NCBI RefSeq assembly: GCF_001968825.1
Contig: NZ_MIEU01000002.1
Span: forward strand, 186,001 to 250,000
Reading direction: 5' to 3'
DNA from: Tersicoccus sp. Bi-70
GTDB taxonomy: Bacteria; Actinomycetota; Actinomycetes; Actinomycetales; Micrococcaceae
DNA length: 64,000 nucleotides
Shown: piece after piece, positions 1-64,000 of the stretch
Layout of the letters: each line of letters begins with the position of its first letter
Position numbering within the stretch: position 1 is the stretch's first letter
Position numbers and translations under genes: made by a program
Notes under the pieces: model-generated
Told to the model about the DNA's origin: nothing
The model's input: only the letters and a program-made list of their open reading frames with translations
Database searches by the model: none

Positions 1-800
1 GACTCGGTGCGCCACGGCGTCGCGCGACGGTGTCCGTCGCGGTGAACAGCGACTCCCTCGCCACCTGGTTCATGCCGGCTCTCGAGGCGCTGCAGCGGTG
101 GGGCGACGTCGCCGTCGAGCTGCACCGCGAGGACGAGCTCCGCTCTGCCGACCTGCTCCGCGACGGCCGGGTGATGGCCGCCGTCGCCGCGACGCCCGTG
201 CGCCTGCAGGGCTGCTCGGTGACCCCGCTCGGGGCGCTGCGCTACGTCCCGGTCGCGGCCCCGCACGTCGTCGACCGCTGGTTCGCCGGCGGCGTGACGC
301 CCGCGCGGCTGCGCGCCGCTCCCGTCGTCGACTTCGATCGCGACGACAGCCTGCAGCGCCGGTTCGTGGCCCTGGTCGGTGGCGGGGAGCCCGCGCAGGG
401 AGCCGAGACGCAGGTCGACCGGGCAGCCGACGCGCGGCCCGGCGGCGGAGCCGACGCGCAGCTCGACCGGGAAACCGGCGAGCAGCCCGCAGGCGTGCTC
501 GTCGACGCCGGCCCGCGTAGCTTCGTCCCGAGCTCCCGGGAGTACGCCGATGCCATCCGGCTCGGCCTCGGCTGGGGACTGGTGCCGACGGACCGAGTGG
601 GCGGGGTCGCAGTGACGGAGGGCACGGGGGAGGAGGGTTCGCGAGGGAGGGGCCGGGGGCTGACCGTGCTCGACACCGATCCCGGCCACCTCGACGTCCC
701 CCTGTTCTGGTTGCGGTGGAGTCTGGACACGCCGGTGCTCGCTGCTCTCACCGACGCGGTGCACCGTGCCGCCGCTACTCGGCTGCTGCCGCTGCCCTGA
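1..800 (+). CDS. LysR-family regulator, ArgP/LysG-like, 5' end cut by window
   Basis: This is the effector-binding part of a LysR-type transcriptional regulator. The reading frame is open from position 3, so the winged-helix DNA-binding domain lies before the window. The opening residues (VSVAVNSDSLATWFMPAL) match the start of the substrate domain in ArgP/IciA and LysG regulators, which sense lysine/arginine and usually control a LysE/ArgO-type exporter; no exporter gene is visible here. About 60 residues of low-complexity Ala/Gly/Asp/Gln-rich sequence (around nt 385-510) interrupt the domain between FVALVG and GPRSFVPSS. That insertion is unusual and looks like an expanded loop. The last third (YADAIRLGLGWGLVPTD) again fits the family. 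The regulatory target cannot be judged from this window. Confidence 0.8.
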   Translation, partial: LGAPRRRATVSVAVNSDSLATWFMPALEALQRWGDVAVELHREDELRSADLLRDGRVMAAVAATPVRLQGCSVTPLGALRYVPVAAPHVVDRWFAGGVTPARLRAAPVVDFDRDDSLQRRFVALVGGGEPAQGAETQVDRAADARPGGGADAQLDRETGEQPAGVLVDAGPRSFVPSSREYADAIRLGLGWGLVPTDRVGGVAVTEGTGEEGSRGRGRGLTVLDTDPGHLDVPLFWLRWSLDTPVLAALTDAVHRAAATRLLPLP

Positions 801-887
801 CGCCGGCTGATGCCCACTGCCCTGACGCTCGGCTGCTGCCCTGACCGCCGTCGCCGCCACCGGCGCCACCGATAGACTGGCCCCACC

Positions 888-2537
888 ATGTCCAACGATG
901 CCTCCGTGCCCCCTGCCGCCACTCCTGCCGACCCCGCGAACGACGCTGCGAACGACCCCGCGACCGTGATCCACGCGCCCGCCGACGTCACCGCCGGCGC
1001 GTCGACCGCTCCCAACGCCTCTTCGGCCGGCCTGCCCGCCGTCACCGACGACACCCCGGTCCGCGTCCGGTTCTGCCCGTCGCCGACCGGAACGCCCCAC
1101 GTCGGGCTGATCCGTACCGCGCTGTTCAACTGGGCCTACGCCCGGCACACCGGCGGCACGCTCGTCTTCCGGATCGAGGACACCGACGCCGCCCGGGACA
1201 GCGAGGAGAGCTACCACCAGCTGCTCGAGGCACTGCGCTGGCTCGGCCTGGACTGGGACGAGGGCGTCGAGGTCGGCGGCCCGCACGGCCCGTACCGCCA
1301 GTCCCAGCGCGGCGACATCTACACCGCCGTGCTCGCGCAGCTGACCGAGGCCGGGCACCTCTACGAGTCGTTCTCGACGCCGGAGGAGATCGAGGCGCGG
1401 CACCGCGACGCCGGCCGCGACATCAAGCTCGGGTACGACAACCACGACCGCGACCTCACCGACGAGCAGCGCGCCGCCTTCCGCGCCGAGGGCCGCGAGC
1501 CCGTGCTGCGGCTGCGGATGCCGGAGGACGACATCACCTTCACCGACCTGGTCCGCGGGGAGATCACCTTCCGCGCCGGCTCCGTGCCGGACTTCGTCGT
1601 CGCCCGCGCCAACGGCAAGCCCCTCTACACGCTGGTCAACCCGCTGGACGACGCGCTGATGGGCATCACCCACGTGCTGCGCGGCGAGGACCTGCTCTCC
1701 TCCACGCCGCGGCAGATCGCGCTCTACCGGGCGCTGATCGACATCGGGGTCGCCTCGTACATGCCGCTGTTCGGCCACCTGCCCTATGTGATGGGGGAGA
1801 AGAACAAGAAGCTCTCCAAGCGGGACCCCGAGTCCAACCTCTTCCTGCACCGGGACCGCGGGTTCATCCCGGAGGGCCTGCTCAACTACCTGGCGCTGCT
1901 GGGCTGGTCCCTCTCGGCGGACGAGGACGTGTTCGGCGTCGATCAGTTCGTCGCCGCGTTCGACGTCCACGACGTGCTGCCCAACCCGGCTCGCTTCGAC
2001 GTGAAGAAGGCCGAGGCGATCAACGGATCGCACGTGCGCCTGCTCGACGCCGACGACTTCCGCGACCGGCTCGTCCCGTACCTGCAGGCCGCCGGCGTCG
2101 TGGGGGAGACCCTGACCGACCGGGAGCAGCAGATCCTCGCCGCCGCCGCGCCGCTGATCCAGGAGCGCATCACCCTGCTCGGCGAGGCGCCGGCGATGAT
2201 CGGCTTCCTCTTCGCCGCCGATGCGGACATCACGGTCGACGACGACGCGCGGAAGGGCATGCCGGCCAATCTCGCCGAGGCCCTCGACGCGGCGATCGCC
2301 GCGCTGGAGCCGCTCGAGCCGTTCGACGCCGAGACGATCCAGACCGCGCTGCGCACGGCGCTCGTCGACGAGCTGGGGCTGAAGCCCCGGCACGCGTTCG
2401 GGCCCGTCCGCACCGCCGCCTCCGGGCACCGGATCTCCCCGCCGCTGTTCGAGTCCCTCGAGATCCTCGGCAGGGACTCCTCGCTCGCCCGGCTGCGCGC
2501 CTTCCGGGCGGACGCCGCGGACGCCGCCACGTCGTGA
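888..2537 (+). CDS. gltX: Glutamate--tRNA ligase
   Basis: This cytoplasmic class I aminoacyl-tRNA synthetase charges tRNA-Glu with glutamate. In actinobacteria it is usually non-discriminating and also forms Glu-tRNA-Gln for GatCAB. The HIGH-type signature is [10 protein letters not shown] near residue 65, and the KMSKS-type loop is [11 protein letters not shown] near residue 305. The length is 549 aa because an Ala/Pro/Asp-rich tail of about 56 residues precedes the usual N-terminus ([11 protein letters not shown]). I kept ATG 888 because no closer start has a Shine-Dalgarno. A -10-like TAGACT at 873-878 lies 9 nt before this ATG, so the transcript would have almost no leader. The gene overlaps the next gene by 4 bp, and tRNA-Gln and tRNA-Glu follow downstream. 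Confidence 0.95.
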
Positions 2538-3316
2538 GCCACGCCGACACCGATCACGCGACGCCGGCGACGGCGGCGGGCCCGTTCCCCGTCGAGGGCG
2601 TCCTGCTCGACATCGACGACACGATGGTGGACCTGCACCGGGCGATGGACGCGACCCTGCGCGCCGTCGCCCGGCAGACCGGGCTCGCCGTGCCCGCGGA
2701 GCTGGAGGAGCAGTACTCCCTCGACTTCTCGCGGGACCCGGACGGCTTCTACGACCGCTACCTGGCCGGGGAGCTCGACTTCGCGACCCAGCGCCAGTAC
2801 CGGGTGCGGGCCGCGCACGAGCGCCTCGGCCTCGAGCCGATCGCGGACCTGGACGGCTGGGACGCGGTGTACACGGCGATCCTGCCCACCCACTTCACCG
2901 CCTTCGACGATGTCGTGCCGCTGCTCGATGCCCTCGACGACGTGGGCATCCCCTACGGCGCGCTCAGCAACAACGTCGCCGACTACCAGCGGGCGAAGCT
3001 CGACCGGGCCGGCCTGGAGCGGATCAGCGTCCTGATCGGCACGGACACGCTCGGGGTGGCCAAACCGGACCCGGCGATCTACGTCGAGGGTGCCCGGCAG
3101 CTCGGCTCCGCGCCGGAGCGGACGCTGTACGTGGGGGACAACCCCGCGGTCGACGCCGTCGGGGCCAGCGATGCGGGCCTGGTCGGCGTATGGCTGGACC
3201 GCTCGCGCGCCGGTGGCCGCGCTGCCGTGGGCCAGGGAACCGGTTCGGGCGAGGTCGGCTTCACGGGCGCCGTGGTGGGGTCGCTGACCGACGTGATGCA
3301 GCTCATCGCTCGCTGA
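2534..3316 (+). CDS. HAD-superfamily hydrolase
   Basis: This is a 260-aa haloacid-dehalogenase-type phosphatase. Motif I is DIDDT (residues 26-30) with both catalytic aspartates. Motif II lies in GALSNN, motif III lysine is in [10 protein letters not shown], and motif IV is [13 protein letters not shown]. The helical cap between motifs I and II (about residues 40-130) makes it a C1-cap enzyme of the phosphoglycolate phosphatase/YjjG type. The substrate cannot be told from sequence. The start GTG 2534 overlaps the gltX stop in a GTGA junction, so the two genes are translationally coupled and co-transcribed. The C-terminal 35 residues ([16 protein letters not shown]) look disordered. Confidence 0.88.
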
Positions 3317-3328
3317 GCCGCTCTCGTT

Positions 3329-3358
3329 TTGCTCGATCGGGCAGGCCTACGGTAGTAT
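3329..3358 (+). promoter_or_regulatory. Promoter for the tRNA pair
   Basis: A TTGCTC -35 (3329-3334) and a TAGTAT -10 (3353-3358) are separated by 18 bp. Transcription would begin near 3365, about 60 nt before tRNA-Gln. Both hexamers are good for a high-GC actinobacterium, and this is one of the few AT-rich spots in the first 4 kb. Confidence 0.6.
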
Positions 3359-3424
3359 TTCATGTCGTTGCCCGAACGAAACGAAAGGGCCCGGAAGGGA
3401 CCGATCGGATCGATCCGGCGGCAA

Positions 3425-3496
3425 TGGGATGTGGTGTAATCGGCAACACTACGGTTTCTGGTACCGTCATTCTAGGTTCGAGTCCTGGCATCCCAG
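3425..3496 (+). tRNA. tRNA-Gln (anticodon CTG)
   Basis: The acceptor arms TGGGATG (3425-3431) and CATCCCA (3489-3495) pair fully, with discriminator G3496. The anticodon stem ACGGT/ACCGT (3451-3455/3463-3467) encloses loop TTCTGGT, giving anticodon CTG at 3458-3460. The T arm contains GGTTCGAGTCC. CCA is not encoded. The gene is 72 nt long and lies in one transcription unit with tRNA-Glu 41 nt downstream. Confidence 0.95.
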
Positions 3497-3537
3497 CGCA
3501 GGGAATGTTGGTGCGACCACCATCTCCCGGCATCTGA

Positions 3538-3610
3538 GGCCCCATCGTATAGAGGCCTAGTACGCCGCCCTCTCACGGCGGTAACGCGGGTTCGAATCCC
3601 GCTGGGGTCA
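3538..3610 (+). tRNA. tRNA-Glu (anticodon CTC)
   Basis: The acceptor GGCCCCA (3538-3544) pairs with TGGGGTC (3603-3609) with one G-U pair, and the discriminator is A3610. The anticodon stem CCGCC/GGCGG (3565-3569/3577-3581) encloses loop CTCTCAC, so the anticodon is CTC at 3572-3574. The T arm is GCGGGTTCGAATCCCGC. CCA is not encoded. The gene is 73 nt long and is followed 6 nt later by an intrinsic terminator. Confidence 0.96.
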
Positions 3611-3616
3611 CGGCCG

Positions 3617-3659
3617 AAGGCCGGTTCCGAGTCACTCGGAACCGGCCTTCATCTTTTTC
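3617..3659 (+). terminator. Intrinsic terminator of the tRNA unit
   Basis: A perfect 15-bp stem (3617-3631 with 3635-3649) closes a 3-nt TCA loop and is followed by CATCTTTTT. This is a textbook Rho-independent terminator and ends the tRNA-Gln/tRNA-Glu transcript. Confidence 0.9.
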
Positions 3660-3674
3660 GGGCAGGATGAACCC

Positions 3675-5540
3675 GTGAGCTCCCCGACCCCACCGCGGCC
3701 CACCCGGCGGCCCGGCATCCAGGACGAGACCGTCCGGCGTGCCCCGGCCCGGCCGGAGTCGCCCGGCCACGATCGCGTCCCGGACGACGGGGACCCGGTC
3801 GCGCTGCTGCGGACCACGCGCGACGCCGTCGCCGGCCTCACCCTGCCGCTGGACCTGCCGGACGTGCCGCGCACCCGCGCCGCTGCCGCCGACGCGGTCA
3901 CCCAGCTCGACGACTACATCATCCCCAGGTTCGCCTCCCTGCACGCCCCGCTGCTCGCCGTCGTGGGCGGCTCGACCGGCGCCGGCAAGTCCACCCTCGT
4001 CAACGGCATCGCCGGTCACCCGGTCACCCGGGCCGGCGCGATCCGGCCGACCACCCGCCAGCCGATCCTGCTGCACCACCCGTCCGACGAGCACTGGTTC
4101 ACCGGCCGGCGCGTGCTCGGCTCCCTCGCCCGCGTCCGCGGGGGACAGGGCGACGCGAGCAATTCGCTCGTCCTCGTCGGCGACCCGGCGATCCCCGCCG
4201 GCATCGCCCTGCTGGACGCCCCGGACATCGACTCCGTCTCGGACGAGAACCGGCGGCTCGCCGGTCAGCTGCTCTCCGCCGCCGACCTCTGGCTCTTCGT
4301 CACGACGGCGAACCGCTACGCCGACGCCGTGCCGTGGGACCTCCTGCTCGACGCCGCCGGCCGGGACATCACCGTGGCCGTCGTCCTCGACCGGGTCCCC
4401 GCCGGCGTCGAGGACGAGGTGGCCGCCGACCTGCGCCGGATGCTCACCGAGCAGGGCCTCGGCGAGTCGGCCCTCTTCGTCGTGCCCGAGACGAGGCTCG
4501 ACGAGGCGGCGATGCTCCCGGCCGCGGCGGTGGCACCCATCCGCGGGTGGCTCACCGAGATCTCTCGGGACGCGCAGAGCCGGGCCGCCATCTCCCGGCG
4601 GACGCTCGGCGGCGCCGTGCGGGCGCTCGCGACCCGGATGGACACCCTCGCCGAGGCGCAGCAGGACCAGCGCGTGGCCGCCGCCCGCCTCGCGGACGAC
4701 GTCCGCGGTGCGTACGCCCGCGCCGCCGACCTGGCGATGGACAGCACCCGCGACGGCAGCCTGCTGCGCGGTGAGGTGCTGGCCCGCTGGCAGGACTTCG
4801 TCGGCACCGGCGAGTTCTTCCGCAGCATCGAGACCAACCTCAACCGCGTGCGCGACCGGGTCGGCGCCTTCCTGCGGGGCGAGCCCGCGCCCGTGGCGCA
4901 GGTCGAGAACGCGATCGAGACCGGCCTGCACGCCGTCATCGTCGCCCAGGCGGCCCGCGCCGCCGAGGCGTCGTTCGACCTGTGGCGGTCCGACGCCGCC
5001 GGGCGCTCCCTGACCGAGGGCGGGGACCTGTCTCGGCTGCCCGCCGGCTTCTCCGACGAGGTGGCCCAGCAGATCCGGCAGTGGCAGGGCGACCTGCTCG
5101 ACCTGGTCAGCGACCAGGGCGCCGGCAAGCGACGGAAGGCGCGCGCCCTCTCCTGGGGCATCAACGGCGTGGCGGTCGCGCTCATGGTCGTCGTCTTCGC
5201 CTCCACCGCCGGGCTGACGGGCCTGGAGGTCGGCATCGCCGGGGGTTCCGCCGTCGTCGGCCAGAAGGCGCTGGAGACCCTGTTCGGCCAGGACGCCGTC
5301 CTCGAACTGACCGCGCTGGCCCGGACGAACCTGCAGGAGCGCGTCGCCGCGCTGTTCGCGCGGGACTCACGCCGCTTCCTCGACCGGCTGCCCGACGACG
5401 GCGCGACGGCGCACGCGGAGGACCGTGCCGGTGTCGACCGCGACCGTGATGCCGACGCCGACGCCGACGCCGATGCCGTGACCGCGCCGTCCATGGCCGA
5501 GCTCGCCGTGCGCCTGCGCCGGCTGGCGGACGCCGCGTGA
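3675..5540 (+). CDS. Dynamin-like membrane GTPase A
   Basis: This is a 621-aa protein with an N-terminal GTPase domain. The P-loop GGSTGAGKST lies near residue 98, a TTRQP switch-like segment follows, and the Walker B/G3 region reads LLDAPDIDS. The usual N/TKxD motif is not clear; VVLDRVP is in its place. A long helical region spans about residues 250-480. A hydrophobic stretch near residues 497-530 (GVAVALMVVVFASTAGLTGL) could insert in the membrane. A DADADA acidic run from five 6-bp repeats lies near the C-terminus. The architecture (G domain, helical stalk, membrane paddle) resembles bacterial dynamin-like and YfjP-type GTPases. GTG 3675 has GGCAGGA upstream. It overlaps the second GTPase by 4 bp, so the two are probably partners. 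The cellular role is not established. Confidence 0.72.
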   Translation: MSSPTPPRPTRRPGIQDETVRRAPARPESPGHDRVPDDGDPVALLRTTRDAVAGLTLPLDLPDVPRTRAAAADAVTQLDDYIIPRFASLHAPLLAVVGGSTGAGKSTLVNGIAGHPVTRAGAIRPTTRQPILLHHPSDEHWFTGRRVLGSLARVRGGQGDASNSLVLVGDPAIPAGIALLDAPDIDSVSDENRRLAGQLLSAADLWLFVTTANRYADAVPWDLLLDAAGRDITVAVVLDRVPAGVEDEVAADLRRMLTEQGLGESALFVVPETRLDEAAMLPAAAVAPIRGWLTEISRDAQSRAAISRRTLGGAVRALATRMDTLAEAQQDQRVAAARLADDVRGAYARAADLAMDSTRDGSLLRGEVLARWQDFVGTGEFFRSIETNLNRVRDRVGAFLRGEPAPVAQVENAIETGLHAVIVAQAARAAEASFDLWRSDAAGRSLTEGGDLSRLPAGFSDEVAQQIRQWQGDLLDLVSDQGAGKRRKARALSWGINGVAVALMVVVFASTAGLTGLEVGIAGGSAVVGQKALETLFGQDAVLELTALARTNLQERVAALFARDSRRFLDRLPDDGATAHAEDRAGVDRDRDADADADADAVTAPSMAELAVRLRRLADAA

Positions 5541-7153
5541 GCCGCACCCGGCCGCCGGCCTTCGCCGAGCGCATCGACGCCCTGGAACAGGCTCGCCGCC
5601 TCGCCGACGGCGTGCTGCCGGACGGGGATCTCGCCGCCGTCGACGACGTGCTCGCCCGGGCGAAGACCCGCCGTTCCCTCTCCGCCGCGCACACCGTCGT
5701 CGGCTTCTTCGGGGCCACCGGCAGTGGCAAGTCCTCCCTGTTCAACGCGGTGGCCGGGGCGCCGATCGCCCGCGCGGCCGCGACCCGGCCGACGACGTCG
5801 CAGCCGCTCGCCGCGGTGTGGGGCGAACAGGACAGCGATGCCCTGCTCGACTGGCTGGGCGTGCAGGACCGGCACGTGCTGCGTGAGGACCTCGGCGACG
5901 GCGGCCTCATCCTGCTCGACCTGCCCGACTTCGACTCCACGCACCGCGAACACCGCGACGTGGTCGAGCGCCTCGCGTCGATGGTGGACGTGCTCGTGTG
6001 GGTGCTCGACCCGCAGAAGTACGCCGATCTGGCGGTGCATCAGGGCTTCCTGCAGCCGCTCGCCTCCCACGGGCCGGTGATGCTCGCCGTCCTCAACCAG
6101 GCCGACCGTGTCTCCGCGCACGAGCTGCCCGCGGTGCTCGGATCGCTGCGCGACCTGCTGGACCGGGACGGGCTGGCCCGGATGGAGGTGTTCGCGACGT
6201 CCGCGGCGACCGGTGCCGGGGTGGACGCGCTTCAGGCCCGGATCCACGGCGTCGCAGCCGCCCGGACGGCGGCCGTCGCTCGACTCGAGGCCGATGTCGT
6301 CCGCGCCGCCCACACCCTCGCCCGTGACGGCGCGGAGGGCTTCGAGGGCGCCGCGGGGAGTGCCGCGACCCGGAGCAGCGAGAAGAACCAGCGCGCCCGG
6401 CTCGCGCGCGATCTGAGCGTCGCCGCCAACGTCGAGACGGTGGCCCGGGCGTCGGGCCGCTCGTGGCGCAAGCAGGCCGGCCGGCGCACCGGTTGGCCGG
6501 TGACCCGGTGGATCGGCTCCCTCGGGCCGGACCCGCTGCGCCGCCTCAACCTGCACCGGCGGGCCGCCGACCCGGCCGTCAACCGGACGTCCCTGCCCCG
6601 GGCCAACGCCGCACAGGACGCCGTCATCGACGCGGCCGTGCGCGACTATCTGCAGGCTGCCGGGGCGGGCATGCCGTCCACCTGGCAACGGGAACTGCGC
6701 GCGGACGTGCGACGACGTCAGGAACAGCTGCCGGACGCCCTGGACCGCGCCATCGCCGGCACGGACCTGGGCGCCGGCCGCACGGCGTGGTGGTGGCCGG
6801 TCGTCTCGGTCGTCCAGTGGCTTGCGCTGGCCGCGGCCCTGGTCGGCGCCCTGTGGTTGCTGTGGCTCGCCGCCCTGGCGTGGTTCCAGCTACCGGTGCC
6901 GCCGACGCCCCGGGTGGAGGGCTGGCCGGTGCCCACGCTGCTGATCCTGGTGGGCATCCTGGTCGGGGTGCTGCTCGGCGCCCTGCTCAGCGTCGTCAAC
7001 GGGGCCGCGGCCGCCGCCCGCACCCGGCGGAGCCGACGGCGGCTTCGCGCCGCCGTCGACGATGTCGCCCAGCGGCTGATCGTCGCCCCCGCGGAGCAGT
7101 TCCGGGGCCGGTGGACGGACTTCGCCGCCGCGGTGGACCGAGCGCGGGCCTGA
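5537..7153 (+). CDS. Dynamin-like/YfjP-type membrane GTPase B
   Basis: This is a 538-aa GTPase paralogous in layout to the preceding gene. The P-loop is GFFGATGSGKSS near residue 56, G3 is LLDLPDFDS near 132, and a canonical-looking G4 (LNQADRV) lies near 187, so nucleotide binding is better conserved here than in partner A. A helical segment follows. Two hydrophobic blocks near residues 415-450 (VVSVVQWLALAAALVGALWL) and 463-490 (LLILVGILVGVLLGALL) look like transmembrane hairpins. The start GTG 5537 sits inside the previous stop (GTGA). Tandem, unequal GTPases of this kind are known for bacterial dynamins that act as hetero-pairs on membranes. Assigning this pair to that role is inference. 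Confidence 0.72.
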   Translation: MSRTRPPAFAERIDALEQARRLADGVLPDGDLAAVDDVLARAKTRRSLSAAHTVVGFFGATGSGKSSLFNAVAGAPIARAAATRPTTSQPLAAVWGEQDSDALLDWLGVQDRHVLREDLGDGGLILLDLPDFDSTHREHRDVVERLASMVDVLVWVLDPQKYADLAVHQGFLQPLASHGPVMLAVLNQADRVSAHELPAVLGSLRDLLDRDGLARMEVFATSAATGAGVDALQARIHGVAAARTAAVARLEADVVRAAHTLARDGAEGFEGAAGSAATRSSEKNQRARLARDLSVAANVETVARASGRSWRKQAGRRTGWPVTRWIGSLGPDPLRRLNLHRRAADPAVNRTSLPRANAAQDAVIDAAVRDYLQAAGAGMPSTWQRELRADVRRRQEQLPDALDRAIAGTDLGAGRTAWWWPVVSVVQWLALAAALVGALWLLWLAALAWFQLPVPPTPRVEGWPVPTLLILVGILVGVLLGALLSVVNGAAAAARTRRSRRRLRAAVDDVAQRLIVAPAEQFRGRWTDFAAAVDRARA

Positions 7154-7230
7154 CCGTCCCAGCCTGACCGTCCCAGCTTGACCGGCCCGAGCCCGACCGC
7201 ACCCATCGCCTCGGGGAACCGCGCCGCTCG

Positions 7231-8646
7231 TCACCGGTCCGGCTCGTACCTCCGCGGCGCGGTGGACCGGGCGACGACGGCGCGCAGCGCCTCGAGGTCG
7301 CCGGAGACCAGCCCGTGGGTGCGCGCCTGGACCAGCAGGTTGCCGATCGCGGTCGCCTCGACCGGGCCGGCGACGACGGGACGCCCCGTCGCCTCGGCGG
7401 TGAGCCGGCACAGCAGCGCGTTCTGCGCCCCGCCGCCCACGAGGTGCACGGTGCGCACCGGACGACCGGTGAGCCGCTCGATGTCCTCGACCGCGGCCGC
7501 ATAGGCGCGCGCGAGGCTCTCCAGGATGCTCCGCACCAGGGCCGGGGCGGAGGCGGGCGCGGGGGAGCCGCGCTCCGTGAGCAGGCCGGCGATCCTGGCG
7601 GGCATGTCTCCGGGCGGCAGCAGCCGCGGGTCGTCGACGTCGAACACGGGCACCGGCCCGGTCACCGCGCCGGCCTGCTCCAGCAGCGTGGGCAGGTCGT
7701 GCTCCTGGCCGCCTCGGGCCCACGCGCGGATCGACTCGGAGAGCAGCCACAGCCCCATCACGTTGGTGAGGAACCGGGTGCGCCCGTCCACGCCGCCCTC
7801 GTTGGTGAAGCCGGCGCGGCGGGCCTCGTCGGCGACGAGGGGGGCGGGCAGCTCCGTGCCGACGAGCGACCACGTGCCGCATGAGATGTAGGCGGCGTCC
7901 TCGTCCGTCATGGGCACCCCGACGACGGCCGAGGCCGTGTCGTGCGAGCCGACCGTCGTGAATCCGAGGCCCTCGGCGATGCCGAACTCCTCCCGGACGG
8001 CGGCCGTGATGGGGCCGATCGGGGTGCCCGGGTCGACGACGTCGGGGAAGAGGCCGCGTTCCAGGCCGAGACGGTCCAGCAGCTCCTCGTCCCAGCCCGC
8101 TCCGTCGAGCCGCAGCAACCCGGTCGTGGAGGCGTTGGTGCGCTCGGCGAGCTGCTGCCCGGTGGCCCACCAGCCGATCAGGTCCGGGACGAGCAGCACC
8201 CGGTCGGCCAGCGTCAGGTCACCCGACGCCGCGGCGGCCGCGAGCTGGAACACCGAGGTGAACGGCAGGTGCTGGAGGCCGTTGCGCCGGTACAGCTCCT
8301 CGGGCCCGACGACGGCGTGCACGGCCGCGACGGCCGCCTCGTTCCGCTCGTCCCGGTAGTGGTAGGGGTTGCCGAGCAGCCGGTCACCGCGCAGCAGGCC
8401 GTGGTCGACGGCCCAGGAGTCGACGGCGACGCCCCGCAGCTCCGGCTCCTCGCGGGAGGCACGGCCCAGTCCCGTCATCGCTGCGGAGAACAGGCCGAGG
8501 ACGTCCCAGTGCAGCCCGTCCGGCAGCCGCACCGGGGTGTTCGGGAACCGGGCCACCTCCCGCAGGTGCAGTTCGCCCCGGTGCACGGTGCCCGTCACGA
8601 CGCGGCCGCTCGTGGCGCCGAGGTCGATCGCCGCGACGGTGCTCAT
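7231..8646 (-). CDS. rhaB: Rhamnulokinase
   Basis: This FGGY-family carbohydrate kinase phosphorylates L-rhamnulose to L-rhamnulose 1-phosphate in the cytoplasm. The N-terminal phosphate-binding motif is AIDLGATSGRVV. The substrate region GVAVDSWAVDHGLL and SCGTWSLVG are typical of rhamnulokinases, and the C-terminal ATP-site motif is VGGGAQNALLCR. The length of 471 aa is normal. It is the last of eight co-directional rha genes, 31 bp after the aldolase-dehydrogenase gene. ATG 8646 begins the conserved STVAAIDLGATSG segment. Its convergent neighbour is GTPase B; direct copies of CTGACCGTCCCAG lie between the two genes. Confidence 0.95.
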   Translation of the reverse strand: MSTVAAIDLGATSGRVVTGTVHRGELHLREVARFPNTPVRLPDGLHWDVLGLFSAAMTGLGRASREEPELRGVAVDSWAVDHGLLRGDRLLGNPYHYRDERNEAAVAAVHAVVGPEELYRRNGLQHLPFTSVFQLAAAAASGDLTLADRVLLVPDLIGWWATGQQLAERTNASTTGLLRLDGAGWDEELLDRLGLERGLFPDVVDPGTPIGPITAAVREEFGIAEGLGFTTVGSHDTASAVVGVPMTDEDAAYISCGTWSLVGTELPAPLVADEARRAGFTNEGGVDGRTRFLTNVMGLWLLSESIRAWARGGQEHDLPTLLEQAGAVTGPVPVFDVDDPRLLPPGDMPARIAGLLTERGSPAPASAPALVRSILESLARAYAAAVEDIERLTGRPVRTVHLVGGGAQNALLCRLTAEATGRPVVAGPVEATAIGNLLVQARTHGLVSGDLEALRAVVARSTAPRRYEPDR

Positions 8647-8677
8647 GGCCGCGCCCCCGGACGGGTCGACGGTGCGG

Positions 8678-10714
8678 TCACCGCAGGAAGGCGGCCGCGA
8701 CGCCGGCGTCGACGGGCACGTGCAGGCCGGTGGTGTGCGAGAGGTCGGGACCGGTCAGGACCGCGACGGCGTTGGCCACGTTCTCCGGCAGCACCTCGCG
8801 CTTGAGGATGGTCCGCTGGGCATAGAACGCCCCGAGGTCCTCCTCGGCGATGCCGTACGTCTTCGCCCGGTTGGCGCCCCAGCCCGAGGCGAAGATGCCC
8901 GAGCCACGGACGACGCCGTCGGGGTTGATGCCGTTGACCTTGACGCCGTGCTCGCCGAGTTCCACGGCGAGCAGGCGCACCTGGTGCGCCTGATCGGCCT
9001 TCGTGGCGGAATACGCGATGTTGTTCGGCCCGGCGAAGACGGAGTTCTTGCTGGAGATGTAGACGACGTCCCCGCCCAGGCCCTGATCGATGAGCACCCG
9101 GGCCGCCGCGCGCGAGACGAGGAAGGACCCCTTGGCCATCACGTCGTGCTGCAGGTCCCAGTCCGCGGCCGTCGTCTCCAGCAGCGGCTTGGACAGGGAG
9201 AGACCGGCGTTGTTGACGACGAGGTCCAGGCCGCCGAAGGCGAGCACGGTGGCGTCGATCGCCGCCTGCACCGCGGCCTCGTCGGTGACGTTCGCGGCGA
9301 TGCCGATCGCGGTGTCGGTGCCGCCGAGCTCGGCGGCGGTGGCGCGTGCCTTCTCCTCGTCCAGGTCCGCGATCACCACGCACGCGCCCTCGGCGGCCAG
9401 CCGGGTCGCGATCGCCTTGCCGATGCCGCTGGCCGCACCGGTCACGAGGGCGATCCGGGTGGCGTGCGACTTCGGCCTCGGCAGCCGCGCCAGCTTGGCC
9501 TCCTCGAGGGCCCAGTACTCGATCCGGAACTTCTCCGCCTCGTCGATGGGGGAGTAGGTGGACAGGGCCTCCGCGCCGCGCATCACCCGGATCGCGTTGA
9601 GGTAGAACTCCCCGGCCACGCGGGCGGTCTGCTTGGTGGCGCCGAAGCTGAACATCCCGACCCCGGGCACCAGCACGATCGCCGGGTCCGCGCCGCGCAT
9701 GGGCGGGGAGTCGGCGGTCGCGTGCCGCTCGTAGTAGGCGCGGTAGTCGGCGCGGTAGGCCTCGTGCAGTTCGCGCAGCCGGGCCACCTGCTCCTGGACG
9801 GCCGCCGTCGCCGGTAGGTCGAGGACCAGCGGCTTGACCTTGGTGCGGAGGAAGTGATCGGGGCAGGAGGTGCCGAGGGCGGCCAGCCGCGGGTGTTCGG
9901 CGCGGGCGAGGAAGTCCAGGACGTCGTCGGTGTCGCTCAGGTGGCCGACCATCGGCCGGTCGTGGGAGGCCAGGCCGCGGATGACGGGGGCGAGGGCGAC
10001 GGCGCGGGCGCGGCGTTCGGCCTCGGGCAGCGGCTCGTGGCCGGGCAGAGGAGCGCCGAACGGGTCGGGCCGGCCGTGCTCGTCGATGAACGCCTGGGCG
10101 GTGTCGATGATCCACCGGGAGTTGGCCTCGGCCTCGTCGCTCGTCGCGCCCCACGCGGTGATCCCGTGGCCGCCGAGGATCGTGCCGATCGCCTCGGGGT
10201 GGGCCTCCTTGATGGCGGCGATGTCGAGGCCGAGCTGGAAGCCTGGCCGGCGCCACGGCACCCACACCACCCGGTCGCCGAAGATCTGGCCGGTGAGGGA
10301 CTCGCCGTCGGCGGCGGTCGCGACGGCGATGCCGGCGTCGGGGTGGAGGTGGTCGACGTGCGGCGCGTCCACGAGGCCGTGCATCGCGGTGTCGATGGAG
10401 GGGGCGGCGCCGCCGGTGCCGAAGAGCGTGTGGTCGAGGGCGGCGACCATCTCGTCCTCACGCTCGACGCCCGGGTAGACGTTCGCCAGGGCCCGGACGC
10501 GGTCCAGGCGCAGCACCGCGAGGCCGGCCTCGGTCAGGGTGCCGAGGTCGCCGCCGGAGCCCTTGACCCAGAGCAGGTCGACCGGCTCCCCGGTCACCGG
10601 GTCCGTCTCGGTGCCCTTGGCGGAGGTGTTGCCGCCGGCGTAGTTGGTGGTCGTCGGGTCCGCGCCCAGTCGGTTCGAGCGGGCGATCAGGGCCGCGGCG
10701 GTCGGGTTGGTCAT
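8678..10714 (-). CDS. Bifunctional rhamnulose-1-P aldolase / lactaldehyde dehydrogenase (RhaD/RhaEW type)
   Basis: This 678-aa fusion joins a class II aldolase domain (about residues 1-400) to a short-chain dehydrogenase (about 425-678). The aldolase half has HPDAGIAVATA and GGHGI, which supply metal and substrate ligands. The SDR half has the nucleotide motif TGAASGIGKAIA, NNAG, and an S...YSATK active site. The first domain splits rhamnulose 1-phosphate to dihydroxyacetone phosphate and L-lactaldehyde; the second oxidises or reduces the lactaldehyde. Such fusions (RhaEW) are known from Bacillus, Chloroflexus and rhizobial rhamnose operons. It lies 57 bp after rhaI. The direction of the dehydrogenase reaction is inferred from those relatives. 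Confidence 0.92.
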   Translation of the reverse strand: MTNPTAAALIARSNRLGADPTTTNYAGGNTSAKGTETDPVTGEPVDLLWVKGSGGDLGTLTEAGLAVLRLDRVRALANVYPGVEREDEMVAALDHTLFGTGGAAPSIDTAMHGLVDAPHVDHLHPDAGIAVATAADGESLTGQIFGDRVVWVPWRRPGFQLGLDIAAIKEAHPEAIGTILGGHGITAWGATSDEAEANSRWIIDTAQAFIDEHGRPDPFGAPLPGHEPLPEAERRARAVALAPVIRGLASHDRPMVGHLSDTDDVLDFLARAEHPRLAALGTSCPDHFLRTKVKPLVLDLPATAAVQEQVARLRELHEAYRADYRAYYERHATADSPPMRGADPAIVLVPGVGMFSFGATKQTARVAGEFYLNAIRVMRGAEALSTYSPIDEAEKFRIEYWALEEAKLARLPRPKSHATRIALVTGAASGIGKAIATRLAAEGACVVIADLDEEKARATAAELGGTDTAIGIAANVTDEAAVQAAIDATVLAFGGLDLVVNNAGLSLSKPLLETTAADWDLQHDVMAKGSFLVSRAAARVLIDQGLGGDVVYISSKNSVFAGPNNIAYSATKADQAHQVRLLAVELGEHGVKVNGINPDGVVRGSGIFASGWGANRAKTYGIAEEDLGAFYAQRTILKREVLPENVANAVAVLTGPDLSHTTGLHVPVDAGVAAAFLR

Positions 10715-10771
10715 CGTCTCGTCAGTCCTCGTCGTCGTTGGTGGGGGTGCGCCGGATGTCCGGGACGGGCG

Positions 10772-11938
10772 TCAGGCGCCCCACCCCGCCTGGGACCCGC
10801 CGACGCGCTCGGCGTCGATGCGGGCCTGGTAGTCGCTCTCGGCATAGGCGCGCATCGGGTCGGCCGGCAGGCCGCGGGACTCGCGCCAGCGGGCGAGATC
10901 GGGCCGGACATCGGTCGAGAAGGCGTCCATGTAGACGGCGTGCGCGGCGAGCACGTCGCCCTCGCGCTGCGCGGCGTCCAGGGCCTCGTGGTCGATCAAC
11001 AGGGCGCGCGCGGTCATCTCCTGGACGTTGAGCACGCTGCGGATCTGGCCGGGGATCTTCCGCTCGATGTTGTGGCACTGGTCGAGCATGAAGGCGACGC
11101 CGCTGTCCACCCCGTACCCGCCGCCGCGGATCACCTCGGCGAGGATGCGGAACAGCTGGAACGGGTCCGCGGCGCCGACGATCAGGTCGTCGTCGGCGTA
11201 GAACCGGGAGTTGAAATCGAAGGAGCCGAGCTTGCCGAGCCGCAGCAGCTGCATGACGATGAACTCGATGTTCGTCCCGGGCGCGTGGTGGCCCGTGTCC
11301 AGGCACACGACGGCCCGGTCTCCCAGGGCGCTGACCTGGGCGTACGCGGTACCCCAGTCCGGAACGTCGGTGTGGTAGAACGCCGGCTCGAAGATCTTGT
11401 ACTCGAGCACCAGGCGCTGGTCCGTGTCCACCGCGGCGTAGATCTCGGCGAGCGAGTCGGCGAGGTGGTCCTGCCGCGTGCGCATGTCGTCCTGGCCGGG
11501 GTAGTTGGTGCCGTCGGCGAGCCAGATCTTCAGGTCCCGGGAGCCGGTCTCGCGCATGATGTCGAGGCACCGCCGGTGGTGGTCGATCGCCTGCCGGCGC
11601 ACGGCCGGGTCGCGGTGGGCGAGGCTGCCGAGCTTGTACGCCTCGTCCTGGAAGGTGTTGGAGTTGATCGTGCCGAGCGCGACGCCGAGGTCCTCCGCGT
11701 GCCGGCGGAGGGCGGCGAAGTCGTCGACCTCGTCCCACGGGATGTGGAGGGCGACGGCCGGCGCGAGCCCGGTGAGCCGGTGCACCTGGGCGGCGTCGGC
11801 GACCTTCTCGAACGGGTCGCGCGGGACCCCGGGCTGAGGGAAGACGCGGAACCGGGTGCCGGAGTTGCCGAAGGCCCAGGACGGGAGCTCGATCGCCTGC
11901 TGGGCGAGCGCGTCGGTGATCTCGGAGAAGGACGTCAT
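10772..11938 (-). CDS. rhaI: L-rhamnose isomerase, Pseudomonas-type
   Basis: This TIM-barrel sugar isomerase converts L-rhamnose to L-rhamnulose. It belongs to the RhaI branch typified by the Pseudomonas stutzeri enzyme, not the longer E. coli RhaA. Metal-ligand regions are visible in LVLEYKIFEPAFYHTDVPDW, CLDTGHHAPGTNIE and FDFNSRFYADDDL. The product is 388 aa. The frame is open further upstream, but ATG 11938 overlaps the rhaM stop in an ATGA junction and begins the conserved part, so I chose it. The gene is the fifth co-directional cistron after the transporter genes and the mutarotase gene. Confidence 0.93.
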   Translation of the reverse strand: MTSFSEITDALAQQAIELPSWAFGNSGTRFRVFPQPGVPRDPFEKVADAAQVHRLTGLAPAVALHIPWDEVDDFAALRRHAEDLGVALGTINSNTFQDEAYKLGSLAHRDPAVRRQAIDHHRRCLDIMRETGSRDLKIWLADGTNYPGQDDMRTRQDHLADSLAEIYAAVDTDQRLVLEYKIFEPAFYHTDVPDWGTAYAQVSALGDRAVVCLDTGHHAPGTNIEFIVMQLLRLGKLGSFDFNSRFYADDDLIVGAADPFQLFRILAEVIRGGGYGVDSGVAFMLDQCHNIERKIPGQIRSVLNVQEMTARALLIDHEALDAAQREGDVLAAHAVYMDAFSTDVRPDLARWRESRGLPADPMRAYAESDYQARIDAERVGGSQAGWGA

Positions 11939-12309
11939 GGGGCAGGTCTCTCGTTCGGGCGCTCGCCGGGGGCGAGGCGCGTGAGCTGGTCCTCGAGGTG
12001 GAACACCTCGGTCAGGTGGGGGGCGGCCTGGTCCGGCCGGGAGCCGTCCAGGGCGACGAAGAAGCCGGCGGCCTCCGCCTCCCAGGCGGCGGTGTCGGGG
12101 TTCGCGGCGAGCGCGCGGGCGGACGCCTCGTCGTCGTCCGTCTCGTAGTAGCCGATCAGCAGGCCGTCCGGCCGCAGGAACAGGGAGTAGTTCCGCCGTC
12201 CCGCGGCCTCGATGGCGCGGAGCATGGACGGCCACACCGCCCGGTGCCGCTCGACGTACGCGTCGATCCGATCCGGTCTGACCTGCAGCTGGAAGCACAC
12301 GCGTGCCAC
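11935..12309 (-). CDS. rhaM: L-rhamnose mutarotase
   Basis: This 124-aa dimeric ferredoxin-fold enzyme (RhaU/RhaM family) interconverts alpha and beta anomers of L-rhamnose, feeding the isomerase. The family hallmark RHRAVWPSMLRAIEAAG lies near residues 21-37, followed by NYSLFLR and GYYETDD. The histidine of RHRAVWP and the Tyr/Trp residues fit the catalytic set known for the family. The start is GTG 12309 with an excellent AGGAGG 5 nt upstream on the minus strand. It overlaps rhaI by 4 bp. The gap to rhaS (about 100 bp) carries short GGGAC tandem repeats and no gene. Confidence 0.92.
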   Translation of the reverse strand: MARVCFQLQVRPDRIDAYVERHRAVWPSMLRAIEAAGRRNYSLFLRPDGLLIGYYETDDDEASARALAANPDTAAWEAEAAGFFVALDGSRPDQAAPHLTEVFHLEDQLTRLAPGERPNERPAP

Positions 12310-12408
12310 GGGACCTCCTGGGGACGGGACGGGACGGGACGGAACGGACGTGCGGTCGGGCGGCTCGGACGGCCCCGCACGGGGGCCGCCCGGGCCGTCG
12401 GGGACGAC

Positions 12409-13464
12409 CTAGAACTTGAACTGGTCGATGTTCGACTTGTCGAAGACGAACGGCGGGCCGAGCGTGATGACGCCGTCCGCCCCGACCGTGAACTCGGTCG
12501 TCTTGTTGCTCAGCCCCTCGGCCGTCAGCTTGTCGCCCTCCTTGCCGGTGATCGTGCCGTCGATCAGGGCCTTCGCCGCGAACGCGCCGAGCTTTCCGAG
12601 GTCCTGCGGATTCCACAGGGCGAACTCCGGCACGGTCCCGTCCTTGACGTACTTGACCATCTGCTGCGGGTCGCCGAGACCGGTGAGCTTGACGGAGGAC
12701 TTCTTCGAGTCGAGGTAGCGGGCCGCCGCGGCGATGCCGACGGTGGTCGGAGAGATGATGCCCTTCAGATCCGGGTACTGGGAGAGCAGCGCCTGCGTCT
12801 TGTCGTACGAGGTCTGGTCGTCGTCGTTGCCGTACACCGTGGCGACGATCTGGATGTTCGGGTACTTGCTCGCGGTGTATTTCTTCATCGCCTCGTTCCA
12901 GGCGTTCTGGTTGGTCGCGTTGGCGGAGGCGGAGAGGATGGCGACCTTGCCGGAGCTGCCGATCTGCTTGGCCATGATGTCCATCTGCTTCTGCCCGATC
13001 AGCTCGGTGCTGGAGGCGGAGACGTAGACGTCGCGGCACCCGGGCTTGGTGTCGGAGTCGAAGGTGACGACCTTGACGCCGGCGGACTTGGCCTGGCCGA
13101 TGGCGCTGCAGAGGGCGTTGACGTCGTTGGCGGAGAGGACGATGGCGCCCGTCTTCTGCTGGGTCAGGGTGTTGATGTAGCTGACCTGGCCGTCCGCGCT
13201 CGCCTGCTGGGGCCCGACCTCCTTGTAGGTGCCGCCGAAGCCCTCGACGGCCTGCTGGCCGGCCTTGTCCGAGGCGTCGAAGTACGGGTTGCCCAGGTTC
13301 TTGGGCAGGAAGGCGATGGCGTAGTTCTTGCCCGCGGCGCTGCCACTGCCGCCGCTGGAGCTGCCTCCGGGCGTCGGGGCGGCGCAGCCGGTCGCCACCA
13401 GGGCGAGGGCGACGGCGGCGCCGGCCAGGGCCGTGATCCGCGGGCTGGGGGCGGTGAGCTTCAT
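12409..13464 (-). CDS. rhaS: Rhamnose ABC transporter substrate-binding lipoprotein
   Basis: This is the extracytoplasmic sugar-binding component of a CUT2-class importer. The signal peptide is lipoprotein-type: MKLTAPSPR, a hydrophobic core, then lipobox VATGC with the lipidated Cys near residue 27, followed by a Ser/Gly-rich linker. The mature part (AIAFLPKNLGNPYFDASDK) is the periplasmic-binding-protein type I fold of RhaS/RbsB proteins. The product is 351 aa. The frame stays open 33 codons upstream, but ATG 13464 begins the signal peptide and has GAAGGAA 6-12 nt before it. It follows the two permease genes and precedes the catabolic genes. Confidence 0.93.
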   Translation of the reverse strand: MKLTAPSPRITALAGAAVALALVATGCAAPTPGGSSSGGSGSAAGKNYAIAFLPKNLGNPYFDASDKAGQQAVEGFGGTYKEVGPQQASADGQVSYINTLTQQKTGAIVLSANDVNALCSAIGQAKSAGVKVVTFDSDTKPGCRDVYVSASSTELIGQKQMDIMAKQIGSSGKVAILSASANATNQNAWNEAMKKYTASKYPNIQIVATVYGNDDDQTSYDKTQALLSQYPDLKGIISPTTVGIAAAARYLDSKKSSVKLTGLGDPQQMVKYVKDGTVPEFALWNPQDLGKLGAFAAKALIDGTITGKEGDKLTAEGLSNKTTEFTVGADGVITLGPPFVFDKSNIDQFKF

Positions 13465-13519
13465 GATGCGTTCCTTCGCTGGTTGGTGTGCGCTGACTGG
13501 GTGGAGGTGAACGGGTGGG

Positions 13520-14563
13520 TCAGGTGCGGGCGGGCCGACGTGCGGCGCGGTGCCGGAGGACACCGACGGCGGTGACCGCGCGGGGGAGCAGGACGGAGGC
13601 GATCAGCAGGGCGCCGGTGAGGACGTTGATGACGTCGTCCGTGACGTTGGCCAGGCGGAGGACGCTGCGCAGCACGCCGATGGTCAGGACGGCGGCGATC
13701 ACGCCGGGCAGGGCGCCCCGGCCGCCGAAGATCGAGACGCCGCCGACGAGCACCGCGGCGACCACGGACAGCTCCAGGCCCAGCGCGTTGTCCCCGCGGG
13801 CCGAGTTGTACTGCAGGGTCCACAGCACGCCGGCGACGGCGGAGAGCAGGCCCGAGGCGACGTACAGCCAGAAGGTGAGCCGGCCGGTGTCGACGCCGGA
13901 GAACGCGGCGGCCTCGTCGTTCAGCCCGGCCGCGTAGATGGCGCGACCGACCGGCGTGAGGTGCAGCACGACGATGAAGACCGCGGCGAGGACCACGAAG
14001 AGCAGCAGGATCGCCGGGAACGGGGAGCTGTCCCCGCCGAGCCGGGTGGTGACGACGGCCTGCCATTCCGGGGGGAAGCCGGTGATGGCGTTGGTGCCGA
14101 GCAGGCCCACCGCGATGCCCCGGTAGAGGGCGAGGGTGCCGACCGTGACCGCGAGGGAGGGCAGCCCGACCGTGGTGATGAGGAAGCCGTTCAGTGCGCC
14201 GGCCACGATGCCGACCAGGATCGCGACGGCGGCCGCCGCCGGGATCGGCCAGCCGGCCTGGAACAGGACGCCGACGAGCACGCTGGACAGGCCGAGGGTG
14301 CTGGCGACGGACAGGTCGATCTCCCCGGTGATGATGATCAGCGTCATCGGCAGGGCGATCAGCAGGATGGGCAGCACGTCCAGGAGCAGGAACGCGATGG
14401 TCGTCGAGCCGGCGAAGTACGGGACGGTCGTGTAGCCGATCAGGTAGACGACGATCAGCAGCACGACGATCGCGGCGTCCCGCCCGAGCAGCGCCCGGCG
14501 CAGGCGGGTGGCGCGGGTCGGCCCGGTCGGGATGGTGCGCGGGGCGTCGAGCGTCGTGCTCAT
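13520..14563 (-). CDS. rhaQ: Rhamnose ABC transporter permease (second permease)
   Basis: This is a 347-aa inner-membrane subunit of the CUT2/RbsC permease family with 8-10 hydrophobic segments. The family signature ITGEIDLSVASTLGLSSV lies near residues 77-94, and GLNDEAAAFSGV, an EAA-loop-like cytoplasmic segment that contacts the ATPase, near 215. It overlaps the preceding permease by 4 bp (ATGA at 14560-14563). Rhamnose importers carry two different permeases forming a heterodimer, which fits this arrangement. Which one is called P or Q is a naming convention only. Confidence 0.9.
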   Translation of the reverse strand: MSTTLDAPRTIPTGPTRATRLRRALLGRDAAIVVLLIVVYLIGYTTVPYFAGSTTIAFLLLDVLPILLIALPMTLIIITGEIDLSVASTLGLSSVLVGVLFQAGWPIPAAAAVAILVGIVAGALNGFLITTVGLPSLAVTVGTLALYRGIAVGLLGTNAITGFPPEWQAVVTTRLGGDSSPFPAILLLFVVLAAVFIVVLHLTPVGRAIYAAGLNDEAAAFSGVDTGRLTFWLYVASGLLSAVAGVLWTLQYNSARGDNALGLELSVVAAVLVGGVSIFGGRGALPGVIAAVLTIGVLRSVLRLANVTDDVINVLTGALLIASVLLPRAVTAVGVLRHRAARRPART

Positions 14564-15591
14564 CGGATCGCTGCTTTCGTCGCGGGGACGGGACTGAGCC
14601 GGGCGGCGCTCTGTTCGGAGGTCAGGCGCCGGGCGGTCCGGGCGGCGAGCACCCGGTCGAGGACGATGGCGAGGATGATCAGGGCGCCGACCACCGCCTG
14701 CTGCCAGAAGTCGGGGACGCCGATGGTCGGCAGCGTGCTGCTGATGGTGGTCAGCAGCACTGCGCCGAGCACGGCCCCGAGCGGGGTGCCGCTGCCGCCG
14801 AAGATCGCGACGCCGCCGATGACGGCCGCCGCGACGGCCTGCAGTTCGAGCCCGGTGCCGGCCGAGGAGGAGACGGTCGCGTACCGGGCGGCGTACATGA
14901 CGCCGGCCAGGCCCGAGAGGAGCCCGGAGATCACGAAGGCGCTCAGGACGCGGCGTCCTACCGGCAGGCCGTACAGCCGGGCGGCCTGCTCGTCCGAGCC
15001 GATCGCGTAGAACTCGCGGCCCGCGCGGCGGAAGCCGAGGACATATCCTGCGACGAGCAGCACCAGCAGGGCGACGATCGCGAGGACCGGCACGCCGAGC
15101 ACCGATCCGACGCCGAGGTTGGTGAAGCCGTCCGGCATCTCGTCCGGGGTGATCAGGGAGGAGCCCTGCCAGATCACCTGGATGCCGCGGTAGGCGTAGA
15201 GGGTGCCCAGCGTGATCACCAGGGCCGGCACCTTCGCGACGCTGATCAGCACGCCGTTGAGCAGGCCGAGCGCACCGCCGAGGGCGATCGCGAGGACGAC
15301 CACGACGACCGCGGGCACCCCGGTCCAGGACGAGAACATCGTGCCGGTGGCGAACGCCGTCAGCCCGAGCGTCGCGCTGACCGAGAGGTCGATGTTGCGG
15401 GTGATGATGACGAACGTCTGCGCGATGGCCAGCACCGCGAGGATCGACGGGGTGAGCAGCAGGTTGGCGTATCCGCTGTCGGAGAAGAGGAAGGACGGGT
15501 TGATCGCCGTCGTGATCGCGATGACGATGACGACGGCGAGCAGCACTCCGGACTCGCGGCGCCGGAGCAGGGCGCCGAGCCGCCCGTTCAT
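14560..15591 (-). CDS. rhaP: Rhamnose ABC transporter permease (first permease)
   Basis: This is a 343-aa RbsC-type permease. The signature ITRNIDLSVSATLGLTAF lies near residues 63-80, and the cytoplasmic coupling loop AIGSDEQAARLYGL near 214. Around ten hydrophobic segments are visible. Although the frame is open 88 codons upstream inside rhaT, ATG 15591 overlaps the rhaT stop (ATGA, 15588-15591) and begins the typical N-terminus MNGRLGALLRRRES. It pairs with the next gene product to form the membrane channel of the importer. Confidence 0.92.
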   Translation of the reverse strand: MNGRLGALLRRRESGVLLAVVIVIAITTAINPSFLFSDSGYANLLLTPSILAVLAIAQTFVIITRNIDLSVSATLGLTAFATGTMFSSWTGVPAVVVVVLAIALGGALGLLNGVLISVAKVPALVITLGTLYAYRGIQVIWQGSSLITPDEMPDGFTNLGVGSVLGVPVLAIVALLVLLVAGYVLGFRRAGREFYAIGSDEQAARLYGLPVGRRVLSAFVISGLLSGLAGVMYAARYATVSSSAGTGLELQAVAAAVIGGVAIFGGSGTPLGAVLGAVLLTTISSTLPTIGVPDFWQQAVVGALIILAIVLDRVLAARTARRLTSEQSAARLSPVPATKAAIR

Positions 15592-17099
15592 GCGGCGGTC
15601 CTGGTCGCCGCGGTCATGACGGCCTCGCTGGTGGCGTCCGCGCGGGACAGTTCGGTGGTCAGCCGGCCCTCGCGCATCACGTAGACGCGGTCGCTCATGC
15701 CGAGCACCTCGGGCAGTTCGCTGGAGATCATGACGATGCCGTAGCCCTCGTGCGCGAGCCCGTCGAGCAGCCGGTGCACCTCGGCCTTGGTGCCGACGTC
15801 GATGCCGCGGGTCGGCTCGTCGACGATGAGCAGGCGGGGGCCGGTGGCGAGCCACTTGGCGAGGACGACCTTCTGCTGGTTGCCGCCCGAGAGGGTGCCG
15901 GCCTCGCTGTCCAGGCCGGCGGCCTTGACCTGCAGCCGGGTGGCCCAGTCCGTCGCGCTCGCGTACTCGGCGTCGCGGCCGAGCAGGCCGGCGCGGGCGA
16001 GCCGCCGCCGGATCACCAGGGTCAGGTTGCGGGCGATGGACATGTCCACGATCAGCCCCTGCTTGCGGCGGTCCTCGGGGACCAGGCCCATCCCGGCCCG
16101 GATCGCCGCCCGCGGGTTGCCCTTCGGCAGGGTGCGGCCGAGGAAGGTGACGGTCCCGGCGTCGTAGTCGTCGACCCCGAACACGGCCCGCAGCACCTCG
16201 GTGCGGCCGGCGCCCACGAGCCCGGCGAAACCGACGATCTCACCCGCGCGGACGGTGAAGGAGACGTCCTCGAAGACGCCGCGGCGGGTCAGCCCGGCGA
16301 CCTCGAGGATGGTCTCGCCGACGGTGCCGTCGGTCTTGGGGAACAGGGTGTCGACGTCGCGGCCGACCATCCGGGTGACGATCGCGGCGGGCGTGACGTC
16401 CGCGGTCCGGTCGGTCGAGACGTACGCGCCGTCGCGCATCACGGTGATGGTGTCGCACAGGGCGAAGATCTCGTCGAACCGGTGGGAGATGAACACGAGC
16501 GCGCGGCCCTCGTCGCGCAGGCTGCGGGCGACGGCGAAGAGCCGGTCGACCTCGACGCCGGACAGGGCCGCGGTGGGCTCGTCCATGATGAGCACCCGCG
16601 CGTCCAAGGAGATGGCCTTGGCGATCTCGATCAGCTGCTGGTCCGCGATCGAGAGGCCGAGCGCCGGACGCTCCGGGTCCAGGCGCACCCCGAGCCGGTC
16701 GAACAGCGCGGTCGACTGCTCCCGCATCGCGCGGCGGTCCACGGCGCCGGTGCGGGTGCGCGGCTGCCGACCCATGAAGACGTTCTCGGCGACGGAGAGG
16801 TCCGGGAAGAGCGTGGGCTCCTGGTAGATGACGGCGACGCCGGCCGCCTTGGACTCGGCGGTCGAGCGGAAGTCGACGGTCTGCCCGCCCACCCGCAGGT
16901 CCCCGGCGTCGCGCTGGTAGACGCCGGCGACGATCTTGACCAGCGTGGACTTGCCGGCACCGTTCTCGCCGATCAGGGCGTGGATGCTGCCGGGGTGGAC
17001 GGCGAGGGTGCCGTCGGAGAGCGCGACCACGGGACCGAAGGCCTTGGCCACGTGGGACAGCTCGAGGGCGGGGGCGGTGCCTGACGTACCGGTCGACAT
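15588..17099 (-). CDS. rhaT: Rhamnose ABC transporter ATP-binding protein
   Basis: This is a 503-aa double ATPase of the RbsA/CUT2 family. The first nucleotide domain has Walker A GENGAGKST, a degenerate signature (LSIADQQLIEIAKAIS) and Walker B VLIMDEPTAALS. The second has a weakened P-loop (GLVGAGRTEV), a full LSGGNQQKVVLAKWL signature and LLIVDEPTRGID; the asymmetry is normal for this family. It is the first gene of the rha operon, with GAGAGG before ATG 17099. The promoter and LacI-type operator lie within the 75 bp upstream. Sugar identity rests on the neighbouring rhamnose genes. Confidence 0.93.
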   Translation of the reverse strand: MSTGTSGTAPALELSHVAKAFGPVVALSDGTLAVHPGSIHALIGENGAGKSTLVKIVAGVYQRDAGDLRVGGQTVDFRSTAESKAAGVAVIYQEPTLFPDLSVAENVFMGRQPRTRTGAVDRRAMREQSTALFDRLGVRLDPERPALGLSIADQQLIEIAKAISLDARVLIMDEPTAALSGVEVDRLFAVARSLRDEGRALVFISHRFDEIFALCDTITVMRDGAYVSTDRTADVTPAAIVTRMVGRDVDTLFPKTDGTVGETILEVAGLTRRGVFEDVSFTVRAGEIVGFAGLVGAGRTEVLRAVFGVDDYDAGTVTFLGRTLPKGNPRAAIRAGMGLVPEDRRKQGLIVDMSIARNLTLVIRRRLARAGLLGRDAEYASATDWATRLQVKAAGLDSEAGTLSGGNQQKVVLAKWLATGPRLLIVDEPTRGIDVGTKAEVHRLLDGLAHEGYGIVMISSELPEVLGMSDRVYVMREGRLTTELSRADATSEAVMTAATRTAA

Positions 17100-17120
17100 T
17101 GATCGGCCTCTCGACGGGAT

Positions 17121-17132
17121 TGAATCGTTTCA
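17121..17132. promoter_or_regulatory. LacI-family operator in the rha promoter region
   Basis: The 12-bp site TGAATCGTTTCA is an imperfect palindrome with the central CG typical of LacI/GalR-family operators. It lies 14 bp downstream of the rhaT -10 hexamer, at about +7 to +20 of the transcript, where a bound repressor would block transcription. The adjacent divergent LacI-type gene is the likely binder, with rhamnose or a rhamnose metabolite as inducer. Confidence 0.75.
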
Positions 17133-17145
17133 GTCGTTGTCCGGT

Positions 17146-17175
17146 ACTGTAAGAAAGGTCACACGCCCACGTCAA
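17146..17175 (-). promoter_or_regulatory. rha operon promoter
   Basis: On the minus strand, -35 TTGACG (plus coordinates 17170-17175) and -10 TACAGT (17146-17151) are 18 bp apart. Transcription would start near 17139-17140 and run into the operator at 17121-17132 before rhaT. A weaker plus-strand TTGAAT/TACTGT pair overlaps the same DNA and could serve the divergent regulator. Confidence 0.7.
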
Positions 17176-17231
17176 GCACCGGGCGTGAATTCATAGCCGA
17201 TCCGGCGTCGGGGAGGCGGGAGGGCGAGGCG

Positions 17232-18221
17232 ATGGCGGCGAGCGTGCGGGACGTGGCCGAGCGCGCCGGCGTCTCCGTCGGTACCGTCTCGAACGTGCTG
17301 AACAGCCCGGGCAAGGTGGCTCCGGCCACCGCCGAGCGCGTCCAGGCGGCCATCGACGACCTCGGCTTCGTGCGCAACGACGCCGCCCGCCAGCTGCGCG
17401 TGGGACGGTCCCACAGCATCGGCCTCGTCGTCCTGGACGTGCGCAACCCGTTCTTCACCGATGTCGCGCGCGGCGTCGAGGAGCGTGCCGCCGCCGAGGG
17501 ACTCTCGGTGCTGCTCGCCAACAGCGACGAGCGGGCGGACCGGGAGGCCGCCCACCTGGAGCTCTTCGAGGAACAGCGCGTGCGCGGCATCCTCATCTCC
17601 CCGGTCGAGGAGGTGCTCCCGCTGCTGCAGGGGCTGCGCAACCGGGGCATCCCGTCGGTGTTCGTGGACCGGCTCGCCTCGACGCCGGGCTGGTCGAGCG
17701 TGTCCGTCGACGACGTGCGCGGGGGGAGGGACGCCGTCGAGCACCTGCTCGCCCGCGGGCGGCGGCGCATCCTCTTCGTCGGCGGCCCCCTCGATCTCCC
17801 GCAGGTGCGGGACCGCCTCGAGGGCGCCCGTGCGGCGGTCGCGGGCGTGGACGACGCGCGCGTGGACGTGCTGCCCGTGACGGGACTGACCATGGCGCAG
17901 GGCGTGGCCGCCGGCCGGCAGATCCTGGCGCTCGAATCCCGGCCGGACGCGGTGGTGGCGGGCAACGACCTGATCGCGCTCGGCGTGCTGCAGGGCGTGG
18001 CCCTGAACGGCGGCATCCGGGTGCCGGAGGACCTGGCCATCGTCGGCTACGACGACATCGACTTCGCGGCCGCCGCGGCGGTGCCCATCACCTCGATACG
18101 GCAGCCGCGGGAGCGGATGGGCGCGCTGGCCCTCGAACTGCTGCTCGAACAGCTCGACGGCAAGGAGCCGCGGCAGATCGTGCTGCAGCCCGAGCTCGTG
18201 GTGCGGGCGTCGTCGGGCTGA
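17232..18221 (+). CDS. LacI-family transcriptional regulator of rhamnose utilisation
   Basis: This 329-aa repressor has an N-terminal helix-turn-helix and hinge helix (VRDVAERAGVSVGTVSNVLN, residues 5-24) and a periplasmic-binding-protein-like effector domain (from GLVVLDVRNPFFTDV, near residue 62). It also has NDLIALGVLQG and GYDDIDFAAAAAVPITSIRQP, all standard for LacI/GalR proteins. It is divergent from rhaT with 132 bp between start codons, and the operator lies between them. The role as rhamnose repressor is inferred from position. ATG 17232 follows a purine-rich GGAGGCGGGAGGGCGAGG. It may also repress itself through the same site. Confidence 0.9.
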   Translation: MAASVRDVAERAGVSVGTVSNVLNSPGKVAPATAERVQAAIDDLGFVRNDAARQLRVGRSHSIGLVVLDVRNPFFTDVARGVEERAAAEGLSVLLANSDERADREAAHLELFEEQRVRGILISPVEEVLPLLQGLRNRGIPSVFVDRLASTPGWSSVSVDDVRGGRDAVEHLLARGRRRILFVGGPLDLPQVRDRLEGARAAVAGVDDARVDVLPVTGLTMAQGVAAGRQILALESRPDAVVAGNDLIALGVLQGVALNGGIRVPEDLAIVGYDDIDFAAAAAVPITSIRQPRERMGALALELLLEQLDGKEPRQIVLQPELVVRASSG

Positions 18222-18237
18222 GTCGTGCTCTCGCCGC

Positions 18238-18265
18238 CGGCGGGTCGCGGCACGCGAGCCCGCCG
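18238..18265. terminator. Hairpin between convergent lacI-type and DUF1697 genes
   Basis: A 12-bp stem (7 + 5 bp with one bulged G at 18258) closes a GCA loop between two convergent stop codons. There is no T tract on either side. It may act as a bidirectional terminator. Confidence 0.4.
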
Positions 18266-18269
18266 CGCC

Positions 18270-18797
18270 TCAGTCCGCGGCGACGACCTTGAGCAGCGTG
18301 CGCAGGTTCCGCGTCGTGGTCGTCTCTTTGAACCGCTTCGTCGCCGAGACCTTCGTCAGCGGGGATGCCAGCGTGCCGCCCACCGGGGCCGTCCAGGCGA
18401 TCGCGTGCCGGTCGAGGCGCACCGGCGCGTCCGCGCCCGCGGCGATCCCAGCGGCGACGAGCTCGTCGAGGGCCGTCGGATCCGAGGCCAGGGTCAGGTA
18501 GGCGTGCTGATCCTTCGAGTCGGCCGGGAAGGGGCAGTCCGCCGCGATCTTCTCGACCGCGTCCCGGGTCAGGACGACCACCCACGCGTCGTAGCCGAAG
18601 GCCTCCCGCAGCCGCTGCTCGACGAGGACCTTGGCCTCCGCCGCACTCAGCCTCGTCGTCAGCAGGACGTTGCCCGAGGCCAGCAGCGTTCGCACGCCGG
18701 TCAGCGGCTCCTCGTCCAGCACGGCCTTGAGCTTCGCCGACGTGATCGAGACGCCGCCGACGTTGACGCCGCGCAGGAAGACGGCGAGACGGTTCAC
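18270..18797 (-). CDS. DUF1697 family protein
   Basis: This is a 175-aa protein that opens with the DUF1697 signature [10 protein letters not shown] and continues with LASGNVLL and the conserved C-terminal T..NLRTLLKV. The family is widespread in bacteria, cytoplasmic and of unknown biochemical function. ATG 18797 overlaps the upstream IclR stop by 4 bp, so the two genes form one transcript read away from leuC. Nothing in the neighbourhood explains the pairing. Confidence 0.85.
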
Positions 18798-19630
18798 GCC
18801 CGGCCCCGCCGGGGGGTCGCCGCCGAGAGCCCGTCGGCCGAGAGCCGGTCCGCGGACACGGCGTCACCCTCGACCCCGCTGCCCTCGACCCCGCTGCCCT
18901 CGACCCCACCGTTCTCCGTGGCCGAGCGCAGCGCATCGGTCAGCTGCCGGGCCGAACGCATCACGACGTCGGCGTGCAGGCGGCCGGGCTGCCGGGTGAG
19001 GCGCTCGATCGGGCCGGAGATGGACACCGCGGCGATCACGCGGCCCGAGGGGGCCCGCACGGGTGCGGACACGGAGCCGACGCCGGGCTCGCGCTCGGCC
19101 AGGCTCTGCGCCCAGCCGCGGCGTCGGACGCCGGCGAGCACCGTGGGGGTGAAGCGGGCGCCCTGCAGGCCCTCGAGCAGCCGGTCGTGGTCCTCCCACG
19201 CGAGCAGCACCTGCGCGGCCGAGCCGGCCCGCATCGAGAGCTGGGTGCCGACGGGGATGGTGTCGCGCAGGCCGATCGGTCGCTCCGCGGACGCGACGCA
19301 CACGCGCCAGTCGCCCTGCCGGCGGTAGAGCTGCGCGCTCTCACCGGTCGCGTCGCGCAGGCCGATCAGCACCGGACCGGCCGCGGCGGTGAGCCGGTCC
19401 TCCCCGGCGGCCGCGGCCAGCTCGACGAGCCGGGAGCCGAGCACGAACCGCCCCTGCACGTCCCGGCCGACCAGCCGATGGTGCACGAGGGCGAGGGCGA
19501 GGCGGTGCACCGTGGGTCGCGCGAGTCCGGTCGCCGTGACCAGCTGCGCGAGCGTCGTCGGGCCCGCCTCGAGCGCATCGAGCACGAAAACCGCTTTGTC
19601 GATGACGCCGACTCCACTAGAGTTGTCCAT
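18794..19630 (-). CDS. IclR-family regulator of leucine biosynthesis (NdgR/LtbR-like)
   Basis: This 278-aa regulator has an N-terminal winged helix ([36 protein letters not shown]; residues 8-47) and an IclR effector domain (about 70-240). It is divergent from leuCD exactly as NdgR in Streptomyces and LtbR in Corynebacterium, which control leuCD and other amino-acid genes. The last 40 residues are non-conserved and repetitive ([26 protein letters not shown]) from 15-bp DNA repeats. ATG 19630 has no Shine-Dalgarno; a -10 hexamer ends 6 nt before it, so the mRNA is probably leaderless. An operator-like palindrome overlaps its promoter, suggesting autoregulation. Confidence 0.9.
18869..18910. 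repeat. 15-bp tandem repeat in the IclR regulator 3' end
   Basis: Two perfect copies of CTCGACCCCGCTGCC (18869-18883, 18884-18898) are followed by a third diverged copy. On the coding strand they encode the G-S-G-V-E units of the regulator's tail and keep the reading frame. Confidence 0.8.
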
Positions 19631-19636
19631 GTACTG

Positions 19637-19665
19637 ATATTGCCGTCTCATTATTCGAGACGCAA
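19637..19665 (-). promoter_or_regulatory. Promoter of the IclR regulator, leaderless
   Basis: On the minus strand, -35 TTGCGT (plus 19660-19665) and -10 CAATAT (19637-19642) are 17 bp apart. Only 6 nt separate the -10 from ATG 19630, so transcription would start at or next to the start codon. Confidence 0.6.
19644..19662. promoter_or_regulatory. IclR-type operator between the regulator and leuC
   Basis: CGTCTC (19644-19649) and GAGACG (19657-19662) form a perfect inverted repeat around a 7-bp AT-rich spacer. It occupies the -35 to -10 interval of the regulator's promoter and lies 50-70 bp before leuC. Its position fits the site through which NdgR/LtbR-type proteins control leuCD. Confidence 0.65.
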
Positions 19666-19711
19666 GCCCGGTCGGGAGACGACCGGACACGACGACGAAG
19701 GAGTGAGGGTC

Positions 19712-21160
19712 GTGGGCAGGACACTGGCGGAGAAGGTGTGGGACGACCACGTCGTCCGGCGAGGCGAGGACGGGCAGCCGGACCTGCTCTACATCGACCT
19801 CCACATGCTCCACGAGGTGACGTCCCCGCAGGCGTTCGAGGGCCTCCGGCTGGCCGGGCGCCCGCTGCGGCGGCCGGACCTGACCATCGCCACCGAGGAC
19901 CACAACACGCCGACGCTCGCGATCGACAAGCCGATCGCCGACCCCACCAGCCGCACCCAGATCGAGACCCTGCGCACCAACTGCGCGGAGTTCGGCGTGC
20001 GGCTGCACTCGCTCGGCGACGCCGAGCAGGGCATCGTGCACGTCGTCGGCCCCCAGCTCGGCCTCACCCAGCCGGGCCAGACGGTGGTCTGCGGCGACTC
20101 GCACACCTCCACGCACGGCGCCTTCGGGGCGCTCGCCTTCGGCATCGGCACGTCCGAGGTGGAACACGTCATGGCCACCCAGACCCTGCCGCTCAAGCCG
20201 TTCAAGACCATGGCGATCACCGTCGAGGGCGAACTCGGCGAGGGCGTCAGCGCCAAGGACATCATCCTGGCCGTGATCGCGAAGATCGGCACCGGCGGGG
20301 GCCAGGGCTACGTCCTGGAGTACCGCGGGTCGGCCATCCGCGCGCTCTCCATGGAGGCCCGGATGACGATCTGCAACATGTCGATCGAGGCCGGCGCCCG
20401 CGCCGGCATGGTGGCACCGGATCAGACGACGTTCGACTACGTCGCCGGACGCCCCCACGCCCCCACGGGCGCGGACTGGGACGACGCCGTCGCCGCCTGG
20501 TCGCAGCTGCGCACCGACGACGACGCCGTCTTCGACGTCGAGGTCTTCCTCGACGCGAACACCCTCGAGCCGTTCGTCACCTGGGGCACCAACCCCGGGC
20601 AGGGCGTCTCCCTCTCGGAGTCGGTGCCGGACCCGGACAGCTTCGCCGACGAGGACACGAAGGCCGGTGCCCGCCGCGCCCTCGAGTACATGGATCTGGC
20701 CGCGGGCACCCCGATGAAGGACATCCGCGTCGACACCGTCTTCCTCGGCTCGTGCACCAACAGCCGGATCGAGGACCTGCGGGCCGCCGCCGACGTCATC
20801 CGGGGCCGCATCAAGGACCCGGACGTGCGGATGATGGTGGTCCCCGGCTCCGCCCGGGTCCGCCTCGAGGCCGAGGCCGAGGGCCTGGATCAGGTGTTCA
20901 CGGACTTCGGCGCCGACTGGCGGTTCGCCGGCTGCTCGATGTGCCTGGGCATGAACCCGGACCAGCTGGCCCCGGGGGAGCGCTGCGCGTCCACGTCCAA
21001 CCGCAACTTCGAGGGCCGGCAGGGCAAGGGCGGCCGCACCCACCTGGTGTCCCCGGTGGTCGCCGCCGCGACCGCCGTGCGCGGCACCCTGTCCTCGCCG
21101 CTGGATCTCGATCCGGTCGGCACGCCGTCCTCGCCCACGCCCCGGCCCGTCTCGGTCTGA
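19712..21160 (+). CDS. leuC: 3-isopropylmalate dehydratase large subunit
   Basis: With LeuD this 4Fe-4S aconitase-family enzyme isomerises 2- to 3-isopropylmalate in leucine synthesis. Cluster ligands are visible in FLGSCTNSR and [10 protein letters not shown], and the substrate region in [15 protein letters not shown]. The product is 482 aa, normal for the family. The frame is open far upstream; GTG 19712 has AAGGAG 8 nt before it and begins the conserved [14 protein letters not shown], so it is preferred over in-frame GTG 19703. It is divergent from the IclR regulator and followed 12 bp later by leuD. Confidence 0.96.
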
Positions 21161-21172
21161 GAGGAGACACCC

Positions 21173-21772
21173 ATGGAGAAGTTCAGCAGCCACCGCGGCA
21201 TCGGCGTGCCCCTGCGCCGGTCCAACGTCGACACCGACCAGATCATCCCCGCCGTCTTCCTCAAGCGGATCACGCGCACCGGATTCGAGGACGGCCTCTT
21301 CGCCAGCTGGCGCAAGAACGAGGACTTCATCCTCAACCGCGAGCCCTTCACCCACGGCAGCGTGCTGGTGGCGGGCCCCGACTTCGGCACCGGCTCCAGC
21401 CGGGAGCACGCCGTGTGGGCGCTGAAGGACTACGGCTTCGCGGCCGTGCTCTCCTCCCGGTTCGCCGACATCTTCCGCGGTAACGCCGGCAAGCAGGGCC
21501 TGGTCACCGCGCAACTCGCCCAGGACGACATCGAGCTGATCCTCAAGGAGCTCGAGAACGCGCCCGGCACCGAGGTCGAGGTCGATCTGGTCAACCAGGT
21601 CGTCACCTGCGGCGCGATCTCCGCACCGTTCGAGATCGACGCCTACACGCGCTGGCGCCTGATGGAGGGATTCGACGACATCGGGCTGACCCTCACCCAC
21701 GAGGACGACATCGCCGCCTTCGAGGCGCAGCGCCCGGCGTACAAGCCGACGACGCTGCCGGTGCGCACCTGA
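21173..21772 (+). CDS. leuD: 3-isopropylmalate dehydratase small subunit
   Basis: This 199-aa swivelling domain completes the LeuCD enzyme. Family motifs are [16 protein letters not shown] (residues 18-33), [11 protein letters not shown] near 78, and [20 protein letters not shown] 21173 has GAGGAGA 6-12 nt upstream. It is transcribed with leuC. A short CCACGC/GCGTGG hairpin just after the stop has no T tract. Confidence 0.96.
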
Positions 21773-22022
21773 CCCACGCGAGCGTGGCCCGTACCGTGAC
21801 CCCACCCGGGGCCACGAACGTCGTCCGGCGCTGACCAGCACGGATCCCGTTCCCGGCCCGCCCGGTCCCGTGGTGAGCGCCACGGAGCAGGGCGGGATGA
21901 TCCGCGCCCTCGTCCGTGTTGCACCGGGGTGCGCCCGTCATGCTCTTATGCTTGACGTCAGGCAGACGGGGGTACTCCCTCCAACGGCACGTACGCAGAT
22001 CGATGAACGAGGTCTTGAATCC

Positions 22023-23351
22023 ATGGCAAGTGTGTTGACGATCCAGGGTGGTGTGCCCCTGGCCGGTCGGGTGACCGTCCGCGGCGCGAAGAACCTGGTT
22101 CCCAAGGCCATGGTGGCGGCCCTGCTCGGCAACGAGCCGTCGGTCCTCCGCAACGTCCCGGAGATCAAGGACGTCACCGTCGTGACGAACCTTCTGAAGC
22201 TGCACGGGGTGGCGGTGACGAAGGACCCGGTCAACGGTGACCTCACCCTCGACCCGACGCACGCCACGCAGGCGAACCGGGCCGACATCGACGCCCATGC
22301 CGGCGACTCCCGCATCCCGATCCTTCTCGTCGGGCCGCTGATCCACAGCATCGGCGAGGCGTTCATCCCGGACCTCGGCGGCTGCCGCATCGGGGACCGG
22401 CCCATCGACTTCCACCTGAGCGTGCTGCGCAAGTTCGGGGCGATCGTGGAGAAGGGCGACGCGGGCATCCACATCACCGCCCCGCGCGGCCTCCAGGGCG
22501 CCAAGATCGAGTTGCCGTTCCCGTCGGTCGGCGCCACCGAGCAGGTGCTGCTCTCGGCGACCCGCGCGGAGGGCATCACCGAGCTGCGCAACGCCGCGAC
22601 CGAGCCGGAGATCCTCGACCTGATCGCCGTGCTGCAGAAGATGGGCGCCATCATCAGCGTCCTGACGGACCGCACCATCCGCATCGAGGGCGTCAAGAGC
22701 CTGAGCGGCTACCAGCACCGCGCCCTGCCGGACCGGATCGAGTCCGCGTCCTGGGCGTCGGCGGCGCTCGTCACCCGCGGCGACATCTACGTCGAGGGTG
22801 CGAACCAGCAGGACATGATGACCTACCTGAACGTGTTCCGGAAGATCGGCGGAGCGTTCGACATCGACGACGCCGGCATCCGGTTCTACCACCCGGGCGG
22901 CAAGCTCAGCCCGCTCGTGCTCGAGACGGACGTGCACCCGGGCTTCATGACCGACTGGCAGCAGCCCCTCGTCGTCGCCCTCACGCAGGCCGACGGCGTG
23001 TCCATCGTGCACGAGACGGTGTACGAGAACCGGTTCGGGTTCACCGACGCGCTGGTGCGGATGGGCGCGAACGTCCAGCTGCACCGCGAGTGCCTCGGCA
23101 GCGTCCCGTGCCGCTTCGGCCAGCGCAACTTCCTCCACTCCGCCGTCATCTCCGGGCCGACGCAGCTCAAGGGCGCCGACATCGACGTGCCGGACCTGCG
23201 CGGCGGGTTCAGCCACCTGATCGCCGCCCTGGCGGCGACCGGGACCTCCAAGGTGACCGGCATCGAGCTGATCAACCGCGGGTACGAGCGGTTCACGCAC
23301 AAGCTGGAGGCGCTCGGCGCCGACTTCGCCCTGTCCACGACCGATCACTGA
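22023..23351 (+). CDS. murA: UDP-N-acetylglucosamine 1-carboxyvinyltransferase
   Basis: MurA transfers enolpyruvate from PEP to UDP-GlcNAc, the first committed step of peptidoglycan synthesis, in the cytoplasm. The 442-aa protein starts with LTIQGGVPLAGRVTVRGAKNLVPKAM, the substrate-binding KN pair. It carries the PEP-binding cysteine at residue 121 (GGCRIGDRPID), so fosfomycin sensitivity is expected at this site. The frame is open 51 codons further up, but ATG 22023 starts the conserved fold. It heads a run with the acyltransferase, gpsA and ddl genes, all cell-envelope functions. Confidence 0.95.
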   Translation: MASVLTIQGGVPLAGRVTVRGAKNLVPKAMVAALLGNEPSVLRNVPEIKDVTVVTNLLKLHGVAVTKDPVNGDLTLDPTHATQANRADIDAHAGDSRIPILLVGPLIHSIGEAFIPDLGGCRIGDRPIDFHLSVLRKFGAIVEKGDAGIHITAPRGLQGAKIELPFPSVGATEQVLLSATRAEGITELRNAATEPEILDLIAVLQKMGAIISVLTDRTIRIEGVKSLSGYQHRALPDRIESASWASAALVTRGDIYVEGANQQDMMTYLNVFRKIGGAFDIDDAGIRFYHPGGKLSPLVLETDVHPGFMTDWQQPLVVALTQADGVSIVHETVYENRFGFTDALVRMGANVQLHRECLGSVPCRFGQRNFLHSAVISGPTQLKGADIDVPDLRGGFSHLIAALAATGTSKVTGIELINRGYERFTHKLEALGADFALSTTDH

Positions 23352-23390
23352 CCCGCCCGCTGCAGCGCAGACGCGGCACGGGAGGATGAC

Positions 23391-24218
23391 GTGACGCCCC
23401 AGACCACTCCGGTGGACACCCGGCAGATCTGGACGTTCCGCGGCCTGGCCGCGGCGGCGATCCCGGCGCTGAACGCCTTGATCACCCACACCTGGCGGGG
23501 GACCGAGCGGCTGCCCCGGGACACGGGGTTCATCGCCGTCCCCAACCACGTCACGGAGATCGACCCGCTCATCGTCGGGCACTTCCTCTACAGCAACCGG
23601 GTGCTGCCGCACTTCCTGGCCAAGGACTCGCTGTTCCGCGTGCCCGGTCTGGCGCCCGTGCTGCGGTGGAGCGGTCAGGTGCCGGTCTCGCGGGGCGCGA
23701 CGACGGCGAGCGGCTCGCTCGCGGCCAGCCGGAAGGTGATCGACGAGGGCGGGGCGATCATCGTCTACCCCGAGGGCACGCTCACCCGCGACCCCGACCT
23801 GTGGCCCATGCGCGGCCGCACGGGGGCGGCGCGGCTCGCGCTGCAGACCGGCGCGCCCGTCGTGCCGATCGTGCACTGGGGCGCCCAGGAGCTCTTCCCG
23901 CGCTACGCCAAGCGCCTGTACCCGTTCCCGCGCAAGCGGGTGACGGTGGTCGTCGGCGAGCCGGTCGACCTCTCCGCCTTCCGGGGACGCCCGCTCGACC
24001 GCGCCGCGCTGGCCGGGGCCACCGAGGCCATCATGGCCGCCATCACCGCCGAACTCGAGAAGCTGCGCGGCGAGCAGGCGCCGGCCACCCGGTGGAACCC
24101 GGACCACCACGGGCAGCAGGCCACGGGGCGCCACTTCGACGGCGCGACCGGGACCGACGCGAGCCCGGGAACCGCCACGGACGGGGACGCCGCCGGCGGC
24201 CACGGGGACGACCGGTGA
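23391..24218 (+). CDS. Lysophospholipid acyltransferase family protein (PlsC-like)
   Basis: This 275-aa membrane-associated acyltransferase has the HX4D catalytic motif in NHVTEIDP (near residue 49) and the glycerol-phosphate-binding YPEGT near 129. A conserved PVVPIVHWG follows. The C-terminal 45 residues are Gly/His/Asp-rich and unstructured. It probably acylates 1-acyl-glycerol-3-phosphate or a related lipid. It overlaps gpsA, which makes glycerol 3-phosphate, by 4 bp, so substrate supply and use are coupled in one unit. GTG 23391 has GGGAGGATGAC upstream. Confidence 0.9.
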   Translation: MTPQTTPVDTRQIWTFRGLAAAAIPALNALITHTWRGTERLPRDTGFIAVPNHVTEIDPLIVGHFLYSNRVLPHFLAKDSLFRVPGLAPVLRWSGQVPVSRGATTASGSLAASRKVIDEGGAIIVYPEGTLTRDPDLWPMRGRTGAARLALQTGAPVVPIVHWGAQELFPRYAKRLYPFPRKRVTVVVGEPVDLSAFRGRPLDRAALAGATEAIMAAITAELEKLRGEQAPATRWNPDHHGQQATGRHFDGATGTDASPGTATDGDAAGGHGDDR

Positions 24219-25267
24219 GCCCGGATCCGTTCACGCGGATCGCCGTCGTCGGGGCCGGCAGCTGGGGCACCACCTTCGCCAAGATCCTCGCCGACTCGGC
24301 GGCCACCACCCCGGGTGAGGCCGGTCGTCCGGCGACGGAGGTGCGGGTCTGGGGGCGCCGGGCCGCCGTCGTCGAGGACATCGCCGTCCGCCACCGCAAC
24401 GACGCCTACCTGCCCGGCATCGCGCTGCCCACCACGCTGACGGCCTCCACCGACCTGCCCGGCGTCCTGCACGGCGCCGACCTGGTCGTGCTCGCGGTGC
24501 CCGCGCAGTCGCTGCGCGCCCAGCTGCCGCGCATCCGGGAGCTGCTCGCCCCCCACGCCGTCGTCGTGTCCCTGATGAAGGGGCTCGAGCTGCACACCAA
24601 CGCGCGGATGAGCGAGGTGATCGCCGACGGGCTCGGGCTGCCCCCGGAGCGGGTCGCCGTGCTCTCCGGGCCGAACCTGGCGATGGAGATCGCCCGCGAG
24701 TCGCCCACCGCGTCCGTGGTGGCCTGCGCCGACGAGGCCGTCGCGGCCCGCGTGGCCGCCGCCGCCTCCCCGCCCTACTTCCGGCCCTACACCAACACCG
24801 ACGTCGTCGGCGTCGAGTTCGGCGGCATCGTCAAGAACGTCATCGCGCTCGCCGTCGGCATCTGCGAGGGCCGGCAGATGGGGGACAACGCCAAGGCGTC
24901 CGTCATCACCCGCGGCCTCGCGGAGACCACCCGGCTCGCGCTCGCCCTCGGCGGCCGGGTCGAGACGATGGCCGGGCTCGCCGGCCTCGGCGACCTGGTG
25001 GCCACCTGCTCCTCGTCGCTGAGCCGCAACCACACCGCCGGGCGGCTGCTGGCCACCGGGCTGAGCGCCGACCAGGTCACCGCGACGATGCGGCAGACCG
25101 CCGAGGGCGTGAAGTCGGCGCGTCCCGTGCTCGACCTCGGGCGCAGCCTCGGCGTGCGCATGCCCATCACCGAGAACGTCGTCGCCGTCCTGGACGGGGA
25201 GATCGCGGTGGACGACCTCGCTCCGCGCCTGCTCGGCCGCGACCTCAGATCCGAAGGAGAACAGTGA
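24215..25267 (+). CDS. gpsA: Glycerol-3-phosphate dehydrogenase [NAD(P)+]
   Basis: This 350-aa enzyme reduces dihydroxyacetone phosphate to sn-glycerol 3-phosphate for phospholipid synthesis. The Rossmann motif VVGAGSWGTTFA lies at residues 10-21, the catalytic lysine region in GIVKNVIALAVGICEG, and the substrate region in KASVITRGLAE. I chose GTG 24215, which overlaps the preceding stop, instead of more distant upstream starts. It is followed by ddl with another 4-bp overlap; an AAGGAGAAC just before the ddl start lies inside the gpsA end. Confidence 0.95.
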   Translation: MSPDPFTRIAVVGAGSWGTTFAKILADSAATTPGEAGRPATEVRVWGRRAAVVEDIAVRHRNDAYLPGIALPTTLTASTDLPGVLHGADLVVLAVPAQSLRAQLPRIRELLAPHAVVVSLMKGLELHTNARMSEVIADGLGLPPERVAVLSGPNLAMEIARESPTASVVACADEAVAARVAAAASPPYFRPYTNTDVVGVEFGGIVKNVIALAVGICEGRQMGDNAKASVITRGLAETTRLALALGGRVETMAGLAGLGDLVATCSSSLSRNHTAGRLLATGLSADQVTATMRQTAEGVKSARPVLDLGRSLGVRMPITENVVAVLDGEIAVDDLAPRLLGRDLRSEGEQ

Positions 25268-26418
25268 CCGATTCCGCCCAGCCCGGGACCGCCACGCGCG
25301 GACAGGACGGACGGATCCGCGTCGCCGTCCTGTTCGGCGGCCGATCCAGCGAGCACGCCGTCAGCTGCGTCACCGCGGCGGGCGTCTTGCGGGCCATCGA
25401 CCGCGACCGGTACGACGTCGTGCCGATCGGGATCAGCCGATCCGGTCAGTGGGTCCAGATGGACGACGCGCGGGTGCAGGCCTTCAGCCTCGACGGCGGG
25501 GCGCTGCCGGCCATCGAGGATGCGCACGCGACGGTGGTGACCGCGCCCGGCGCCGGGTCGCACGAGCTGCTCGTGACCGCGCCCGGGGAGCCGCCGCGCA
25601 GCCTCGGTGCGGTCGACGTCGTCTTCCCGCTCCTGCACGGGCCCTTCGGCGAGGACGGCACCATCCAGGGCATGCTCGAGCTGCTCGGCGTGCCGTACGT
25701 CGGTGCTGGCGTGCTCGCCAGCGCGGTCGGCATGGACAAGGACTTCATGAAGGTCGTCTTCGAGCACGCCGGCCTGCCGGTGGGCCCGTACGAGTCGATC
25801 ACCGCCCGGCAGTGGACCGCGGACCGCGCCGCCTGCCTGGACCGGGTGGGCCGCCTCGGGCTGCCCGTGTTCGTCAAGCCCGCCCGCGCCGGTTCGAGCA
25901 TGGGCATCACCCGGGTCACCGACCCCGCGGCCCTCGAGGCCGCCATCGAGACCGCGCGGGAGCACGATCCGAAGGTCGTCGTCGAGGCCGGGATCGTCGG
26001 CCGCGAGATCGAGTGCGCGGTGCTGGACCGGCCCTCGCCCGAGCGGCCGATGGCCAGCCTGCCGGGGGAGATCGTCGTCGCCGACGGCCAGCACACCTTC
26101 TACGACTTCGAGGCCAAGTACGTCGACGTCGCGGCCGCCGCGCTGAGCTGCCCCGCGGACCTGCCCGCCGAGGCCACGGCCCGGATCCGTCAGCTCGCGG
26201 TCGAGACCTTCGAGGCGGTGGCCGGCGAGGGCCTGTCCCGCGTCGACTTCTTCTACACGCCCGAGGGAGACCTGATCATCAACGAGATCAACACGATGCC
26301 CGGGTTCACCCCGATCTCGATGTACCCGCAGATGTGGGCCGCCACCGGCATCGACTATCCGGAGCTGATCGACCGGCTCCTCGAGCTCGCGCTGTCCCGG
26401 AGCACCGGGCTGCGCTGA
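25264..26418 (+). CDS. ddl: D-alanine--D-alanine ligase
   Basis: This 384-aa ATP-grasp enzyme makes D-Ala-D-Ala for peptidoglycan stem peptides. Motifs include VLFGGRSSEHAVS (residues 21-33), PLLHGPFGEDGTIQG (near 123-137), VFVKPARAGSSMGI, and the metal-binding INEINTMPGFTPISMYP. Tyr in the MYP segment and the absence of a VanA-type omega-loop change support D-Ala-D-Ala specificity. GTG 25264 has AAGGAG 4-9 nt upstream and overlaps gpsA. It converges on the DUF3515 gene. Confidence 0.96.
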   Translation: MTDSAQPGTATRGQDGRIRVAVLFGGRSSEHAVSCVTAAGVLRAIDRDRYDVVPIGISRSGQWVQMDDARVQAFSLDGGALPAIEDAHATVVTAPGAGSHELLVTAPGEPPRSLGAVDVVFPLLHGPFGEDGTIQGMLELLGVPYVGAGVLASAVGMDKDFMKVVFEHAGLPVGPYESITARQWTADRAACLDRVGRLGLPVFVKPARAGSSMGITRVTDPAALEAAIETAREHDPKVVVEAGIVGREIECAVLDRPSPERPMASLPGEIVVADGQHTFYDFEAKYVDVAAAALSCPADLPAEATARIRQLAVETFEAVAGEGLSRVDFFYTPEGDLIINEINTMPGFTPISMYPQMWAATGIDYPELIDRLLELALSRSTGLR

Positions 26419-26451
26419 GCGGTCCGGGGGCGTAGGCCCTCCGGTCCGGCG

Positions 26452-26952
26452 TCAGCCCTGCTGGCTCGGCAGCTGCGCGTCCCGCACGTCGAGGCACTGG
26501 TGGGAGCGCGGCAGGCTCGCCACCGGGCTCGCCAGTTCGACGAGGACCGTGCTGGACGCCGCCCGGCTGGTGTCCAGCAGCAGCTCGACCGCCGGCGTGC
26601 GCCCGTAGGTGGTCAGCCGCCACGTCGACTTCTCCTGGACGGCTATCCAGTCGACCCCGTTGACGCTCACGCAGCGTTCGGTGGTCGGCCCCGGCGGCTT
26701 CACCCCGCAGCGCAGGACGGCCGCGGACGGCTCGCCCCAGGCGGCGGTCGACTGACTCGTCGTGGTGCGCTTCGTCAGGCCCGCGAGGTCGTGGGGCAGG
26801 GCGATCATCACCGGGGCGCACCTCGGGTCGTTGGACTGCGCGGCGGGGGCGACGTCGACCGCGGGAGCGCAGCCGGACAGCGTCAGGCCCAGGCCGATGG
26901 CCGCGAGGGCCGCCGCCGTGGTGGTGCGGGAGAGAACAGGGCGGATCGGCAC
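26452..26952 (-). CDS. DUF3515 family lipoprotein
   Basis: This is a 166-aa exported protein with a lipoprotein signal (SRTTTAAALAAIGLGLTLSGC, lipidated Cys near residue 28). The body has APVMIALPHDLAGL, AWGEPSAAVLRCGV and three further cysteines that could form disulfides. These mark DUF3515, which in many actinobacteria sits between ddl and thiL, as here. Its function is unknown. The start GTG 26952 lies 6 nt after a TAGGCT -10-like hexamer (plus 26959-26964) and has no Shine-Dalgarno, so it is probably leaderless. Confidence 0.88.
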   Translation of the reverse strand: MPIRPVLSRTTTAAALAAIGLGLTLSGCAPAVDVAPAAQSNDPRCAPVMIALPHDLAGLTKRTTTSQSTAAWGEPSAAVLRCGVKPPGPTTERCVSVNGVDWIAVQEKSTWRLTTYGRTPAVELLLDTSRAASSTVLVELASPVASLPRSHQCLDVRDAQLPSQQG

Positions 26953-27180
26953 CGTCCGAGCCTATCGAGGAACGCCGCGCGGCCGTGACCGGGCACCCGG
27001 ACGGTGCACGCGCATCTCCGACGGCCGGGAATGAGGCTCACCGCTCGGACCGGTGACGGAGGGCACCGGCACGCGGGCAACATCACCGCCGTCCTGCAGC
27101 ATCCGGTCAGCCGCGGCCCTTAGGATCGTCAGGACCTTTGACGACGCGTGAACGGGCTGTGCCCGGATGCAGGAGGACAG

Positions 27181-28251
27181 ATGGACGAGCCGGGCACCGA
27201 GGACACCCGCCCCCTGGGGCCGCTCGCGGCCTCGGAGCAGCGGGTCGCCGCCCGGAGCAAGCTCCGCCGCCGGCGCCTGATCCGCACGATCCTGATCGCG
27301 GTGGTCGCCGTCATCGCCATCGTGGCGATCGTCGTCGGCACCTACGTCGGCGGCATCGCCCACACGTTCGACGACAAGACCGTCAAGCTGGAGAAGGTGT
27401 TCCCCGACGGCGACCGGCCCGAGGCGGCCGGCGGGGGAGTGAAGAACATCCTCCTGCTCGGCAGCGACACCCGCGGGAGCCTCGCCGACCTGAACAACGC
27501 GGCCGGCAGCGACCAGCGCGCCGACACCATCATGCTGATCCACGTCCCCTCGGACGGCAAGGGCATGTACGGGATGTCGATCATGCGGGACTCCTGGGTG
27601 GACATCCCCGGTTCCGGGCAGGGCAAGATCAACTCCGCCATGGCGATCGGCGGCATCCCGCTGCTCGTCAAGACGCTCGAGGGCATGCTCGGCACCCGGA
27701 TCGACAACGTCGCCGCCCTCGACTTCGCCGGCTTCGAGAAGCTGACCGACGCGATCGGCGGCGTCAGCGTCAACGTGCCGCAGGACTTCAAGGCGATCGA
27801 CGGGCTGACCTTCAAGGCCGGGCAGCAGGTGCTCGACGGCGCCCACGCCCTCGCGTTCGTGCGGGAACGGCACGCCTTCGCCGACGGCGACTACCAGCGC
27901 GTCAAGGACCAGCAGACCTACTTGAAGTCCCTGATGAACAAGATGCTCTCGCCGTCCGTCCTGGCCAATCCGGGCATGGTCTCGCACGCCGTCTCCGAGT
28001 TCGCCCCCTATCTCGGGGTCGACCGGTCCTTCACCTCCGGCGACGTCATGGGGCTGGGCTGGAAGCTGCGCAGCGTCCGCGGGAACGACGTGCACATGTT
28101 CACCCTCCCGAACTCCGGCACCTCGTTCTCCAGCGACGGGCAGTCGATCATCGTGGTCGACGAGAAGGCCGTGGCGGACGTCGGCAAGGCGCTCCGCAAC
28201 GACACGATGGCCCAGTACATCGCCGACCACCCGGACGGCCAGCAGCGCTGA
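27181..28251 (+). CDS. LytR-CpsA-Psr (LCP) family cell-wall glycopolymer ligase
   Basis: This 356-aa membrane-anchored enzyme likely transfers lipid-linked glycopolymers to peptidoglycan outside the membrane. One N-terminal transmembrane helix (ILIAVVAVIAIVAIVVGTYV, near residues 40-60) follows a basic cytoplasmic stretch. The LCP domain shows NILLLGSDTR, RADTIMLIHV, SIMRDSWVDIPG and FVRERHAFADGDYQRVKDQQ, which hold the arginines and aspartates that bind pyrophosphate and Mg. ATG 27181 has AGGAGG 4 nt upstream; an in-frame GTG at 27148 would add 11 residues with no ribosome site. Placement among murA, ddl and DUF3515 fits envelope work. Confidence 0.92.
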   Translation: MDEPGTEDTRPLGPLAASEQRVAARSKLRRRRLIRTILIAVVAVIAIVAIVVGTYVGGIAHTFDDKTVKLEKVFPDGDRPEAAGGGVKNILLLGSDTRGSLADLNNAAGSDQRADTIMLIHVPSDGKGMYGMSIMRDSWVDIPGSGQGKINSAMAIGGIPLLVKTLEGMLGTRIDNVAALDFAGFEKLTDAIGGVSVNVPQDFKAIDGLTFKAGQQVLDGAHALAFVRERHAFADGDYQRVKDQQTYLKSLMNKMLSPSVLANPGMVSHAVSEFAPYLGVDRSFTSGDVMGLGWKLRSVRGNDVHMFTLPNSGTSFSSDGQSIIVVDEKAVADVGKALRNDTMAQYIADHPDGQQR

Positions 28252-28363
28252 CCGGCCCTGCGTCGCCGCGGCTCCCGGCCCGTCCGGCCGGCCCCGGCCG
28301 CGCACTGGTCGTCCCCTGCCGTCCCGGCGCGGAACCGTCGGTGGGCCCCGCTAGGGTCGGATC

Positions 28364-29461
28364 ATGACCTCCCCGGACGCGGACGGACCGCTCGACCGGC
28401 CCACGGAAGCCGCGGCGACGCGCACCGTGGATCCCTCTCGCGATGGGGCCGCCCTGGTGGGTGGCCTGGGTGAGTCCGCGCTGCTGGCGGCGTTCCTGCC
28501 CCGGCTGCCGCGGCCCACCACCGAGGACGGTTCCGACGGCGAGGTCGGCAACGGCGACGACGCCGCGGTGCTGCGGATCGGCGACCCCCGCGTGGTCGCC
28601 ACCGTCGACACCCTCGTGCAGGACCGCGACTACCGGGCGGTCTGGCCGAACGGCCGCGTCACCGCCGGCCACGACGTCGGCTTCAAGGGCGTCGCCCAGA
28701 ACCTCTCCGACCTCAACGCCATGGCCGCCCACCCGGTCGGCCTGCTGGTCAGTCTGGCGATGCCGCCCGAGACCTCGGTGGACTGGGTGCTCTCGCTCGC
28801 CGACGGCATCGCGGACGCGATCCGCACGCTGGGCGCGGACGGGTGCTCCGTGGCCGGCGGGGACCTCTCCGGTGCCCGGGAGGTGGTGCTCACCATCACC
28901 GCGCTCGGCCGGCTCGACGACGCCGGTCCGCTGCTGCGCTCCGGTGCGCGCCCCGGCGACGAGCTTGCCGTGATCGGCCGGGTCGGGGAGGCAGCGGCGG
29001 GTCTGGCCCTGCTGGAGCATCCCGGCCGTTCGGCCGGCACCGCTCCGGACGTCGTCGGGCTGTCCGAGGAGCTGATCCTGGCCCAGCTGCGGCCCCGGCC
29101 GCCGCTGGGAGCCGGGGCGGTCGCCGCGCGTGCGGGGGCGCACGCGGCGATGGACCTCTCGGACGGCCTCGTGCGGGACGCCGCACGTCTCGCCCGGGCG
29201 AGCGGCGTGAGGATCGATCTGGACACGGACCGGCTGGCCCCGTTCGCGGACCGGCTGGCCCCGGTCGCGGCCCTGCTCGACGTCGATCCGCTGGCCTGGT
29301 GCCTGGCCGGAGGAGAGGACTTCGGCCTGCTCGCCGCCTTCCCTCCGGGGACCGTTCCCGCCGGTTTCACTGCGATAGGCTCGGTCGCGGACGGCCCCGC
29401 GGAACTGCTGGTCGACGGCCGTCCGTCGCCGAGAACAGGATGGGATCACTTTGCAGCCTAG
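28364..29461 (+). CDS. thiL: Thiamine-monophosphate kinase
   Basis: ThiL phosphorylates thiamine monophosphate to the active diphosphate. The 365-aa protein has NGDDAAVLRIGD and VATVDTLVQDRDYR, the Mg/ATP aspartates of the PurM-like fold. It also has GFKGVAQNLSDLNAMAAHPVG and GGDLSGAREVVLTITALG. A Thr/Asp-rich stretch of about 35 residues precedes the conserved part. A TAGGGT hexamer at 28352-28357 ends 6 nt before ATG 28364 and there is no Shine-Dalgarno, so initiation is probably leaderless. It overlaps the DhaL-domain gene by 11 bp. Confidence 0.94.
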   Translation: MTSPDADGPLDRPTEAAATRTVDPSRDGAALVGGLGESALLAAFLPRLPRPTTEDGSDGEVGNGDDAAVLRIGDPRVVATVDTLVQDRDYRAVWPNGRVTAGHDVGFKGVAQNLSDLNAMAAHPVGLLVSLAMPPETSVDWVLSLADGIADAIRTLGADGCSVAGGDLSGAREVVLTITALGRLDDAGPLLRSGARPGDELAVIGRVGEAAAGLALLEHPGRSAGTAPDVVGLSEELILAQLRPRPPLGAGAVAARAGAHAAMDLSDGLVRDAARLARASGVRIDLDTDRLAPFADRLAPVAALLDVDPLAWCLAGGEDFGLLAAFPPGTVPAGFTAIGSVADGPAELLVDGRPSPRTGWDHFAA

Positions 29462-30518
29462 GTCCGGGTCCTCCGCGGGGGTCATCCACCGCTGGCTGAC
29501 CCACGCCGAGGCCGTGCTGAAGGACCACTGCGGTGACCTGAACGCCATCAACGTCTTCCCGGTGCCGGACTCGGACACGGGATCGAACCTGGTCCAGACG
29601 GTCGCCGCCGCCGTCGCCGGGCTGCCCGCACCCCCGCAGCCCGTGCACCACGGCGAGGAGCCCAAGGGGTCCGTGGACCTCGGGGCCTTCCTCGGTGCGG
29701 CCGGTGCGCACGCCCTGGAACACGCGCGCGGCAACTCCGGCACCATCCTGGCGGTCATGCTCAGCGCGATGGCGGAGCCGCTCGGCGGCCACGCCCGTCT
29801 GACGCCGCCCGCCCTCGCCGCCGCCCTGGACCGGGCGAGCGTGCGCTGCTGGTCCGCCCTCAGCGACCCTGTGTCCGGCACGATGCTCTCGGTCATCGAG
29901 GCCGCGTCGCAGGCGTGCGCCGTGCAGGCCGCCGAGCGCGACGGCGACGAGAGCCACCACGGTCTCGTCACGGTCCTCGACGGCGTGCTCGCCGCTGCGG
30001 CCGCTGCGGTCGAGGCCACCGAGGAGCAGAACGACGTGCTCGCCCGCGCCCGCGTCGTCGACGCCGGCGCCGTCGGGCTGCTGCTGATCCTGCAGTGCCT
30101 GCGATGGGCGGTGACCGGGGACCCGGTGGCCATCGCTCCCCTCGAGCACCTGGACGGGCTCGACCACGGCGAGCACCCCGAGGCGATGGACGGCGTCGAG
30201 ATCATGTGCACGCTCGCCCTCAGCCCGCTCGACGCCGCGAGCCTGCGCATCGCGCTGGACGAACTCGGCGACTCGGTGATCCTCACGGCCATCGCCCCGA
30301 TCGGTGACGGCGGCGGGGCTGGGTCCGGCGGGGCTGGGTCCGGCGGGGCTGGGTCCGATGGGGCTGGGTCTGGCGGGGCCTATCGGTGGCGGTTGCATGC
30401 GCACGTGCCCCACGACGCCCACGACCGGGCCCTCGCGGTGATCAGCGGCAGCGGGGCGCCGGAGAACCTGGTCATCACCTCGCTGCGCGCGGAGGAGACG
30501 CCGGAGCGACACCAGTGA
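29451..30518 (+). CDS. DAK2/DhaL-domain protein, short form
   Basis: This 355-aa protein has an N-terminal DhaL-like nucleotide-binding domain: AINVFPVPDSDTGSNL holds the metal-binding aspartates (residues 31-46), then ARGNSGTILAVML and DPVSGTMLSV. A central segment (ALSPLDAASLRIALDELGDS) follows, then a G-A-G-S-G repeat and WRLHAHVPHDAHDRAL. Full-length relatives (FakA/YloV type, about 550 aa) phosphorylate fatty acids with FakB; the C-terminal DegV-like half is missing here. The start appears to be TTG 29451 inside the thiL end. It overlaps recG by 4 bp, and this order before recG is common in Gram-positive bacteria. Confidence 0.82.
   Translation: MQPRSGSSAGVIHRWLTHAEAVLKDHCGDLNAINVFPVPDSDTGSNLVQTVAAAVAGLPAPPQPVHHGEEPKGSVDLGAFLGAAGAHALEHARGNSGTILAVMLSAMAEPLGGHARLTPPALAAALDRASVRCWSALSDPVSGTMLSVIEAASQACAVQAAERDGDESHHGLVTVLDGVLAAAAAAVEATEEQNDVLARARVVDAGAVGLLLILQCLRWAVTGDPVAIAPLEHLDGLDHGEHPEAMDGVEIMCTLALSPLDAASLRIALDELGDSVILTAIAPIGDGGGAGSGGAGSGGAGSDGAGSGGAYRWRLHAHVPHDAHDRALAVISGSGAPENLVITSLRAEETPERHQ
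30312..30371. repeat. 15-bp tandem repeat in the DhaL-domain gene
   Basis: Three perfect copies of GGCGGGGCTGGGTCC (30312-30326, 30327-30341, 30342-30356) and a fourth diverged copy (30357-30371) encode a flexible G-A-G-S-G linker between the central and C-terminal parts of the protein. The unit keeps the frame, so copy-number change alters only linker length. Confidence 0.9.
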
Positions 30519-32809
30519 GCGGGCCGGCGCCGCAGCGCCGGCGCTCCGCCTCGTCGCCGAGGATCCTCGACCCCCGGGCGCACCGGCTCGAGAAGGTCCT
30601 CGGCAAGGCCAACGCCGCCAAACTCGAGAAGGGCCTCGGGCTGCGCACGGTCGGCTCGCTGCTGCACCACTTCCCGCGTCGCTACCTCGAGCGCGGCGAG
30701 CTGCAGAGCATCGCGGGTCTGCCGATCGACGAGGACGTGACGTTGATCGCCGAGGTGCTCTCGAGCTCCCAGCGATCGATGCGCAACCGCCGCGGCTCCA
30801 TCGTCGAGGTCGTCATCACCGACCGGGACGTCCACCGGCCGGGGACCCTCACCCTCTCGTTCTTCCACGGCTACCAGGCCTACCGCGACCTCCAGGCCGG
30901 CGTGACCGCCCTGTTCAGCGGCAAGGTGAGCCTCTACCGGGGCAAGCCCACCCTGACCAACCCGAACTACCTGCTCCTCGACGACGACACGACCGGTGAG
31001 GACATCGCGAGCCGACCGGTGCCGGTGTATCCGGCGACGTCCACGTTGACCAGCTGGTGGATCGCCCAGCGCGTGGCCACCGTGCTCGCCGAGCTGGGCA
31101 TCACGGGCGATCCCGAGGACGCCGTCCGGCTGCCCGACGTCGTCCCGGCCGCGTTCGCCGCCCGCGAGCGGCTCGGCGACCTGGTCACCGCCTACCGGGA
31201 CATCCACGCGCCGGCCGAGCTCGCCGACGCGTATCGCGCCCGGCACCGCTTCCGCTACCAGGAGGCGCTGATCCTGCAGACCGCGCTGGCCCGGCGCCGC
31301 GCCGAACAGCACGCGCAGGTCGCCGTCGGCCGGCCCCGCCGGTCGGCCGGTCTGCTCGCCGACTTCGACGCGGCCCTGCCGTTCACCCTGACCGAGGGTC
31401 AGCGCACCGTGGGGGAGACCCTGGACGAGGCGCTGTCGGCGGACCGGCCGATGAACGTGCTGCTGCAGGGCGAGGTCGGATCCGGCAAGACGCTGGTCGC
31501 CCTGCGCGCCATGCTCCAGGTCGTCGACGCGGGCGGACAGGCCGCCCTGCTCGCCCCCACCGAGGTGCTCGCCGCGCAGCATCACCAGTCGATCACTGCG
31601 ACGCTCGGCCCGCTCGCGGCGGCCGGGATGCTCGGCGGCGCCGAGCACGCCACCCGGGTCGTCCTGCTGACCGGCAGCATGTCCACCGCCGCCCGGCGCA
31701 CGGCGCTGCTCGCGGCCGCGTCCGGAGAGGCCGGCATCGTCATCGGCACGCACGCCCTGCTCTCGGAGACCGTCCAGTTCGCCGAGCTCGGGCTCGTCGT
31801 CGTCGACGAGCAGCACCGCTTCGGGGTCGAGCAGCGCGACACCCTGCGCACCCGCGCCGGGGTGCCGCCCCACCTGCTGGTCATGACCGCCACCCCGATC
31901 CCGCGCACCGTCGCGATGACCGTGTTCGGGGACCTGGGCGTCCTCACCCTCGACGGGCTGCCGGCCGGGCGCGCCCCGATCGACACGCACATCGTGCCGC
32001 TCGTCGAGCATCCCGTGTGGCGCGAGCGGGTCTGGCAGCGCGCCCGCGAGGAGGTCGACGCGGGCCGGCAGGTCTACGTCGTCTGCCCCAAGATCGACGG
32101 GGGCGAGGCCGCGTCCAGCACGTTCGACGACAGCGACGGCGTCGAGTTCGACGAGGCCGCCGACGGCATCGGGAACACGCCGCAGAAGGCGCCGCCCCTG
32201 GCCTCGGTCGAGGAGACGATGGCGGCCCTCGCGCAGACGGCCACCCTGGACGGGGTGCGGATCGGCGCCCTGCACGGCCGGCTCGACCCGGCGGAGAAGT
32301 CCGCGACCATGAACGCTTTTCACCGCGGCGAGCTGGACGTGCTCGTCTCGACGACCGTGATCGAGGTCGGCGTCGACGTGCCGCGGGCGACGCTGATGGT
32401 GATCCTCGACGCCGACCGCTTCGGCATCTCCCAGCTGCACCAGCTGCGCGGCCGTGTCGGCCGTGGCGGGTTGCCCGGCACCTGCCTGCTGGTCACCGCC
32501 CTCGAGGCCGGCCACCCCTCGCGGGTGCGGCTCGACGCCGTGGCGAGCACGACGGACGGCTTCGCCCTCGCCGCCGAGGATCTCAAACTGCGGCGCGAGG
32601 GCGACATCCTGGGCGCCCGGCAGTCCGGCGGCCGGTCCACGCTCAAGCTGCTGCGCGTGATCGAGGACGAGAAGATCATCGTGGCCGCCCGGCAGGACGC
32701 GCAGGAGATCATCGAGGAGGATCCCCAGCTCGCGGGCCACCCCGTGCTCGCCGGTGCGATCGACGACTACCTCGATCCCGAGGCCGAGGAGTGGCTGGAC
32801 CGTGGCTGA
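30515..32809 (+). CDS. recG: ATP-dependent DNA helicase RecG
   Basis: This 764-aa superfamily 2 helicase remodels stalled forks and Holliday junctions. It has the wedge/OB domain (about 80-230), then Walker A GEVGSGKT near residue 319, the DEQH box (VVVDEQHRFG) near 430, TATPIPRT, and QLRGRVGRGG in the second motor lobe. The frame is open for 43 codons upstream, but GTG 30515 overlaps the previous stop in a GTGA junction and begins the RecG-type N-terminus. An Asp/Glu-rich loop (TFDDSDGVEFDEAADG) interrupts the second RecA lobe. The stop lies in a 15-bp tandem repeat. Confidence 0.95.
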   Translation: MSGPAPQRRRSASSPRILDPRAHRLEKVLGKANAAKLEKGLGLRTVGSLLHHFPRRYLERGELQSIAGLPIDEDVTLIAEVLSSSQRSMRNRRGSIVEVVITDRDVHRPGTLTLSFFHGYQAYRDLQAGVTALFSGKVSLYRGKPTLTNPNYLLLDDDTTGEDIASRPVPVYPATSTLTSWWIAQRVATVLAELGITGDPEDAVRLPDVVPAAFAARERLGDLVTAYRDIHAPAELADAYRARHRFRYQEALILQTALARRRAEQHAQVAVGRPRRSAGLLADFDAALPFTLTEGQRTVGETLDEALSADRPMNVLLQGEVGSGKTLVALRAMLQVVDAGGQAALLAPTEVLAAQHHQSITATLGPLAAAGMLGGAEHATRVVLLTGSMSTAARRTALLAAASGEAGIVIGTHALLSETVQFAELGLVVVDEQHRFGVEQRDTLRTRAGVPPHLLVMTATPIPRTVAMTVFGDLGVLTLDGLPAGRAPIDTHIVPLVEHPVWRERVWQRAREEVDAGRQVYVVCPKIDGGEAASSTFDDSDGVEFDEAADGIGNTPQKAPPLASVEETMAALAQTATLDGVRIGALHGRLDPAEKSATMNAFHRGELDVLVSTTVIEVGVDVPRATLMVILDADRFGISQLHQLRGRVGRGGLPGTCLLVTALEAGHPSRVRLDAVASTTDGFALAAEDLKLRREGDILGARQSGGRSTLKLLRVIEDEKIIVAARQDAQEIIEEDPQLAGHPVLAGAIDDYLDPEAEEWLDRG

Positions 32810-32921
32810 GAACGACGTGGCTGAGAACGACGTGGCTGAGACCGACGCGGCTGAGGCCTCCGTGCCTGTGCCGGCCGCCCCTGCCCCGACCGCCGGCACC
32901 ACCGGGCCGGTCGCCGCATGA
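32802..32921 (+). CDS. Possible 39-aa repeat-encoded peptide bridging recG and rsmD
   Basis: An open frame starts at GTG 32802 inside the last codons of recG and stops at TGA 32919-32921, inside the rsmD ATG (ATGA). It overlaps recG by 8 bp and rsmD by 4 bp. The peptide begins VAENDVAENDVAETDAAEA and ends in a Pro/Ala tail. The first part is a 15-bp repeat (GTGGCTGAGAACGAC). An AGGAG lies about 10 nt before the GTG. It may be a translated coupling peptide that lets ribosomes reach rsmD, or only repeat expansion in a spacer. I recognise no family. Confidence 0.3.
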   Translation: MAENDVAENDVAETDAAEASVPVPAAPAPTAGTTGPVAA

Positions 32922-33481
32922 GCCGCATCATCGCCGGGATCGCCGGGGGGCGCAGCCTGACCTCGGTGCCCGGGGACCACACCCGTCCGACGACCGATCG
33001 GGTCAAGGAGTCGCTGTTCTCCGGACTCGAGTCCGCCGACGCGATCCGCGGCGCCCTGGTCCTGGACCTCTTCGCGGGCTCGGGCGCCCTGGGCCTGGAG
33101 GCGCTCAGCCGGGGCGCCCGCCGCGCGACCCTGGTCGAGTCCGCCCGCCGGGCCGCCGACGTGTGCCGCCGCAACGGCCGGCTCCTGCAGGCCGAGCTCG
33201 GTCCTGCCGCCGTGCGGGTGCGCCAGGAGAAGGTCGCGTCCTTCCTCGCCGAGCCGGATCCGCACGGCTGGGACCTGGTCTTCCTGGACCCGCCCTACCC
33301 GATGCCCGAGCCGGAGCTGGCGGGGGTGCTGGCGCTGCTGCGCCCCGCGCTGGCGGCCGAGGCGCTGGTCGTCGTCGAACGCTCCACCCGTTCCCCGGAG
33401 CCCACCTGGCCCGAGGGACTCGTCCGGGTGCGCGACCGGAAGTACGGCGAGACCCGACTCTGGTACGCCGAACCCGTCTGA
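32918..33481 (+). CDS. rsmD: 16S rRNA (guanine(966)-N(2))-methyltransferase
   Basis: This 187-aa SAM-dependent methyltransferase modifies G966 of 16S rRNA in the 30S head. Motifs are RIIAGIAGGRSL and RPTTDRVKESLFSGL (residues 3-39), the SAM site VLDLFAGSGALGLEAL, and the catalytic FLDPPYPMP. It follows recG and precedes coaD (with an aminotransferase gene inserted on the opposite strand), matching the common recG-rsmD-coaD order. Confidence 0.95.
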   Translation: MSRIIAGIAGGRSLTSVPGDHTRPTTDRVKESLFSGLESADAIRGALVLDLFAGSGALGLEALSRGARRATLVESARRAADVCRRNGRLLQAELGPAAVRVRQEKVASFLAEPDPHGWDLVFLDPPYPMPEPELAGVLALLRPALAAEALVVVERSTRSPEPTWPEGLVRVRDRKYGETRLWYAEPV

Positions 33482-33539
33482 GCCGCGCGGCCGTCCGGTG
33501 CCCGTGTGACACCGATGCCACGCCCCGGTGCGGGCAGGG

Positions 33540-34781
33540 TCAGGCGCCGGCCGACCCGAAGGCCGTCAGCCGTCGCACCGCCTCGGCGAGGACGTCCTCC
33601 CGCTTGCAGAACGCGAACCGGATCAGCCGGGACGCCGTCGCGGCCGCGCTGCTGCCGGGATGGCAGAACGCCGTCAGCGGGATGGCGGCGACGCCGGCCG
33701 TGGCGGGCAACCGGCGGCACAGCTGCGCGCCGTCCGTGACGTCACCCCCGAGCAGCGGCGTGGCGTCCGCGACCACGAAGTAGGTGCCGGCGGGCACGGT
33801 GACCTCGAAGCCGGCGCCGCGCAGGCCGTCGACCAGCAGGTCCCGCTTGCGCTGCAGGGAGGCGGCCAGCCCGGCGTAGACGTCGTCGCCCAGTCCCAGC
33901 CCGAGCGCCACCGCACCCTGCAGCGGACTGCCGGAGGAGTAGGTCAGGAACTGCTTGACGGTGCGGACCGCCGCGACCAGGTCCGCCGGGCCGGTCAGCC
34001 AGCCCACCTTCCACCCGGTCACGGAGAAGGTCTTGCCGGCCGAGGAGATGGTCAGCGTCCGCTCGGCCGCGCCCGGCAGCGTCGCGACCGGCACGTGCGT
34101 CACCCGGTCGAAGATCAGGTGCTCGTACACCTCGTCGGTGACGATGATCGCGTCGTGCCGGGCCGCCTCCTCGACGATGCGGGCCAGCAGCGCCGCCCCG
34201 AACACGGTGCCGGTCGGGTTGTGCGGGTTGTTCAGCAGGATGACCCGCGTCCGATCCGTCACCGCGGCGGCGAGCTCGTCCTCGTCCGGCAGGAAGTCCG
34301 GTTCGCGCAGCGGCACCGTGACGTGCCGCGCGCCCGTCAGCTCGATCATGGCGCCGTAGGAGTCGTAGAACGGCTCGAACGTGAGCACCTCGTCGCCCGG
34401 GCCGGTGAGGGCGAGCAGGGTCGCGGCGATCGCCTCGGTGGCACCGGTCGTCACGAGGACCTCCTCGGCCGGATCCACGGTCAGCCCGTAGAACCGCGCC
34501 TGGTGGGCGGCGATCGCCTCCCGCAGCACCGGCACCCCCCGGCCGGGGGCGTACTGGTTGGCGCCGCCGGCGATGGCGCTGCGGGCGGCCTCGAGGATCT
34601 CGGCCGGGCCGTCCTCGTCGGGGAAGCCCTGGCCGAGGTTGACCGCGTCGTGCACCCCCGCCAGCACGGTCATCTCCTCGAAGATGGTGCCGGCCAGGGT
34701 GCCGCCGGCGTCCAGCAGGTTCGCCCCGTGGGCCGCGCGCTGCCAGGGGGCGGCCGGCGTGCCGGTGTTCGTCGTCGTCAT
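33540..34781 (-). CDS. Pyridoxal-phosphate aminotransferase, class I/II
   Basis: This 413-aa fold-type I aminotransferase resembles DapC/KAT/YbdL-type enzymes. LGQGFPDEDGP and YAPGRGVPVLREAIA lie in the N-terminal part, NNPHNPTGTVF and VTDEVYEHLIFD bind the cofactor, and the Schiff-base lysine is in SSAGKTFSVTGWKVGW. The C-terminal arginine motif for the substrate carboxylate (RLIRFAFCKR) is present. N-succinyl-diaminopimelate, methionine or aromatic amino acids are possible substrates. It is transcribed against its neighbours. A CAGACT hexamer ends 6 nt before ATG 34781 with no Shine-Dalgarno. Confidence 0.88.
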   Translation of the reverse strand: MTTTNTGTPAAPWQRAAHGANLLDAGGTLAGTIFEEMTVLAGVHDAVNLGQGFPDEDGPAEILEAARSAIAGGANQYAPGRGVPVLREAIAAHQARFYGLTVDPAEEVLVTTGATEAIAATLLALTGPGDEVLTFEPFYDSYGAMIELTGARHVTVPLREPDFLPDEDELAAAVTDRTRVILLNNPHNPTGTVFGAALLARIVEEAARHDAIIVTDEVYEHLIFDRVTHVPVATLPGAAERTLTISSAGKTFSVTGWKVGWLTGPADLVAAVRTVKQFLTYSSGSPLQGAVALGLGLGDDVYAGLAASLQRKRDLLVDGLRGAGFEVTVPAGTYFVVADATPLLGGDVTDGAQLCRRLPATAGVAAIPLTAFCHPGSSAAATASRLIRFAFCKREDVLAEAVRRLTAFGSAGA

Positions 34782-34944
34782 GGGTCCAGTCTGTTACCTC
34801 GACTGCCGCCGATCCATCCGGTCCGGCACGCGGACCCGTCACCCGGCGACCACGGCCGCGATCCGGGCCCTGGCCTCGGCGAACCTGCGGCACCGTGACG
34901 AGCCCGGCACGCCGCACCGGCGACCCGTCGGTACGATGCGGGGT

Positions 34945-35430
34945 ATGCGCCGCGCCGTCTGTCCTGGATCCTTCGACCCTCTGCACAACGGGCACCTGGA
35001 GATCATTGCCCGGGCGAGCAATCTGTTCGACGAGATCATCGTGGCGGTCTCCACCAATCCGGCGAAGACCTACCGGTTCAGCATCGACGAGCGGCTGCAG
35101 ATGGCACGCGAGACGCTCTCCGCGCTGCGGGGCATCACCATCGAGGCGATGGGGGAGGGCCTGCTCGCCGACTTCTGCCGGCGGCACGGCGCGGACGCCA
35201 TCGTCAAAGGTGTGCGCACGTCGGCCGACCTGGCGTTCGAGGTGCCGATGGCCACGATGAATCGGCATCTGACCGGCGTCGAGACGGTCTTCCTCGCCGC
35301 GGATCCCGGATACGCGCACCTCTCGTCCTCCCTGCTCAAGGAAGTGGGTTCCCTGGGCGGCGACATCTCCGGATTCGTGCCGCGTTCGGTGTACCGCCGG
35401 ATGACGGCGCCGCCGCCCGGACGCGCCTGA
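34945..35430 (+). CDS. coaD: Phosphopantetheine adenylyltransferase
   Basis: CoaD adenylates 4'-phosphopantetheine in coenzyme A synthesis. The 161-aa product has the nucleotidyltransferase motif CPGSFDPLHNGHLEI with the HxGH-type pair (residues 5-19), KGVRTSADLAFE, and the second signature LSSSLLKEV. ATG 34945 gives the standard N-terminus MRRAVCPGSFDP; ATG 34936 is an alternative. TACGAT at 34932-34937 ends 7 nt before ATG 34945, suggesting a leaderless mRNA. It is followed by its usual neighbours yceD and rpmF. Confidence 0.94.
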   Translation: MRRAVCPGSFDPLHNGHLEIIARASNLFDEIIVAVSTNPAKTYRFSIDERLQMARETLSALRGITIEAMGEGLLADFCRRHGADAIVKGVRTSADLAFEVPMATMNRHLTGVETVFLAADPGYAHLSSSLLKEVGSLGGDISGFVPRSVYRRMTAPPPGRA

Positions 35431-35441
35431 CCGGGCAGCTT

Positions 35442-35471
35442 TTGAGGTATCGGGTCCCGGCGGGCTAGAAT
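35442..35471 (+). promoter_or_regulatory. Promoter of the yceD-rpmF-rnc-mutM unit
   Basis: TTGAGG (35442-35447) and TAGAAT (35466-35471) are separated by 18 bp, among the best matches in the window. The -10 overlaps ATG 35470, the longest possible yceD start, so the transcript would begin near 35478, downstream of that ATG. Confidence 0.7.
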
Positions 35472-36081
35472 GGTCAGTCGGTCATCTGTTCTTCAGGAGT
35501 TCACCATCAGCCGCCCACATCAGCACCAGGCACTCGATGCCCTGGTCGTCAGTGTCCGGGAACTGCAGCGCAGTCCCGGGGCGATGCGCGCTCTCGAGGA
35601 ACGGGTCGAGGCTCCGGAGGACTTCGGAACCCCGGCGATCGGCATCCCCGCAGGCTCGGACATCGAGCTGGACCTGCGGTTGGAGGCGGTGCACGAGGGA
35701 GTCCTGGTGTCCGGTACGGCCACGGCCCGCGCGGTCGGTGAGTGCGTCCGGTGTCTGGACCCCATCGCGTACGACCTCACGGTGGACGCGCAGGAGCTGT
35801 TCTTCGCCGACCCCGATCCGGCAACGGACGAGGACGGCGATCCCCTGCCGCGGATCGAGCACGAGAGTGTCGATCTGATGCCGCTGCTGCGCGATGCCTT
35901 CGTGACCGAGCTGCCGTTCCAGCCGGTGTGCAGGCCCGACTGTCAGGGCCTGTGCCCGCAGTGCGGCGTGCGGCTGGAGGACCACCCGGGCCACCGGCAC
36001 GAGACGCGCGATCCGCGTTGGGACGCCCTGCAGTCCCTCGCGACCGACCCGGGTCAGACAGACCAACGCAAGAGCAACTGA
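35470..36081 (+). CDS. YceD family (DUF177) protein
   Basis: This protein of up to 203 aa belongs to the YceD/DUF177 family that precedes rpmF in most bacteria and is linked to 23S rRNA or large-subunit accumulation. The core has LDLRLEAVHEGVLVSGTATA, ECVRCLDP and a C-terminal CRPDCQGLCPQCG zinc-like site. The 5' end is uncertain: the only canonical start before the conserved part is ATG 35470, which overlaps the -10 hexamer, while a good AGGAG (35495-35499) sits 6 nt before ATC 35506. The true start may be ATC 35506. It lies 15 bp before rpmF. Confidence 0.85.
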   Translation: MVSRSSVLQEFTISRPHQHQALDALVVSVRELQRSPGAMRALEERVEAPEDFGTPAIGIPAGSDIELDLRLEAVHEGVLVSGTATARAVGECVRCLDPIAYDLTVDAQELFFADPDPATDEDGDPLPRIEHESVDLMPLLRDAFVTELPFQPVCRPDCQGLCPQCGVRLEDHPGHRHETRDPRWDALQSLATDPGQTDQRKSN

Positions 36082-36096
36082 AGAAAAGAGTCAATC

Positions 36097-36300
36097 GTGG
36101 CTGTTCCCAAGCGGAAGACCTCCCGCTCGAATACGCGTTCCCGCCGTGCCCAGTGGAAGGCCGAGGTTCCCACCCTGGTCAAGACCGTCGAGAACGGTCG
36201 AGTGTCCTGGAGCCTGCCGCACACCGCCAAGGTCGTGACGGACTCCGCCGGCACCCCGCTCTTCCGGGAGTACAAGGGCCGCAAGGTCGCTGACGTCTGA
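36097..36300 (+). CDS. rpmF: 50S ribosomal protein L32, Cys-less form
   Basis: This 67-aa large-subunit protein opens with [20 protein letters not shown], the standard L32 start. It has no cysteine, so it is the zinc-independent form usual in Micrococcales. GTG 36097 is preceded by GAAGAAAAGAG. It is in one transcript with yceD and rnc. A strong 11-bp hairpin occupies the gap to rnc. Confidence 0.97.
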
Positions 36301-36317
36301 GACCTCCACGGTCACGA

Positions 36318-36342
36318 CCGGCTCCGCCTCGGGCGGAGCCGG
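36318..36342 (+). other. GC-rich stem-loop between rpmF and rnc
   Basis: CCGGCTCCGCC (36318-36328) and GGCGGAGCCGG (36332-36342) pair perfectly around a TCG loop, 13 nt before the rnc start. There is no T tract, so it is not a classical terminator. A double-stranded element in the rnc leader could be an RNase III target for autoregulation, as known upstream of rnc in E. coli and Streptomyces. Confidence 0.65.
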
Positions 36343-36355
36343 CGGGGCCCGTCCG

Positions 36356-37210
36356 ATGAGCGATCTCGACTGGCTTCAGGAGCAGTTCGGCGTCACGATC
36401 GACGCCGAACTGCTTTCGCTTGCCCTGACGCACCGCTCGTACGCGTACGAGCACGGCGGCATCCCGACGAACGAGCGCCTCGAGTTCCTCGGCGACTCCA
36501 TCCTCGGCTTCGCCGTCACCGATTTCCTGTTCCGTGAGAACCCGGACCTCTCCGAGGGCGAGCTCGCGAAGCTCCGCTCCGCCGTGGTCAGCACCCGGGC
36601 CCTCGCGAACGTCGCCCGCGGCCTGGACGTGGGCGACCACATCCACCTGGGCCAGGGCGAGAAGATGACGAACGGCCGGGACAAGGCCTCGATCCTCGCC
36701 GACACCATGGAGGCGATCTTCGGGGCCACCTACGTGGATCTCGGCATCGAGGCGGCACGTGACCTGGTGATGCGGCTGGTCGGGCCCCTGCTGACCGACG
36801 CCGAGGCGTTGATGGCCAGCACCGACTGGAAGACGAGCATCCAGGAGTACGCGGCACTGCGCCAGCTCAGCCCGGTGGACTACGGCGTCGTCGGAGAGGG
36901 CCCGGACCACGCCCGCCGGTTCACCGCGACCCTGACGATCGCCGGTGAGGTCTACGGTGTCGGCCGCGGGCACTCCAAGAAGGAAGCGGAGCAGGAGGCC
37001 GCTGCCGCCGGTTGGCGGATCGCCGCCGAGCGGACCGCCGTCCTCGGCACCGAGACCGGCAACGGGCAGGTCACCGATCCCGCCGTCGGCTCGAACGGGT
37101 CCACATCTCCGAACGGCTCGACGCCGGCGACGACGGCTGCGGTCGCCGTCGAGTCCGCGGATCCGCCCGTCGACGTCCCGGCCGACACTCCCGCCGACCC
37201 GACCCGCTGA
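36356..37210 (+). CDS. rnc: Ribonuclease III
   Basis: RNase III cleaves double-stranded RNA in rRNA maturation and mRNA turnover. The 284-aa protein has the catalytic signature [16 protein letters not shown] (residues 39-54), the second acidic site [13 protein letters not shown], and a dsRNA-binding domain ([12 protein letters not shown] to [13 protein letters not shown], about 160-225). A non-conserved Thr/Pro/Asp-rich tail of about 55 residues follows. The hairpin just upstream could be its own substrate. It lies 16 bp before mutM. Confidence 0.95.
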
Positions 37211-37226
37211 CACCCGGATACCGACC

Positions 37227-38243
37227 GTGCCAGAACTGCCCGAGGTCGAGGTCGTCCGGCGCGGCCTCGCCCCGTGGGCGGTAGGCCGGACCGTCACCGC
37301 GGTCGACGTCGTCGACCCCCGCTCGGTCCGCCGCCAGCTCGGCGGGCCCGACGCCTTCACCACCGCCCTCACCGGCCGCCGGCTCGCCGCCGCCGTCCGT
37401 CGCGGCAAGTTCCTCTGGCTCCCGCTCACCGACGCCGGCCCCCTCGCTCCCGACGACGGGGCAGCGCCGTCCGCCCTGGTCGTGCACCTGGGCATGAGCG
37501 GGCAGGTGCTCATCCAGCCCGCCGGGAAGCCGGACGAGAACCACCTGCGCATCCGGCTGCATCTGGCGCCGGAGCTTTCCACTCCCGCTGACGTCGAGGC
37601 CGTGGATGCGAGCTCCGTCGTCGACGCACCCGCGCCAGACGAGCCCGAGCAGCAGCTCCGCTTCGTCGACCAGCGGATCTTCGGCGGCATGCACGTGGAC
37701 CGGCTCGTCGGCACGGAGGACGGCGCACCCGGCGGCGCCGGCAGCGACGCACCGCTGATCCCGTCCAGTGCCGCGCACATCGCGCGCGACCCGCTGGACC
37801 CCGCCTTCGACGCCGCCGCCTTCACCGCGCGGCTCCGGCGCCGGCGCACCGGCATCAAACGCGCCCTCCTGGACCAGTCCCTGATCTCCGGCATCGGCAA
37901 CATCTACGCCGACGAGTCGCTGTGGCGCGCCCGGCTGCACTACGCGCGTCCCACCGAGACCCTGCGACGGAGCGAGGTCGAGCGGGTGCTTGCCGCCTGT
38001 CGCGAGGTGATGGGCACCGCGCTGGAGGCGGGCGGCACGAGCTTCGACGCGCTCTACGTCAACGTCAACGGCCAGTCCGGGTACTTCGACCGGTCGCTGG
38101 CCGTCTACGGGCAGACCGGGCGGCTGTGCCCGCGCTGCTCCGCGAACGGCCGGCACAGCGTGATCCGGCGCGACTCGTTAATGAACCGCGGATCGTTCAC
38201 GTGCCCGGTGTGCCAGCCGCGGCCCCGCAACGCCCGCTGGTAG
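37227..38243 (+). CDS. mutM: Bifunctional DNA-formamidopyrimidine glycosylase / DNA lyase
   Basis: MutM (Fpg) removes 8-oxoguanine and formamidopyrimidines. Processing of the start GTG 37227 leaves the catalytic N-terminal proline of [13 protein letters not shown], with the essential glutamate next to it. The H2TH region ([17 protein letters not shown]) and a C-terminal zinc finger (CPRC...CPVC) are intact. The product is 338 aa, longer than usual (about 270-320), because of Ala/Pro/Asp-rich loops near residues 120-140 and 165-185. A TTA leucine codon, very rare in such DNA, occurs at 38178. It closes the yceD-rpmF-rnc-mutM unit. Confidence 0.95.
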
Positions 38244-38287
38244 TCGACGATCCGGTCGACGCCCCAGCCGAGCGCCTGACCAATTCC

Positions 38288-38317
38288 TTGACCGTTCCTG
38301 TGAGCGGCTCCTAGCCT
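38288..38317 (+). promoter_or_regulatory. Promoter of the secreted hydrolase gene
   Basis: TTGACC (38288-38293) and TAGCCT (38312-38317) are 18 bp apart, about 60 nt before ATG 38381. It separates the hydrolase gene from the mutM unit. Confidence 0.5.
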
Positions 38318-38380
38318 TGGCGTACCCCCGCTCCGTCCGAGCGCCGGTGATCTCCTGCAGGGCCGAGGTGCGGAGGAATC

Positions 38381-40078
38381 ATGAAGGTTCGCGACGAGCA
38401 GTTCCGAGCGGGACACCCACGTCGGAGGGCCGTCTGGCGGACGTGGGCCGTGGTGACCGCGGTGATCGCCGCGTTCTCCCTGGTCATGACGCCGGCCGTC
38501 GGGCAGTCTCTCGACCCCTCGGCGTTCGGGTCCGCCACCGTCGCGGCCGATGACTCGGCCACCGCGGACTCCGGTCCGGCGGCGATCCCCGGAGCGGGCG
38601 TGCCCGCGACGGTGACGCCGAGGCTGACCGGACCGAGCGGCGCGCCTCTGACGTCCACGCGGATCACGGGCCCGATCCGGGTCACCTCGACGTCGTACCC
38701 GTTCGGGGCGGCGAACCACACGAGGGTTCCCGAGAATCTGGCCGCCATCGGCTACGTCGAGGAGGAGTACTTCGTCAGCGGGCTGGCCAACGTCTACACG
38801 TGGCCTGCGCCGGGCCCGGCCGTGGTGCGGACCGCCAACGCCCCGTACACGACGCGCATCCTCGTCCGCCGTCCCGCCCGGGCCAGCGCGTTCAGCGGCA
38901 ACGTCGTCGTCGAACCGCTCAACCCGTCGAACCTGTTCGACCTCAACCTCGGCTGGGGGCTGATGCACGAGCAGCTGATCCGCAACGGCGACGTGTGGGT
39001 GGGGGTGACGGTCAAGCCCGTCTCGATGCAGACCCTCAAGACGTTCAACCCGGTGCGCTACGCACCGCTGAGCATGAACAACCCGCTGCCGCTGGACGAC
39101 CCGCGCAACTGCGCCACGGTGCCCGCGGACAGCTCGCGGACCACCGAGAACGGCCTGGCCTGGGACATCTACAGCCAGGTCGGCCAGTTGCTGCGGACGT
39201 CGGCCAGCCCGGTGCACTACGGCGGCGCGAAGGCGCACCACGCGCTCAAGCTCTACGGCTTCGGGTACTCGCAGACCGGCGGGTACATGTACGACTACAT
39301 CAACGCGGTGGCCCCCCGGGTCAAGGCAGAGACCGGGCGGTCGATCTACGACGCGTACATCGTCGCCGTCGCGGGCGGCGCCTTCGCCGGCATCTACCCG
39401 ATCAACCAGTGCGAGGCGCTCCCGGCGCTGGGCGACCCGCGCCGCCAGTTCTCCAACGTCGGGGTGCCGATCATTCACGTGATGTCGCAGTCGGACTACC
39501 TGCGGGGCATCACGGCGCGACGGCCGGACAGCGACGTTCCCAGTGACGCCTACCGGCAGTACGAGATGGCTGGGGCCGGGCACGCGACGCAGACCGAACT
39601 GGACTTCGCCGCCGCTCCTGCGGACATCGAGAAGGGCGGACGCGCGGTGCCGCCGTCGAACTGCAACGAGGGCCCGCGCAGCCGGTTCCCGAGCTCGATT
39701 TTCTTCGACGCCTTCCTGCGGAACCTCGACGACTGGGTCCGGCGGGGGATCGCTCCGCCGCACGGCTCGCCGATCGTGGTGCAGAACGGGGCTCCGGTGC
39801 TGGACCGGTTCGGCAACGTGGTCGGTGGTCTGCGTTCGCCCTACCTCGATGTGCCGACGTCCACCTGGTACGGCAGTTCGACCGGGCCGTCCTTCTGTGC
39901 GATCGCCGGCCACGAGGTTCCGTTCAGCCAGGCGCTGCTGCAGCAGATCTACCCGACGCACACGGTGTACGTCAGGGCGGTCGCGAAGGACACGCGGGCG
40001 CTGGTCAAGCAGCGGTTCATCACCCGCTACGACGGTGACCGGCTCGTGCGGGAGGCCTCGACGGCTGAAGTGCCGTGA
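38381..40078 (+). CDS. Secreted alpha/beta-hydrolase domain protein
   Basis: This 565-aa protein has a Sec-type signal peptide: basic start with RRR, hydrophobic core near residues 24-38, and a likely cleavage after an Ala-rich site near 42. The body fits the large alpha/beta-hydrolase-domain family seen in actinobacteria and proteobacteria (Abhydrolase_10 type, by recall). The nucleophile elbow is GFGYSQTGGY with Ser 297, and a late GAGHAT supplies the likely catalytic His. Several cysteines (NCATV, NQCEA, SNCNE, SFCAI) could form disulfides outside the cell. The substrate is unknown, but an ester is likely. GGAGGAATC lies directly before ATG 38381. A strong hairpin follows the stop. Confidence 0.78.
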   Translation: MKVRDEQFRAGHPRRRAVWRTWAVVTAVIAAFSLVMTPAVGQSLDPSAFGSATVAADDSATADSGPAAIPGAGVPATVTPRLTGPSGAPLTSTRITGPIRVTSTSYPFGAANHTRVPENLAAIGYVEEEYFVSGLANVYTWPAPGPAVVRTANAPYTTRILVRRPARASAFSGNVVVEPLNPSNLFDLNLGWGLMHEQLIRNGDVWVGVTVKPVSMQTLKTFNPVRYAPLSMNNPLPLDDPRNCATVPADSSRTTENGLAWDIYSQVGQLLRTSASPVHYGGAKAHHALKLYGFGYSQTGGYMYDYINAVAPRVKAETGRSIYDAYIVAVAGGAFAGIYPINQCEALPALGDPRRQFSNVGVPIIHVMSQSDYLRGITARRPDSDVPSDAYRQYEMAGAGHATQTELDFAAAPADIEKGGRAVPPSNCNEGPRSRFPSSIFFDAFLRNLDDWVRRGIAPPHGSPIVVQNGAPVLDRFGNVVGGLRSPYLDVPTSTWYGSSTGPSFCAIAGHEVPFSQALLQQIYPTHTVYVRAVAKDTRALVKQRFITRYDGDRLVREASTAEVP

Positions 40079-40115
40079 CCGACCGCTGGTGAGCGACTGG
40101 GTCGACCGACAGGGT

Positions 40116-40148
40116 ACGGGCCCCGATTCCCACGGAACCGGGGCCCGT
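40116..40148. terminator. Bidirectional terminator hairpin
   Basis: ACGGGCCCCG (40116-40125) pairs with CGGGGCCCGT (40139-40148); inside, TTCC/GGAA adds 4 bp around a CAC loop after one mismatch. It sits between convergent genes and lacks a T run, typical of actinobacterial terminators. Confidence 0.65.
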
Positions 40149-40172
40149 TGCCGTTGCCACGGCCTGAGTCAA

Positions 40173-40385
40173 TCAGCCGAGTCGGGAGAATGCGCCCGAG
40201 GGTGCTTCCGGTCGAGCGGTGACGTGCAGGACGCTCGTCACGACGCCGAAGACGAGAAGGCCGACCAGCACGGCCCACTCCAGTCCCAGGCGCGGGATCA
40301 GCGACATCGTCACGGCGTACGGCACGACGAACGCGACCGCTCGCCGGCCGGCCCGACGCAGACGAGGGTGGGACAGTTCCAGCAT
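40173..40385 (-). CDS. Small membrane protein, unknown
   Basis: This is a 70-aa product (MLELSHPRLRRAGRRAVAFV...) with two hydrophobic segments (AVAFVVPYAVTMSLI near residues 17-31 and WAVLVGLLVFGVVTSVL near 38-54) and a basic N-terminus. I do not recognise the family. I chose ATG 40385 over an upstream start because a TATGGT hexamer (plus 40392-40397) ends 6 nt before it, with TTCCGT 17 bp further up. That arrangement suggests a leaderless transcript. It is divergent from the next small gene and convergent with the hydrolase gene. Confidence 0.5.
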   Translation of the reverse strand: MLELSHPRLRRAGRRAVAFVVPYAVTMSLIPRLGLEWAVLVGLLVFGVVTSVLHVTARPEAPSGAFSRLG

Positions 40386-40431
40386 GAGCACACCATAGGC
40401 TGCGGTGGCCCGCGACGGAAGGATGACCGCC

Positions 40432-40725
40432 ATGCTCAGAGCCGTCCGGGTCGACGAGCGGGACATGCTGCAGGTCGACGAGCGCGTGCGGCCGCTGCGG
40501 GTGCTCGATTCGTGGCTCGACCCGACGGACGGCCAGCTCCTGCGGACCGACAGCCATGACGTCGAGACGGACGACCTGGCCGAGGTCCACGCGTGGGTGG
40601 TCCGGCACGGCCGGACGACGGCGACCGTCAGCGAGGTGTACCGGCCGGTGGACGGATCCAGCCGCGCCGACGAAGGGAGATTCGTGCTCGTGGGCCGGTA
40701 TCGACTCGCGCCGCCGACGGAGTAG
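40432..40725 (+). CDS. Hypothetical protein, about 97 aa
   Basis: This is a small acidic protein (MLRAVRVDERDMLQVDERVR..., DSWLDPTDGQLLRT, HDVETDDLAEVHAWVV, RFVLVGRYRLAPP) without membrane segments or cysteines. It looks like a compact mixed alpha/beta fold. I cannot name the family. GGAAGG (40417-40422) lies 9 nt before ATG 40432; ATG 40423 is possible but sits directly against the ribosome site. It is divergent from the small membrane protein gene and convergent with the ole cluster. Confidence 0.5.
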   Translation: MLRAVRVDERDMLQVDERVRPLRVLDSWLDPTDGQLLRTDSHDVETDDLAEVHAWVVRHGRTTATVSEVYRPVDGSSRADEGRFVLVGRYRLAPPTE

Positions 40726-40760
40726 GCGCGCTGGCCGAGGAACCGGAGGGAGGCGGTTCC

Positions 40761-41780
40761 CTAGCCGCCGTAGTGCGCCGCGAGGCGGGCGAGACCGTCG
40801 TCGATCGTGACCGCCGGCGTCCAGTCGAGCACCTCACGGGTGTGCCGCTGGTCGAACCAGTGCGCGGTGGAGAGCTGCTCCGCGAGGAATCGAGTCATCG
40901 GCGGCTCGTCCCGGCTGTCTTCCGGGAAGCGCCGGAACCGCCACGCGGCCTCGACGACGCCGCCGGCTACCCGAGCCAGACGGCCGGGCACGTGCCATGA
41001 GGGTTCGGGGACACCGGCGGCCCGGCAGATGCCGCCGATCAGTTCCCCGACCGTGCGCGGTTGCCCGTTGGTGACGACGAGCGCCTGGCCGTGGACGTGC
41101 TCCATCCGGTGCAGTCCCGCCACGATCGCGGCGGCCGCGTTGTCGAGGTAGGTGGTGTCGATCAGGGCGGCACCGGCGTCGAGCAGCGGTAACCGGCCGC
41201 GCCGGGCGCGGTCGATCACGCGTTCGACCAGTTGGGTGTCGCCCGGACCCCACACGATGTGCGGGCGGATGGCGGTGACCCGGAATTCCGGTGTGTCCGC
41301 GGCCAGAGCGAGCAGTTCGGCGGCCGCCTTGGTCCGGGCGTAGTCGCCGCGGGCCCGCGCCGGGTCGGCCGGCTCGGCACCGGCCCCGACGATGGAGGAC
41401 CCATGGTGGGCGACCGAGGGGGAGGAGACGAAGACGACGTCGCCCACGTTCGCCGCCCGGGCCGCCGCCAGCAGCGCCGCCGTCCCGTCGACGTTGACCG
41501 CGACGAACTCGCTCGGGTCACCGGTGAAGGACACCTTCGCCGCGAGGTGGATCACCGCGTCGACACCGTTGACGGCACGGGCGAGAGCGTCCGGATCCGT
41601 CAGGGAACCGAGGACGTCCGTCGCACCGGCGACGGGTGCGGGCCGGCGCTGGAAGGTGCGCACCGTGTGGCCCTGGGTGACGAGCAGCTGGGCCACGGCG
41701 GAGCCGAGCAGGCCGCTCGCCCCCGTGACGAGCACCCGGCGGGACCTGGCGGTATCCGATCCCTGGGGCCCCGGCGTCAC
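40761..41780 (-). CDS. oleD: 2-alkyl-3-oxoalkanoate reductase OleD
   Basis: OleD reduces the beta-keto acid made by OleA to a 2-alkyl-3-hydroxyalkanoic acid with NADPH. The 339-aa extended short-chain dehydrogenase has the Rossmann motif TGASGLLGSAV (from residue 19), a serine in VFVSSPSVAHHGSS, and the YxxxK pair Tyr147/Lys151 (DYARTKAAAE). It resembles 3-beta-hydroxysteroid dehydrogenase/epimerase proteins, as expected. GTG 41780 overlaps the oleBC stop (GTGA). It is the last gene of the three-gene olefin operon. Confidence 0.9.
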   Translation of the reverse strand: MTPGPQGSDTARSRRVLVTGASGLLGSAVAQLLVTQGHTVRTFQRRPAPVAGATDVLGSLTDPDALARAVNGVDAVIHLAAKVSFTGDPSEFVAVNVDGTAALLAAARAANVGDVVFVSSPSVAHHGSSIVGAGAEPADPARARGDYARTKAAAELLALAADTPEFRVTAIRPHIVWGPGDTQLVERVIDRARRGRLPLLDAGAALIDTTYLDNAAAAIVAGLHRMEHVHGQALVVTNGQPRTVGELIGGICRAAGVPEPSWHVPGRLARVAGGVVEAAWRFRRFPEDSRDEPPMTRFLAEQLSTAHWFDQRHTREVLDWTPAVTIDDGLARLAAHYGG

Positions 41781-44473
41781 GGCGCGGACACCCGCTCGCC
41801 GGCCAGGACGCCGGACGCCCAGCGGGCGAGCGCCGACCGGTCGACCTTGGAGTTGTGGCGGATGTCGGTGGGCAGCCGGCGCACCTGCAGCACCGCCGCG
41901 AGATCGAGCTCGGGCATGACGGAGCGCAGCACCGAGCGCAGCGCATCCGCGGTGTGCCGGGGAGCGGGCCCGTCGCTGCGGGCACCCGGCACGGTCTCGA
42001 CGACGGCGACGGCAACCTGCGCCCCGACCGGGCCGACGCCGACCAGGGCCGTGCGAGCGACGCCGTCGACGGCGGCCATCCGCTGCTCGGCCTCGACCGG
42101 GGTGACCGGGCCGCTGCTGGTGCGCAGCACGTGCTGCAGCCGGCCTTCGACCCACAACCGGCCGGCGGCGTCGAGGTGGCCGACGTCGCCCGTGCGGTGC
42201 CAGCCGCGGTCGAAGGCCGCGGTCTCGGTCCGGTGGAGCCGGTCGTAGTGGTCCTTCACGTGCGGGGCGGCGACGAGGATCTCGCCGGAGACGCCGGGCA
42301 CCCCGGACGGGTCGCCCACGGCGGAGCCGGCCTCGTCGAAGGCGCTGATCGCCACGTGCGCCCCGGGCACCGGGGCGCCCACACAGACGCCGTTGCCCGC
42401 CCCGGCCACGGCCGGAGCAGCCCCGGGACCATGCCCGGAACCGGCCCGGTGGACGGGCTGGGCGTCGGCCGCCGCCGCCCGGATGCCGGGCAGGTCGATG
42501 TCGGTGATGGGCAGTGCCTCGGTCATCCCGTAGGGGGTGTGCAGCCGGGCCTGCGGGACGAGCGTGGAGACGGCGGCCAACAGCGGTTCGCCGATGGGGG
42601 CCCCGGCGGAGAGCAGGAGGTCGATCCGGTCCAGGGCGTCGCGATGGCGGGCGTCCAGCCCGCCGGCCGTGGCGAGCACGTTGACCAGGGCGGCGGGGGA
42701 GGCGAACACCGTGGTCGCCTCGATCGCTGCGGCGGCATCGGCGAGGGCGGTCGCGGTCAGCGTCGCGGGAGCGGTGACGTCCATGGCCGGGCTCACCGAC
42801 GTCGCACCCAGCGCCGGCCCGAGCAGGGCGAACGGGGCGAACGCGGCGACCAGGGCGGTGCCCGGCGCGAGCCCGTACGTGGTCGAGACGGCCCGGCACA
42901 TCGCGGAGAGCTGCCGGTGCGTGTAGGCGACACCCTTGGCCGGGCCGGTGGAACCGGAGGTGAAGAGGATCGCGGCGAGATCGTCCGCCTGCGGCTCGTG
43001 CTGCAGGAGCGAGCCGGCCGTGTCCCCGGCGGCGAGCACCTCGGCGAGGCTGTGGTCGACGCCGAGCACCCGGCGGGTGACGGGGTCGGGGGTGCGCACG
43101 GAGATCCGGCGTCCCGGCCAGTTGAAGGCCCGGGCGGCGACGAGGGCGCGGTCGATGCCGATCACCCAGTCCGGCCCGGCACCGCGGACGGCCCGGCTCA
43201 GCCCGCGCGGCCCGAGACCCGCGTCGGCGACGACGATGACGGCACCCAGACGCAGGCCGGCGTAGATCAGGCAGGTCAGGTCGATGCCCGGGGGCACCAG
43301 CAGGCTGATCCGGTGCCCGGGACGGACGCCGACGGCGAGCAGGCCGCGGCGCAGCCGGTCGACGCGTGCGGCCAGGTCCTGCCAGCTCAGACGCATCGGC
43401 CGGCCACCGGGACCGGCCATGTCGACGACCGCGACCGCGGTGTCCGCGGCACGCTCCTCGAGCGTGGCCCACAGGGGCCGGTGGTCCCGGTCGGGCAGGG
43501 TCAGGCGGGAGCCGCGCAGCTGGTCCGCGTCGGCACGGTCGGCGGGCAGCCGCTCGCCGAGCCAGTCCAGCAGCGTCTCCGCCACCGGGGCGTCCTCGAT
43601 CACCAGGTGTCCGGCGCCCTCGAACCGGTGCACGTCCGCATGCGGGAGCCGGTCGACCAGGTCCCGCAGGTAGCGGTCGGCGAAGATCGGGTCCTCGGGT
43701 CCCCACAGCAGCAGCGCGGGCACGTCGAGTCCACGCACGCCCTCGGCGATCCGGTCCAGCTCCGGGAAGCTCGCGGTGGCGGCGTCGACGGGGATGTCGG
43801 CCACGAACTGGCCGACGCCGCCGCGCCGGCGGGCGTGGCGGTACGGCGTCCGGTAGGCGCGGCGCACGGCCGGGTCCAGCGCGGGCCGGGCCAGGCCGAG
43901 GGTGATGTCGAGGAACGCCGTCGTGGTCACCGTGCCGGGCCGGTGGATCGCCGGGTGCAGGGCGAGCCGCAGCGGCCAGGGCAGGGACTCGCCGTCGGGC
44001 TGGTGCACCGCGGTGTTGGTGAGCACGACGCCGGCGAGGGCATCGGGGTGGTCGACGGCCCAGCCGAGGCTGATGCTGCCGCCCCAGTCGTGGCCGACGG
44101 TCACGACGGGGCCGGTCAGCCCGAGCGCGTCGGTCAGGTCGCCGAGGTCGGTGACGCGGTCGGCGAGCCGGCGGGGCCCGGTACGGGCGGAGAAGCCCAT
44201 GTCGAGCTGGTCGACGGCGATCACACGCCACGGGCCACCCTCGCTGGCGATGCGTCGGGCGGCCGGTTCGAGCAGGGACCGCCACAGGTAGCCCCACGTG
44301 GGGTTGCCGTGCACGCACAGGAGGGTGCCGGCGGGGGTGACGTCGTCGGGGATGAGGGCGGCGTTGTCGAGCAGGTGCCAGCGGTGCACGGCGCCCGCAT
44401 CGACGGCGGCGGAGGAGGTCACCGGCAGGTACCGGGAGCAGCCCTCGGGGACGCCGGGCCAGGCGGATGTCAC
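41777..44473 (-). CDS. OleBC fusion: beta-lactone decarboxylase / beta-lactone synthetase
   Basis: This 898-aa protein fuses two steps of long-chain olefin synthesis. Residues 1 to about 320 form an OleB alpha/beta-hydrolase of the haloalkane-dehalogenase type: HGNPTWGYLWRSLL, the nucleophile Asp in VGHDWGGS (near 126), and a late histidine in GAGHLVIED. From about residue 345 an OleC-type AMP-forming domain follows, with LFTSGSTGPAKGVAYTHRQL near 502, YGMTEALP and GWHRTGDVGHLD. OleC closes the hydroxy acid to a beta-lactone with ATP and OleB decarboxylates it to a cis-alkene. The same fusion is known in Micrococcus luteus. GTG 44473 overlaps the oleA stop. Confidence 0.93.
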   Translation of the reverse strand: MTSAWPGVPEGCSRYLPVTSSAAVDAGAVHRWHLLDNAALIPDDVTPAGTLLCVHGNPTWGYLWRSLLEPAARRIASEGGPWRVIAVDQLDMGFSARTGPRRLADRVTDLGDLTDALGLTGPVVTVGHDWGGSISLGWAVDHPDALAGVVLTNTAVHQPDGESLPWPLRLALHPAIHRPGTVTTTAFLDITLGLARPALDPAVRRAYRTPYRHARRRGGVGQFVADIPVDAATASFPELDRIAEGVRGLDVPALLLWGPEDPIFADRYLRDLVDRLPHADVHRFEGAGHLVIEDAPVAETLLDWLGERLPADRADADQLRGSRLTLPDRDHRPLWATLEERAADTAVAVVDMAGPGGRPMRLSWQDLAARVDRLRRGLLAVGVRPGHRISLLVPPGIDLTCLIYAGLRLGAVIVVADAGLGPRGLSRAVRGAGPDWVIGIDRALVAARAFNWPGRRISVRTPDPVTRRVLGVDHSLAEVLAAGDTAGSLLQHEPQADDLAAILFTSGSTGPAKGVAYTHRQLSAMCRAVSTTYGLAPGTALVAAFAPFALLGPALGATSVSPAMDVTAPATLTATALADAAAAIEATTVFASPAALVNVLATAGGLDARHRDALDRIDLLLSAGAPIGEPLLAAVSTLVPQARLHTPYGMTEALPITDIDLPGIRAAAADAQPVHRAGSGHGPGAAPAVAGAGNGVCVGAPVPGAHVAISAFDEAGSAVGDPSGVPGVSGEILVAAPHVKDHYDRLHRTETAAFDRGWHRTGDVGHLDAAGRLWVEGRLQHVLRTSSGPVTPVEAEQRMAAVDGVARTALVGVGPVGAQVAVAVVETVPGARSDGPAPRHTADALRSVLRSVMPELDLAAVLQVRRLPTDIRHNSKVDRSALARWASGVLAGERVSAP

Positions 44474-45495
44474 CAGGCGATCTCCAGCATCGCCGTGTTC
44501 AGGCCCGAGCCGACGCCCATGCACAGCACCCGGTCCCCGGCGTTGAGCGTCTGCGACTCCATGGCCAGGGTCATCGGCAGCGACGCCGGACCCACATTGC
44601 CCCAGGTCGGGAATGTCATCGGCACGCGGGACTTGTCCAGTCCGACGGCGTCGATGATCGCGTCCGTGTGGATGGTGCTGACCTGGTGGGTGACGTAGCG
44701 GTCCATCGAGCGCCAGTCCCAGCCGTTCTCGTGCGCTTCGCTCCAGGCGTCGACGACCAGCTCGAGGCCGCCCTTGAGCAGGCCCCCGTGATCGGTGTAC
44801 ATACCGTCGACGCCGCCGACGCACAGCTCGTGGTGCTCGCTTCCGGCGCGGGAGACGCCGCCGACGATGCGGTGCGAGCCGGGGTGCGCGTCCGCAGGCC
44901 CGAGGACGGCGGCCGCGGCACCCGACCCGAGGGTCAGGGTCGCGAACTCACGGTTGAAATCCGCGCGGGTGGCGTCCGGCCCGTTCAGCCGCGCGATGGT
45001 GGCCTCCTGGGTGGCCTGCGCGTCCTCGCCGTTGACGATCACGGCGTACTGGATCTGCCCGGCGTCGATCATGTTGGCGGCCAGCGAGATGCCGTTGACG
45101 AAACCGAGGCACGCGTTGGCGACGTCGAAGTTCATCGCGGACGAGGGGAGCCCCAGACCGTGGTGGATCTTCACGGCCACGGAGGGCTCGAGATTGATGC
45201 GTGTCACGGACGTGTTGATCAGCAGGCCCACCTGGCCCGGCTCGATGCCGGCGGAGGCCAGCGCCTTCGCTCCGGCCTCGATGGCGGCGTCGTCGAACGC
45301 GGTCCCCGGTGCCCACCAGCGGCGCTCCCGGATGCCGGCCACCCGCTCCAGCAGCTTGCGTGACAGCCGCAGACGCTTCAGGGCGCCGCCGAGACGGTCG
45401 TCGAATTCTGCGCTGGTCACCACCACGGGCGCCTCGATGCTCGTGACGGAGAGCAGGGCGGTGTTGCGGTGGAGGAAGGTAGCGTTGCCGGTCAA
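44470..45495 (-). CDS. oleA: Acyl-CoA head-to-head condensing enzyme OleA
   Basis: OleA is a thiolase-fold enzyme that joins two long-chain acyl-CoAs by non-decarboxylative Claisen condensation. The 341-aa protein has the catalytic cysteine C129 (FDVANACLGFVNG), His270 (YVTHQVSTIH), Asn300 (WGNVGPAS), and the OleA-specific glutamate E103 (RINLEPS) that deprotonates the partner across the dimer. That glutamate and the linked oleBC/oleD genes separate it from FabH. The start appears to be TTG 45495; an upstream GTG is followed directly by a stop. The promoter was not found with confidence in the 255-bp gap to smc. Confidence 0.93.
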   Translation of the reverse strand: MTGNATFLHRNTALLSVTSIEAPVVVTSAEFDDRLGGALKRLRLSRKLLERVAGIRERRWWAPGTAFDDAAIEAGAKALASAGIEPGQVGLLINTSVTRINLEPSVAVKIHHGLGLPSSAMNFDVANACLGFVNGISLAANMIDAGQIQYAVIVNGEDAQATQEATIARLNGPDATRADFNREFATLTLGSGAAAAVLGPADAHPGSHRIVGGVSRAGSEHHELCVGGVDGMYTDHGGLLKGGLELVVDAWSEAHENGWDWRSMDRYVTHQVSTIHTDAIIDAVGLDKSRVPMTFPTWGNVGPASLPMTLAMESQTLNAGDRVLCMGVGSGLNTAMLEIAW

Positions 45496-45634
45496 ATCAC
45501 GAGCTTTCGTCGTTTACGTCGCTTGCTGGAACACGTCGCCGCGCCGTCGCCGCGGACGCGTCCGCGGGGACACGCGCGCACGTCGTCCGGGTGGGACGTG
45601 ACACGACACAGTTAACTATGGACCGTCAGCACCC

Positions 45635-45663
45635 TTGGCTGCATATGCACTGCGGTGAATACT
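45635..45663 (+). promoter_or_regulatory. Candidate smc promoter
   Basis: TTGGCT (45635-45640) and AATACT (45658-45663) are 17 bp apart, giving a leader of about 80 nt before GTG 45751. The predicted transcript starts after GTG 45655, which argues against that longer smc start. Confidence 0.45.
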
Positions 45664-45750
45664 ACCGGTCCAGCCGATACGCTGACCGTGAGCGCGACCC
45701 GACCCGGGAGCGACGATCCAACGGCCGGTGTGGCGACGACGGGAGGCCCG

Positions 45751-48700
45751 GTGCACCTGAAGACGCTCACCGTGCGCGGCTTCAAGTCGTTCGCCTCGGC
45801 GACCACGTTCCAGTTCGAGCCGGGCGTCACCGCCGTCGTCGGGCCCAACGGCTCGGGCAAGTCCAACGTCGTCGACGCCCTCGCCTGGGTGATGGGGGAG
45901 CAGGGCGCCAAGACCCTGCGCGGCGGCAAGATGGAGGACGTCATCTTCGCCGGCACCTCCGGCCGGCCCCCGCTCGGCCGGGCCCAGGTGTCCCTGACGA
46001 TCGACAACACCGACGGCGCCCTGCCGATCGAGTACACCGAGGTCACCATCTCCCGGACCCTGTTCCGGTCCGGCGGCTCGGAGTACGCCATCAACGGCGC
46101 CACCTGCCGGTTGCTGGACATCCAGGAGTTGCTCTCCGACTCGGGCCTGGGCCGGCAGATGCACGTCATCGTCGGGCAGGGCCAGCTCGACGCCGTCCTG
46201 CACGCCACCGGTGAGGAGCGGCGCGGCTTCATCGAGGAGGCCGCCGGCATCCTCAAGCACCGGCGCCGCAAGGAGAAGACGGTCCGCAAGCTCGAGGCGA
46301 TGCAGGCCAACCTGACCCGCCTGACCGACCTGACCGGGGAGATCCGGCGGCAGCTGACCCCGCTCGGCAAGCAGGCGGCCGTCGCCCGCCGCGCCCAGCA
46401 GGTCCAGTTCGAGGTGCGGGACGCGAAGGCGCGACTGCTGGCCGACGAGCTCGTCACCCTCACCGAACGGCTCGCCACGGACCTGGCCGACGAGGAGGCG
46501 CTGCGCACGCGCCGTGCCGAGCTGGAGGTGCGCCTGGAGGCCGGCCGCGAACGGCAGGGCGAGCTCGAGTCCGCCGCCGCTCGGGCCACCCCGGCCCTGA
46601 ACGCCGCCCGCGACGCCTGGTACCAGCTCTCCTCGCTGAGGGACCGGTTCACCGCGCTGGCACACCTGGCGGAGGAGCGTCGCCGGTTGCTCGGTAGTGC
46701 GGAGGCGCCGGCCCGCAGCGGCCGGGACCCCGAACAGCTCGAGCAGCAGGCCGCCGCGGTCCGCGTCGAGGAGGCCGACCTGGCGCGGGCACTCGACGCC
46801 GCCCGCGAGACCCTGACCGCGGCGCTGGACGCCCGCGCGCGGGCCGAGGCCGCCGCCACGGCCGAGGACAAGCGGCTCACCGCCCTGATGCGGGCCGCCG
46901 CGGACCGGCGGGAGGGCATCGCCCGGCTCACCGGCGCCGTCGGGGCCGCCCGCACCCGGGTCGAGTCCGCCGAGGCCGAGCTCGGCCGGCTGCGGGAGAT
47001 GATCGCCGACGCCACCGCCCGCGCCGAGGGCGCCCGCTCCGAGTTCGCCGCCCTGGAGGGCCAGGTCGCCGGCGTCGAGGAGGGCGAAGAGGGGCTGGAC
47101 GCCGCGTACGAGCAGGCCAGCGCCGTCGTCGAGCAGCTGGAGGCCGACCTCGAGACCGCCCGCCAGCAGGAGCGCGACGCCGAACGGGAACGCGACGCCC
47201 TGGCCGCCCGGATCGAGGCGCTGGAGGTGGGACTGGACCGGCGCGACGGCGCCGAGACCCTGCGCGACGCCGTGGCCGAGGGCCGGCTGGACGGCGTCGT
47301 CGGCGGGGTCGCCGAACTGGTCGGGGTGGCCCAGGGCTGGGAGCCCGCCATCGCCGCCGCACTCGGGTCCGCCGCCGAGGCGCTCGCCGTCACCGGCCAC
47401 GACGCCGCCCGCCGGGCCCTGGACCTGCTCCGCGAGCGGGACGCCGGCCGCGCGGACCTGCTCATCACCGACGCAGCCGCCCTGCCGCCGCTGCTGCCGA
47501 CCGACGCCGACCTGCCCGAGGGTGCGGTGCGTGCCACCGCCCTGATCCGCGCCGAAGCGGCCCTCGGGACGACCCTGGAGAGCCTGCTCGCCGACGTCGT
47601 CGTCGTGCCCGACGCGCCGCTCGCGGCCACCGTCCTCGCCGCCCACCCCCGCGCTCGCGTCGTCACGCAGGACGGCGACGTCTTCACCGCGGTCAGCGCC
47701 CACGGCGGTGCGGCCAGCGAGGCCAGCCTGATCGAGCTGCAGGCCGCGATCGACGAGTCGCGGACCGCGCGGGACGCCGCCTCCGCCCGGTGGGAGCAGG
47801 CCCGGTTCGCCCAGTCCGGCGTCGCGGCCCGGCTCACCGACGCGAAGGCCGAGGCCGACGCGGCCCTCGACGACCTGCACGCCTCCGACGCCCGGCTCGC
47901 GGCCGTCGCCGAGCGGCTCGGGGGGTTCGGTTCGGCGATGCGCTCGGCCGAGGCGGAGCGCACGCGCCTGGACGCCGCCGTCGAGACCGCACGGGCCACG
48001 ATCGAGCGCGAGCAGGCCGCCCTGTCCACTGCGGCCGACCGGCTGAGCGCGGCCCGGGAAGCCCCGGACGAGGACGCGGAACCGGACACCGACCGCCGGG
48101 ACGAGCTCGCGGCCGCCGCCACGGCCGCGCGGGCCGCCGAGATGGAGGCCCGGCTGAGCGTGCGCAGCACCGAGGAACAGCTGACGTCCTGCAGCCAGCG
48201 GGCCCAGTCCCTCGAACGCGCCGCCCGCACGGAGAAGGCCGCCCGGGCCGAGGCGGAACAGCGGGCCCGCCGGCGCCGGTACCAGGCCGCCAAGGCGCTC
48301 GCCGTCGGGTCGGCCGCCACCGTCGTCGCCCAGCACGTGACCGTCTCCCTCCAGCTCGCCGCGGCGGCCCGGGACGCGGCCGAGCAGACCCGGGCACGGC
48401 TGGACGCCGAGCTGACCGAGCTGCGCGGCGGCAACGAGGACGTCAACCGGGAGCTGGCGCAGCTGGTCGACAGCGTGCACCGGGACGAACTGGCCCGCGA
48501 GCGGCAGCGGGCCGCGATCGAGGCCGTGCAGAACCGGGCCGCCGACGAACTGGGCCTCAGCGCCGAGAACCTCGTCGCCGAGTACGGGCCGGAGGTGCCC
48601 GTGCCGGCCGCCGCAGGCGGGAACAGCACGGTCGAGGACAAGTGGGCCGAGCTCGGACCTGCCGGTGAGCCGGCGTCCGTGCCGTTCGTGCGCGACGAGC

Positions 48701-49344
48701 AGGCGAAGCGGCTGCGCAGGGCCGAGCGGGACCTCGCGGCGCTCGGCAAGGTCAACCCGCTGGCGCTGGAGGAGTTCGCGGCTCTGGAGGAGCGGCACAA
48801 GTTCCTGGCGAGCCAGCTCGAGGACCTCAAGGCCAGCCGTGCGGACCTGCTGCAGATCATCGCCGAGGTGGACCAGCGGGTGCAGGAGGTGTTCGGGGCC
48901 GCCTTCGCGGACACCGCCACCCAGTTCGAGCACGTCTTCTCCCGGCTGTTCCCGGGCGGCGAGGGGCGGCTCGTGCTGACCGACCCGGACGACCTGCTCG
49001 CCACCGGCGTCGAGATCGAGGCGCGGCCCGCGGGCAAGAAGGTCAAGCGCCTGTCCCTGCTCTCCGGCGGGGAGCGGTCCCTGACGGCCGTGGCGCTGCT
49101 GGTGGCGATCTTCATGGCCCGGCCGAGCCCGTTCTACGTCATGGACGAGGTCGAGGCGGCCCTGGACGACACCAACCTGCAACGGCTCATCGGCATCCTC
49201 GAAGAGCTGCGTGCGTCCAGCCAGCTCATCATCATCACGCACCAGAAGCGGACGATGGAGATCGCCGACGCCCTGTACGGGGTGAGCATGCGCGGCGACG
49301 GCGTGTCCGCCGTCATCAGTCAGCGGATCGGGGTTCTCCAGTAG
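45751..49344 (+). CDS. smc: Chromosome segregation protein SMC
   Basis: SMC is the ATPase of the SMC-ScpAB condensin that loads at parS and compacts chromosomes. The 1197-aa protein starts with VHLKTLTVRGFKSFA and Walker A GPNGSGKSN (residues 31-39). Two long coiled coils flank a hinge (about 500-640, with GRLDGVVGGVAELVGVAQGW). The signature LLSGGERSLTAVALL and Walker B FYVMDEVEAALDD lie near the C-terminus. GTG 45751 has GGGAGG 4 nt upstream; the frame extends 32 codons further up to GTG 45655, but that part is non-conserved and precedes the likely transcript start. It is separated from mutM by the ole region. Confidence 0.96.
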   Translation: MHLKTLTVRGFKSFASATTFQFEPGVTAVVGPNGSGKSNVVDALAWVMGEQGAKTLRGGKMEDVIFAGTSGRPPLGRAQVSLTIDNTDGALPIEYTEVTISRTLFRSGGSEYAINGATCRLLDIQELLSDSGLGRQMHVIVGQGQLDAVLHATGEERRGFIEEAAGILKHRRRKEKTVRKLEAMQANLTRLTDLTGEIRRQLTPLGKQAAVARRAQQVQFEVRDAKARLLADELVTLTERLATDLADEEALRTRRAELEVRLEAGRERQGELESAAARATPALNAARDAWYQLSSLRDRFTALAHLAEERRRLLGSAEAPARSGRDPEQLEQQAAAVRVEEADLARALDAARETLTAALDARARAEAAATAEDKRLTALMRAAADRREGIARLTGAVGAARTRVESAEAELGRLREMIADATARAEGARSEFAALEGQVAGVEEGEEGLDAAYEQASAVVEQLEADLETARQQERDAERERDALAARIEALEVGLDRRDGAETLRDAVAEGRLDGVVGGVAELVGVAQGWEPAIAAALGSAAEALAVTGHDAARRALDLLRERDAGRADLLITDAAALPPLLPTDADLPEGAVRATALIRAEAALGTTLESLLADVVVVPDAPLAATVLAAHPRARVVTQDGDVFTAVSAHGGAASEASLIELQAAIDESRTARDAASARWEQARFAQSGVAARLTDAKAEADAALDDLHASDARLAAVAERLGGFGSAMRSAEAERTRLDAAVETARATIEREQAALSTAADRLSAAREAPDEDAEPDTDRRDELAAAATAARAAEMEARLSVRSTEEQLTSCSQRAQSLERAARTEKAARAEAEQRARRRRYQAAKALAVGSAATVVAQHVTVSLQLAAAARDAAEQTRARLDAELTELRGGNEDVNRELAQLVDSVHRDELARERQRAAIEAVQNRAADELGLSAENLVAEYGPEVPVPAAAGGNSTVEDKWAELGPAGEPASVPFVRDEQAKRLRRAERDLAALGKVNPLALEEFAALEERHKFLASQLEDLKASRADLLQIIAEVDQRVQEVFGAAFADTATQFEHVFSRLFPGGEGRLVLTDPDDLLATGVEIEARPAGKKVKRLSLLSGGERSLTAVALLVAIFMARPSPFYVMDEVEAALDDTNLQRLIGILEELRASSQLIIITHQKRTMEIADALYGVSMRGDGVSAVISQRIGVLQ

Positions 49345-49367
49345 CTCTGGTTCCGCAGTGGGCGCGG

Positions 49368-50816
49368 TCAGGCCGCTGCCGGGTTCCTCGTCGTCGCCGG
49401 GGCGGTCTCCCGCGCCAGCAACCACGGCACCGTCGCCAGCAGGCAGACGGCGCCGGTGACGGCGAACGCCCAGCCGTAGGAGAGCGTGTCGACCATCAGC
49501 CCGGCCAGCAGCGGCCCGACGATCGCGCCGGTGTCGGAGGCCATCTGGAACACGGCCAGCACACGGCCCGCCCCACGGTCCGGGCCGATCACGTCGGCCA
49601 CCGTGGCCTGCTGCGCCGGGCCGAGCAGCCCCGCGCCGAGGCCGGCCGCGATCGAGGCGATGATGAAGACGGCGACGTCCGGCACGAGCCCGAGCACGAT
49701 CGTCGCGACCCCGGTCACGGCGAGGCCGGTCAGGACGAGCGGGCGCCGCCCGTATGCGTCCGTCAACCGCCCGGCGAGCGGCAGTGCGAGCGCGTTGCCG
49801 ACGGCGAAGATGGCGAGTGCGGCGCCGGCGAGCGCCGGTCCGGCGCCCAGCGCCGCGGTGGCGAACAAGGGGACCAGGGCCACCCGGACCCCGAACACCC
49901 CCCACCCGTTGGCGAAGCTGGAGACGATGGCCGCCCGGTACGCGCTGTCGGCGAAGGCGGTGCGCAGGGGCAGGACCGGCGGGGTCGTCGAGGCGCCCCC
50001 GGCCGCTGCGGAGCGCGCGGTCACGGCGCGTAGCCGCACGAAGACGTACGCGGCGGTCAGCAGCAGCAGCACGCCGTAGACGATGAACGGCACCCGCAGC
50101 CCCAGGCCGCCGAGCACACCACCGACCACCGGGCCGGCGATGTTGCCGAGCAGGAACGAGCCGGCGTAGTAGCTCGAGATCCGCCCGCGGGCGCCCGCCG
50201 GGGAGAGCCGGACGACGAGACCGAGCGCGGAGACGGTGAACATCGTGGATCCGAGACCACCGAGGCCGCGGAACAGCAGCAACTGGGCGTAGTCGGTCGC
50301 GAAGGCACAGGTCAAGGAGGACAGCCCGACGATCGACAGTCCCGCCACGTACACCGGCCGCTCACCGAGCCGCTCCACCAGCCGGCCGCCGGCCGGGGCG
50401 AACACCAGGCGCGCGAGGGCGAAGACGCTGACGATGGCGGCGGCCGCCGTGGTGCCGACGTCGAAGGAGTGGGCCAGCTGCGGGAGCACCGGGGCCACGA
50501 GGCCGAAGCCGAGCGCGATGACGAACGCCGCCGCGATCAGGACGAGGATCTCCGGCGGGATCGGCGTGCGCGGCGCTCGCGGGCGCCGCGCTCGTCGTCC
50601 CCGTCCCCGGTCGCCCTCACCCGGTGACTCGACGTCCGGTTCGCGTCGCCACCACAGCGTGAGTACGCCGCGCAGCGATCGCAGACGTCTTCCGGACGAG
50701 CGAACGGGGTCGCCGCTGGTCGGCGAGGGGTCGGTGGGGGAGGGATTCGTCGAGGAGGAGCCTGCGGCGGAGCGGTGCCCCGGTTCGGGCTGGGAGCGGG
50801 GCGGCGTCGTCGGCAT
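49368..50816 (-). CDS. MFS transporter
   Basis: This 482-aa major facilitator transporter has about 12 hydrophobic segments after a polar N-terminal tail of about 80 residues rich in Ser/Pro/Arg. The motif-A loop (GGRLVERLGERPVYVAG) follows TM2, and a related loop (AGRLTDAYGRRPLVL) occurs in the second half. The sequence resembles drug-efflux (DHA) members such as those related to YdhP/TetA, but the substrate cannot be assigned. ATG 50816 is one option for the start; the frame continues upstream and the first conserved residues begin near PPEILVLIAAAF. It converges on smc with 23 bp between stops. Confidence 0.88.
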   Translation of the reverse strand: MPTTPPRSQPEPGHRSAAGSSSTNPSPTDPSPTSGDPVRSSGRRLRSLRGVLTLWWRREPDVESPGEGDRGRGRRARRPRAPRTPIPPEILVLIAAAFVIALGFGLVAPVLPQLAHSFDVGTTAAAAIVSVFALARLVFAPAGGRLVERLGERPVYVAGLSIVGLSSLTCAFATDYAQLLLFRGLGGLGSTMFTVSALGLVVRLSPAGARGRISSYYAGSFLLGNIAGPVVGGVLGGLGLRVPFIVYGVLLLLTAAYVFVRLRAVTARSAAAGGASTTPPVLPLRTAFADSAYRAAIVSSFANGWGVFGVRVALVPLFATAALGAGPALAGAALAIFAVGNALALPLAGRLTDAYGRRPLVLTGLAVTGVATIVLGLVPDVAVFIIASIAAGLGAGLLGPAQQATVADVIGPDRGAGRVLAVFQMASDTGAIVGPLLAGLMVDTLSYGWAFAVTGAVCLLATVPWLLARETAPATTRNPAAA

Positions 50817-50928
50817 GGCAGGACGAGTCTGCCACGCGATCGCCGGCCGTGGTCCGGGCGGCCGTCCCCGGTGTCCGGGCGAGCAGCCGCACCGGGTCGT
50901 GGCTGCGCGGACATGAGAAGCTGGCTTC

Positions 50929-52101
50929 GTGAATGGTGCACTCGATCCGGTCATGATCATCGTCCTCGTCGTCGCGGCGATCGCCGTCATCGGCGGGCTG
51001 CTGATCACGTTCGTCCGCACCACGCGGCGCCCGCGTGGCGGCCCGCGCAGTCCCTACACCTCCACGCGGGACGCCAACGATCCCGGCCCGGGCGGCGTCG
51101 GCACGCTCGACCGACCCGACCTTGCGGAGCCGGACACCGCGGCCTCCGCCGAGACGGCGCCGTCGGTCGAACGCCCCGCCCCGGTCGGCGGGCGCCTCGT
51201 CCGGCTGCGGGACCGGCTGTCCCGGTCCAACTCCGCGCTCGGTCGCGGCCTGCTCGCCCTCCTGTCCCGGGAGACCATCGACGAGGACGTCTGGGAGGAG
51301 ATCGAGGAGACGCTCCTGCTGGCCGACCTCGGCACGGAGCCGTCGATGCAGCTCGTCGACGCCCTGCGCGAGCGGGTCCGGATCGAGGGCACCCGGGAAC
51401 CCGAGCGGGTCAAGGCGATGCTGCGCGAGGAGTTGCTGCGCCTCGTCGACCCGACCATGGACCGCAGTCTGAAGACGGCCCGGCACGACGGACGCCCCGC
51501 GATCGTCCTCGTCGTCGGGGTCAACGGCACCGGCAAGACCACCACCGTCGGCAAGCTGGCCCGCGTGCTGGTCGCCGAGGACAAGGACGTCCTGCTCGGG
51601 GCGGCCGACACCTTCCGCGCCGCCGCCGCCGAGCAGCTGGCCACGTGGGGCCAGCGGGTGGGGGTGCCCACCGTACGCAGCGACGTCGAGGGCGCCGACC
51701 CGGCGTCGGTCGCCTACGACGCCGTCCGTGCCGGCATCGAGGTCGAGGCCGACGTCGTCATGATCGACACCGCAGGCCGCCTGCAGAACAAGGCCGGCCT
51801 GATGGACGAGCTCGGCAAGGTCAAGCGGACCATCGAGAAGCAGGCCGCCGTGGACGAGGTGCTGCTGGTCCTCGACGCGACCACCGGGCAGAACGGGATG
51901 ACGCAGGCCGCCGTCTTCGCTCAGGTCGTCAACATCACCGGCATCGTGCTGACCAAGCTGGACGGCACCGCCAAGGGCGGCATCGTCGTCGCCATCCAGC
52001 GGGCACTCGGGGTCCCGGTCAAGCTCGTGGGCCTCGGCGAGGGCCCCGACGACCTGGCCCCGTTCGACGCCGAGGACTTCGTCGACGCGATCATCGACTG
52101 A
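50929..52101 (+). CDS. ftsY: Signal recognition particle receptor FtsY
   Basis: FtsY docks the SRP-ribosome complex at the membrane. The 390-aa protein begins with a hydrophobic anchor (VMIIVLVVAAIAVIGGLLI, residues 8-26), then an acidic linker. The NG GTPase domain has GVNGTGKTTTVGKL (near residue 197), AADTFRAAAAEQL, MIDTAGRLQNK and TKLDGTAKGG. It follows smc in the usual order (with the MFS gene inserted on the other strand). GTG 50929 is weakly supported by GAGAAG. Confidence 0.95.
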   Translation: MNGALDPVMIIVLVVAAIAVIGGLLITFVRTTRRPRGGPRSPYTSTRDANDPGPGGVGTLDRPDLAEPDTAASAETAPSVERPAPVGGRLVRLRDRLSRSNSALGRGLLALLSRETIDEDVWEEIEETLLLADLGTEPSMQLVDALRERVRIEGTREPERVKAMLREELLRLVDPTMDRSLKTARHDGRPAIVLVVGVNGTGKTTTVGKLARVLVAEDKDVLLGAADTFRAAAAEQLATWGQRVGVPTVRSDVEGADPASVAYDAVRAGIEVEADVVMIDTAGRLQNKAGLMDELGKVKRTIEKQAAVDEVLLVLDATTGQNGMTQAAVFAQVVNITGIVLTKLDGTAKGGIVVAIQRALGVPVKLVGLGEGPDDLAPFDAEDFVDAIID

Positions 52102-52436
52102 GCTCACCGCTCCCTTGACGTCGATGCAGGTCGAGCGCTCGTGCGTCCGGTCCCGATGACGGGGTTGACGCAACCTCTCTCGACGATCTGACGTCCTGCG
52201 CAATCCGAGCACGATCCGCGGCCTGACAGGCCTGTTCACCAGACCGAAACACGCCGGTGACGGCCCTTTTACCCTCGCCCTCCATCCGTAACGCCCCGGC
52301 AATGCACCCGGCCGGGTGGCGAAACACGCGCCGACCATGCTCGTGATCGGGGCACGGAGCCGTCCCGCCGCAGTACCGCGGCCAGGGAAGCTCCGTCGCA
52401 TTCGATGAAATGACCTCTGCGAGGAAGGGTATGGGC
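52102..52436. other. 335-bp intergenic region before amtB
   Basis: There is no gene here. It holds a GlnR-like box array (52235-52272). Two TTGACG hexamers near 52115 and 52156 lie in it, but I could pair neither with a convincing -10. The ribosome site GAGGAAGGG (52421-52429) precedes the amtB start. Confidence 0.6.
52235..52272 (+). promoter_or_regulatory. GlnR-like binding site, four half-boxes
   Basis: Four 5-bp boxes repeat every 11 bp: TTCAC (52235), GAAAC (52246), GTGAC (52257) and TTTAC (52268). This matches the actinobacterial GlnR pattern gTnAC-n6-GAAAC-n6-gTnAC-n6-GAAAC at the first three boxes, with a weak fourth. It lies about 165 bp before the amtB start, so nitrogen-dependent control of amtB-glnK is likely. 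Confidence 0.65.
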
Positions 52437-53783
52437 ATGGACACTGGCGCAACCGCCTGGGTGCTGGTCTCGGCCGCACTGGTCCTGTTGATGACGCCGG
52501 GCCTGGCGTTCTTCTACGGTGGCATGACCCGCGCCAAGGGCGTGCTGAACATGATGATGATGAGCTTCGGTGCGCTGGCCCTGGTCGGCGTGCTGTGGGT
52601 GCTGGTGGGCTACTCGATGGCCTTCGGCACCGATGTCGGGGGGGGCCTGCTGGGCAACCCGTTCGAGAAGTTCGGCCTGCAGGGCGTGCTCGGCACGGGG
52701 GATGGCGCCCCGATGGCCGGCAGCATCCCCGAGATCGTGTTCGTCGGCTTCCAGGCCGTCTTCGCGATCATCACGGTGGCCCTGATCTCCGGGGCCATCG
52801 CGGACCGGGCGAAGTTCGGGTCCTGGATGCTGTTCGCCGGGATCTGGGCCGTGCTGGTCTACTTCCCGGTCGCCCACTGGGTGTTCGACTTCAACACCTC
52901 CGGCGACACCAACACCGGTGGCTGGATCGGGCAGGGCCTTGGCGTGATCGACTTCGCCGGCGGCACCGCGGTGCACATCAACGCCGGCGCCGCCGCGCTC
53001 GCCCTGGCCCTCGTGCTCGGCAAGCGCAAGGGCTTCGGCAAGGATCCCGGGCACCGCCCGCACAACCTGCCGCTCGTGATGCTCGGTGCCGGTCTGCTGT
53101 GGTTCGGCTGGTTCGGCTTCAACGCCGGTTCCGCCCTGGGCGCGAACGCCGTCGCCGGCTACGCCTGGATCAACACGCTGGTGGCTCCGTGTGCCGCCAT
53201 CCTCGGCTGGCTCCTCGTCGAGCGGCTCCGCGACGGGCACGCCACGTCCCTCGGCGCGGCCTCGGGTGCGGTGGCCGGCCTGGTCGCCATCACCCCCGCC
53301 TGCAGCGCCATCACCCCGCTCTGGTCGATCGTGCTCGGCCTGATCGCCGGGGTGGCCTGCGCCCTCGCGGTCGGCCTGAAGTACCGGTGGGGCTACGACG
53401 ACTCGCTCGACGTCGTCGGCGTCCACCTCGTGGGCGGCATCATCGGCACCCTGTTCATCGGCCTGGCGGCCGACCCGGGTTCGCCGGCCGGCGCCACCGG
53501 TCTGTTCTACGGCGGCGGGCTGACCCAGCTCGGCCTGCAGGCCATCGGCGCGTTCTCGGTGCTCATCTACTCGCTGGTCGTCGCGTTCGTCCTCGCCTGG
53601 CTGATCTCGAAGACCGTGGGCTTCCGGATCAGCGAGGAGCACGAGATGACGGGCGTCGACCTCACGCAGCACGCGGAGACGGCGTACCAGTACAACGAGC
53701 CGGGTGGGAACTTCCACGCGGGACAGCCGGGCCGCCACCTGGTGCGGACCCCGGACGGCGCAACCGAAGAGGTGTCCGCATGA
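52437..53783 (+). CDS. amtB: Ammonium transporter
   Basis: This is a 448-aa Amt/Rh channel with 11 hydrophobic segments. The N-terminus (AWVLVSAALVLLMTPGLAFFYGGM) is outside-facing and lacks a clear cleaved signal. The pore histidine pair is visible in GGTAVHINAGAAAL and DVVGVHLVGGIIGT, and NFNTS-type (FDFNTSGD) and SGAIADRAKF stretches fit the family. ATG 52437 is 7 nt after GAGGAAGGG; ATG 52431 and 52410 are in-frame alternatives. It overlaps glnK by 4 bp, the usual pairing in which the PII protein blocks the channel. Confidence 0.96.
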   Translation: MDTGATAWVLVSAALVLLMTPGLAFFYGGMTRAKGVLNMMMMSFGALALVGVLWVLVGYSMAFGTDVGGGLLGNPFEKFGLQGVLGTGDGAPMAGSIPEIVFVGFQAVFAIITVALISGAIADRAKFGSWMLFAGIWAVLVYFPVAHWVFDFNTSGDTNTGGWIGQGLGVIDFAGGTAVHINAGAAALALALVLGKRKGFGKDPGHRPHNLPLVMLGAGLLWFGWFGFNAGSALGANAVAGYAWINTLVAPCAAILGWLLVERLRDGHATSLGAASGAVAGLVAITPACSAITPLWSIVLGLIAGVACALAVGLKYRWGYDDSLDVVGVHLVGGIIGTLFIGLAADPGSPAGATGLFYGGGLTQLGLQAIGAFSVLIYSLVVAFVLAWLISKTVGFRISEEHEMTGVDLTQHAETAYQYNEPGGNFHAGQPGRHLVRTPDGATEEVSA

Positions 53784-54118
53784 AGCTCGTGACGGCGATC
53801 ATCCGGCCCGAGAAGGTCGACGACATCCGTGAGGCGCTCGAGGACTACGGCGTGCGGGGGCTGACCGTCTCCAACGCGAGCGGCTACGGGCAGCAGCGCG
53901 GCCACACCGAGGTGTACCGGGGGGCGGAGTACACGTCGGACCTGCTGCGCAAGACCCGGGTCGAGGTGCTCGTCCCGGATCACACGGCCCCGGACATCGT
54001 CGACGTCCTGGTCTCGACCGCCAACACCGGCCGGGCCGGCGACGGGAAGGTCTGGATCACGTCCGTCGAGGAAGCGATCCGTGTCCGCACGGGGGAGCGG
54101 GGCGACGCCGCCGTCTGA
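53780..54118 (+). CDS. glnK: Nitrogen regulatory protein P-II
   Basis: This 112-aa trimeric PII signal protein binds ATP/ADP and 2-oxoglutarate and gates AmtB. The N-terminus MKLVTAIIRPEKVDDIREAL is standard. The T-loop has Tyr51 (EVYRGAEYTSDLL), the residue uridylylated in proteobacteria and adenylylated in corynebacteria and streptomycetes. The C-terminal GDGKVWITSVEEAIRVRTGE binds nucleotide. Despite the intact Tyr51, the expected modifying-enzyme gene glnD does not follow. ATG 53780 overlaps the amtB stop. Confidence 0.96.
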   Translation: MKLVTAIIRPEKVDDIREALEDYGVRGLTVSNASGYGQQRGHTEVYRGAEYTSDLLRKTRVEVLVPDHTAPDIVDVLVSTANTGRAGDGKVWITSVEEAIRVRTGERGDAAV

Positions 54119-54171
54119 GCGGCGACCCGACCCGCCGGTCGACGGGAGACCGCGACCGGCCACCGGAGACG

Positions 54172-54213
54172 CCACACCGCCCGGGCATCGTGCACGATGC
54201 CCGGGCGGTGTGG
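54172..54213. terminator. Perfect 42-nt palindrome after glnK, probable terminator
   Basis: Positions 54172-54192 and 54193-54213 are exact reverse complements, centred on TG|CA. As RNA it would form a stem of about 19 bp with a TGCA loop, followed by TTCGTTCT on the plus strand. It lies 54 nt after glnK and faces the small minus-strand gene, so it could end transcription from both sides. Confidence 0.75.
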
Positions 54214-54282
54214 TTCGTTCTGGGCCGGCTACGACGCCGGATGGCCGGCCGGAGCCGGGCCCCTCGTCAGCGCCGGCGGCGG

Positions 54283-54567
54283 CTACTCGCGGTGGCCCTG
54301 ATCGCCGCTCATCTGGTCCTCGGCCGGCGGCGTCTCACCCGGCGGCACACCACCCCCGGGCTCGAGGCCGGTGATCTGGTCCCGCTCGGGGTCGGGGTGC
54401 GGGTCGCCCGCGGCGGGCGCGGTCTGCTCCGTCGCCGCGTCCGGACCGGGGGGTGCGGCGTCCGGTTCCGTGGCGCGGGCCGCCGGATCGTCACTGCCCG
54501 TGTCCGTGATCGGGCCGGGCCCGATCGGCTCGACCGACTGGTCGCCGGTCCTGGAGTTCTCGCTCAC
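54283..54567 (-). CDS. Small proline-rich protein, DUF6480-like
   Basis: This 94-aa acidic, disordered protein has no membrane segment. It ends with TGLEPGGGVPPGETPPAEDQ, a motif I recall from short actinobacterial DUF6480 proteins; those usually continue into a C-terminal transmembrane helix, which is absent here. GTG 54567 has a very strong GAGGAGGAACG just upstream on the minus strand. A longer frame to 54660 lacks such support. It occupies the place where glnD is found in other actinobacteria. Function unknown. Confidence 0.55.
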   Translation of the reverse strand: MSENSRTGDQSVEPIGPGPITDTGSDDPAARATEPDAAPPGPDAATEQTAPAAGDPHPDPERDQITGLEPGGGVPPGETPPAEDQMSGDQGHRE

Positions 54568-54811
54568 CGTTCCTCCTCGTGCATCGGCCATCCCGCCTGC
54601 GCAGTCCGCGGCGTCCTGCGAGCCTAGGCCCGCACTCCGGGGCGGACAAGGCGCGACCACGACCGTCGACGGTCCCGCGGACGACGAGGCGGAGGACGGT
54701 CGCCTTGCTAAGCTGGGTCACTGGTCGCACGCCACGGCCGGCCCGGCGACACACACCCACGACGCCCGGCCCGCGGTGTCCACCCACCGACGAGAGAAGT
54801 CTGCAGCTACC

Positions 54812-56410
54812 GTGTTCAACTCACTGTCTGATCGGCTCACCGCCACCTTCAAGAACCTCCGCGGCAAGGGTCGCCTCAGCGAGGCCGACGTCGACGCCAC
54901 CGTGCGGGAGATCCGCCGGGCCCTGCTCGACGCGGACGTCGCGGTGCCCGTGGTGCGCGAGTTCACCGCGAGCATCCGGGAGCGCGCGCTCGGCGCGGAG
55001 GTCGCTGCCGCCCTGAACCCGGCGCAGCAGATCGTCAAGATCGTCAACGAGGAACTGCAGGACATCCTCGGTGGCGCGACCCGCCGCATCCGGTTCGCCA
55101 AGCACCCCCCGACGGTCATCATGCTCGCGGGCCTGCAGGGTGCCGGTAAGACCACCCTGGCCGGCAAGCTCGGCAAGTGGCTCGCCGCACAGGGGCACAA
55201 GCCGCTGCTCGTCGCCGCGGACCTGCAGCGCCCCAACGCCGTCACCCAGCTGCAGATCGTCGGCCGGCGCGCCGGCGTCAACGTCTACGCGCCGCACCCG
55301 GGCACCACCAGCGACACCGACGTGCCCACGGGCAACCCGGTGCAGGTGGCCCGCGACGGCGTCGCCGAGGCCCGCAACAAGCTGCACGACGTCGTCATCA
55401 TCGACACCGCCGGCCGTCTCGGCGTCGACGCCGAGATGATGCAGCAGGCCGCCGACATCCGCTCCGCGACCAGCCCCGACGAGGTGCTGTTCGTGATCGA
55501 CGCGATGATCGGTCAGGACGCGGTGAACACCGCGCTCGCCTTCCAGGAGGGCGTCGCCTTCACCGGCGTCGTGCTCTCCAAGCTCGACGGCGACGCGCGC
55601 GGTGGCGCCGCCCTCTCGGTCGCCTCCGTGACGGGTCAGCCGGTCATGTTCGCCTCCACCGGTGAGGGGCTGGACGACTTCGAGCTGTTCCACCCCGACC
55701 GGATGGCCGGCCGCATCCTCGACATGGGCGACGTGCTCTCCCTGATCGAGCAGGCCGAACGCAGCTGGGACAAGGCCGAGGCCGATCGGATGGCGAAGAA
55801 GTTCGCCGACCAGGAGGACTTCACCTTCGAGGACTTCCTCGCCCAGATGCAGCAGATCCGCAAGATGGGCTCGATGAAGAAGATGCTCATGATGATGCCG
55901 GGCGCCGCCGGCATCCGTGAGCAGCTCGAGAACTTCGACGAGCGGGAGATCGACCGCGTCGAGGCCATCGTCAGGTCCATGACCCCGCACGAGCGGGTCG
56001 CCCCGAAGATCATGAACGGCTCGCGGCGCGCCCGCATCGCCCGCGGCTCCGGGGTCACCGTCTCCGAGGTCAACCAGCTGATGGAGCGGTTCACCCAGGC
56101 GCAGAAGATGATGCGGCAGATGGCCCGCGGCGGTGGCGGCGGCGTACCCGGCATGCCGGGCATGGCCGGCCCCGGCGGCTTCAATTCGTCGCGCAAGAAG
56201 GGCAAGAACGCGAAGTCGGCCAAGAGCTCGCGCTCGGGCAACCCGGCCAAGCGGGCGCAGGAGGCGGCGGCCGCGCAGGCCCGCCGGGAGCGTGGCGGCA
56301 GCCAGCCCGTGAACACCGGCGCCGCGTTCGGCAAGGACAGCGGTGCGGAGGACTTCGATCCGTCGGCGCTGAACCTGCCTGCCGGCTTCGAGAAATTCCT
56401 GGGCAAGTGA
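54812..56410 (+). CDS. ffh: Signal recognition particle protein Ffh (SRP54)
   Basis: Ffh binds 4.5S RNA and signal sequences and delivers nascent chains to FtsY. The 532-aa protein has the N domain (FNSLSDRLTATFKNLRGKG), the G domain with GLQGAGKTTLAGKL (near residue 107), DLQRPNAVTQL, IIDTAGRLG and LSKLDGDARGG. The Met-rich M domain (from about 325) has MKKMLMMMPG and SRRARIARGSGV. A Gly/Lys/Ala-rich tail of about 90 residues follows. The frame is open far upstream, but GTG 54812 begins the conserved N domain. A TAAGCT hexamer at 54709-54714 may be its -10. Confidence 0.96.
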   Translation: MFNSLSDRLTATFKNLRGKGRLSEADVDATVREIRRALLDADVAVPVVREFTASIRERALGAEVAAALNPAQQIVKIVNEELQDILGGATRRIRFAKHPPTVIMLAGLQGAGKTTLAGKLGKWLAAQGHKPLLVAADLQRPNAVTQLQIVGRRAGVNVYAPHPGTTSDTDVPTGNPVQVARDGVAEARNKLHDVVIIDTAGRLGVDAEMMQQAADIRSATSPDEVLFVIDAMIGQDAVNTALAFQEGVAFTGVVLSKLDGDARGGAALSVASVTGQPVMFASTGEGLDDFELFHPDRMAGRILDMGDVLSLIEQAERSWDKAEADRMAKKFADQEDFTFEDFLAQMQQIRKMGSMKKMLMMMPGAAGIREQLENFDEREIDRVEAIVRSMTPHERVAPKIMNGSRRARIARGSGVTVSEVNQLMERFTQAQKMMRQMARGGGGGVPGMPGMAGPGGFNSSRKKGKNAKSAKSSRSGNPAKRAQEAAAAQARRERGGSQPVNTGAAFGKDSGAEDFDPSALNLPAGFEKFLGK

Positions 56411-56428
56411 CCGGCAAGTGACCGCCCG

Positions 56429-56917
56429 GTGATCGACTCCTACCTGAGCGCGCCCGAGCTCGCCGCCTTCATCGCCACGCTCCCGCGTCGGCGGCTGGCG
56501 GCCAGTGCGCTCATCCGGGACCCGGAGGGCCGGGTGCTGCTGGTCCAGCCCAACTACAAGCAGGGCTGGGAGATGCCCGGCGGCACGGTCGAGGCGGGGG
56601 AGGACCCCCGGACCGGCTGCACCCGCGAGGTGCTCGAGGAGGTCGGCCTGGACCTGCCGGTCGGCCGCCTGCTCGTGGTCGAGCACGGCACCTCGCACGG
56701 CATCTGGGGCGACTCGACGATCTTCCTCTACGACGGCGGCGTGATCCCGGCCGATACCGCGGTCACCGTTCAGACCGAGGAACTGCTCGGCTACCGGTTC
56801 GTCCCCGCGGCGGAGGTCGGCACCCTGGTGATGCCCGGGCTGGCCAACCGGATCGCCGCGGGCCTGGACGCCCTCGCCGACGGCGACACCCGCGAACTGG
56901 TCAACGGCCGCGGCTGA
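56429..56917 (+). CDS. NUDIX hydrolase
   Basis: This 162-aa pyrophosphohydrolase has the complete Nudix box GGTVEAGEDPRTGC-T-REVLEEVGLD (near residues 51-75), which binds Mg and cleaves nucleoside-diphosphate-linked substrates. The upstream strand RVLLVQPNYKQGWEMPGG is typical of house-cleaning NUDIX proteins. The substrate is unknown. It starts at GTG 56429, 18 bp after ffh, and may be co-transcribed. A short duplication (GGCAAGTGACC twice) spans the ffh stop. Confidence 0.9.
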   Translation: MIDSYLSAPELAAFIATLPRRRLAASALIRDPEGRVLLVQPNYKQGWEMPGGTVEAGEDPRTGCTREVLEEVGLDLPVGRLLVVEHGTSHGIWGDSTIFLYDGGVIPADTAVTVQTEELLGYRFVPAAEVGTLVMPGLANRIAAGLDALADGDTRELVNGRG

Positions 56918-57052
56918 GAGCCCGACGACGCGGGCGCCCGGCTCGCCGGGAACACCGCGTCGCGCCGGCCCGGTGCCGTCGGTCCGGCTCGTCGCCGGTG
57001 CTCTCGGTGGACCGGTGCACTTCTGTCGGCGGTGGATGGTGAGGTGGTGGAC

Positions 57053-57748
57053 ATGACACGGGTGGTTCTCGTCCACGGCAGTGGCCGGGCGGGTGCGGCG
57101 GCGTGGCCCGAGCAGCGGCTGCTCGCCGGACGGTACGACTGCCTGTTCCTGCGCCGGCGCGGCTGGGAGACGGCCGGCGAGCCCGAAGCCGGCGACGCCG
57201 AGGCGGACGCCGCCTCGATCCTCGAGCACCTGGCCGGAACCGGCGGTGGCCACGTGGTGGCGCACTCCGCCGGGGCAGTCAGCGCCCTGCTCGCCGCGGT
57301 GCGCGACCCGCGCCTGGTGCACTCGCTGACCCTGATCGAACCGGCCGCGTTCTCCCTGACCCGCGACCTGCCGGCCACCGCCCGGCATCTCGCGACCCTC
57401 GCACCCCTCTACGCGGAGCGTGACCGGCTCAGCGCCGACGCCTTCGCGCACCGGTTCACGCAACTGCTCACCGGCCAGGGTGACGGCGCCCCGACCGGCG
57501 TCGACGCGCGGCGGCTGCAGCGCCAGCAACCACCGTGGGAGGCACCCCTGACCATCGTGCCCGGCGTGCCCACGCTCGTCGTCACCGGAGGTTGGGAGCC
57601 CGTGTACGAGGAGGTCGCCACGTTCCTCGTCTCCACCGGGGCCTGCCACGTCGTCGCGCCCGGCGGGCACCGCCCGCACGACACGGCCGAGGGGCACGCG
57701 GCCATCGCCGGTTTCCTCGCCGAGCGTCAGGCGTCGGCCGCCGCCTGA
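57053..57748 (+). CDS. Alpha/beta-fold hydrolase
   Basis: This 231-aa cytoplasmic hydrolase has RVVLVHGSGRAG (oxyanion strand), the nucleophile elbow VAHSAGAVSAL (Ser near 70), and a late histidine in APGGHRPHDT. It lacks a signal peptide. The small size and sequence fit esterase/peroxidase-like members acting on small substrates; nothing more can be assigned. AGGTGG lies about 5 nt before ATG 57053; an in-frame GTG at 57032 would add 7 residues. Confidence 0.82.
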   Translation: MTRVVLVHGSGRAGAAAWPEQRLLAGRYDCLFLRRRGWETAGEPEAGDAEADAASILEHLAGTGGGHVVAHSAGAVSALLAAVRDPRLVHSLTLIEPAAFSLTRDLPATARHLATLAPLYAERDRLSADAFAHRFTQLLTGQGDGAPTGVDARRLQRQQPPWEAPLTIVPGVPTLVVTGGWEPVYEEVATFLVSTGACHVVAPGGHRPHDTAEGHAAIAGFLAERQASAAA

Positions 57749-57879
57749 CGGCGACCGCGAACGCAGCCGGCCACGCCGGGCTCCGGACCGCCCGGTGGCG
57801 CCCGGTCGACCCGGCGGGAATCTTTCTCACGCGAGCCGCGTTCGACTATTAGTTGAAGATTCACGTGAAGGAGAACGCG

Positions 57880-58755
57880 ATGGTACCGCTCGAATCGACC
57901 CGCACCACCCCGACCCTGCCGGACGCCACCGCGATGGGCGTGCTCACCCTCCGCGCGGGTGACCTGCCCGCGCTGGTCGCCTACTACCAACAGGCCCTCG
58001 GCCTGACGGAGCTGGCCTCGGACGCCGACGGCGTGCTGCTGGGCCGCGGGGGCACGGGCCTGGTGCGGATCACCGACGGGAAGGGGCTGCGCCTGCCGTC
58101 CCGGTCCGACGCCGGGCTGTTCCACACCGCGCTGCTCTTCGACACCCGCACCGACCTCGCGGACACCGTCGCCGCGGCGCTGCGCCGATCCGAGGGGCGG
58201 TACGTCGGTGCCCAGGACCACGCCGTCAGCCAGGCCTTCTACTTCCAGGACCCGGAGAACAACGGCATCGAGCTGTACTGGGACCGGCCGCGGGATCAGT
58301 GGCGCTGGCAGCAGCACACCGTGCACATGACCGTCGACCCGCTCGACGGGCGTGCCTTCCTCGACGAGCACCAGCAGCACGACGATCCGCGCACTGCCGA
58401 TCCGGCGACCGTCGGGCACGTGCACCTGCAGGTGGGCGACGTCGCCGCCGCCCACGACTTCTACGTCGGCGCCCTCGGCTTCGAGGCCACCGCGCGGCTG
58501 GGGGAGAGCGCCCTGTTCGTCTCCGCCGGCGGATACCACCACCACATGGCGATGAACGTGTGGAACAGCGCCGGCGCCGGACCCCGGCGGGACACCCTGG
58601 GCCTCGGGCGCGTCGACATCACGGTGCCGTCCGACGCCGACGTCGCCGCCCTGCGGGACCGGCTCGACGCGGCCGGGATCCGGTCCACGGTCGAGGACCA
58701 CGCCCTGGTCACCGCCGACCCGTGGCGGAACGAGATCCGCGTCGTCGCCGCCTGA
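57880..58755 (+). CDS. VOC-family protein, catechol-2,3-dioxygenase-like (CatE/YfiE type)
   Basis: This 291-aa protein contains two vicinal-oxygen-chelate modules. The first starts at LTLRAGDLPALVAYYQQALG and the second at VGHVHLQVGDVAAAHDFYVGALGF. Metal-ligand candidates are H in FHTALLF, H in GHVHLQV and E in NGIELYWDRP. The layout is that of Bacillus CatE, a ring-cleaving dioxygenase induced by quinones and catechols. AAGGAG lies 6 nt before ATG 57880; TTG 57853 is less likely. An AT-rich promoter-like region with a TGAAGATTCA palindrome lies just upstream. Confidence 0.85.
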   Translation: MVPLESTRTTPTLPDATAMGVLTLRAGDLPALVAYYQQALGLTELASDADGVLLGRGGTGLVRITDGKGLRLPSRSDAGLFHTALLFDTRTDLADTVAAALRRSEGRYVGAQDHAVSQAFYFQDPENNGIELYWDRPRDQWRWQQHTVHMTVDPLDGRAFLDEHQQHDDPRTADPATVGHVHLQVGDVAAAHDFYVGALGFEATARLGESALFVSAGGYHHHMAMNVWNSAGAGPRRDTLGLGRVDITVPSDADVAALRDRLDAAGIRSTVEDHALVTADPWRNEIRVVAA

Positions 58756-58810
58756 GTCACCTCACGCCGCCCGACAGCAGCGCCTGTCCTGCACCGGTGA
58801 CGCCGTCTGG

Positions 58811-58816
58811 CATAAT
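58811..58816 (+). promoter_or_regulatory. -10 element of the rpsP operon
   Basis: CATAAT (58811-58816) is a strong -10 in otherwise GC-rich DNA, 130 bp before rpsP. I could not identify a convincing -35. It would give a leader of about 125 nt. Confidence 0.5.
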
Positions 58817-58948
58817 GGACGGGTACTCGGTGCGCCCGGCCCCTCTCAACCGGACGGTCACCAGTCCCCAGAACCCCACGGATCGGCCTGCCCCACGGGT
58901 GCGTCACACGGGTTCGACTTTCGACCAACACAGGAGTGAGTCACACCA

Positions 58949-59368
58949 GTGGCCGTTAAGATTCGCCTCAAGCGCATGGGCAAGATCCGTGCCCCCTACT
59001 ACCGCATCGTCGTCGCCGACTCCCGCACCAAGCGGGATGGTCGCGCGATCGAGGAGATCGGCAAGTACCACCCGACCGAGGATCCCTCGTACATCGAGGT
59101 CAAGTCGGATCGCGCGCAGTACTGGCTGGGTGTCGGCGCGCAGCCGACCGAGCAGGTTCTCGCCATCCTCAAGGTCACCGGTGACTGGCAGAAGTTCAAG
59201 GGCCTGCCCGGCGCCGAGGGCCGCCTGAAGACGTCGGCCGGCAAGACCGCCTTCGTGGCGCCCGACAAGGCCTCGGTCATCGTCCCCGAGTCCAAGAAGG
59301 CTCCCGAGGCGCCCGCCGCCGAGGCCGCTCCCGCCGAGACCGCCGAGTCGGCTGACGCGGATCAGTGA
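58949..59368 (+). CDS. rpsP: 30S ribosomal protein S16
   Basis: This 139-aa small-subunit protein opens with [26 protein letters not shown], the S16 hallmark, and has [13 protein letters not shown] near residue 70. The last 40 residues are an Ala/Glu/Pro-rich extension common in actinobacteria. GTG 58949 follows AGGAG with a rather long 12-nt gap. It overlaps khpA by 4 bp. Confidence 0.97.
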
Positions 59369-59613
59369 GCGTCCTTCCGGAAGCGCTCGAGCACCTCGTG
59401 CGCGGCATCGTCGACAGCCCTGACGACGTCAACGTCACCGCGAAGAACAACCGTCGCGGTGAGACGCTCGAGGTCCGGGTCCACCCCGACGACCTCGGCC
59501 GCGTGATCGGCCGGCAGGGCCGCACGGCGCGCGCGCTGCGCACCGTCGTGTCCGCCCTCGAGGGCGGCGACGCGGTGCGCGTCGACGTCGTCGACACCGA
59601 CCGTCGGCGCTGA
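59365..59613 (+). CDS. khpA: KH-domain RNA-binding protein KhpA
   Basis: This 82-aa single-KH protein has the RNA-binding GxxG loop in [13 protein letters not shown] (residues 48-60). KhpA with its partner KhpB affects RNA fate and cell division in Gram-positive bacteria. GTG 59365 overlaps the rpsP stop. It is followed by a strong terminator before rimM, so rpsP-khpA form a separate unit. Confidence 0.94.
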
Positions 59614-59647
59614 GCACCACGGAAATCGTGCTCGACACCGAGCAGTG

Positions 59648-59691
59648 CACGGCCCCGCCGCTCCCCACCGAGCGGCGGGGCCGTGTTGTTT
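59648..59691 (+). terminator. Intrinsic terminator between khpA and rimM
   Basis: A perfect 16-bp GC-rich stem (59648-59663 with 59670-59685) closes a CCCACC loop and is followed by TTGTTT. It should end most rpsP-khpA transcripts, leaving rimM-trmD to read-through or to a promoter of its own. Confidence 0.88.
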
Positions 59692-59787
59692 CCCCGGCCT
59701 TCCCGGCCGTGACCCCTCGACACCGGCCGTCCGCCGGTGCATTCGTCTGCGCCGGCTCCCGGCGACCCCTCGGAAGGCAGGCCCGCT

Positions 59788-60399
59788 GTGCAGCTGCGCA
59801 TCGCCCGGATCGGTAGACCCCACGGCATCCGGGGCGAGGTGACCGTCGAGGTGTTGACCGACGATCCCGAGAACCGCTTCGTGCCCGGGGCCGTGCTGGA
59901 CGTCGAGGCGGCCGGCTCGGACAGCGCCGGCGGTCCGCTGACCGTCCGCTCCTCCCGGTGGAACAAGGGGATCCTGCTGCTCGGCTTCGAGGAGGTCGAC
60001 GACCGCAACCAGGCCGAGCGCCTGCGCGGGGCACGCCTGCTGCTGGAGACCGACGACGAGGAGCCGGACGACGACGCCTGGTACGAGCACGAGCTCGTCG
60101 ACCTCGACGTGGTGCTGGGCGACGACGAGGGCAACGGTGTCGGCCCCCGCATCGGCCGCGTCACGGCCCTGCAGACCATGCCCGCGCAGGACCTGCTCGT
60201 GATCGAGCTGACCGACGGCCGCGAGGTGCTCGTGCCGTTCGTCGAGCAGATCGTGCCGACCGTCGACGTCGACGCCCGCCGCGTCGTGCTGACCCCGCCG
60301 CCCGGCCTGCTGGACCTGAACGGCATCGATGACGGCGGTGCCGGCGAGAGTTCGGACACGCCGGCCCCGACCGACGGCGGCCCGGACGAGCGAGCCTGA
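59788..60399 (+). CDS. rimM: Ribosome maturation factor RimM
   Basis: RimM binds S19 in 30S assembly. The 203-aa protein has the N-terminal RimM barrel (RIARIGRPHGIRGEVTVEVLTDDPENRF) and the C-terminal PRC-barrel-like domain (ELVDLDVVLGDDEGNGVGPRIGRVTALQTMPAQDLLVIE). A short Gly/Ser/Asp tail follows. GTG 59788 has GGAAGG 10 nt upstream; the frame is open 17 codons further up. It is separated from khpA by a terminator. Confidence 0.94.
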   Translation: MQLRIARIGRPHGIRGEVTVEVLTDDPENRFVPGAVLDVEAAGSDSAGGPLTVRSSRWNKGILLLGFEEVDDRNQAERLRGARLLLETDDEEPDDDAWYEHELVDLDVVLGDDEGNGVGPRIGRVTALQTMPAQDLLVIELTDGREVLVPFVEQIVPTVDVDARRVVLTPPPGLLDLNGIDDGGAGESSDTPAPTDGGPDERA

Positions 60400-60402
60400 C
60401 CC

Positions 60403-61119
60403 GTGCGCATCGACGTCGTCAGCATCTTCCCCGACTACCTCTCCGCGCTCGACCTCTCCCTGATCGGCAAGGCCCGCGCCTCCGGCCTGCTGCGGTTTGA
60501 CGTGCACGACCTGCGCGACTTCACGACGGACCGTCACCGCACCGTCGACGACACCCCGTACGGCGGGGGCGCCGGCATGGTGATGAAGGCCGAGCCGTGG
60601 GCGCAGGCCCTGACCGCGGTGCTGGACGCCGGCGACACCGCCGCCGCCGAGGCGGCCCCGCCGGTCCTCGTCATCCCGTCGCCGGCCGGTGAGGTGTTCC
60701 GGCAGGCGACCGCCCACGAACTGGCCGCGGCCGACCACCTCGTGTTCGCCTGCGGACGCTACGAGGGCATCGACGAGCGGGTCGCCGAGTGGGCGGAGGA
60801 GCGGTTCACGGTCCGGCCGATGAGCATCGGCGACTACGTCCTCAACGGCGGGGAGGTGGCCACCCTGGCGATGGTCGAGGCCATCGTGCGCCTGATCCCC
60901 GGCGTGATCGGCAATCCCGGCTCCCTGACCGAGGAGTCCCACGCCGACGGGCTGCTCGAGTACCCGATGTACACCAAACCGGCGAGCTGGCGCGGACGCG
61001 ACGTGCCCGAGGTGCTGCTCAGCGGCGACCACGGGCGCATCGCCCGCTGGCGCCGGGAGCAGCAGCTGGCCCGCACCGCCGACCGGCGTCCGGACCTGCT
61101 GCCGCCCGCCGGGCCCTGA
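60403..61119 (+). CDS. trmD: tRNA (guanosine(37)-N1)-methyltransferase
   Basis: TrmD makes m1G37 in tRNAs to prevent frameshifting. The 238-aa SPOUT methyltransferase has [11 protein letters not shown] at the start, [14 protein letters not shown] (substrate loop), [11 protein letters not shown], and the knot segment [13 protein letters not shown]. It starts 3 bp after rimM at GTG 60403, and the two genes are usually co-transcribed. Confidence 0.96.
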
Positions 61120-61170
61120 GCGCCGCCTCGACCCTGGAAGCGGCCGGTGCGAGTCGGTAGCGTACCGGCC

Positions 61171-61608
61171 ATGGCCATCAGACTCGAGAACGTCGGCATC
61201 GCCGTCCGCGATCTCGACGCCGCGATCGCGTTCTTCACCGACCTCGGGCTCACCGTCGTCGGCCGGGACACGGTCAGCGGGGCGTGGGCCGACACCGCCG
61301 TCGGGCTCGACGGCAACCACGCGAGGATCGCGATGCTGCAGACCCCGGACGGCCAGGGTCGCCTCGAGCTCTTCGAGTACCTGCACCCCGATGCGATCGA
61401 GACGGAACCGACCCGTCCGAACGAGATCGGCATGCACCGCATCGCCTTCGCCGTCGACGACATCGACGAGGCCCTCGCGATCGCCGCGCGGCACGGCTGT
61501 CAGCCCCTCCGCGGCGTGGCGACCTACGAGGACCTCTATCGGCTGAGCTACGTACGCGGCCCCAGCGGCATCATCGTCATGTTCGCGCAGCAGCTGGCGA
61601 AGGACTGA
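61171..61608 (+). CDS. VOC/glyoxalase-fold protein
   Basis: This 145-aa protein begins ENVGIAVRDLDAAIAFFTDLGL and has a second half starting GMHRIAFAVDDIDEALAIAA. H and E residues at VOC metal positions are partly present (GMHRIAF, LELFEY). It may be an epimerase- or glyoxalase-like enzyme; its substrate is unknown. A TAGCGT hexamer at 61158-61163 ends 7 nt before ATG 61171 and there is no ribosome site, so a leaderless mRNA is likely. An in-frame start 24 nt upstream would overlap that promoter. Confidence 0.85.
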   Translation: MAIRLENVGIAVRDLDAAIAFFTDLGLTVVGRDTVSGAWADTAVGLDGNHARIAMLQTPDGQGRLELFEYLHPDAIETEPTRPNEIGMHRIAFAVDDIDEALAIAARHGCQPLRGVATYEDLYRLSYVRGPSGIIVMFAQQLAKD

Positions 61609-61685
61609 CCGCGCGACGAGGGTGTGCTCACGGCGGGGACGAGGCGCCGGCCTGACTCGACGTGCCGGGAGGGTCACCGATGTGG

Positions 61686-61691
61686 CAGAAT
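61686..61691 (+). promoter_or_regulatory. -10 element of rplS
   Basis: CAGAAT (61686-61691) is a likely -10, giving a structured leader of about 175 nt before rplS. No clear -35 is visible. Confidence 0.4.
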
Positions 61692-61757
61692 GGACAGCTG
61701 TGCCGACTGGGCGCGCACCTGCCACAGGGGGAGCGACGTCGACAGTCCGGCACGCGA

Positions 61758-61776
61758 AGGGGCCCGACGGGCCCCT
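61758..61776 (+). other. Hairpin in the rplS leader
   Basis: AGGGGCCC (61758-61765) pairs with GGGCCCCT (61769-61776) around GAC, followed by CGTTCCCT. A competing outer pairing of GCGAAG (61754-61759) with CTTCGC (61787-61792) is possible. This could be a switchable or attenuating leader for L19, but no known L19 leader motif was recognised. Confidence 0.5.
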
Positions 61777-61871
61777 CGTTCCCTCACTTCGCGGTTCAGC
61801 ACCGGCCTCCGGGCCCGCCGTGCCGCGCCGATCCACGTGGATGACCTGTGGCGTCCACCAGGAGATGCAGC

Positions 61872-62213
61872 ATGCACATCCTCGACTCCGTCGATTCCGC
61901 GTCCCTGCGCACCGACGTCCCGGACTTCCGCTCCGGTGACACCCTCAAGGTGCACGTCAACATCATCGAAGGCAACCGCAGCCGTGTCCAGGTCTTCCAG
62001 GGCTTCGTGCTCGGTCGCCAGGGCGAGGGCGTCCGCGAGACGTTCACCGTGCGCAAGGTGAGCTTCGGTGTGGGCGTCGAGCGTACCTTCCCGGTGCACT
62101 CCCCGGTCATCGACAAGATCGAGCTCGTCACCCGCGGTGACGTGCGCCGGGCCAAGCTCTACTACATGCGCGATCGTCACGGCAAGGCCGCGAAGATCCG
62201 CGAGAAGCGCTGA
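61872..62213 (+). CDS. rplS: 50S ribosomal protein L19
   Basis: This 113-aa protein sits at the 30S-50S interface. It has [29 protein letters not shown] and the C-terminal [21 protein letters not shown], both typical of L19. AGGAG (61860-61864) is 7 nt before ATG 61872. Its order trmD-rplS-lepB is conserved in actinobacteria, here with one VOC gene inserted after trmD. Confidence 0.97.
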
Positions 62214-62227
62214 CGTCCCTCACCCGG

Positions 62228-62941
62228 ATGTTCACCCGCCGAGCGGCGGGGCGCACCGACCCCACCGCCCTCACCGAGAGCGGCGCGGTCGTGCCGAGAC
62301 GCCAGTCCCTCCGGGGCTGGCGTTTCGTGCTGGTGGGGGTCCTCGCCGTGGTCCTGCTCACCTGCCTGCTGCGCGCCTTCGTCCTCGAGGTCTACACGAT
62401 CCCCTCCGCGTCCATGGAGCCCGGCCTGATCCCCGGTGACCGGATCGCGGTGGCCCGGGTGGGCGTCCAGCCGTACCACCGCGGCGACGTCGTCGTGTTC
62501 GACGGCCGTGGCAGCCTGGATCCCTACCGCAGCACCGCGCCGGCCTGGCAGCAGGCGCTGGCCGGAGCCGGTCAGTTCCTCGGCCTGGTGGGCAGCCCCA
62601 CCGTGCACGTCAAGCGGATCATCGGCCTGCCGGGCGACCACGTGACCTGTTGCGGGACGGGGGGCAGGCTGACGGTCGACGGCCGGCCGGTCACGGAGCC
62701 CTACCTCGCCGCCGGTACGGCACCGAGCGCCACCCGGTTCGACGTCGTCGTACCGGAGGGAAGCGTCTGGCTGCTGGGTGACAATCGCGGCGACTCCTAC
62801 GATTCCCGGTCCCTGCTCGGGGCGCCGGGCGGGGGCATGGTGGCGATGGACCGTATCATTGGCACGCCGGTCGCACGGGTGTGGCCGCTGGACCGGGCCG
62901 GCGCACTGGACCGGATCCAGCTCGGATCCAGCCCGGGATGA
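62228..62941 (+). CDS. lepB: Signal peptidase I, first copy
   Basis: This 237-aa membrane serine protease removes signal peptides from exported proteins. One transmembrane helix (FVLVGVLAVVLLTCLLRAFV, residues 33-52) precedes the catalytic Ser62 (IPSASMEPG); the general-base Lys129 is in VKRIIGLPGD, and GDNRGDSYDSR completes the fold. It lies 14 bp after rplS. A second signal peptidase gene follows at once. Confidence 0.95.
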   Translation: MFTRRAAGRTDPTALTESGAVVPRRQSLRGWRFVLVGVLAVVLLTCLLRAFVLEVYTIPSASMEPGLIPGDRIAVARVGVQPYHRGDVVVFDGRGSLDPYRSTAPAWQQALAGAGQFLGLVGSPTVHVKRIIGLPGDHVTCCGTGGRLTVDGRPVTEPYLAAGTAPSATRFDVVVPEGSVWLLGDNRGDSYDSRSLLGAPGGGMVAMDRIIGTPVARVWPLDRAGALDRIQLGSSPG

Positions 62942-62991
62942 GACGGTGGGACAGCCAGTGCGCCGACGACGGCAGGGAGCGGAAGCAGCGA

Positions 62992-63960
62992 GTGAGCAGT
63001 AACGACAGCGAGAACGAACAGCCGCAGGTCCCGGGATCCACCGACGGTCGAGACCACGGCTCCGCCGATCTCCGGCCCCGTGGCCGGCACACCGGCGGCG
63101 ACCGCGCCGACACCGGGCGCTCGGAATCGGGTGAGGACGCCGCCGCGGCCGCGGAGCGGCCCACCGGCGCCCGCCCCACCGGGGCCCAGCGGGTGCGTCA
63201 TCTCCTGGCCGGCCGCCGTTCGGACGGGACGGCGCTGAGCGGTGGCGCCTCGTTCGCCCGCGAGGTGGCCGGCATCGTCGTCGTCGCCCTCGTGCTCTCG
63301 TTCCTGATCAAGACCTTCCTGTTCCGGGCCTACTTCATCCCGTCGCAGTCCATGGAGCAGACGCTGCAGGTCGACGACCGCATCTTCGTCAACCTCCTGG
63401 TGCCGAAGGTGGCCGAACTGCACCGCGGCGACATCATCGTCTTCAAGGACAGCAACGGGTGGCTGCAGAGCGAGCCGATCGCCCGCGGCGGCGCCCGCAG
63501 CGCCCTGACGGACGTGCTCGTCTTCCTCGGCCTCGCGCCGGACGACTCGCAGCAGCACCTCGTCAAGCGCGTCATCGGCATGCCCGGCGACCACGTGACC
63601 TGCTGCGACACCCAGGGGCGGCTGACCGTCAACGGGAAGTCGATCACCGAGCCGTACCTCAACCCCGGCTCCGCGCCGTCGGACACGAAGTTCGACATCG
63701 TGGTCCCGGAGGGCAAGCTCTGGGTGATGGGCGATCACCGCGACAATTCCGCCGATTCGCGCGCCCACGTCCCCTCCGCCGCCCAGCCCAGCGCCGAGCC
63801 CTTCGTCAGCATCGGCGACGTCGAGGGCACCGCCACCGTGATCGCCTGGCCGCTGAACCGCATGCGCGTGCTGCAGAACGAGCAGGACGTGTTCGCCGAC
63901 ATTCCCACCCCGACCTCCTCCGCCAGCCCCCGGCCGACGGTGACGGCGTCCGGGCAGTGA
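62992..63960 (+). CDS. lepB: Signal peptidase I, second copy
   Basis: This is a paralogous signal peptidase with a long (about 90 aa) disordered, charged cytoplasmic N-terminus before the transmembrane helix (VAGIVVVALVLSFLIKTFLF). Catalytic Ser120 (IPSQSMEQT) and Lys192 (VKRVIGMPGD) are present, with GDHRDNSADSR. A Thr/Ser/Pro tail follows. GTG 62992 has GGAAG 6 nt upstream; ATG 62938, which overlaps the previous stop, is an in-frame alternative giving 18 more residues. Two adjacent copies suggest division of labour between substrates. Confidence 0.93.
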   Translation: MSSNDSENEQPQVPGSTDGRDHGSADLRPRGRHTGGDRADTGRSESGEDAAAAAERPTGARPTGAQRVRHLLAGRRSDGTALSGGASFAREVAGIVVVALVLSFLIKTFLFRAYFIPSQSMEQTLQVDDRIFVNLLVPKVAELHRGDIIVFKDSNGWLQSEPIARGGARSALTDVLVFLGLAPDDSQQHLVKRVIGMPGDHVTCCDTQGRLTVNGKSITEPYLNPGSAPSDTKFDIVVPEGKLWVMGDHRDNSADSRAHVPSAAQPSAEPFVSIGDVEGTATVIAWPLNRMRVLQNEQDVFADIPTPTSSASPRPTVTASGQ

Positions 63961-63964
63961 CCGC

Positions 63965-64000
63965 ATGGTGGTGAAGCGTCCCAGCCTGCGGGTCGAGCGG
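63965..64000 (+). CDS. rnhB: Probable ribonuclease HII, first 12 codons only
   Basis: A frame opens at ATG 63965 and runs off the window: MVVKRPSLRVER. The P-S/T-L-x-x-ER pattern and the position after lepB match the N-terminus of actinobacterial RNase HII and the conserved rplS-lepB-rnhB order. Too little sequence is present to be certain. Confidence 0.5.
   Translation, partial: MVVKRPSLRVER

Follow-up and report, generated by a model that had tools for sequence, protein, structure and literature searches.

The window, that is, the whole stretch of 64,000 nucleotides from Tersicoccus sp. Bi-70 that was analysed, carries three predicted olefin synthesis genes, oleA, oleBC and oleD, which follow one another on the minus strand (Table 1). 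Neighbouring genes in this cluster overlap by 4 bp (oleA and oleBC at 44470-44473, oleBC and oleD at 41777-41780). An earlier note made from the letters of this DNA had described oleA, a fused oleBC and oleD joined by such overlaps, and the open reading frame coordinates agree with that description. Three long co-oriented frames, each matched to families along its full length, do not form a chance pattern. The start of oleA is placed at the TTG at 45495 or just before it as the same frame has a stop 7 codons before that TTG, and matches in relatives begin from the TTG residue. The host genome has one OleA match and one OleBC match; the other match of the OleA query is a FabH-like gene with 29% identity.

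Table 1. Predicted genes and features in and around the ole cluster, in window positions
Feature	Position	Strand	Description
mutM	37227-38243	plus	NF002211 287 bits (cut-off 212), the match starting at residue 95 of ORF 36945-38243; on the oleD side
PF20091 alpha/beta-hydrolase gene	38381-40078	plus	565 aa, 465.5 bits; between mutM and oleD
106-aa ORF	40405-40725		between the PF20091 gene and oleD
oleD	41780-40761	minus	339 aa, GTG start; predicted short-chain-type 2-alkyl-3-oxoalkanoate reductase
oleBC	44473-41777	minus	898 aa, GTG start; predicted fusion of beta-lactone decarboxylase and beta-lactone synthetase
oleA	45495-44470	minus	341 aa, TTG start; predicted thiolase-fold acyl-CoA condensing enzyme
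oleA-smc intergenic	45496-45654		separates divergent oleA from the long smc ORF; presumed site of the oleA ribosome-binding region and of the two promoters
smc	45655-49344	plus	TIGR02168 899.6 bits; divergent from oleA

Family models back mutM, smc and ftsY, the genes from which the earlier note had recognised this neighbourhood, and the reading frame at 36356-37210, which it had called rnc, has a counterpart beside mutM in related loci. The ole block does lie between mutM and smc as was claimed, but mutM does not adjoin oleD, as the PF20091 gene and the 106-aa ORF intervene. As far as can be told, the PF20091 gene stands outside the olefin pathway; it was found in 3 of 59 genomes, and the copies in G002 and G032 are at other genome sites. 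Across 29 loci, the gap between mutM and oleD measured as little as 5 bp and as much as 6.2 kb. T. phoenicis (L035) and T. solisilvae (L036), both Micrococcaceae, are like the host in having the order smc-oleA-oleBC-oleD-mutM and an OleA 95% identical to that of the window. They are unlike it in the cargo of this gap, which is an HNH-nuclease-like gene in T. phoenicis (L035:16093-17091) and less than 0.2 kb in T. solisilvae. On the other flank, the match to the SMC model starts at residue 34-35 of the smc ORF, and the true smc start may lie further inside that ORF.

The placement of the cluster was compared across relatives in two collections. The 60 loci of the genome_contigs set (L035-L094) were picked by peptide patterns of the window OleA. 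One pattern (AMNFDVAN) overlaps the OleA signature treated below, which biases this set toward close relatives. In 29 of the 60 loci, smc was divergent upstream and mutM downstream, giving the order smc-oleA-oleBC-oleD-mutM. Among the remaining loci, 2 had smc without mutM in the fetched flank, 2 had smc with a short 3' flank and 21 had neither, while 6 of the 60 were too short on one or both sides for a full placement call. Arthrobacter, Pseudarthrobacter, Glutamicibacter, Paenarthrobacter and Paeniglutamicibacter have a fused OleBC as in the host and OleAs that are 74-80% identical to that of the host. However, unlike in the host, the cluster adjoins neither smc nor mutM in Glutamicibacter, Paeniglutamicibacter, Paenarthrobacter and several Pseudarthrobacter loci. 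Nine ORFs beside relocated clusters at five loci, searched with Pfam, revealed no shared neighbour, and four of the nine were without a family. One locus (L043), whose record bears the Firmicute name Sporosarcina beigongshangi, has an Arthrobacter-like smc-ole-mutM block with an OleA 79% identical to that of the window, and is probably from a mislabelled or contaminated assembly.

Among 59 whole genomes, OleA-type matches (at least about 50% identity) were found in 34, and OleBC matches (E <= 1e-60) in the same 34. The OleA of G036 matches in two pieces and that of G017 is partial with one TAG, which could be decay or assembly error. Within the family, 29 of 37 genomes have ole genes, and in 19 of these 29 oleA is divergent from smc on the mutM side of smc. 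The distance between mutM and smc among those 19 is at most 13 kb in 16, 27 kb in G028 and 45 kb in G007, and in G030 mutM is on another contig. The ole genes are elsewhere in the other 10 (G003, G005, G011, G014, G016, G017, G022, G023, G024 and G035). A 222-aa N-terminal SMC query gave no match at E <= 1e-40 in G016, G022, G046 and G047, where SMC may be missing, diverged or fragmented; the smc side of ole in G016 and G022 is therefore outside the placement test. The smc-side arrangement was absent from the 5 ole-bearing genomes outside the family, of which G046 is one of those lacking an SMC match. Eight family genomes lack ole. Of these, G008, G013, G020 and G027 have a match-to-match distance of no more than 0.2 kb between mutM and smc, G010 and G012 one of no more than 2.2 kb and G021 one of 17 kb, while mutM gave no match in G015. 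The two genes are equally close, at no more than 0.2 kb, in G011, whose ole genes are at another site. These five family members with a close pair and no ole between show that ole interrupts a simpler order.

Trees of OleA and SMC were used to ask how this placement is distributed. On the OleA tree (16 rows), the mutM-smc placement required 5 changes; shuffling gave 10.4 on average, and a count this low in 1 of 500 trials. On the SMC tree (17 rows), it required 8 changes compared with an average of 13.0 after shuffling (0 of 500 as low); this tree came from a quick search in which the long branches G004 and G034 meet and G041, of another family, falls within Micrococcaceae. In neither tree did the outgroup form one side of a branch. 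The placement is clustered on both trees, yet it is not a single clade. G004 and G034, with OleAs of 59 and 57% identity, share the placement with the Arthrobacter-Tersicoccus group despite their distance from that group in the OleA tree. This suggests a site that is old and common to all of them. Additionally, eight OleAs with ole elsewhere, among them those of G041 and G043 from other families, form one group (100/98), which makes transfer between families possible.

From these gene orders and trees, it is concluded that the smc-ole-mutM arrangement is an old trait of the family that has been lost or relocated in some members. It may stem from one ancient gain or from a few that hit the same site. 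It is very improbable that the ole block is instead a recent, horizontally gained accessory insertion into the mutM-smc interval. The five close mutM-smc pairs with no ole between (G008, G011, G013, G020 and G027) and the varying cargo of the mutM-oleD gap would fit such an insertion, but the common gene order in 29 of 60 loci, the divergence of oleA and smc in 19 of 29 ole-bearing family genomes and the clustering on both trees (5 against 10.4 and 8 against 13.0 changes) speak against it. Recent insertion was rejected on this shared order and tree clustering; the family may, however, have gained the block once, long ago, at its base. The earlier note had called the block an accessory insertion into conserved synteny and had proposed a comparison of the mutM-smc interval across genomes. 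That comparison, now run, bears it out in part: five ole-free close pairs do exist, but ole lies between the two genes in 29 of 60 loci, and the block is common to many genera, with OleAs down to 57-59% identity. A plasmid origin was also considered and rejected, as a tblastn search with OleA matched 87 of 72,556 plasmid records, in every case with a best place below 60% identity. Among the 20 plasmid matches listed, identity was 23-42%, and these look like general KAS III genes.

The upstream end of oleA was compared in the same collections. At the aligned start, TTG was present in 54 of the 60 genome_contigs loci (GTG in 2, ATG in 2, no start codon in 2) and in 21 of 30 whole-genome OleAs (GTG in 6, no start codon in 3), though the two sets overlap in species and these are counts without a background rate of TTG starts in these genomes. 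A weak AAGGC-like motif about 10 bases before the oleA start recurs in the 54 TTG loci. One could propose that the lasting divergence of oleA and smc, the nearly fixed TTG and the weak AAGGC reflect selection for low OleA translation, and that the intergenic region common to both genes couples alkene synthesis to the expression of growth or chromosome-segregation genes, but this is unlikely.

Turning to the enzymes, the OleBC protein has an OleB domain at about residues 40-306 and an OleC domain at about 334-893, and Pfam places a PF00561 alpha/beta hydrolase at 50-296 followed by a PF00501 AMP-binding domain at 345-740. The expected motifs of OleB include D129 (in HDWGG), D261 and H289, of which D261 is inferred to be the third triad residue, and the OleC P-loop TSGSTGPAKG is at residue 505. 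OleD is an epimerase/3-beta-HSD type reductase by Pfam and has Y147 and K151. The OleB nucleophile Asp, the OleC AMP-ligase motif and the OleD Tyr147/Lys151 named in the earlier note are thus all in place. Against the olefin beta-lactone synthetase models, which are of proteobacterial Xanthomonas/Shewanella types, the OleC part scored 290.8 and 235.8 bits where the cut-offs are 900 and 850; for OleBC these models rank second and third after PRK09274, a general fatty-acid-CoA-ligase model, whose 346.5 bits likewise stay under its cut-off of 478. The best two of 30 families for OleD were NF042422 (286.1 bits) and NF042423 (232 bits), again proteobacterial types and below cut-offs of 580. Since OleC and OleD fall far below the NCBIfam cut-offs, both assignments lean on context and motifs. 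In the PDB, matches of the OleB domain were haloalkane dehalogenases and those of the OleC domain fatty acyl-CoA ligases, with no Ole protein among them.

The fusion itself is shared widely. In 56 of 57 testable loci, a single frame between oleA and oleD encodes the fused OleB and OleC. In L055, the OleB and OleC matches lie in different frames, which could be decay or assembly error. In X. campestris, by contrast, we take the cluster to be a Gram-negative one with separate oleB and oleC. The earlier note had described the OleBC fusion, a single 898-aa frame here, as known from Micrococcus, and the Mlut_13230 region of M. luteus is described in PMC7158056 with the same gene set, the B-C fusion and the order A-BC-D. 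The fusion has also been called typical of Actinobacteria of the order Micrococcales (PMC7064751).

OleA scores above its model cut-off, with 458.7 bits against NCBIfam NF006720/PRK09258 (cut-off 285). Pfam finds KAS III / ACP_syn_III domains. Its score against PDB 3s21, which we take to be X. campestris OleA, was 269.9 bits (the best solved relatives reach about 270), whereas the best FabH-type chain reached 67 bits. The residues C129, H270, N300 and E103 (followed by P104) are at the positions that the earlier note gave, and each aligns with the same residue of 3s21, so that the catalytic Cys, His, Asn and Glu are shared with X. campestris OleA (3s21 and other PDB entries), in which the first three presumably carry the numbers 143/285/315. 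The glutamate has been numbered 117 (PMC7064751). The OleA search pattern of Surger et al. 2020, EPxx[AS]x(14,18)DxxNACL (PMC7158056), occurs at residues 103-130 of the window OleA and also in 30 of 30 whole-genome OleAs and 60 of 60 genome_contigs OleAs. It was not found in L001, L003 and L005, which cover the host genome's two other KAS III genes.

Taken together, the data point very strongly to a chromosomal Micrococcales-type oleA-oleBC-oleD operon that would make alkenes in a Tersicoccus-like host. Gene structure, the OleA family, catalytic motifs and gene order were obtained here, and reactions, product and expression are read across from characterised relatives. The step order OleA, OleD, OleC, OleB follows PMC7158056. 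OleA would join two fatty acyl-CoAs in a head-to-head condensation that involves no decarboxylation, giving a beta-keto acid, which OleD would reduce to a beta-hydroxy acid. The OleC domain, using ATP, would then close the beta-hydroxy acid to a beta-lactone, which the OleB domain would decarboxylate to a cis internal alkene. From the iso and anteiso C14-C16 fatty acids usual in the order, mostly C27-C29 branched monoalkenes would be expected. According to PMC7158056, Micrococcales olefins are for the most part anteiso-branched C27-C29 compounds, Kocuria and Kytococcus having shorter chains, and olefins are reported from every analysed genus with ole genes, including Arthrobacter, Pseudarthrobacter, Paenarthrobacter and Glutamicibacter. 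By analogy, C27-C29 branched alkenes are the best guess for the host product, although the C25-C31 range predicted in the earlier note is also compatible. Among the papers searched, none joined Tersicoccus and olefin, and a text search of the T. phoenicis dormancy paper (PMC12403811), as far as its text was available, found no lipid passage outside the references.

Natural-product pathways to beta-lactones share OleA, OleC and OleD (PMC7064751), and one might suppose that the end product here is a beta-lactone or ketone, with OleB silent or altered. This is highly unlikely given a full OleB domain with its Asp nucleophile and His, fused in frame, and the detection of olefins in all analysed ole-bearing genera according to PMC7158056. 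The remaining alternative, that OleA is a FabH-type KAS III in a cluster for ordinary fatty-acid synthesis, has next to no probability and is ruled out even though the two belong to one superfamily and OleA has ACP_syn_III domains, as FabH models gave it 94-110 bits, far below their cut-offs, compared with 458.7 for PRK09258, the 3s21 and FabH chain scores and the signature agree with this, the general-base glutamate is present and the host has a separate FabH-like gene at G000:C2:260925-261836. The earlier note had named an OleA lacking the glutamate and grouping with FabH as the result that would overturn its reading, and an OleA-type match with the glutamate was found instead.

The ole operon of the window adds an ordinary example to a known pathway; the complete pathway with the fusion is the norm in the family, and both the pathway and the oleBC fusion are already in print. 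A literature search on this point found no discussion of the smc-side placement, which is a modest synteny fact. What this study offers is a simple evolutionary picture of the ole operon site in Micrococcaceae and no new mechanism. With it, Tersicoccus, a genus known for clean-room isolates, joins the likely alkene makers.
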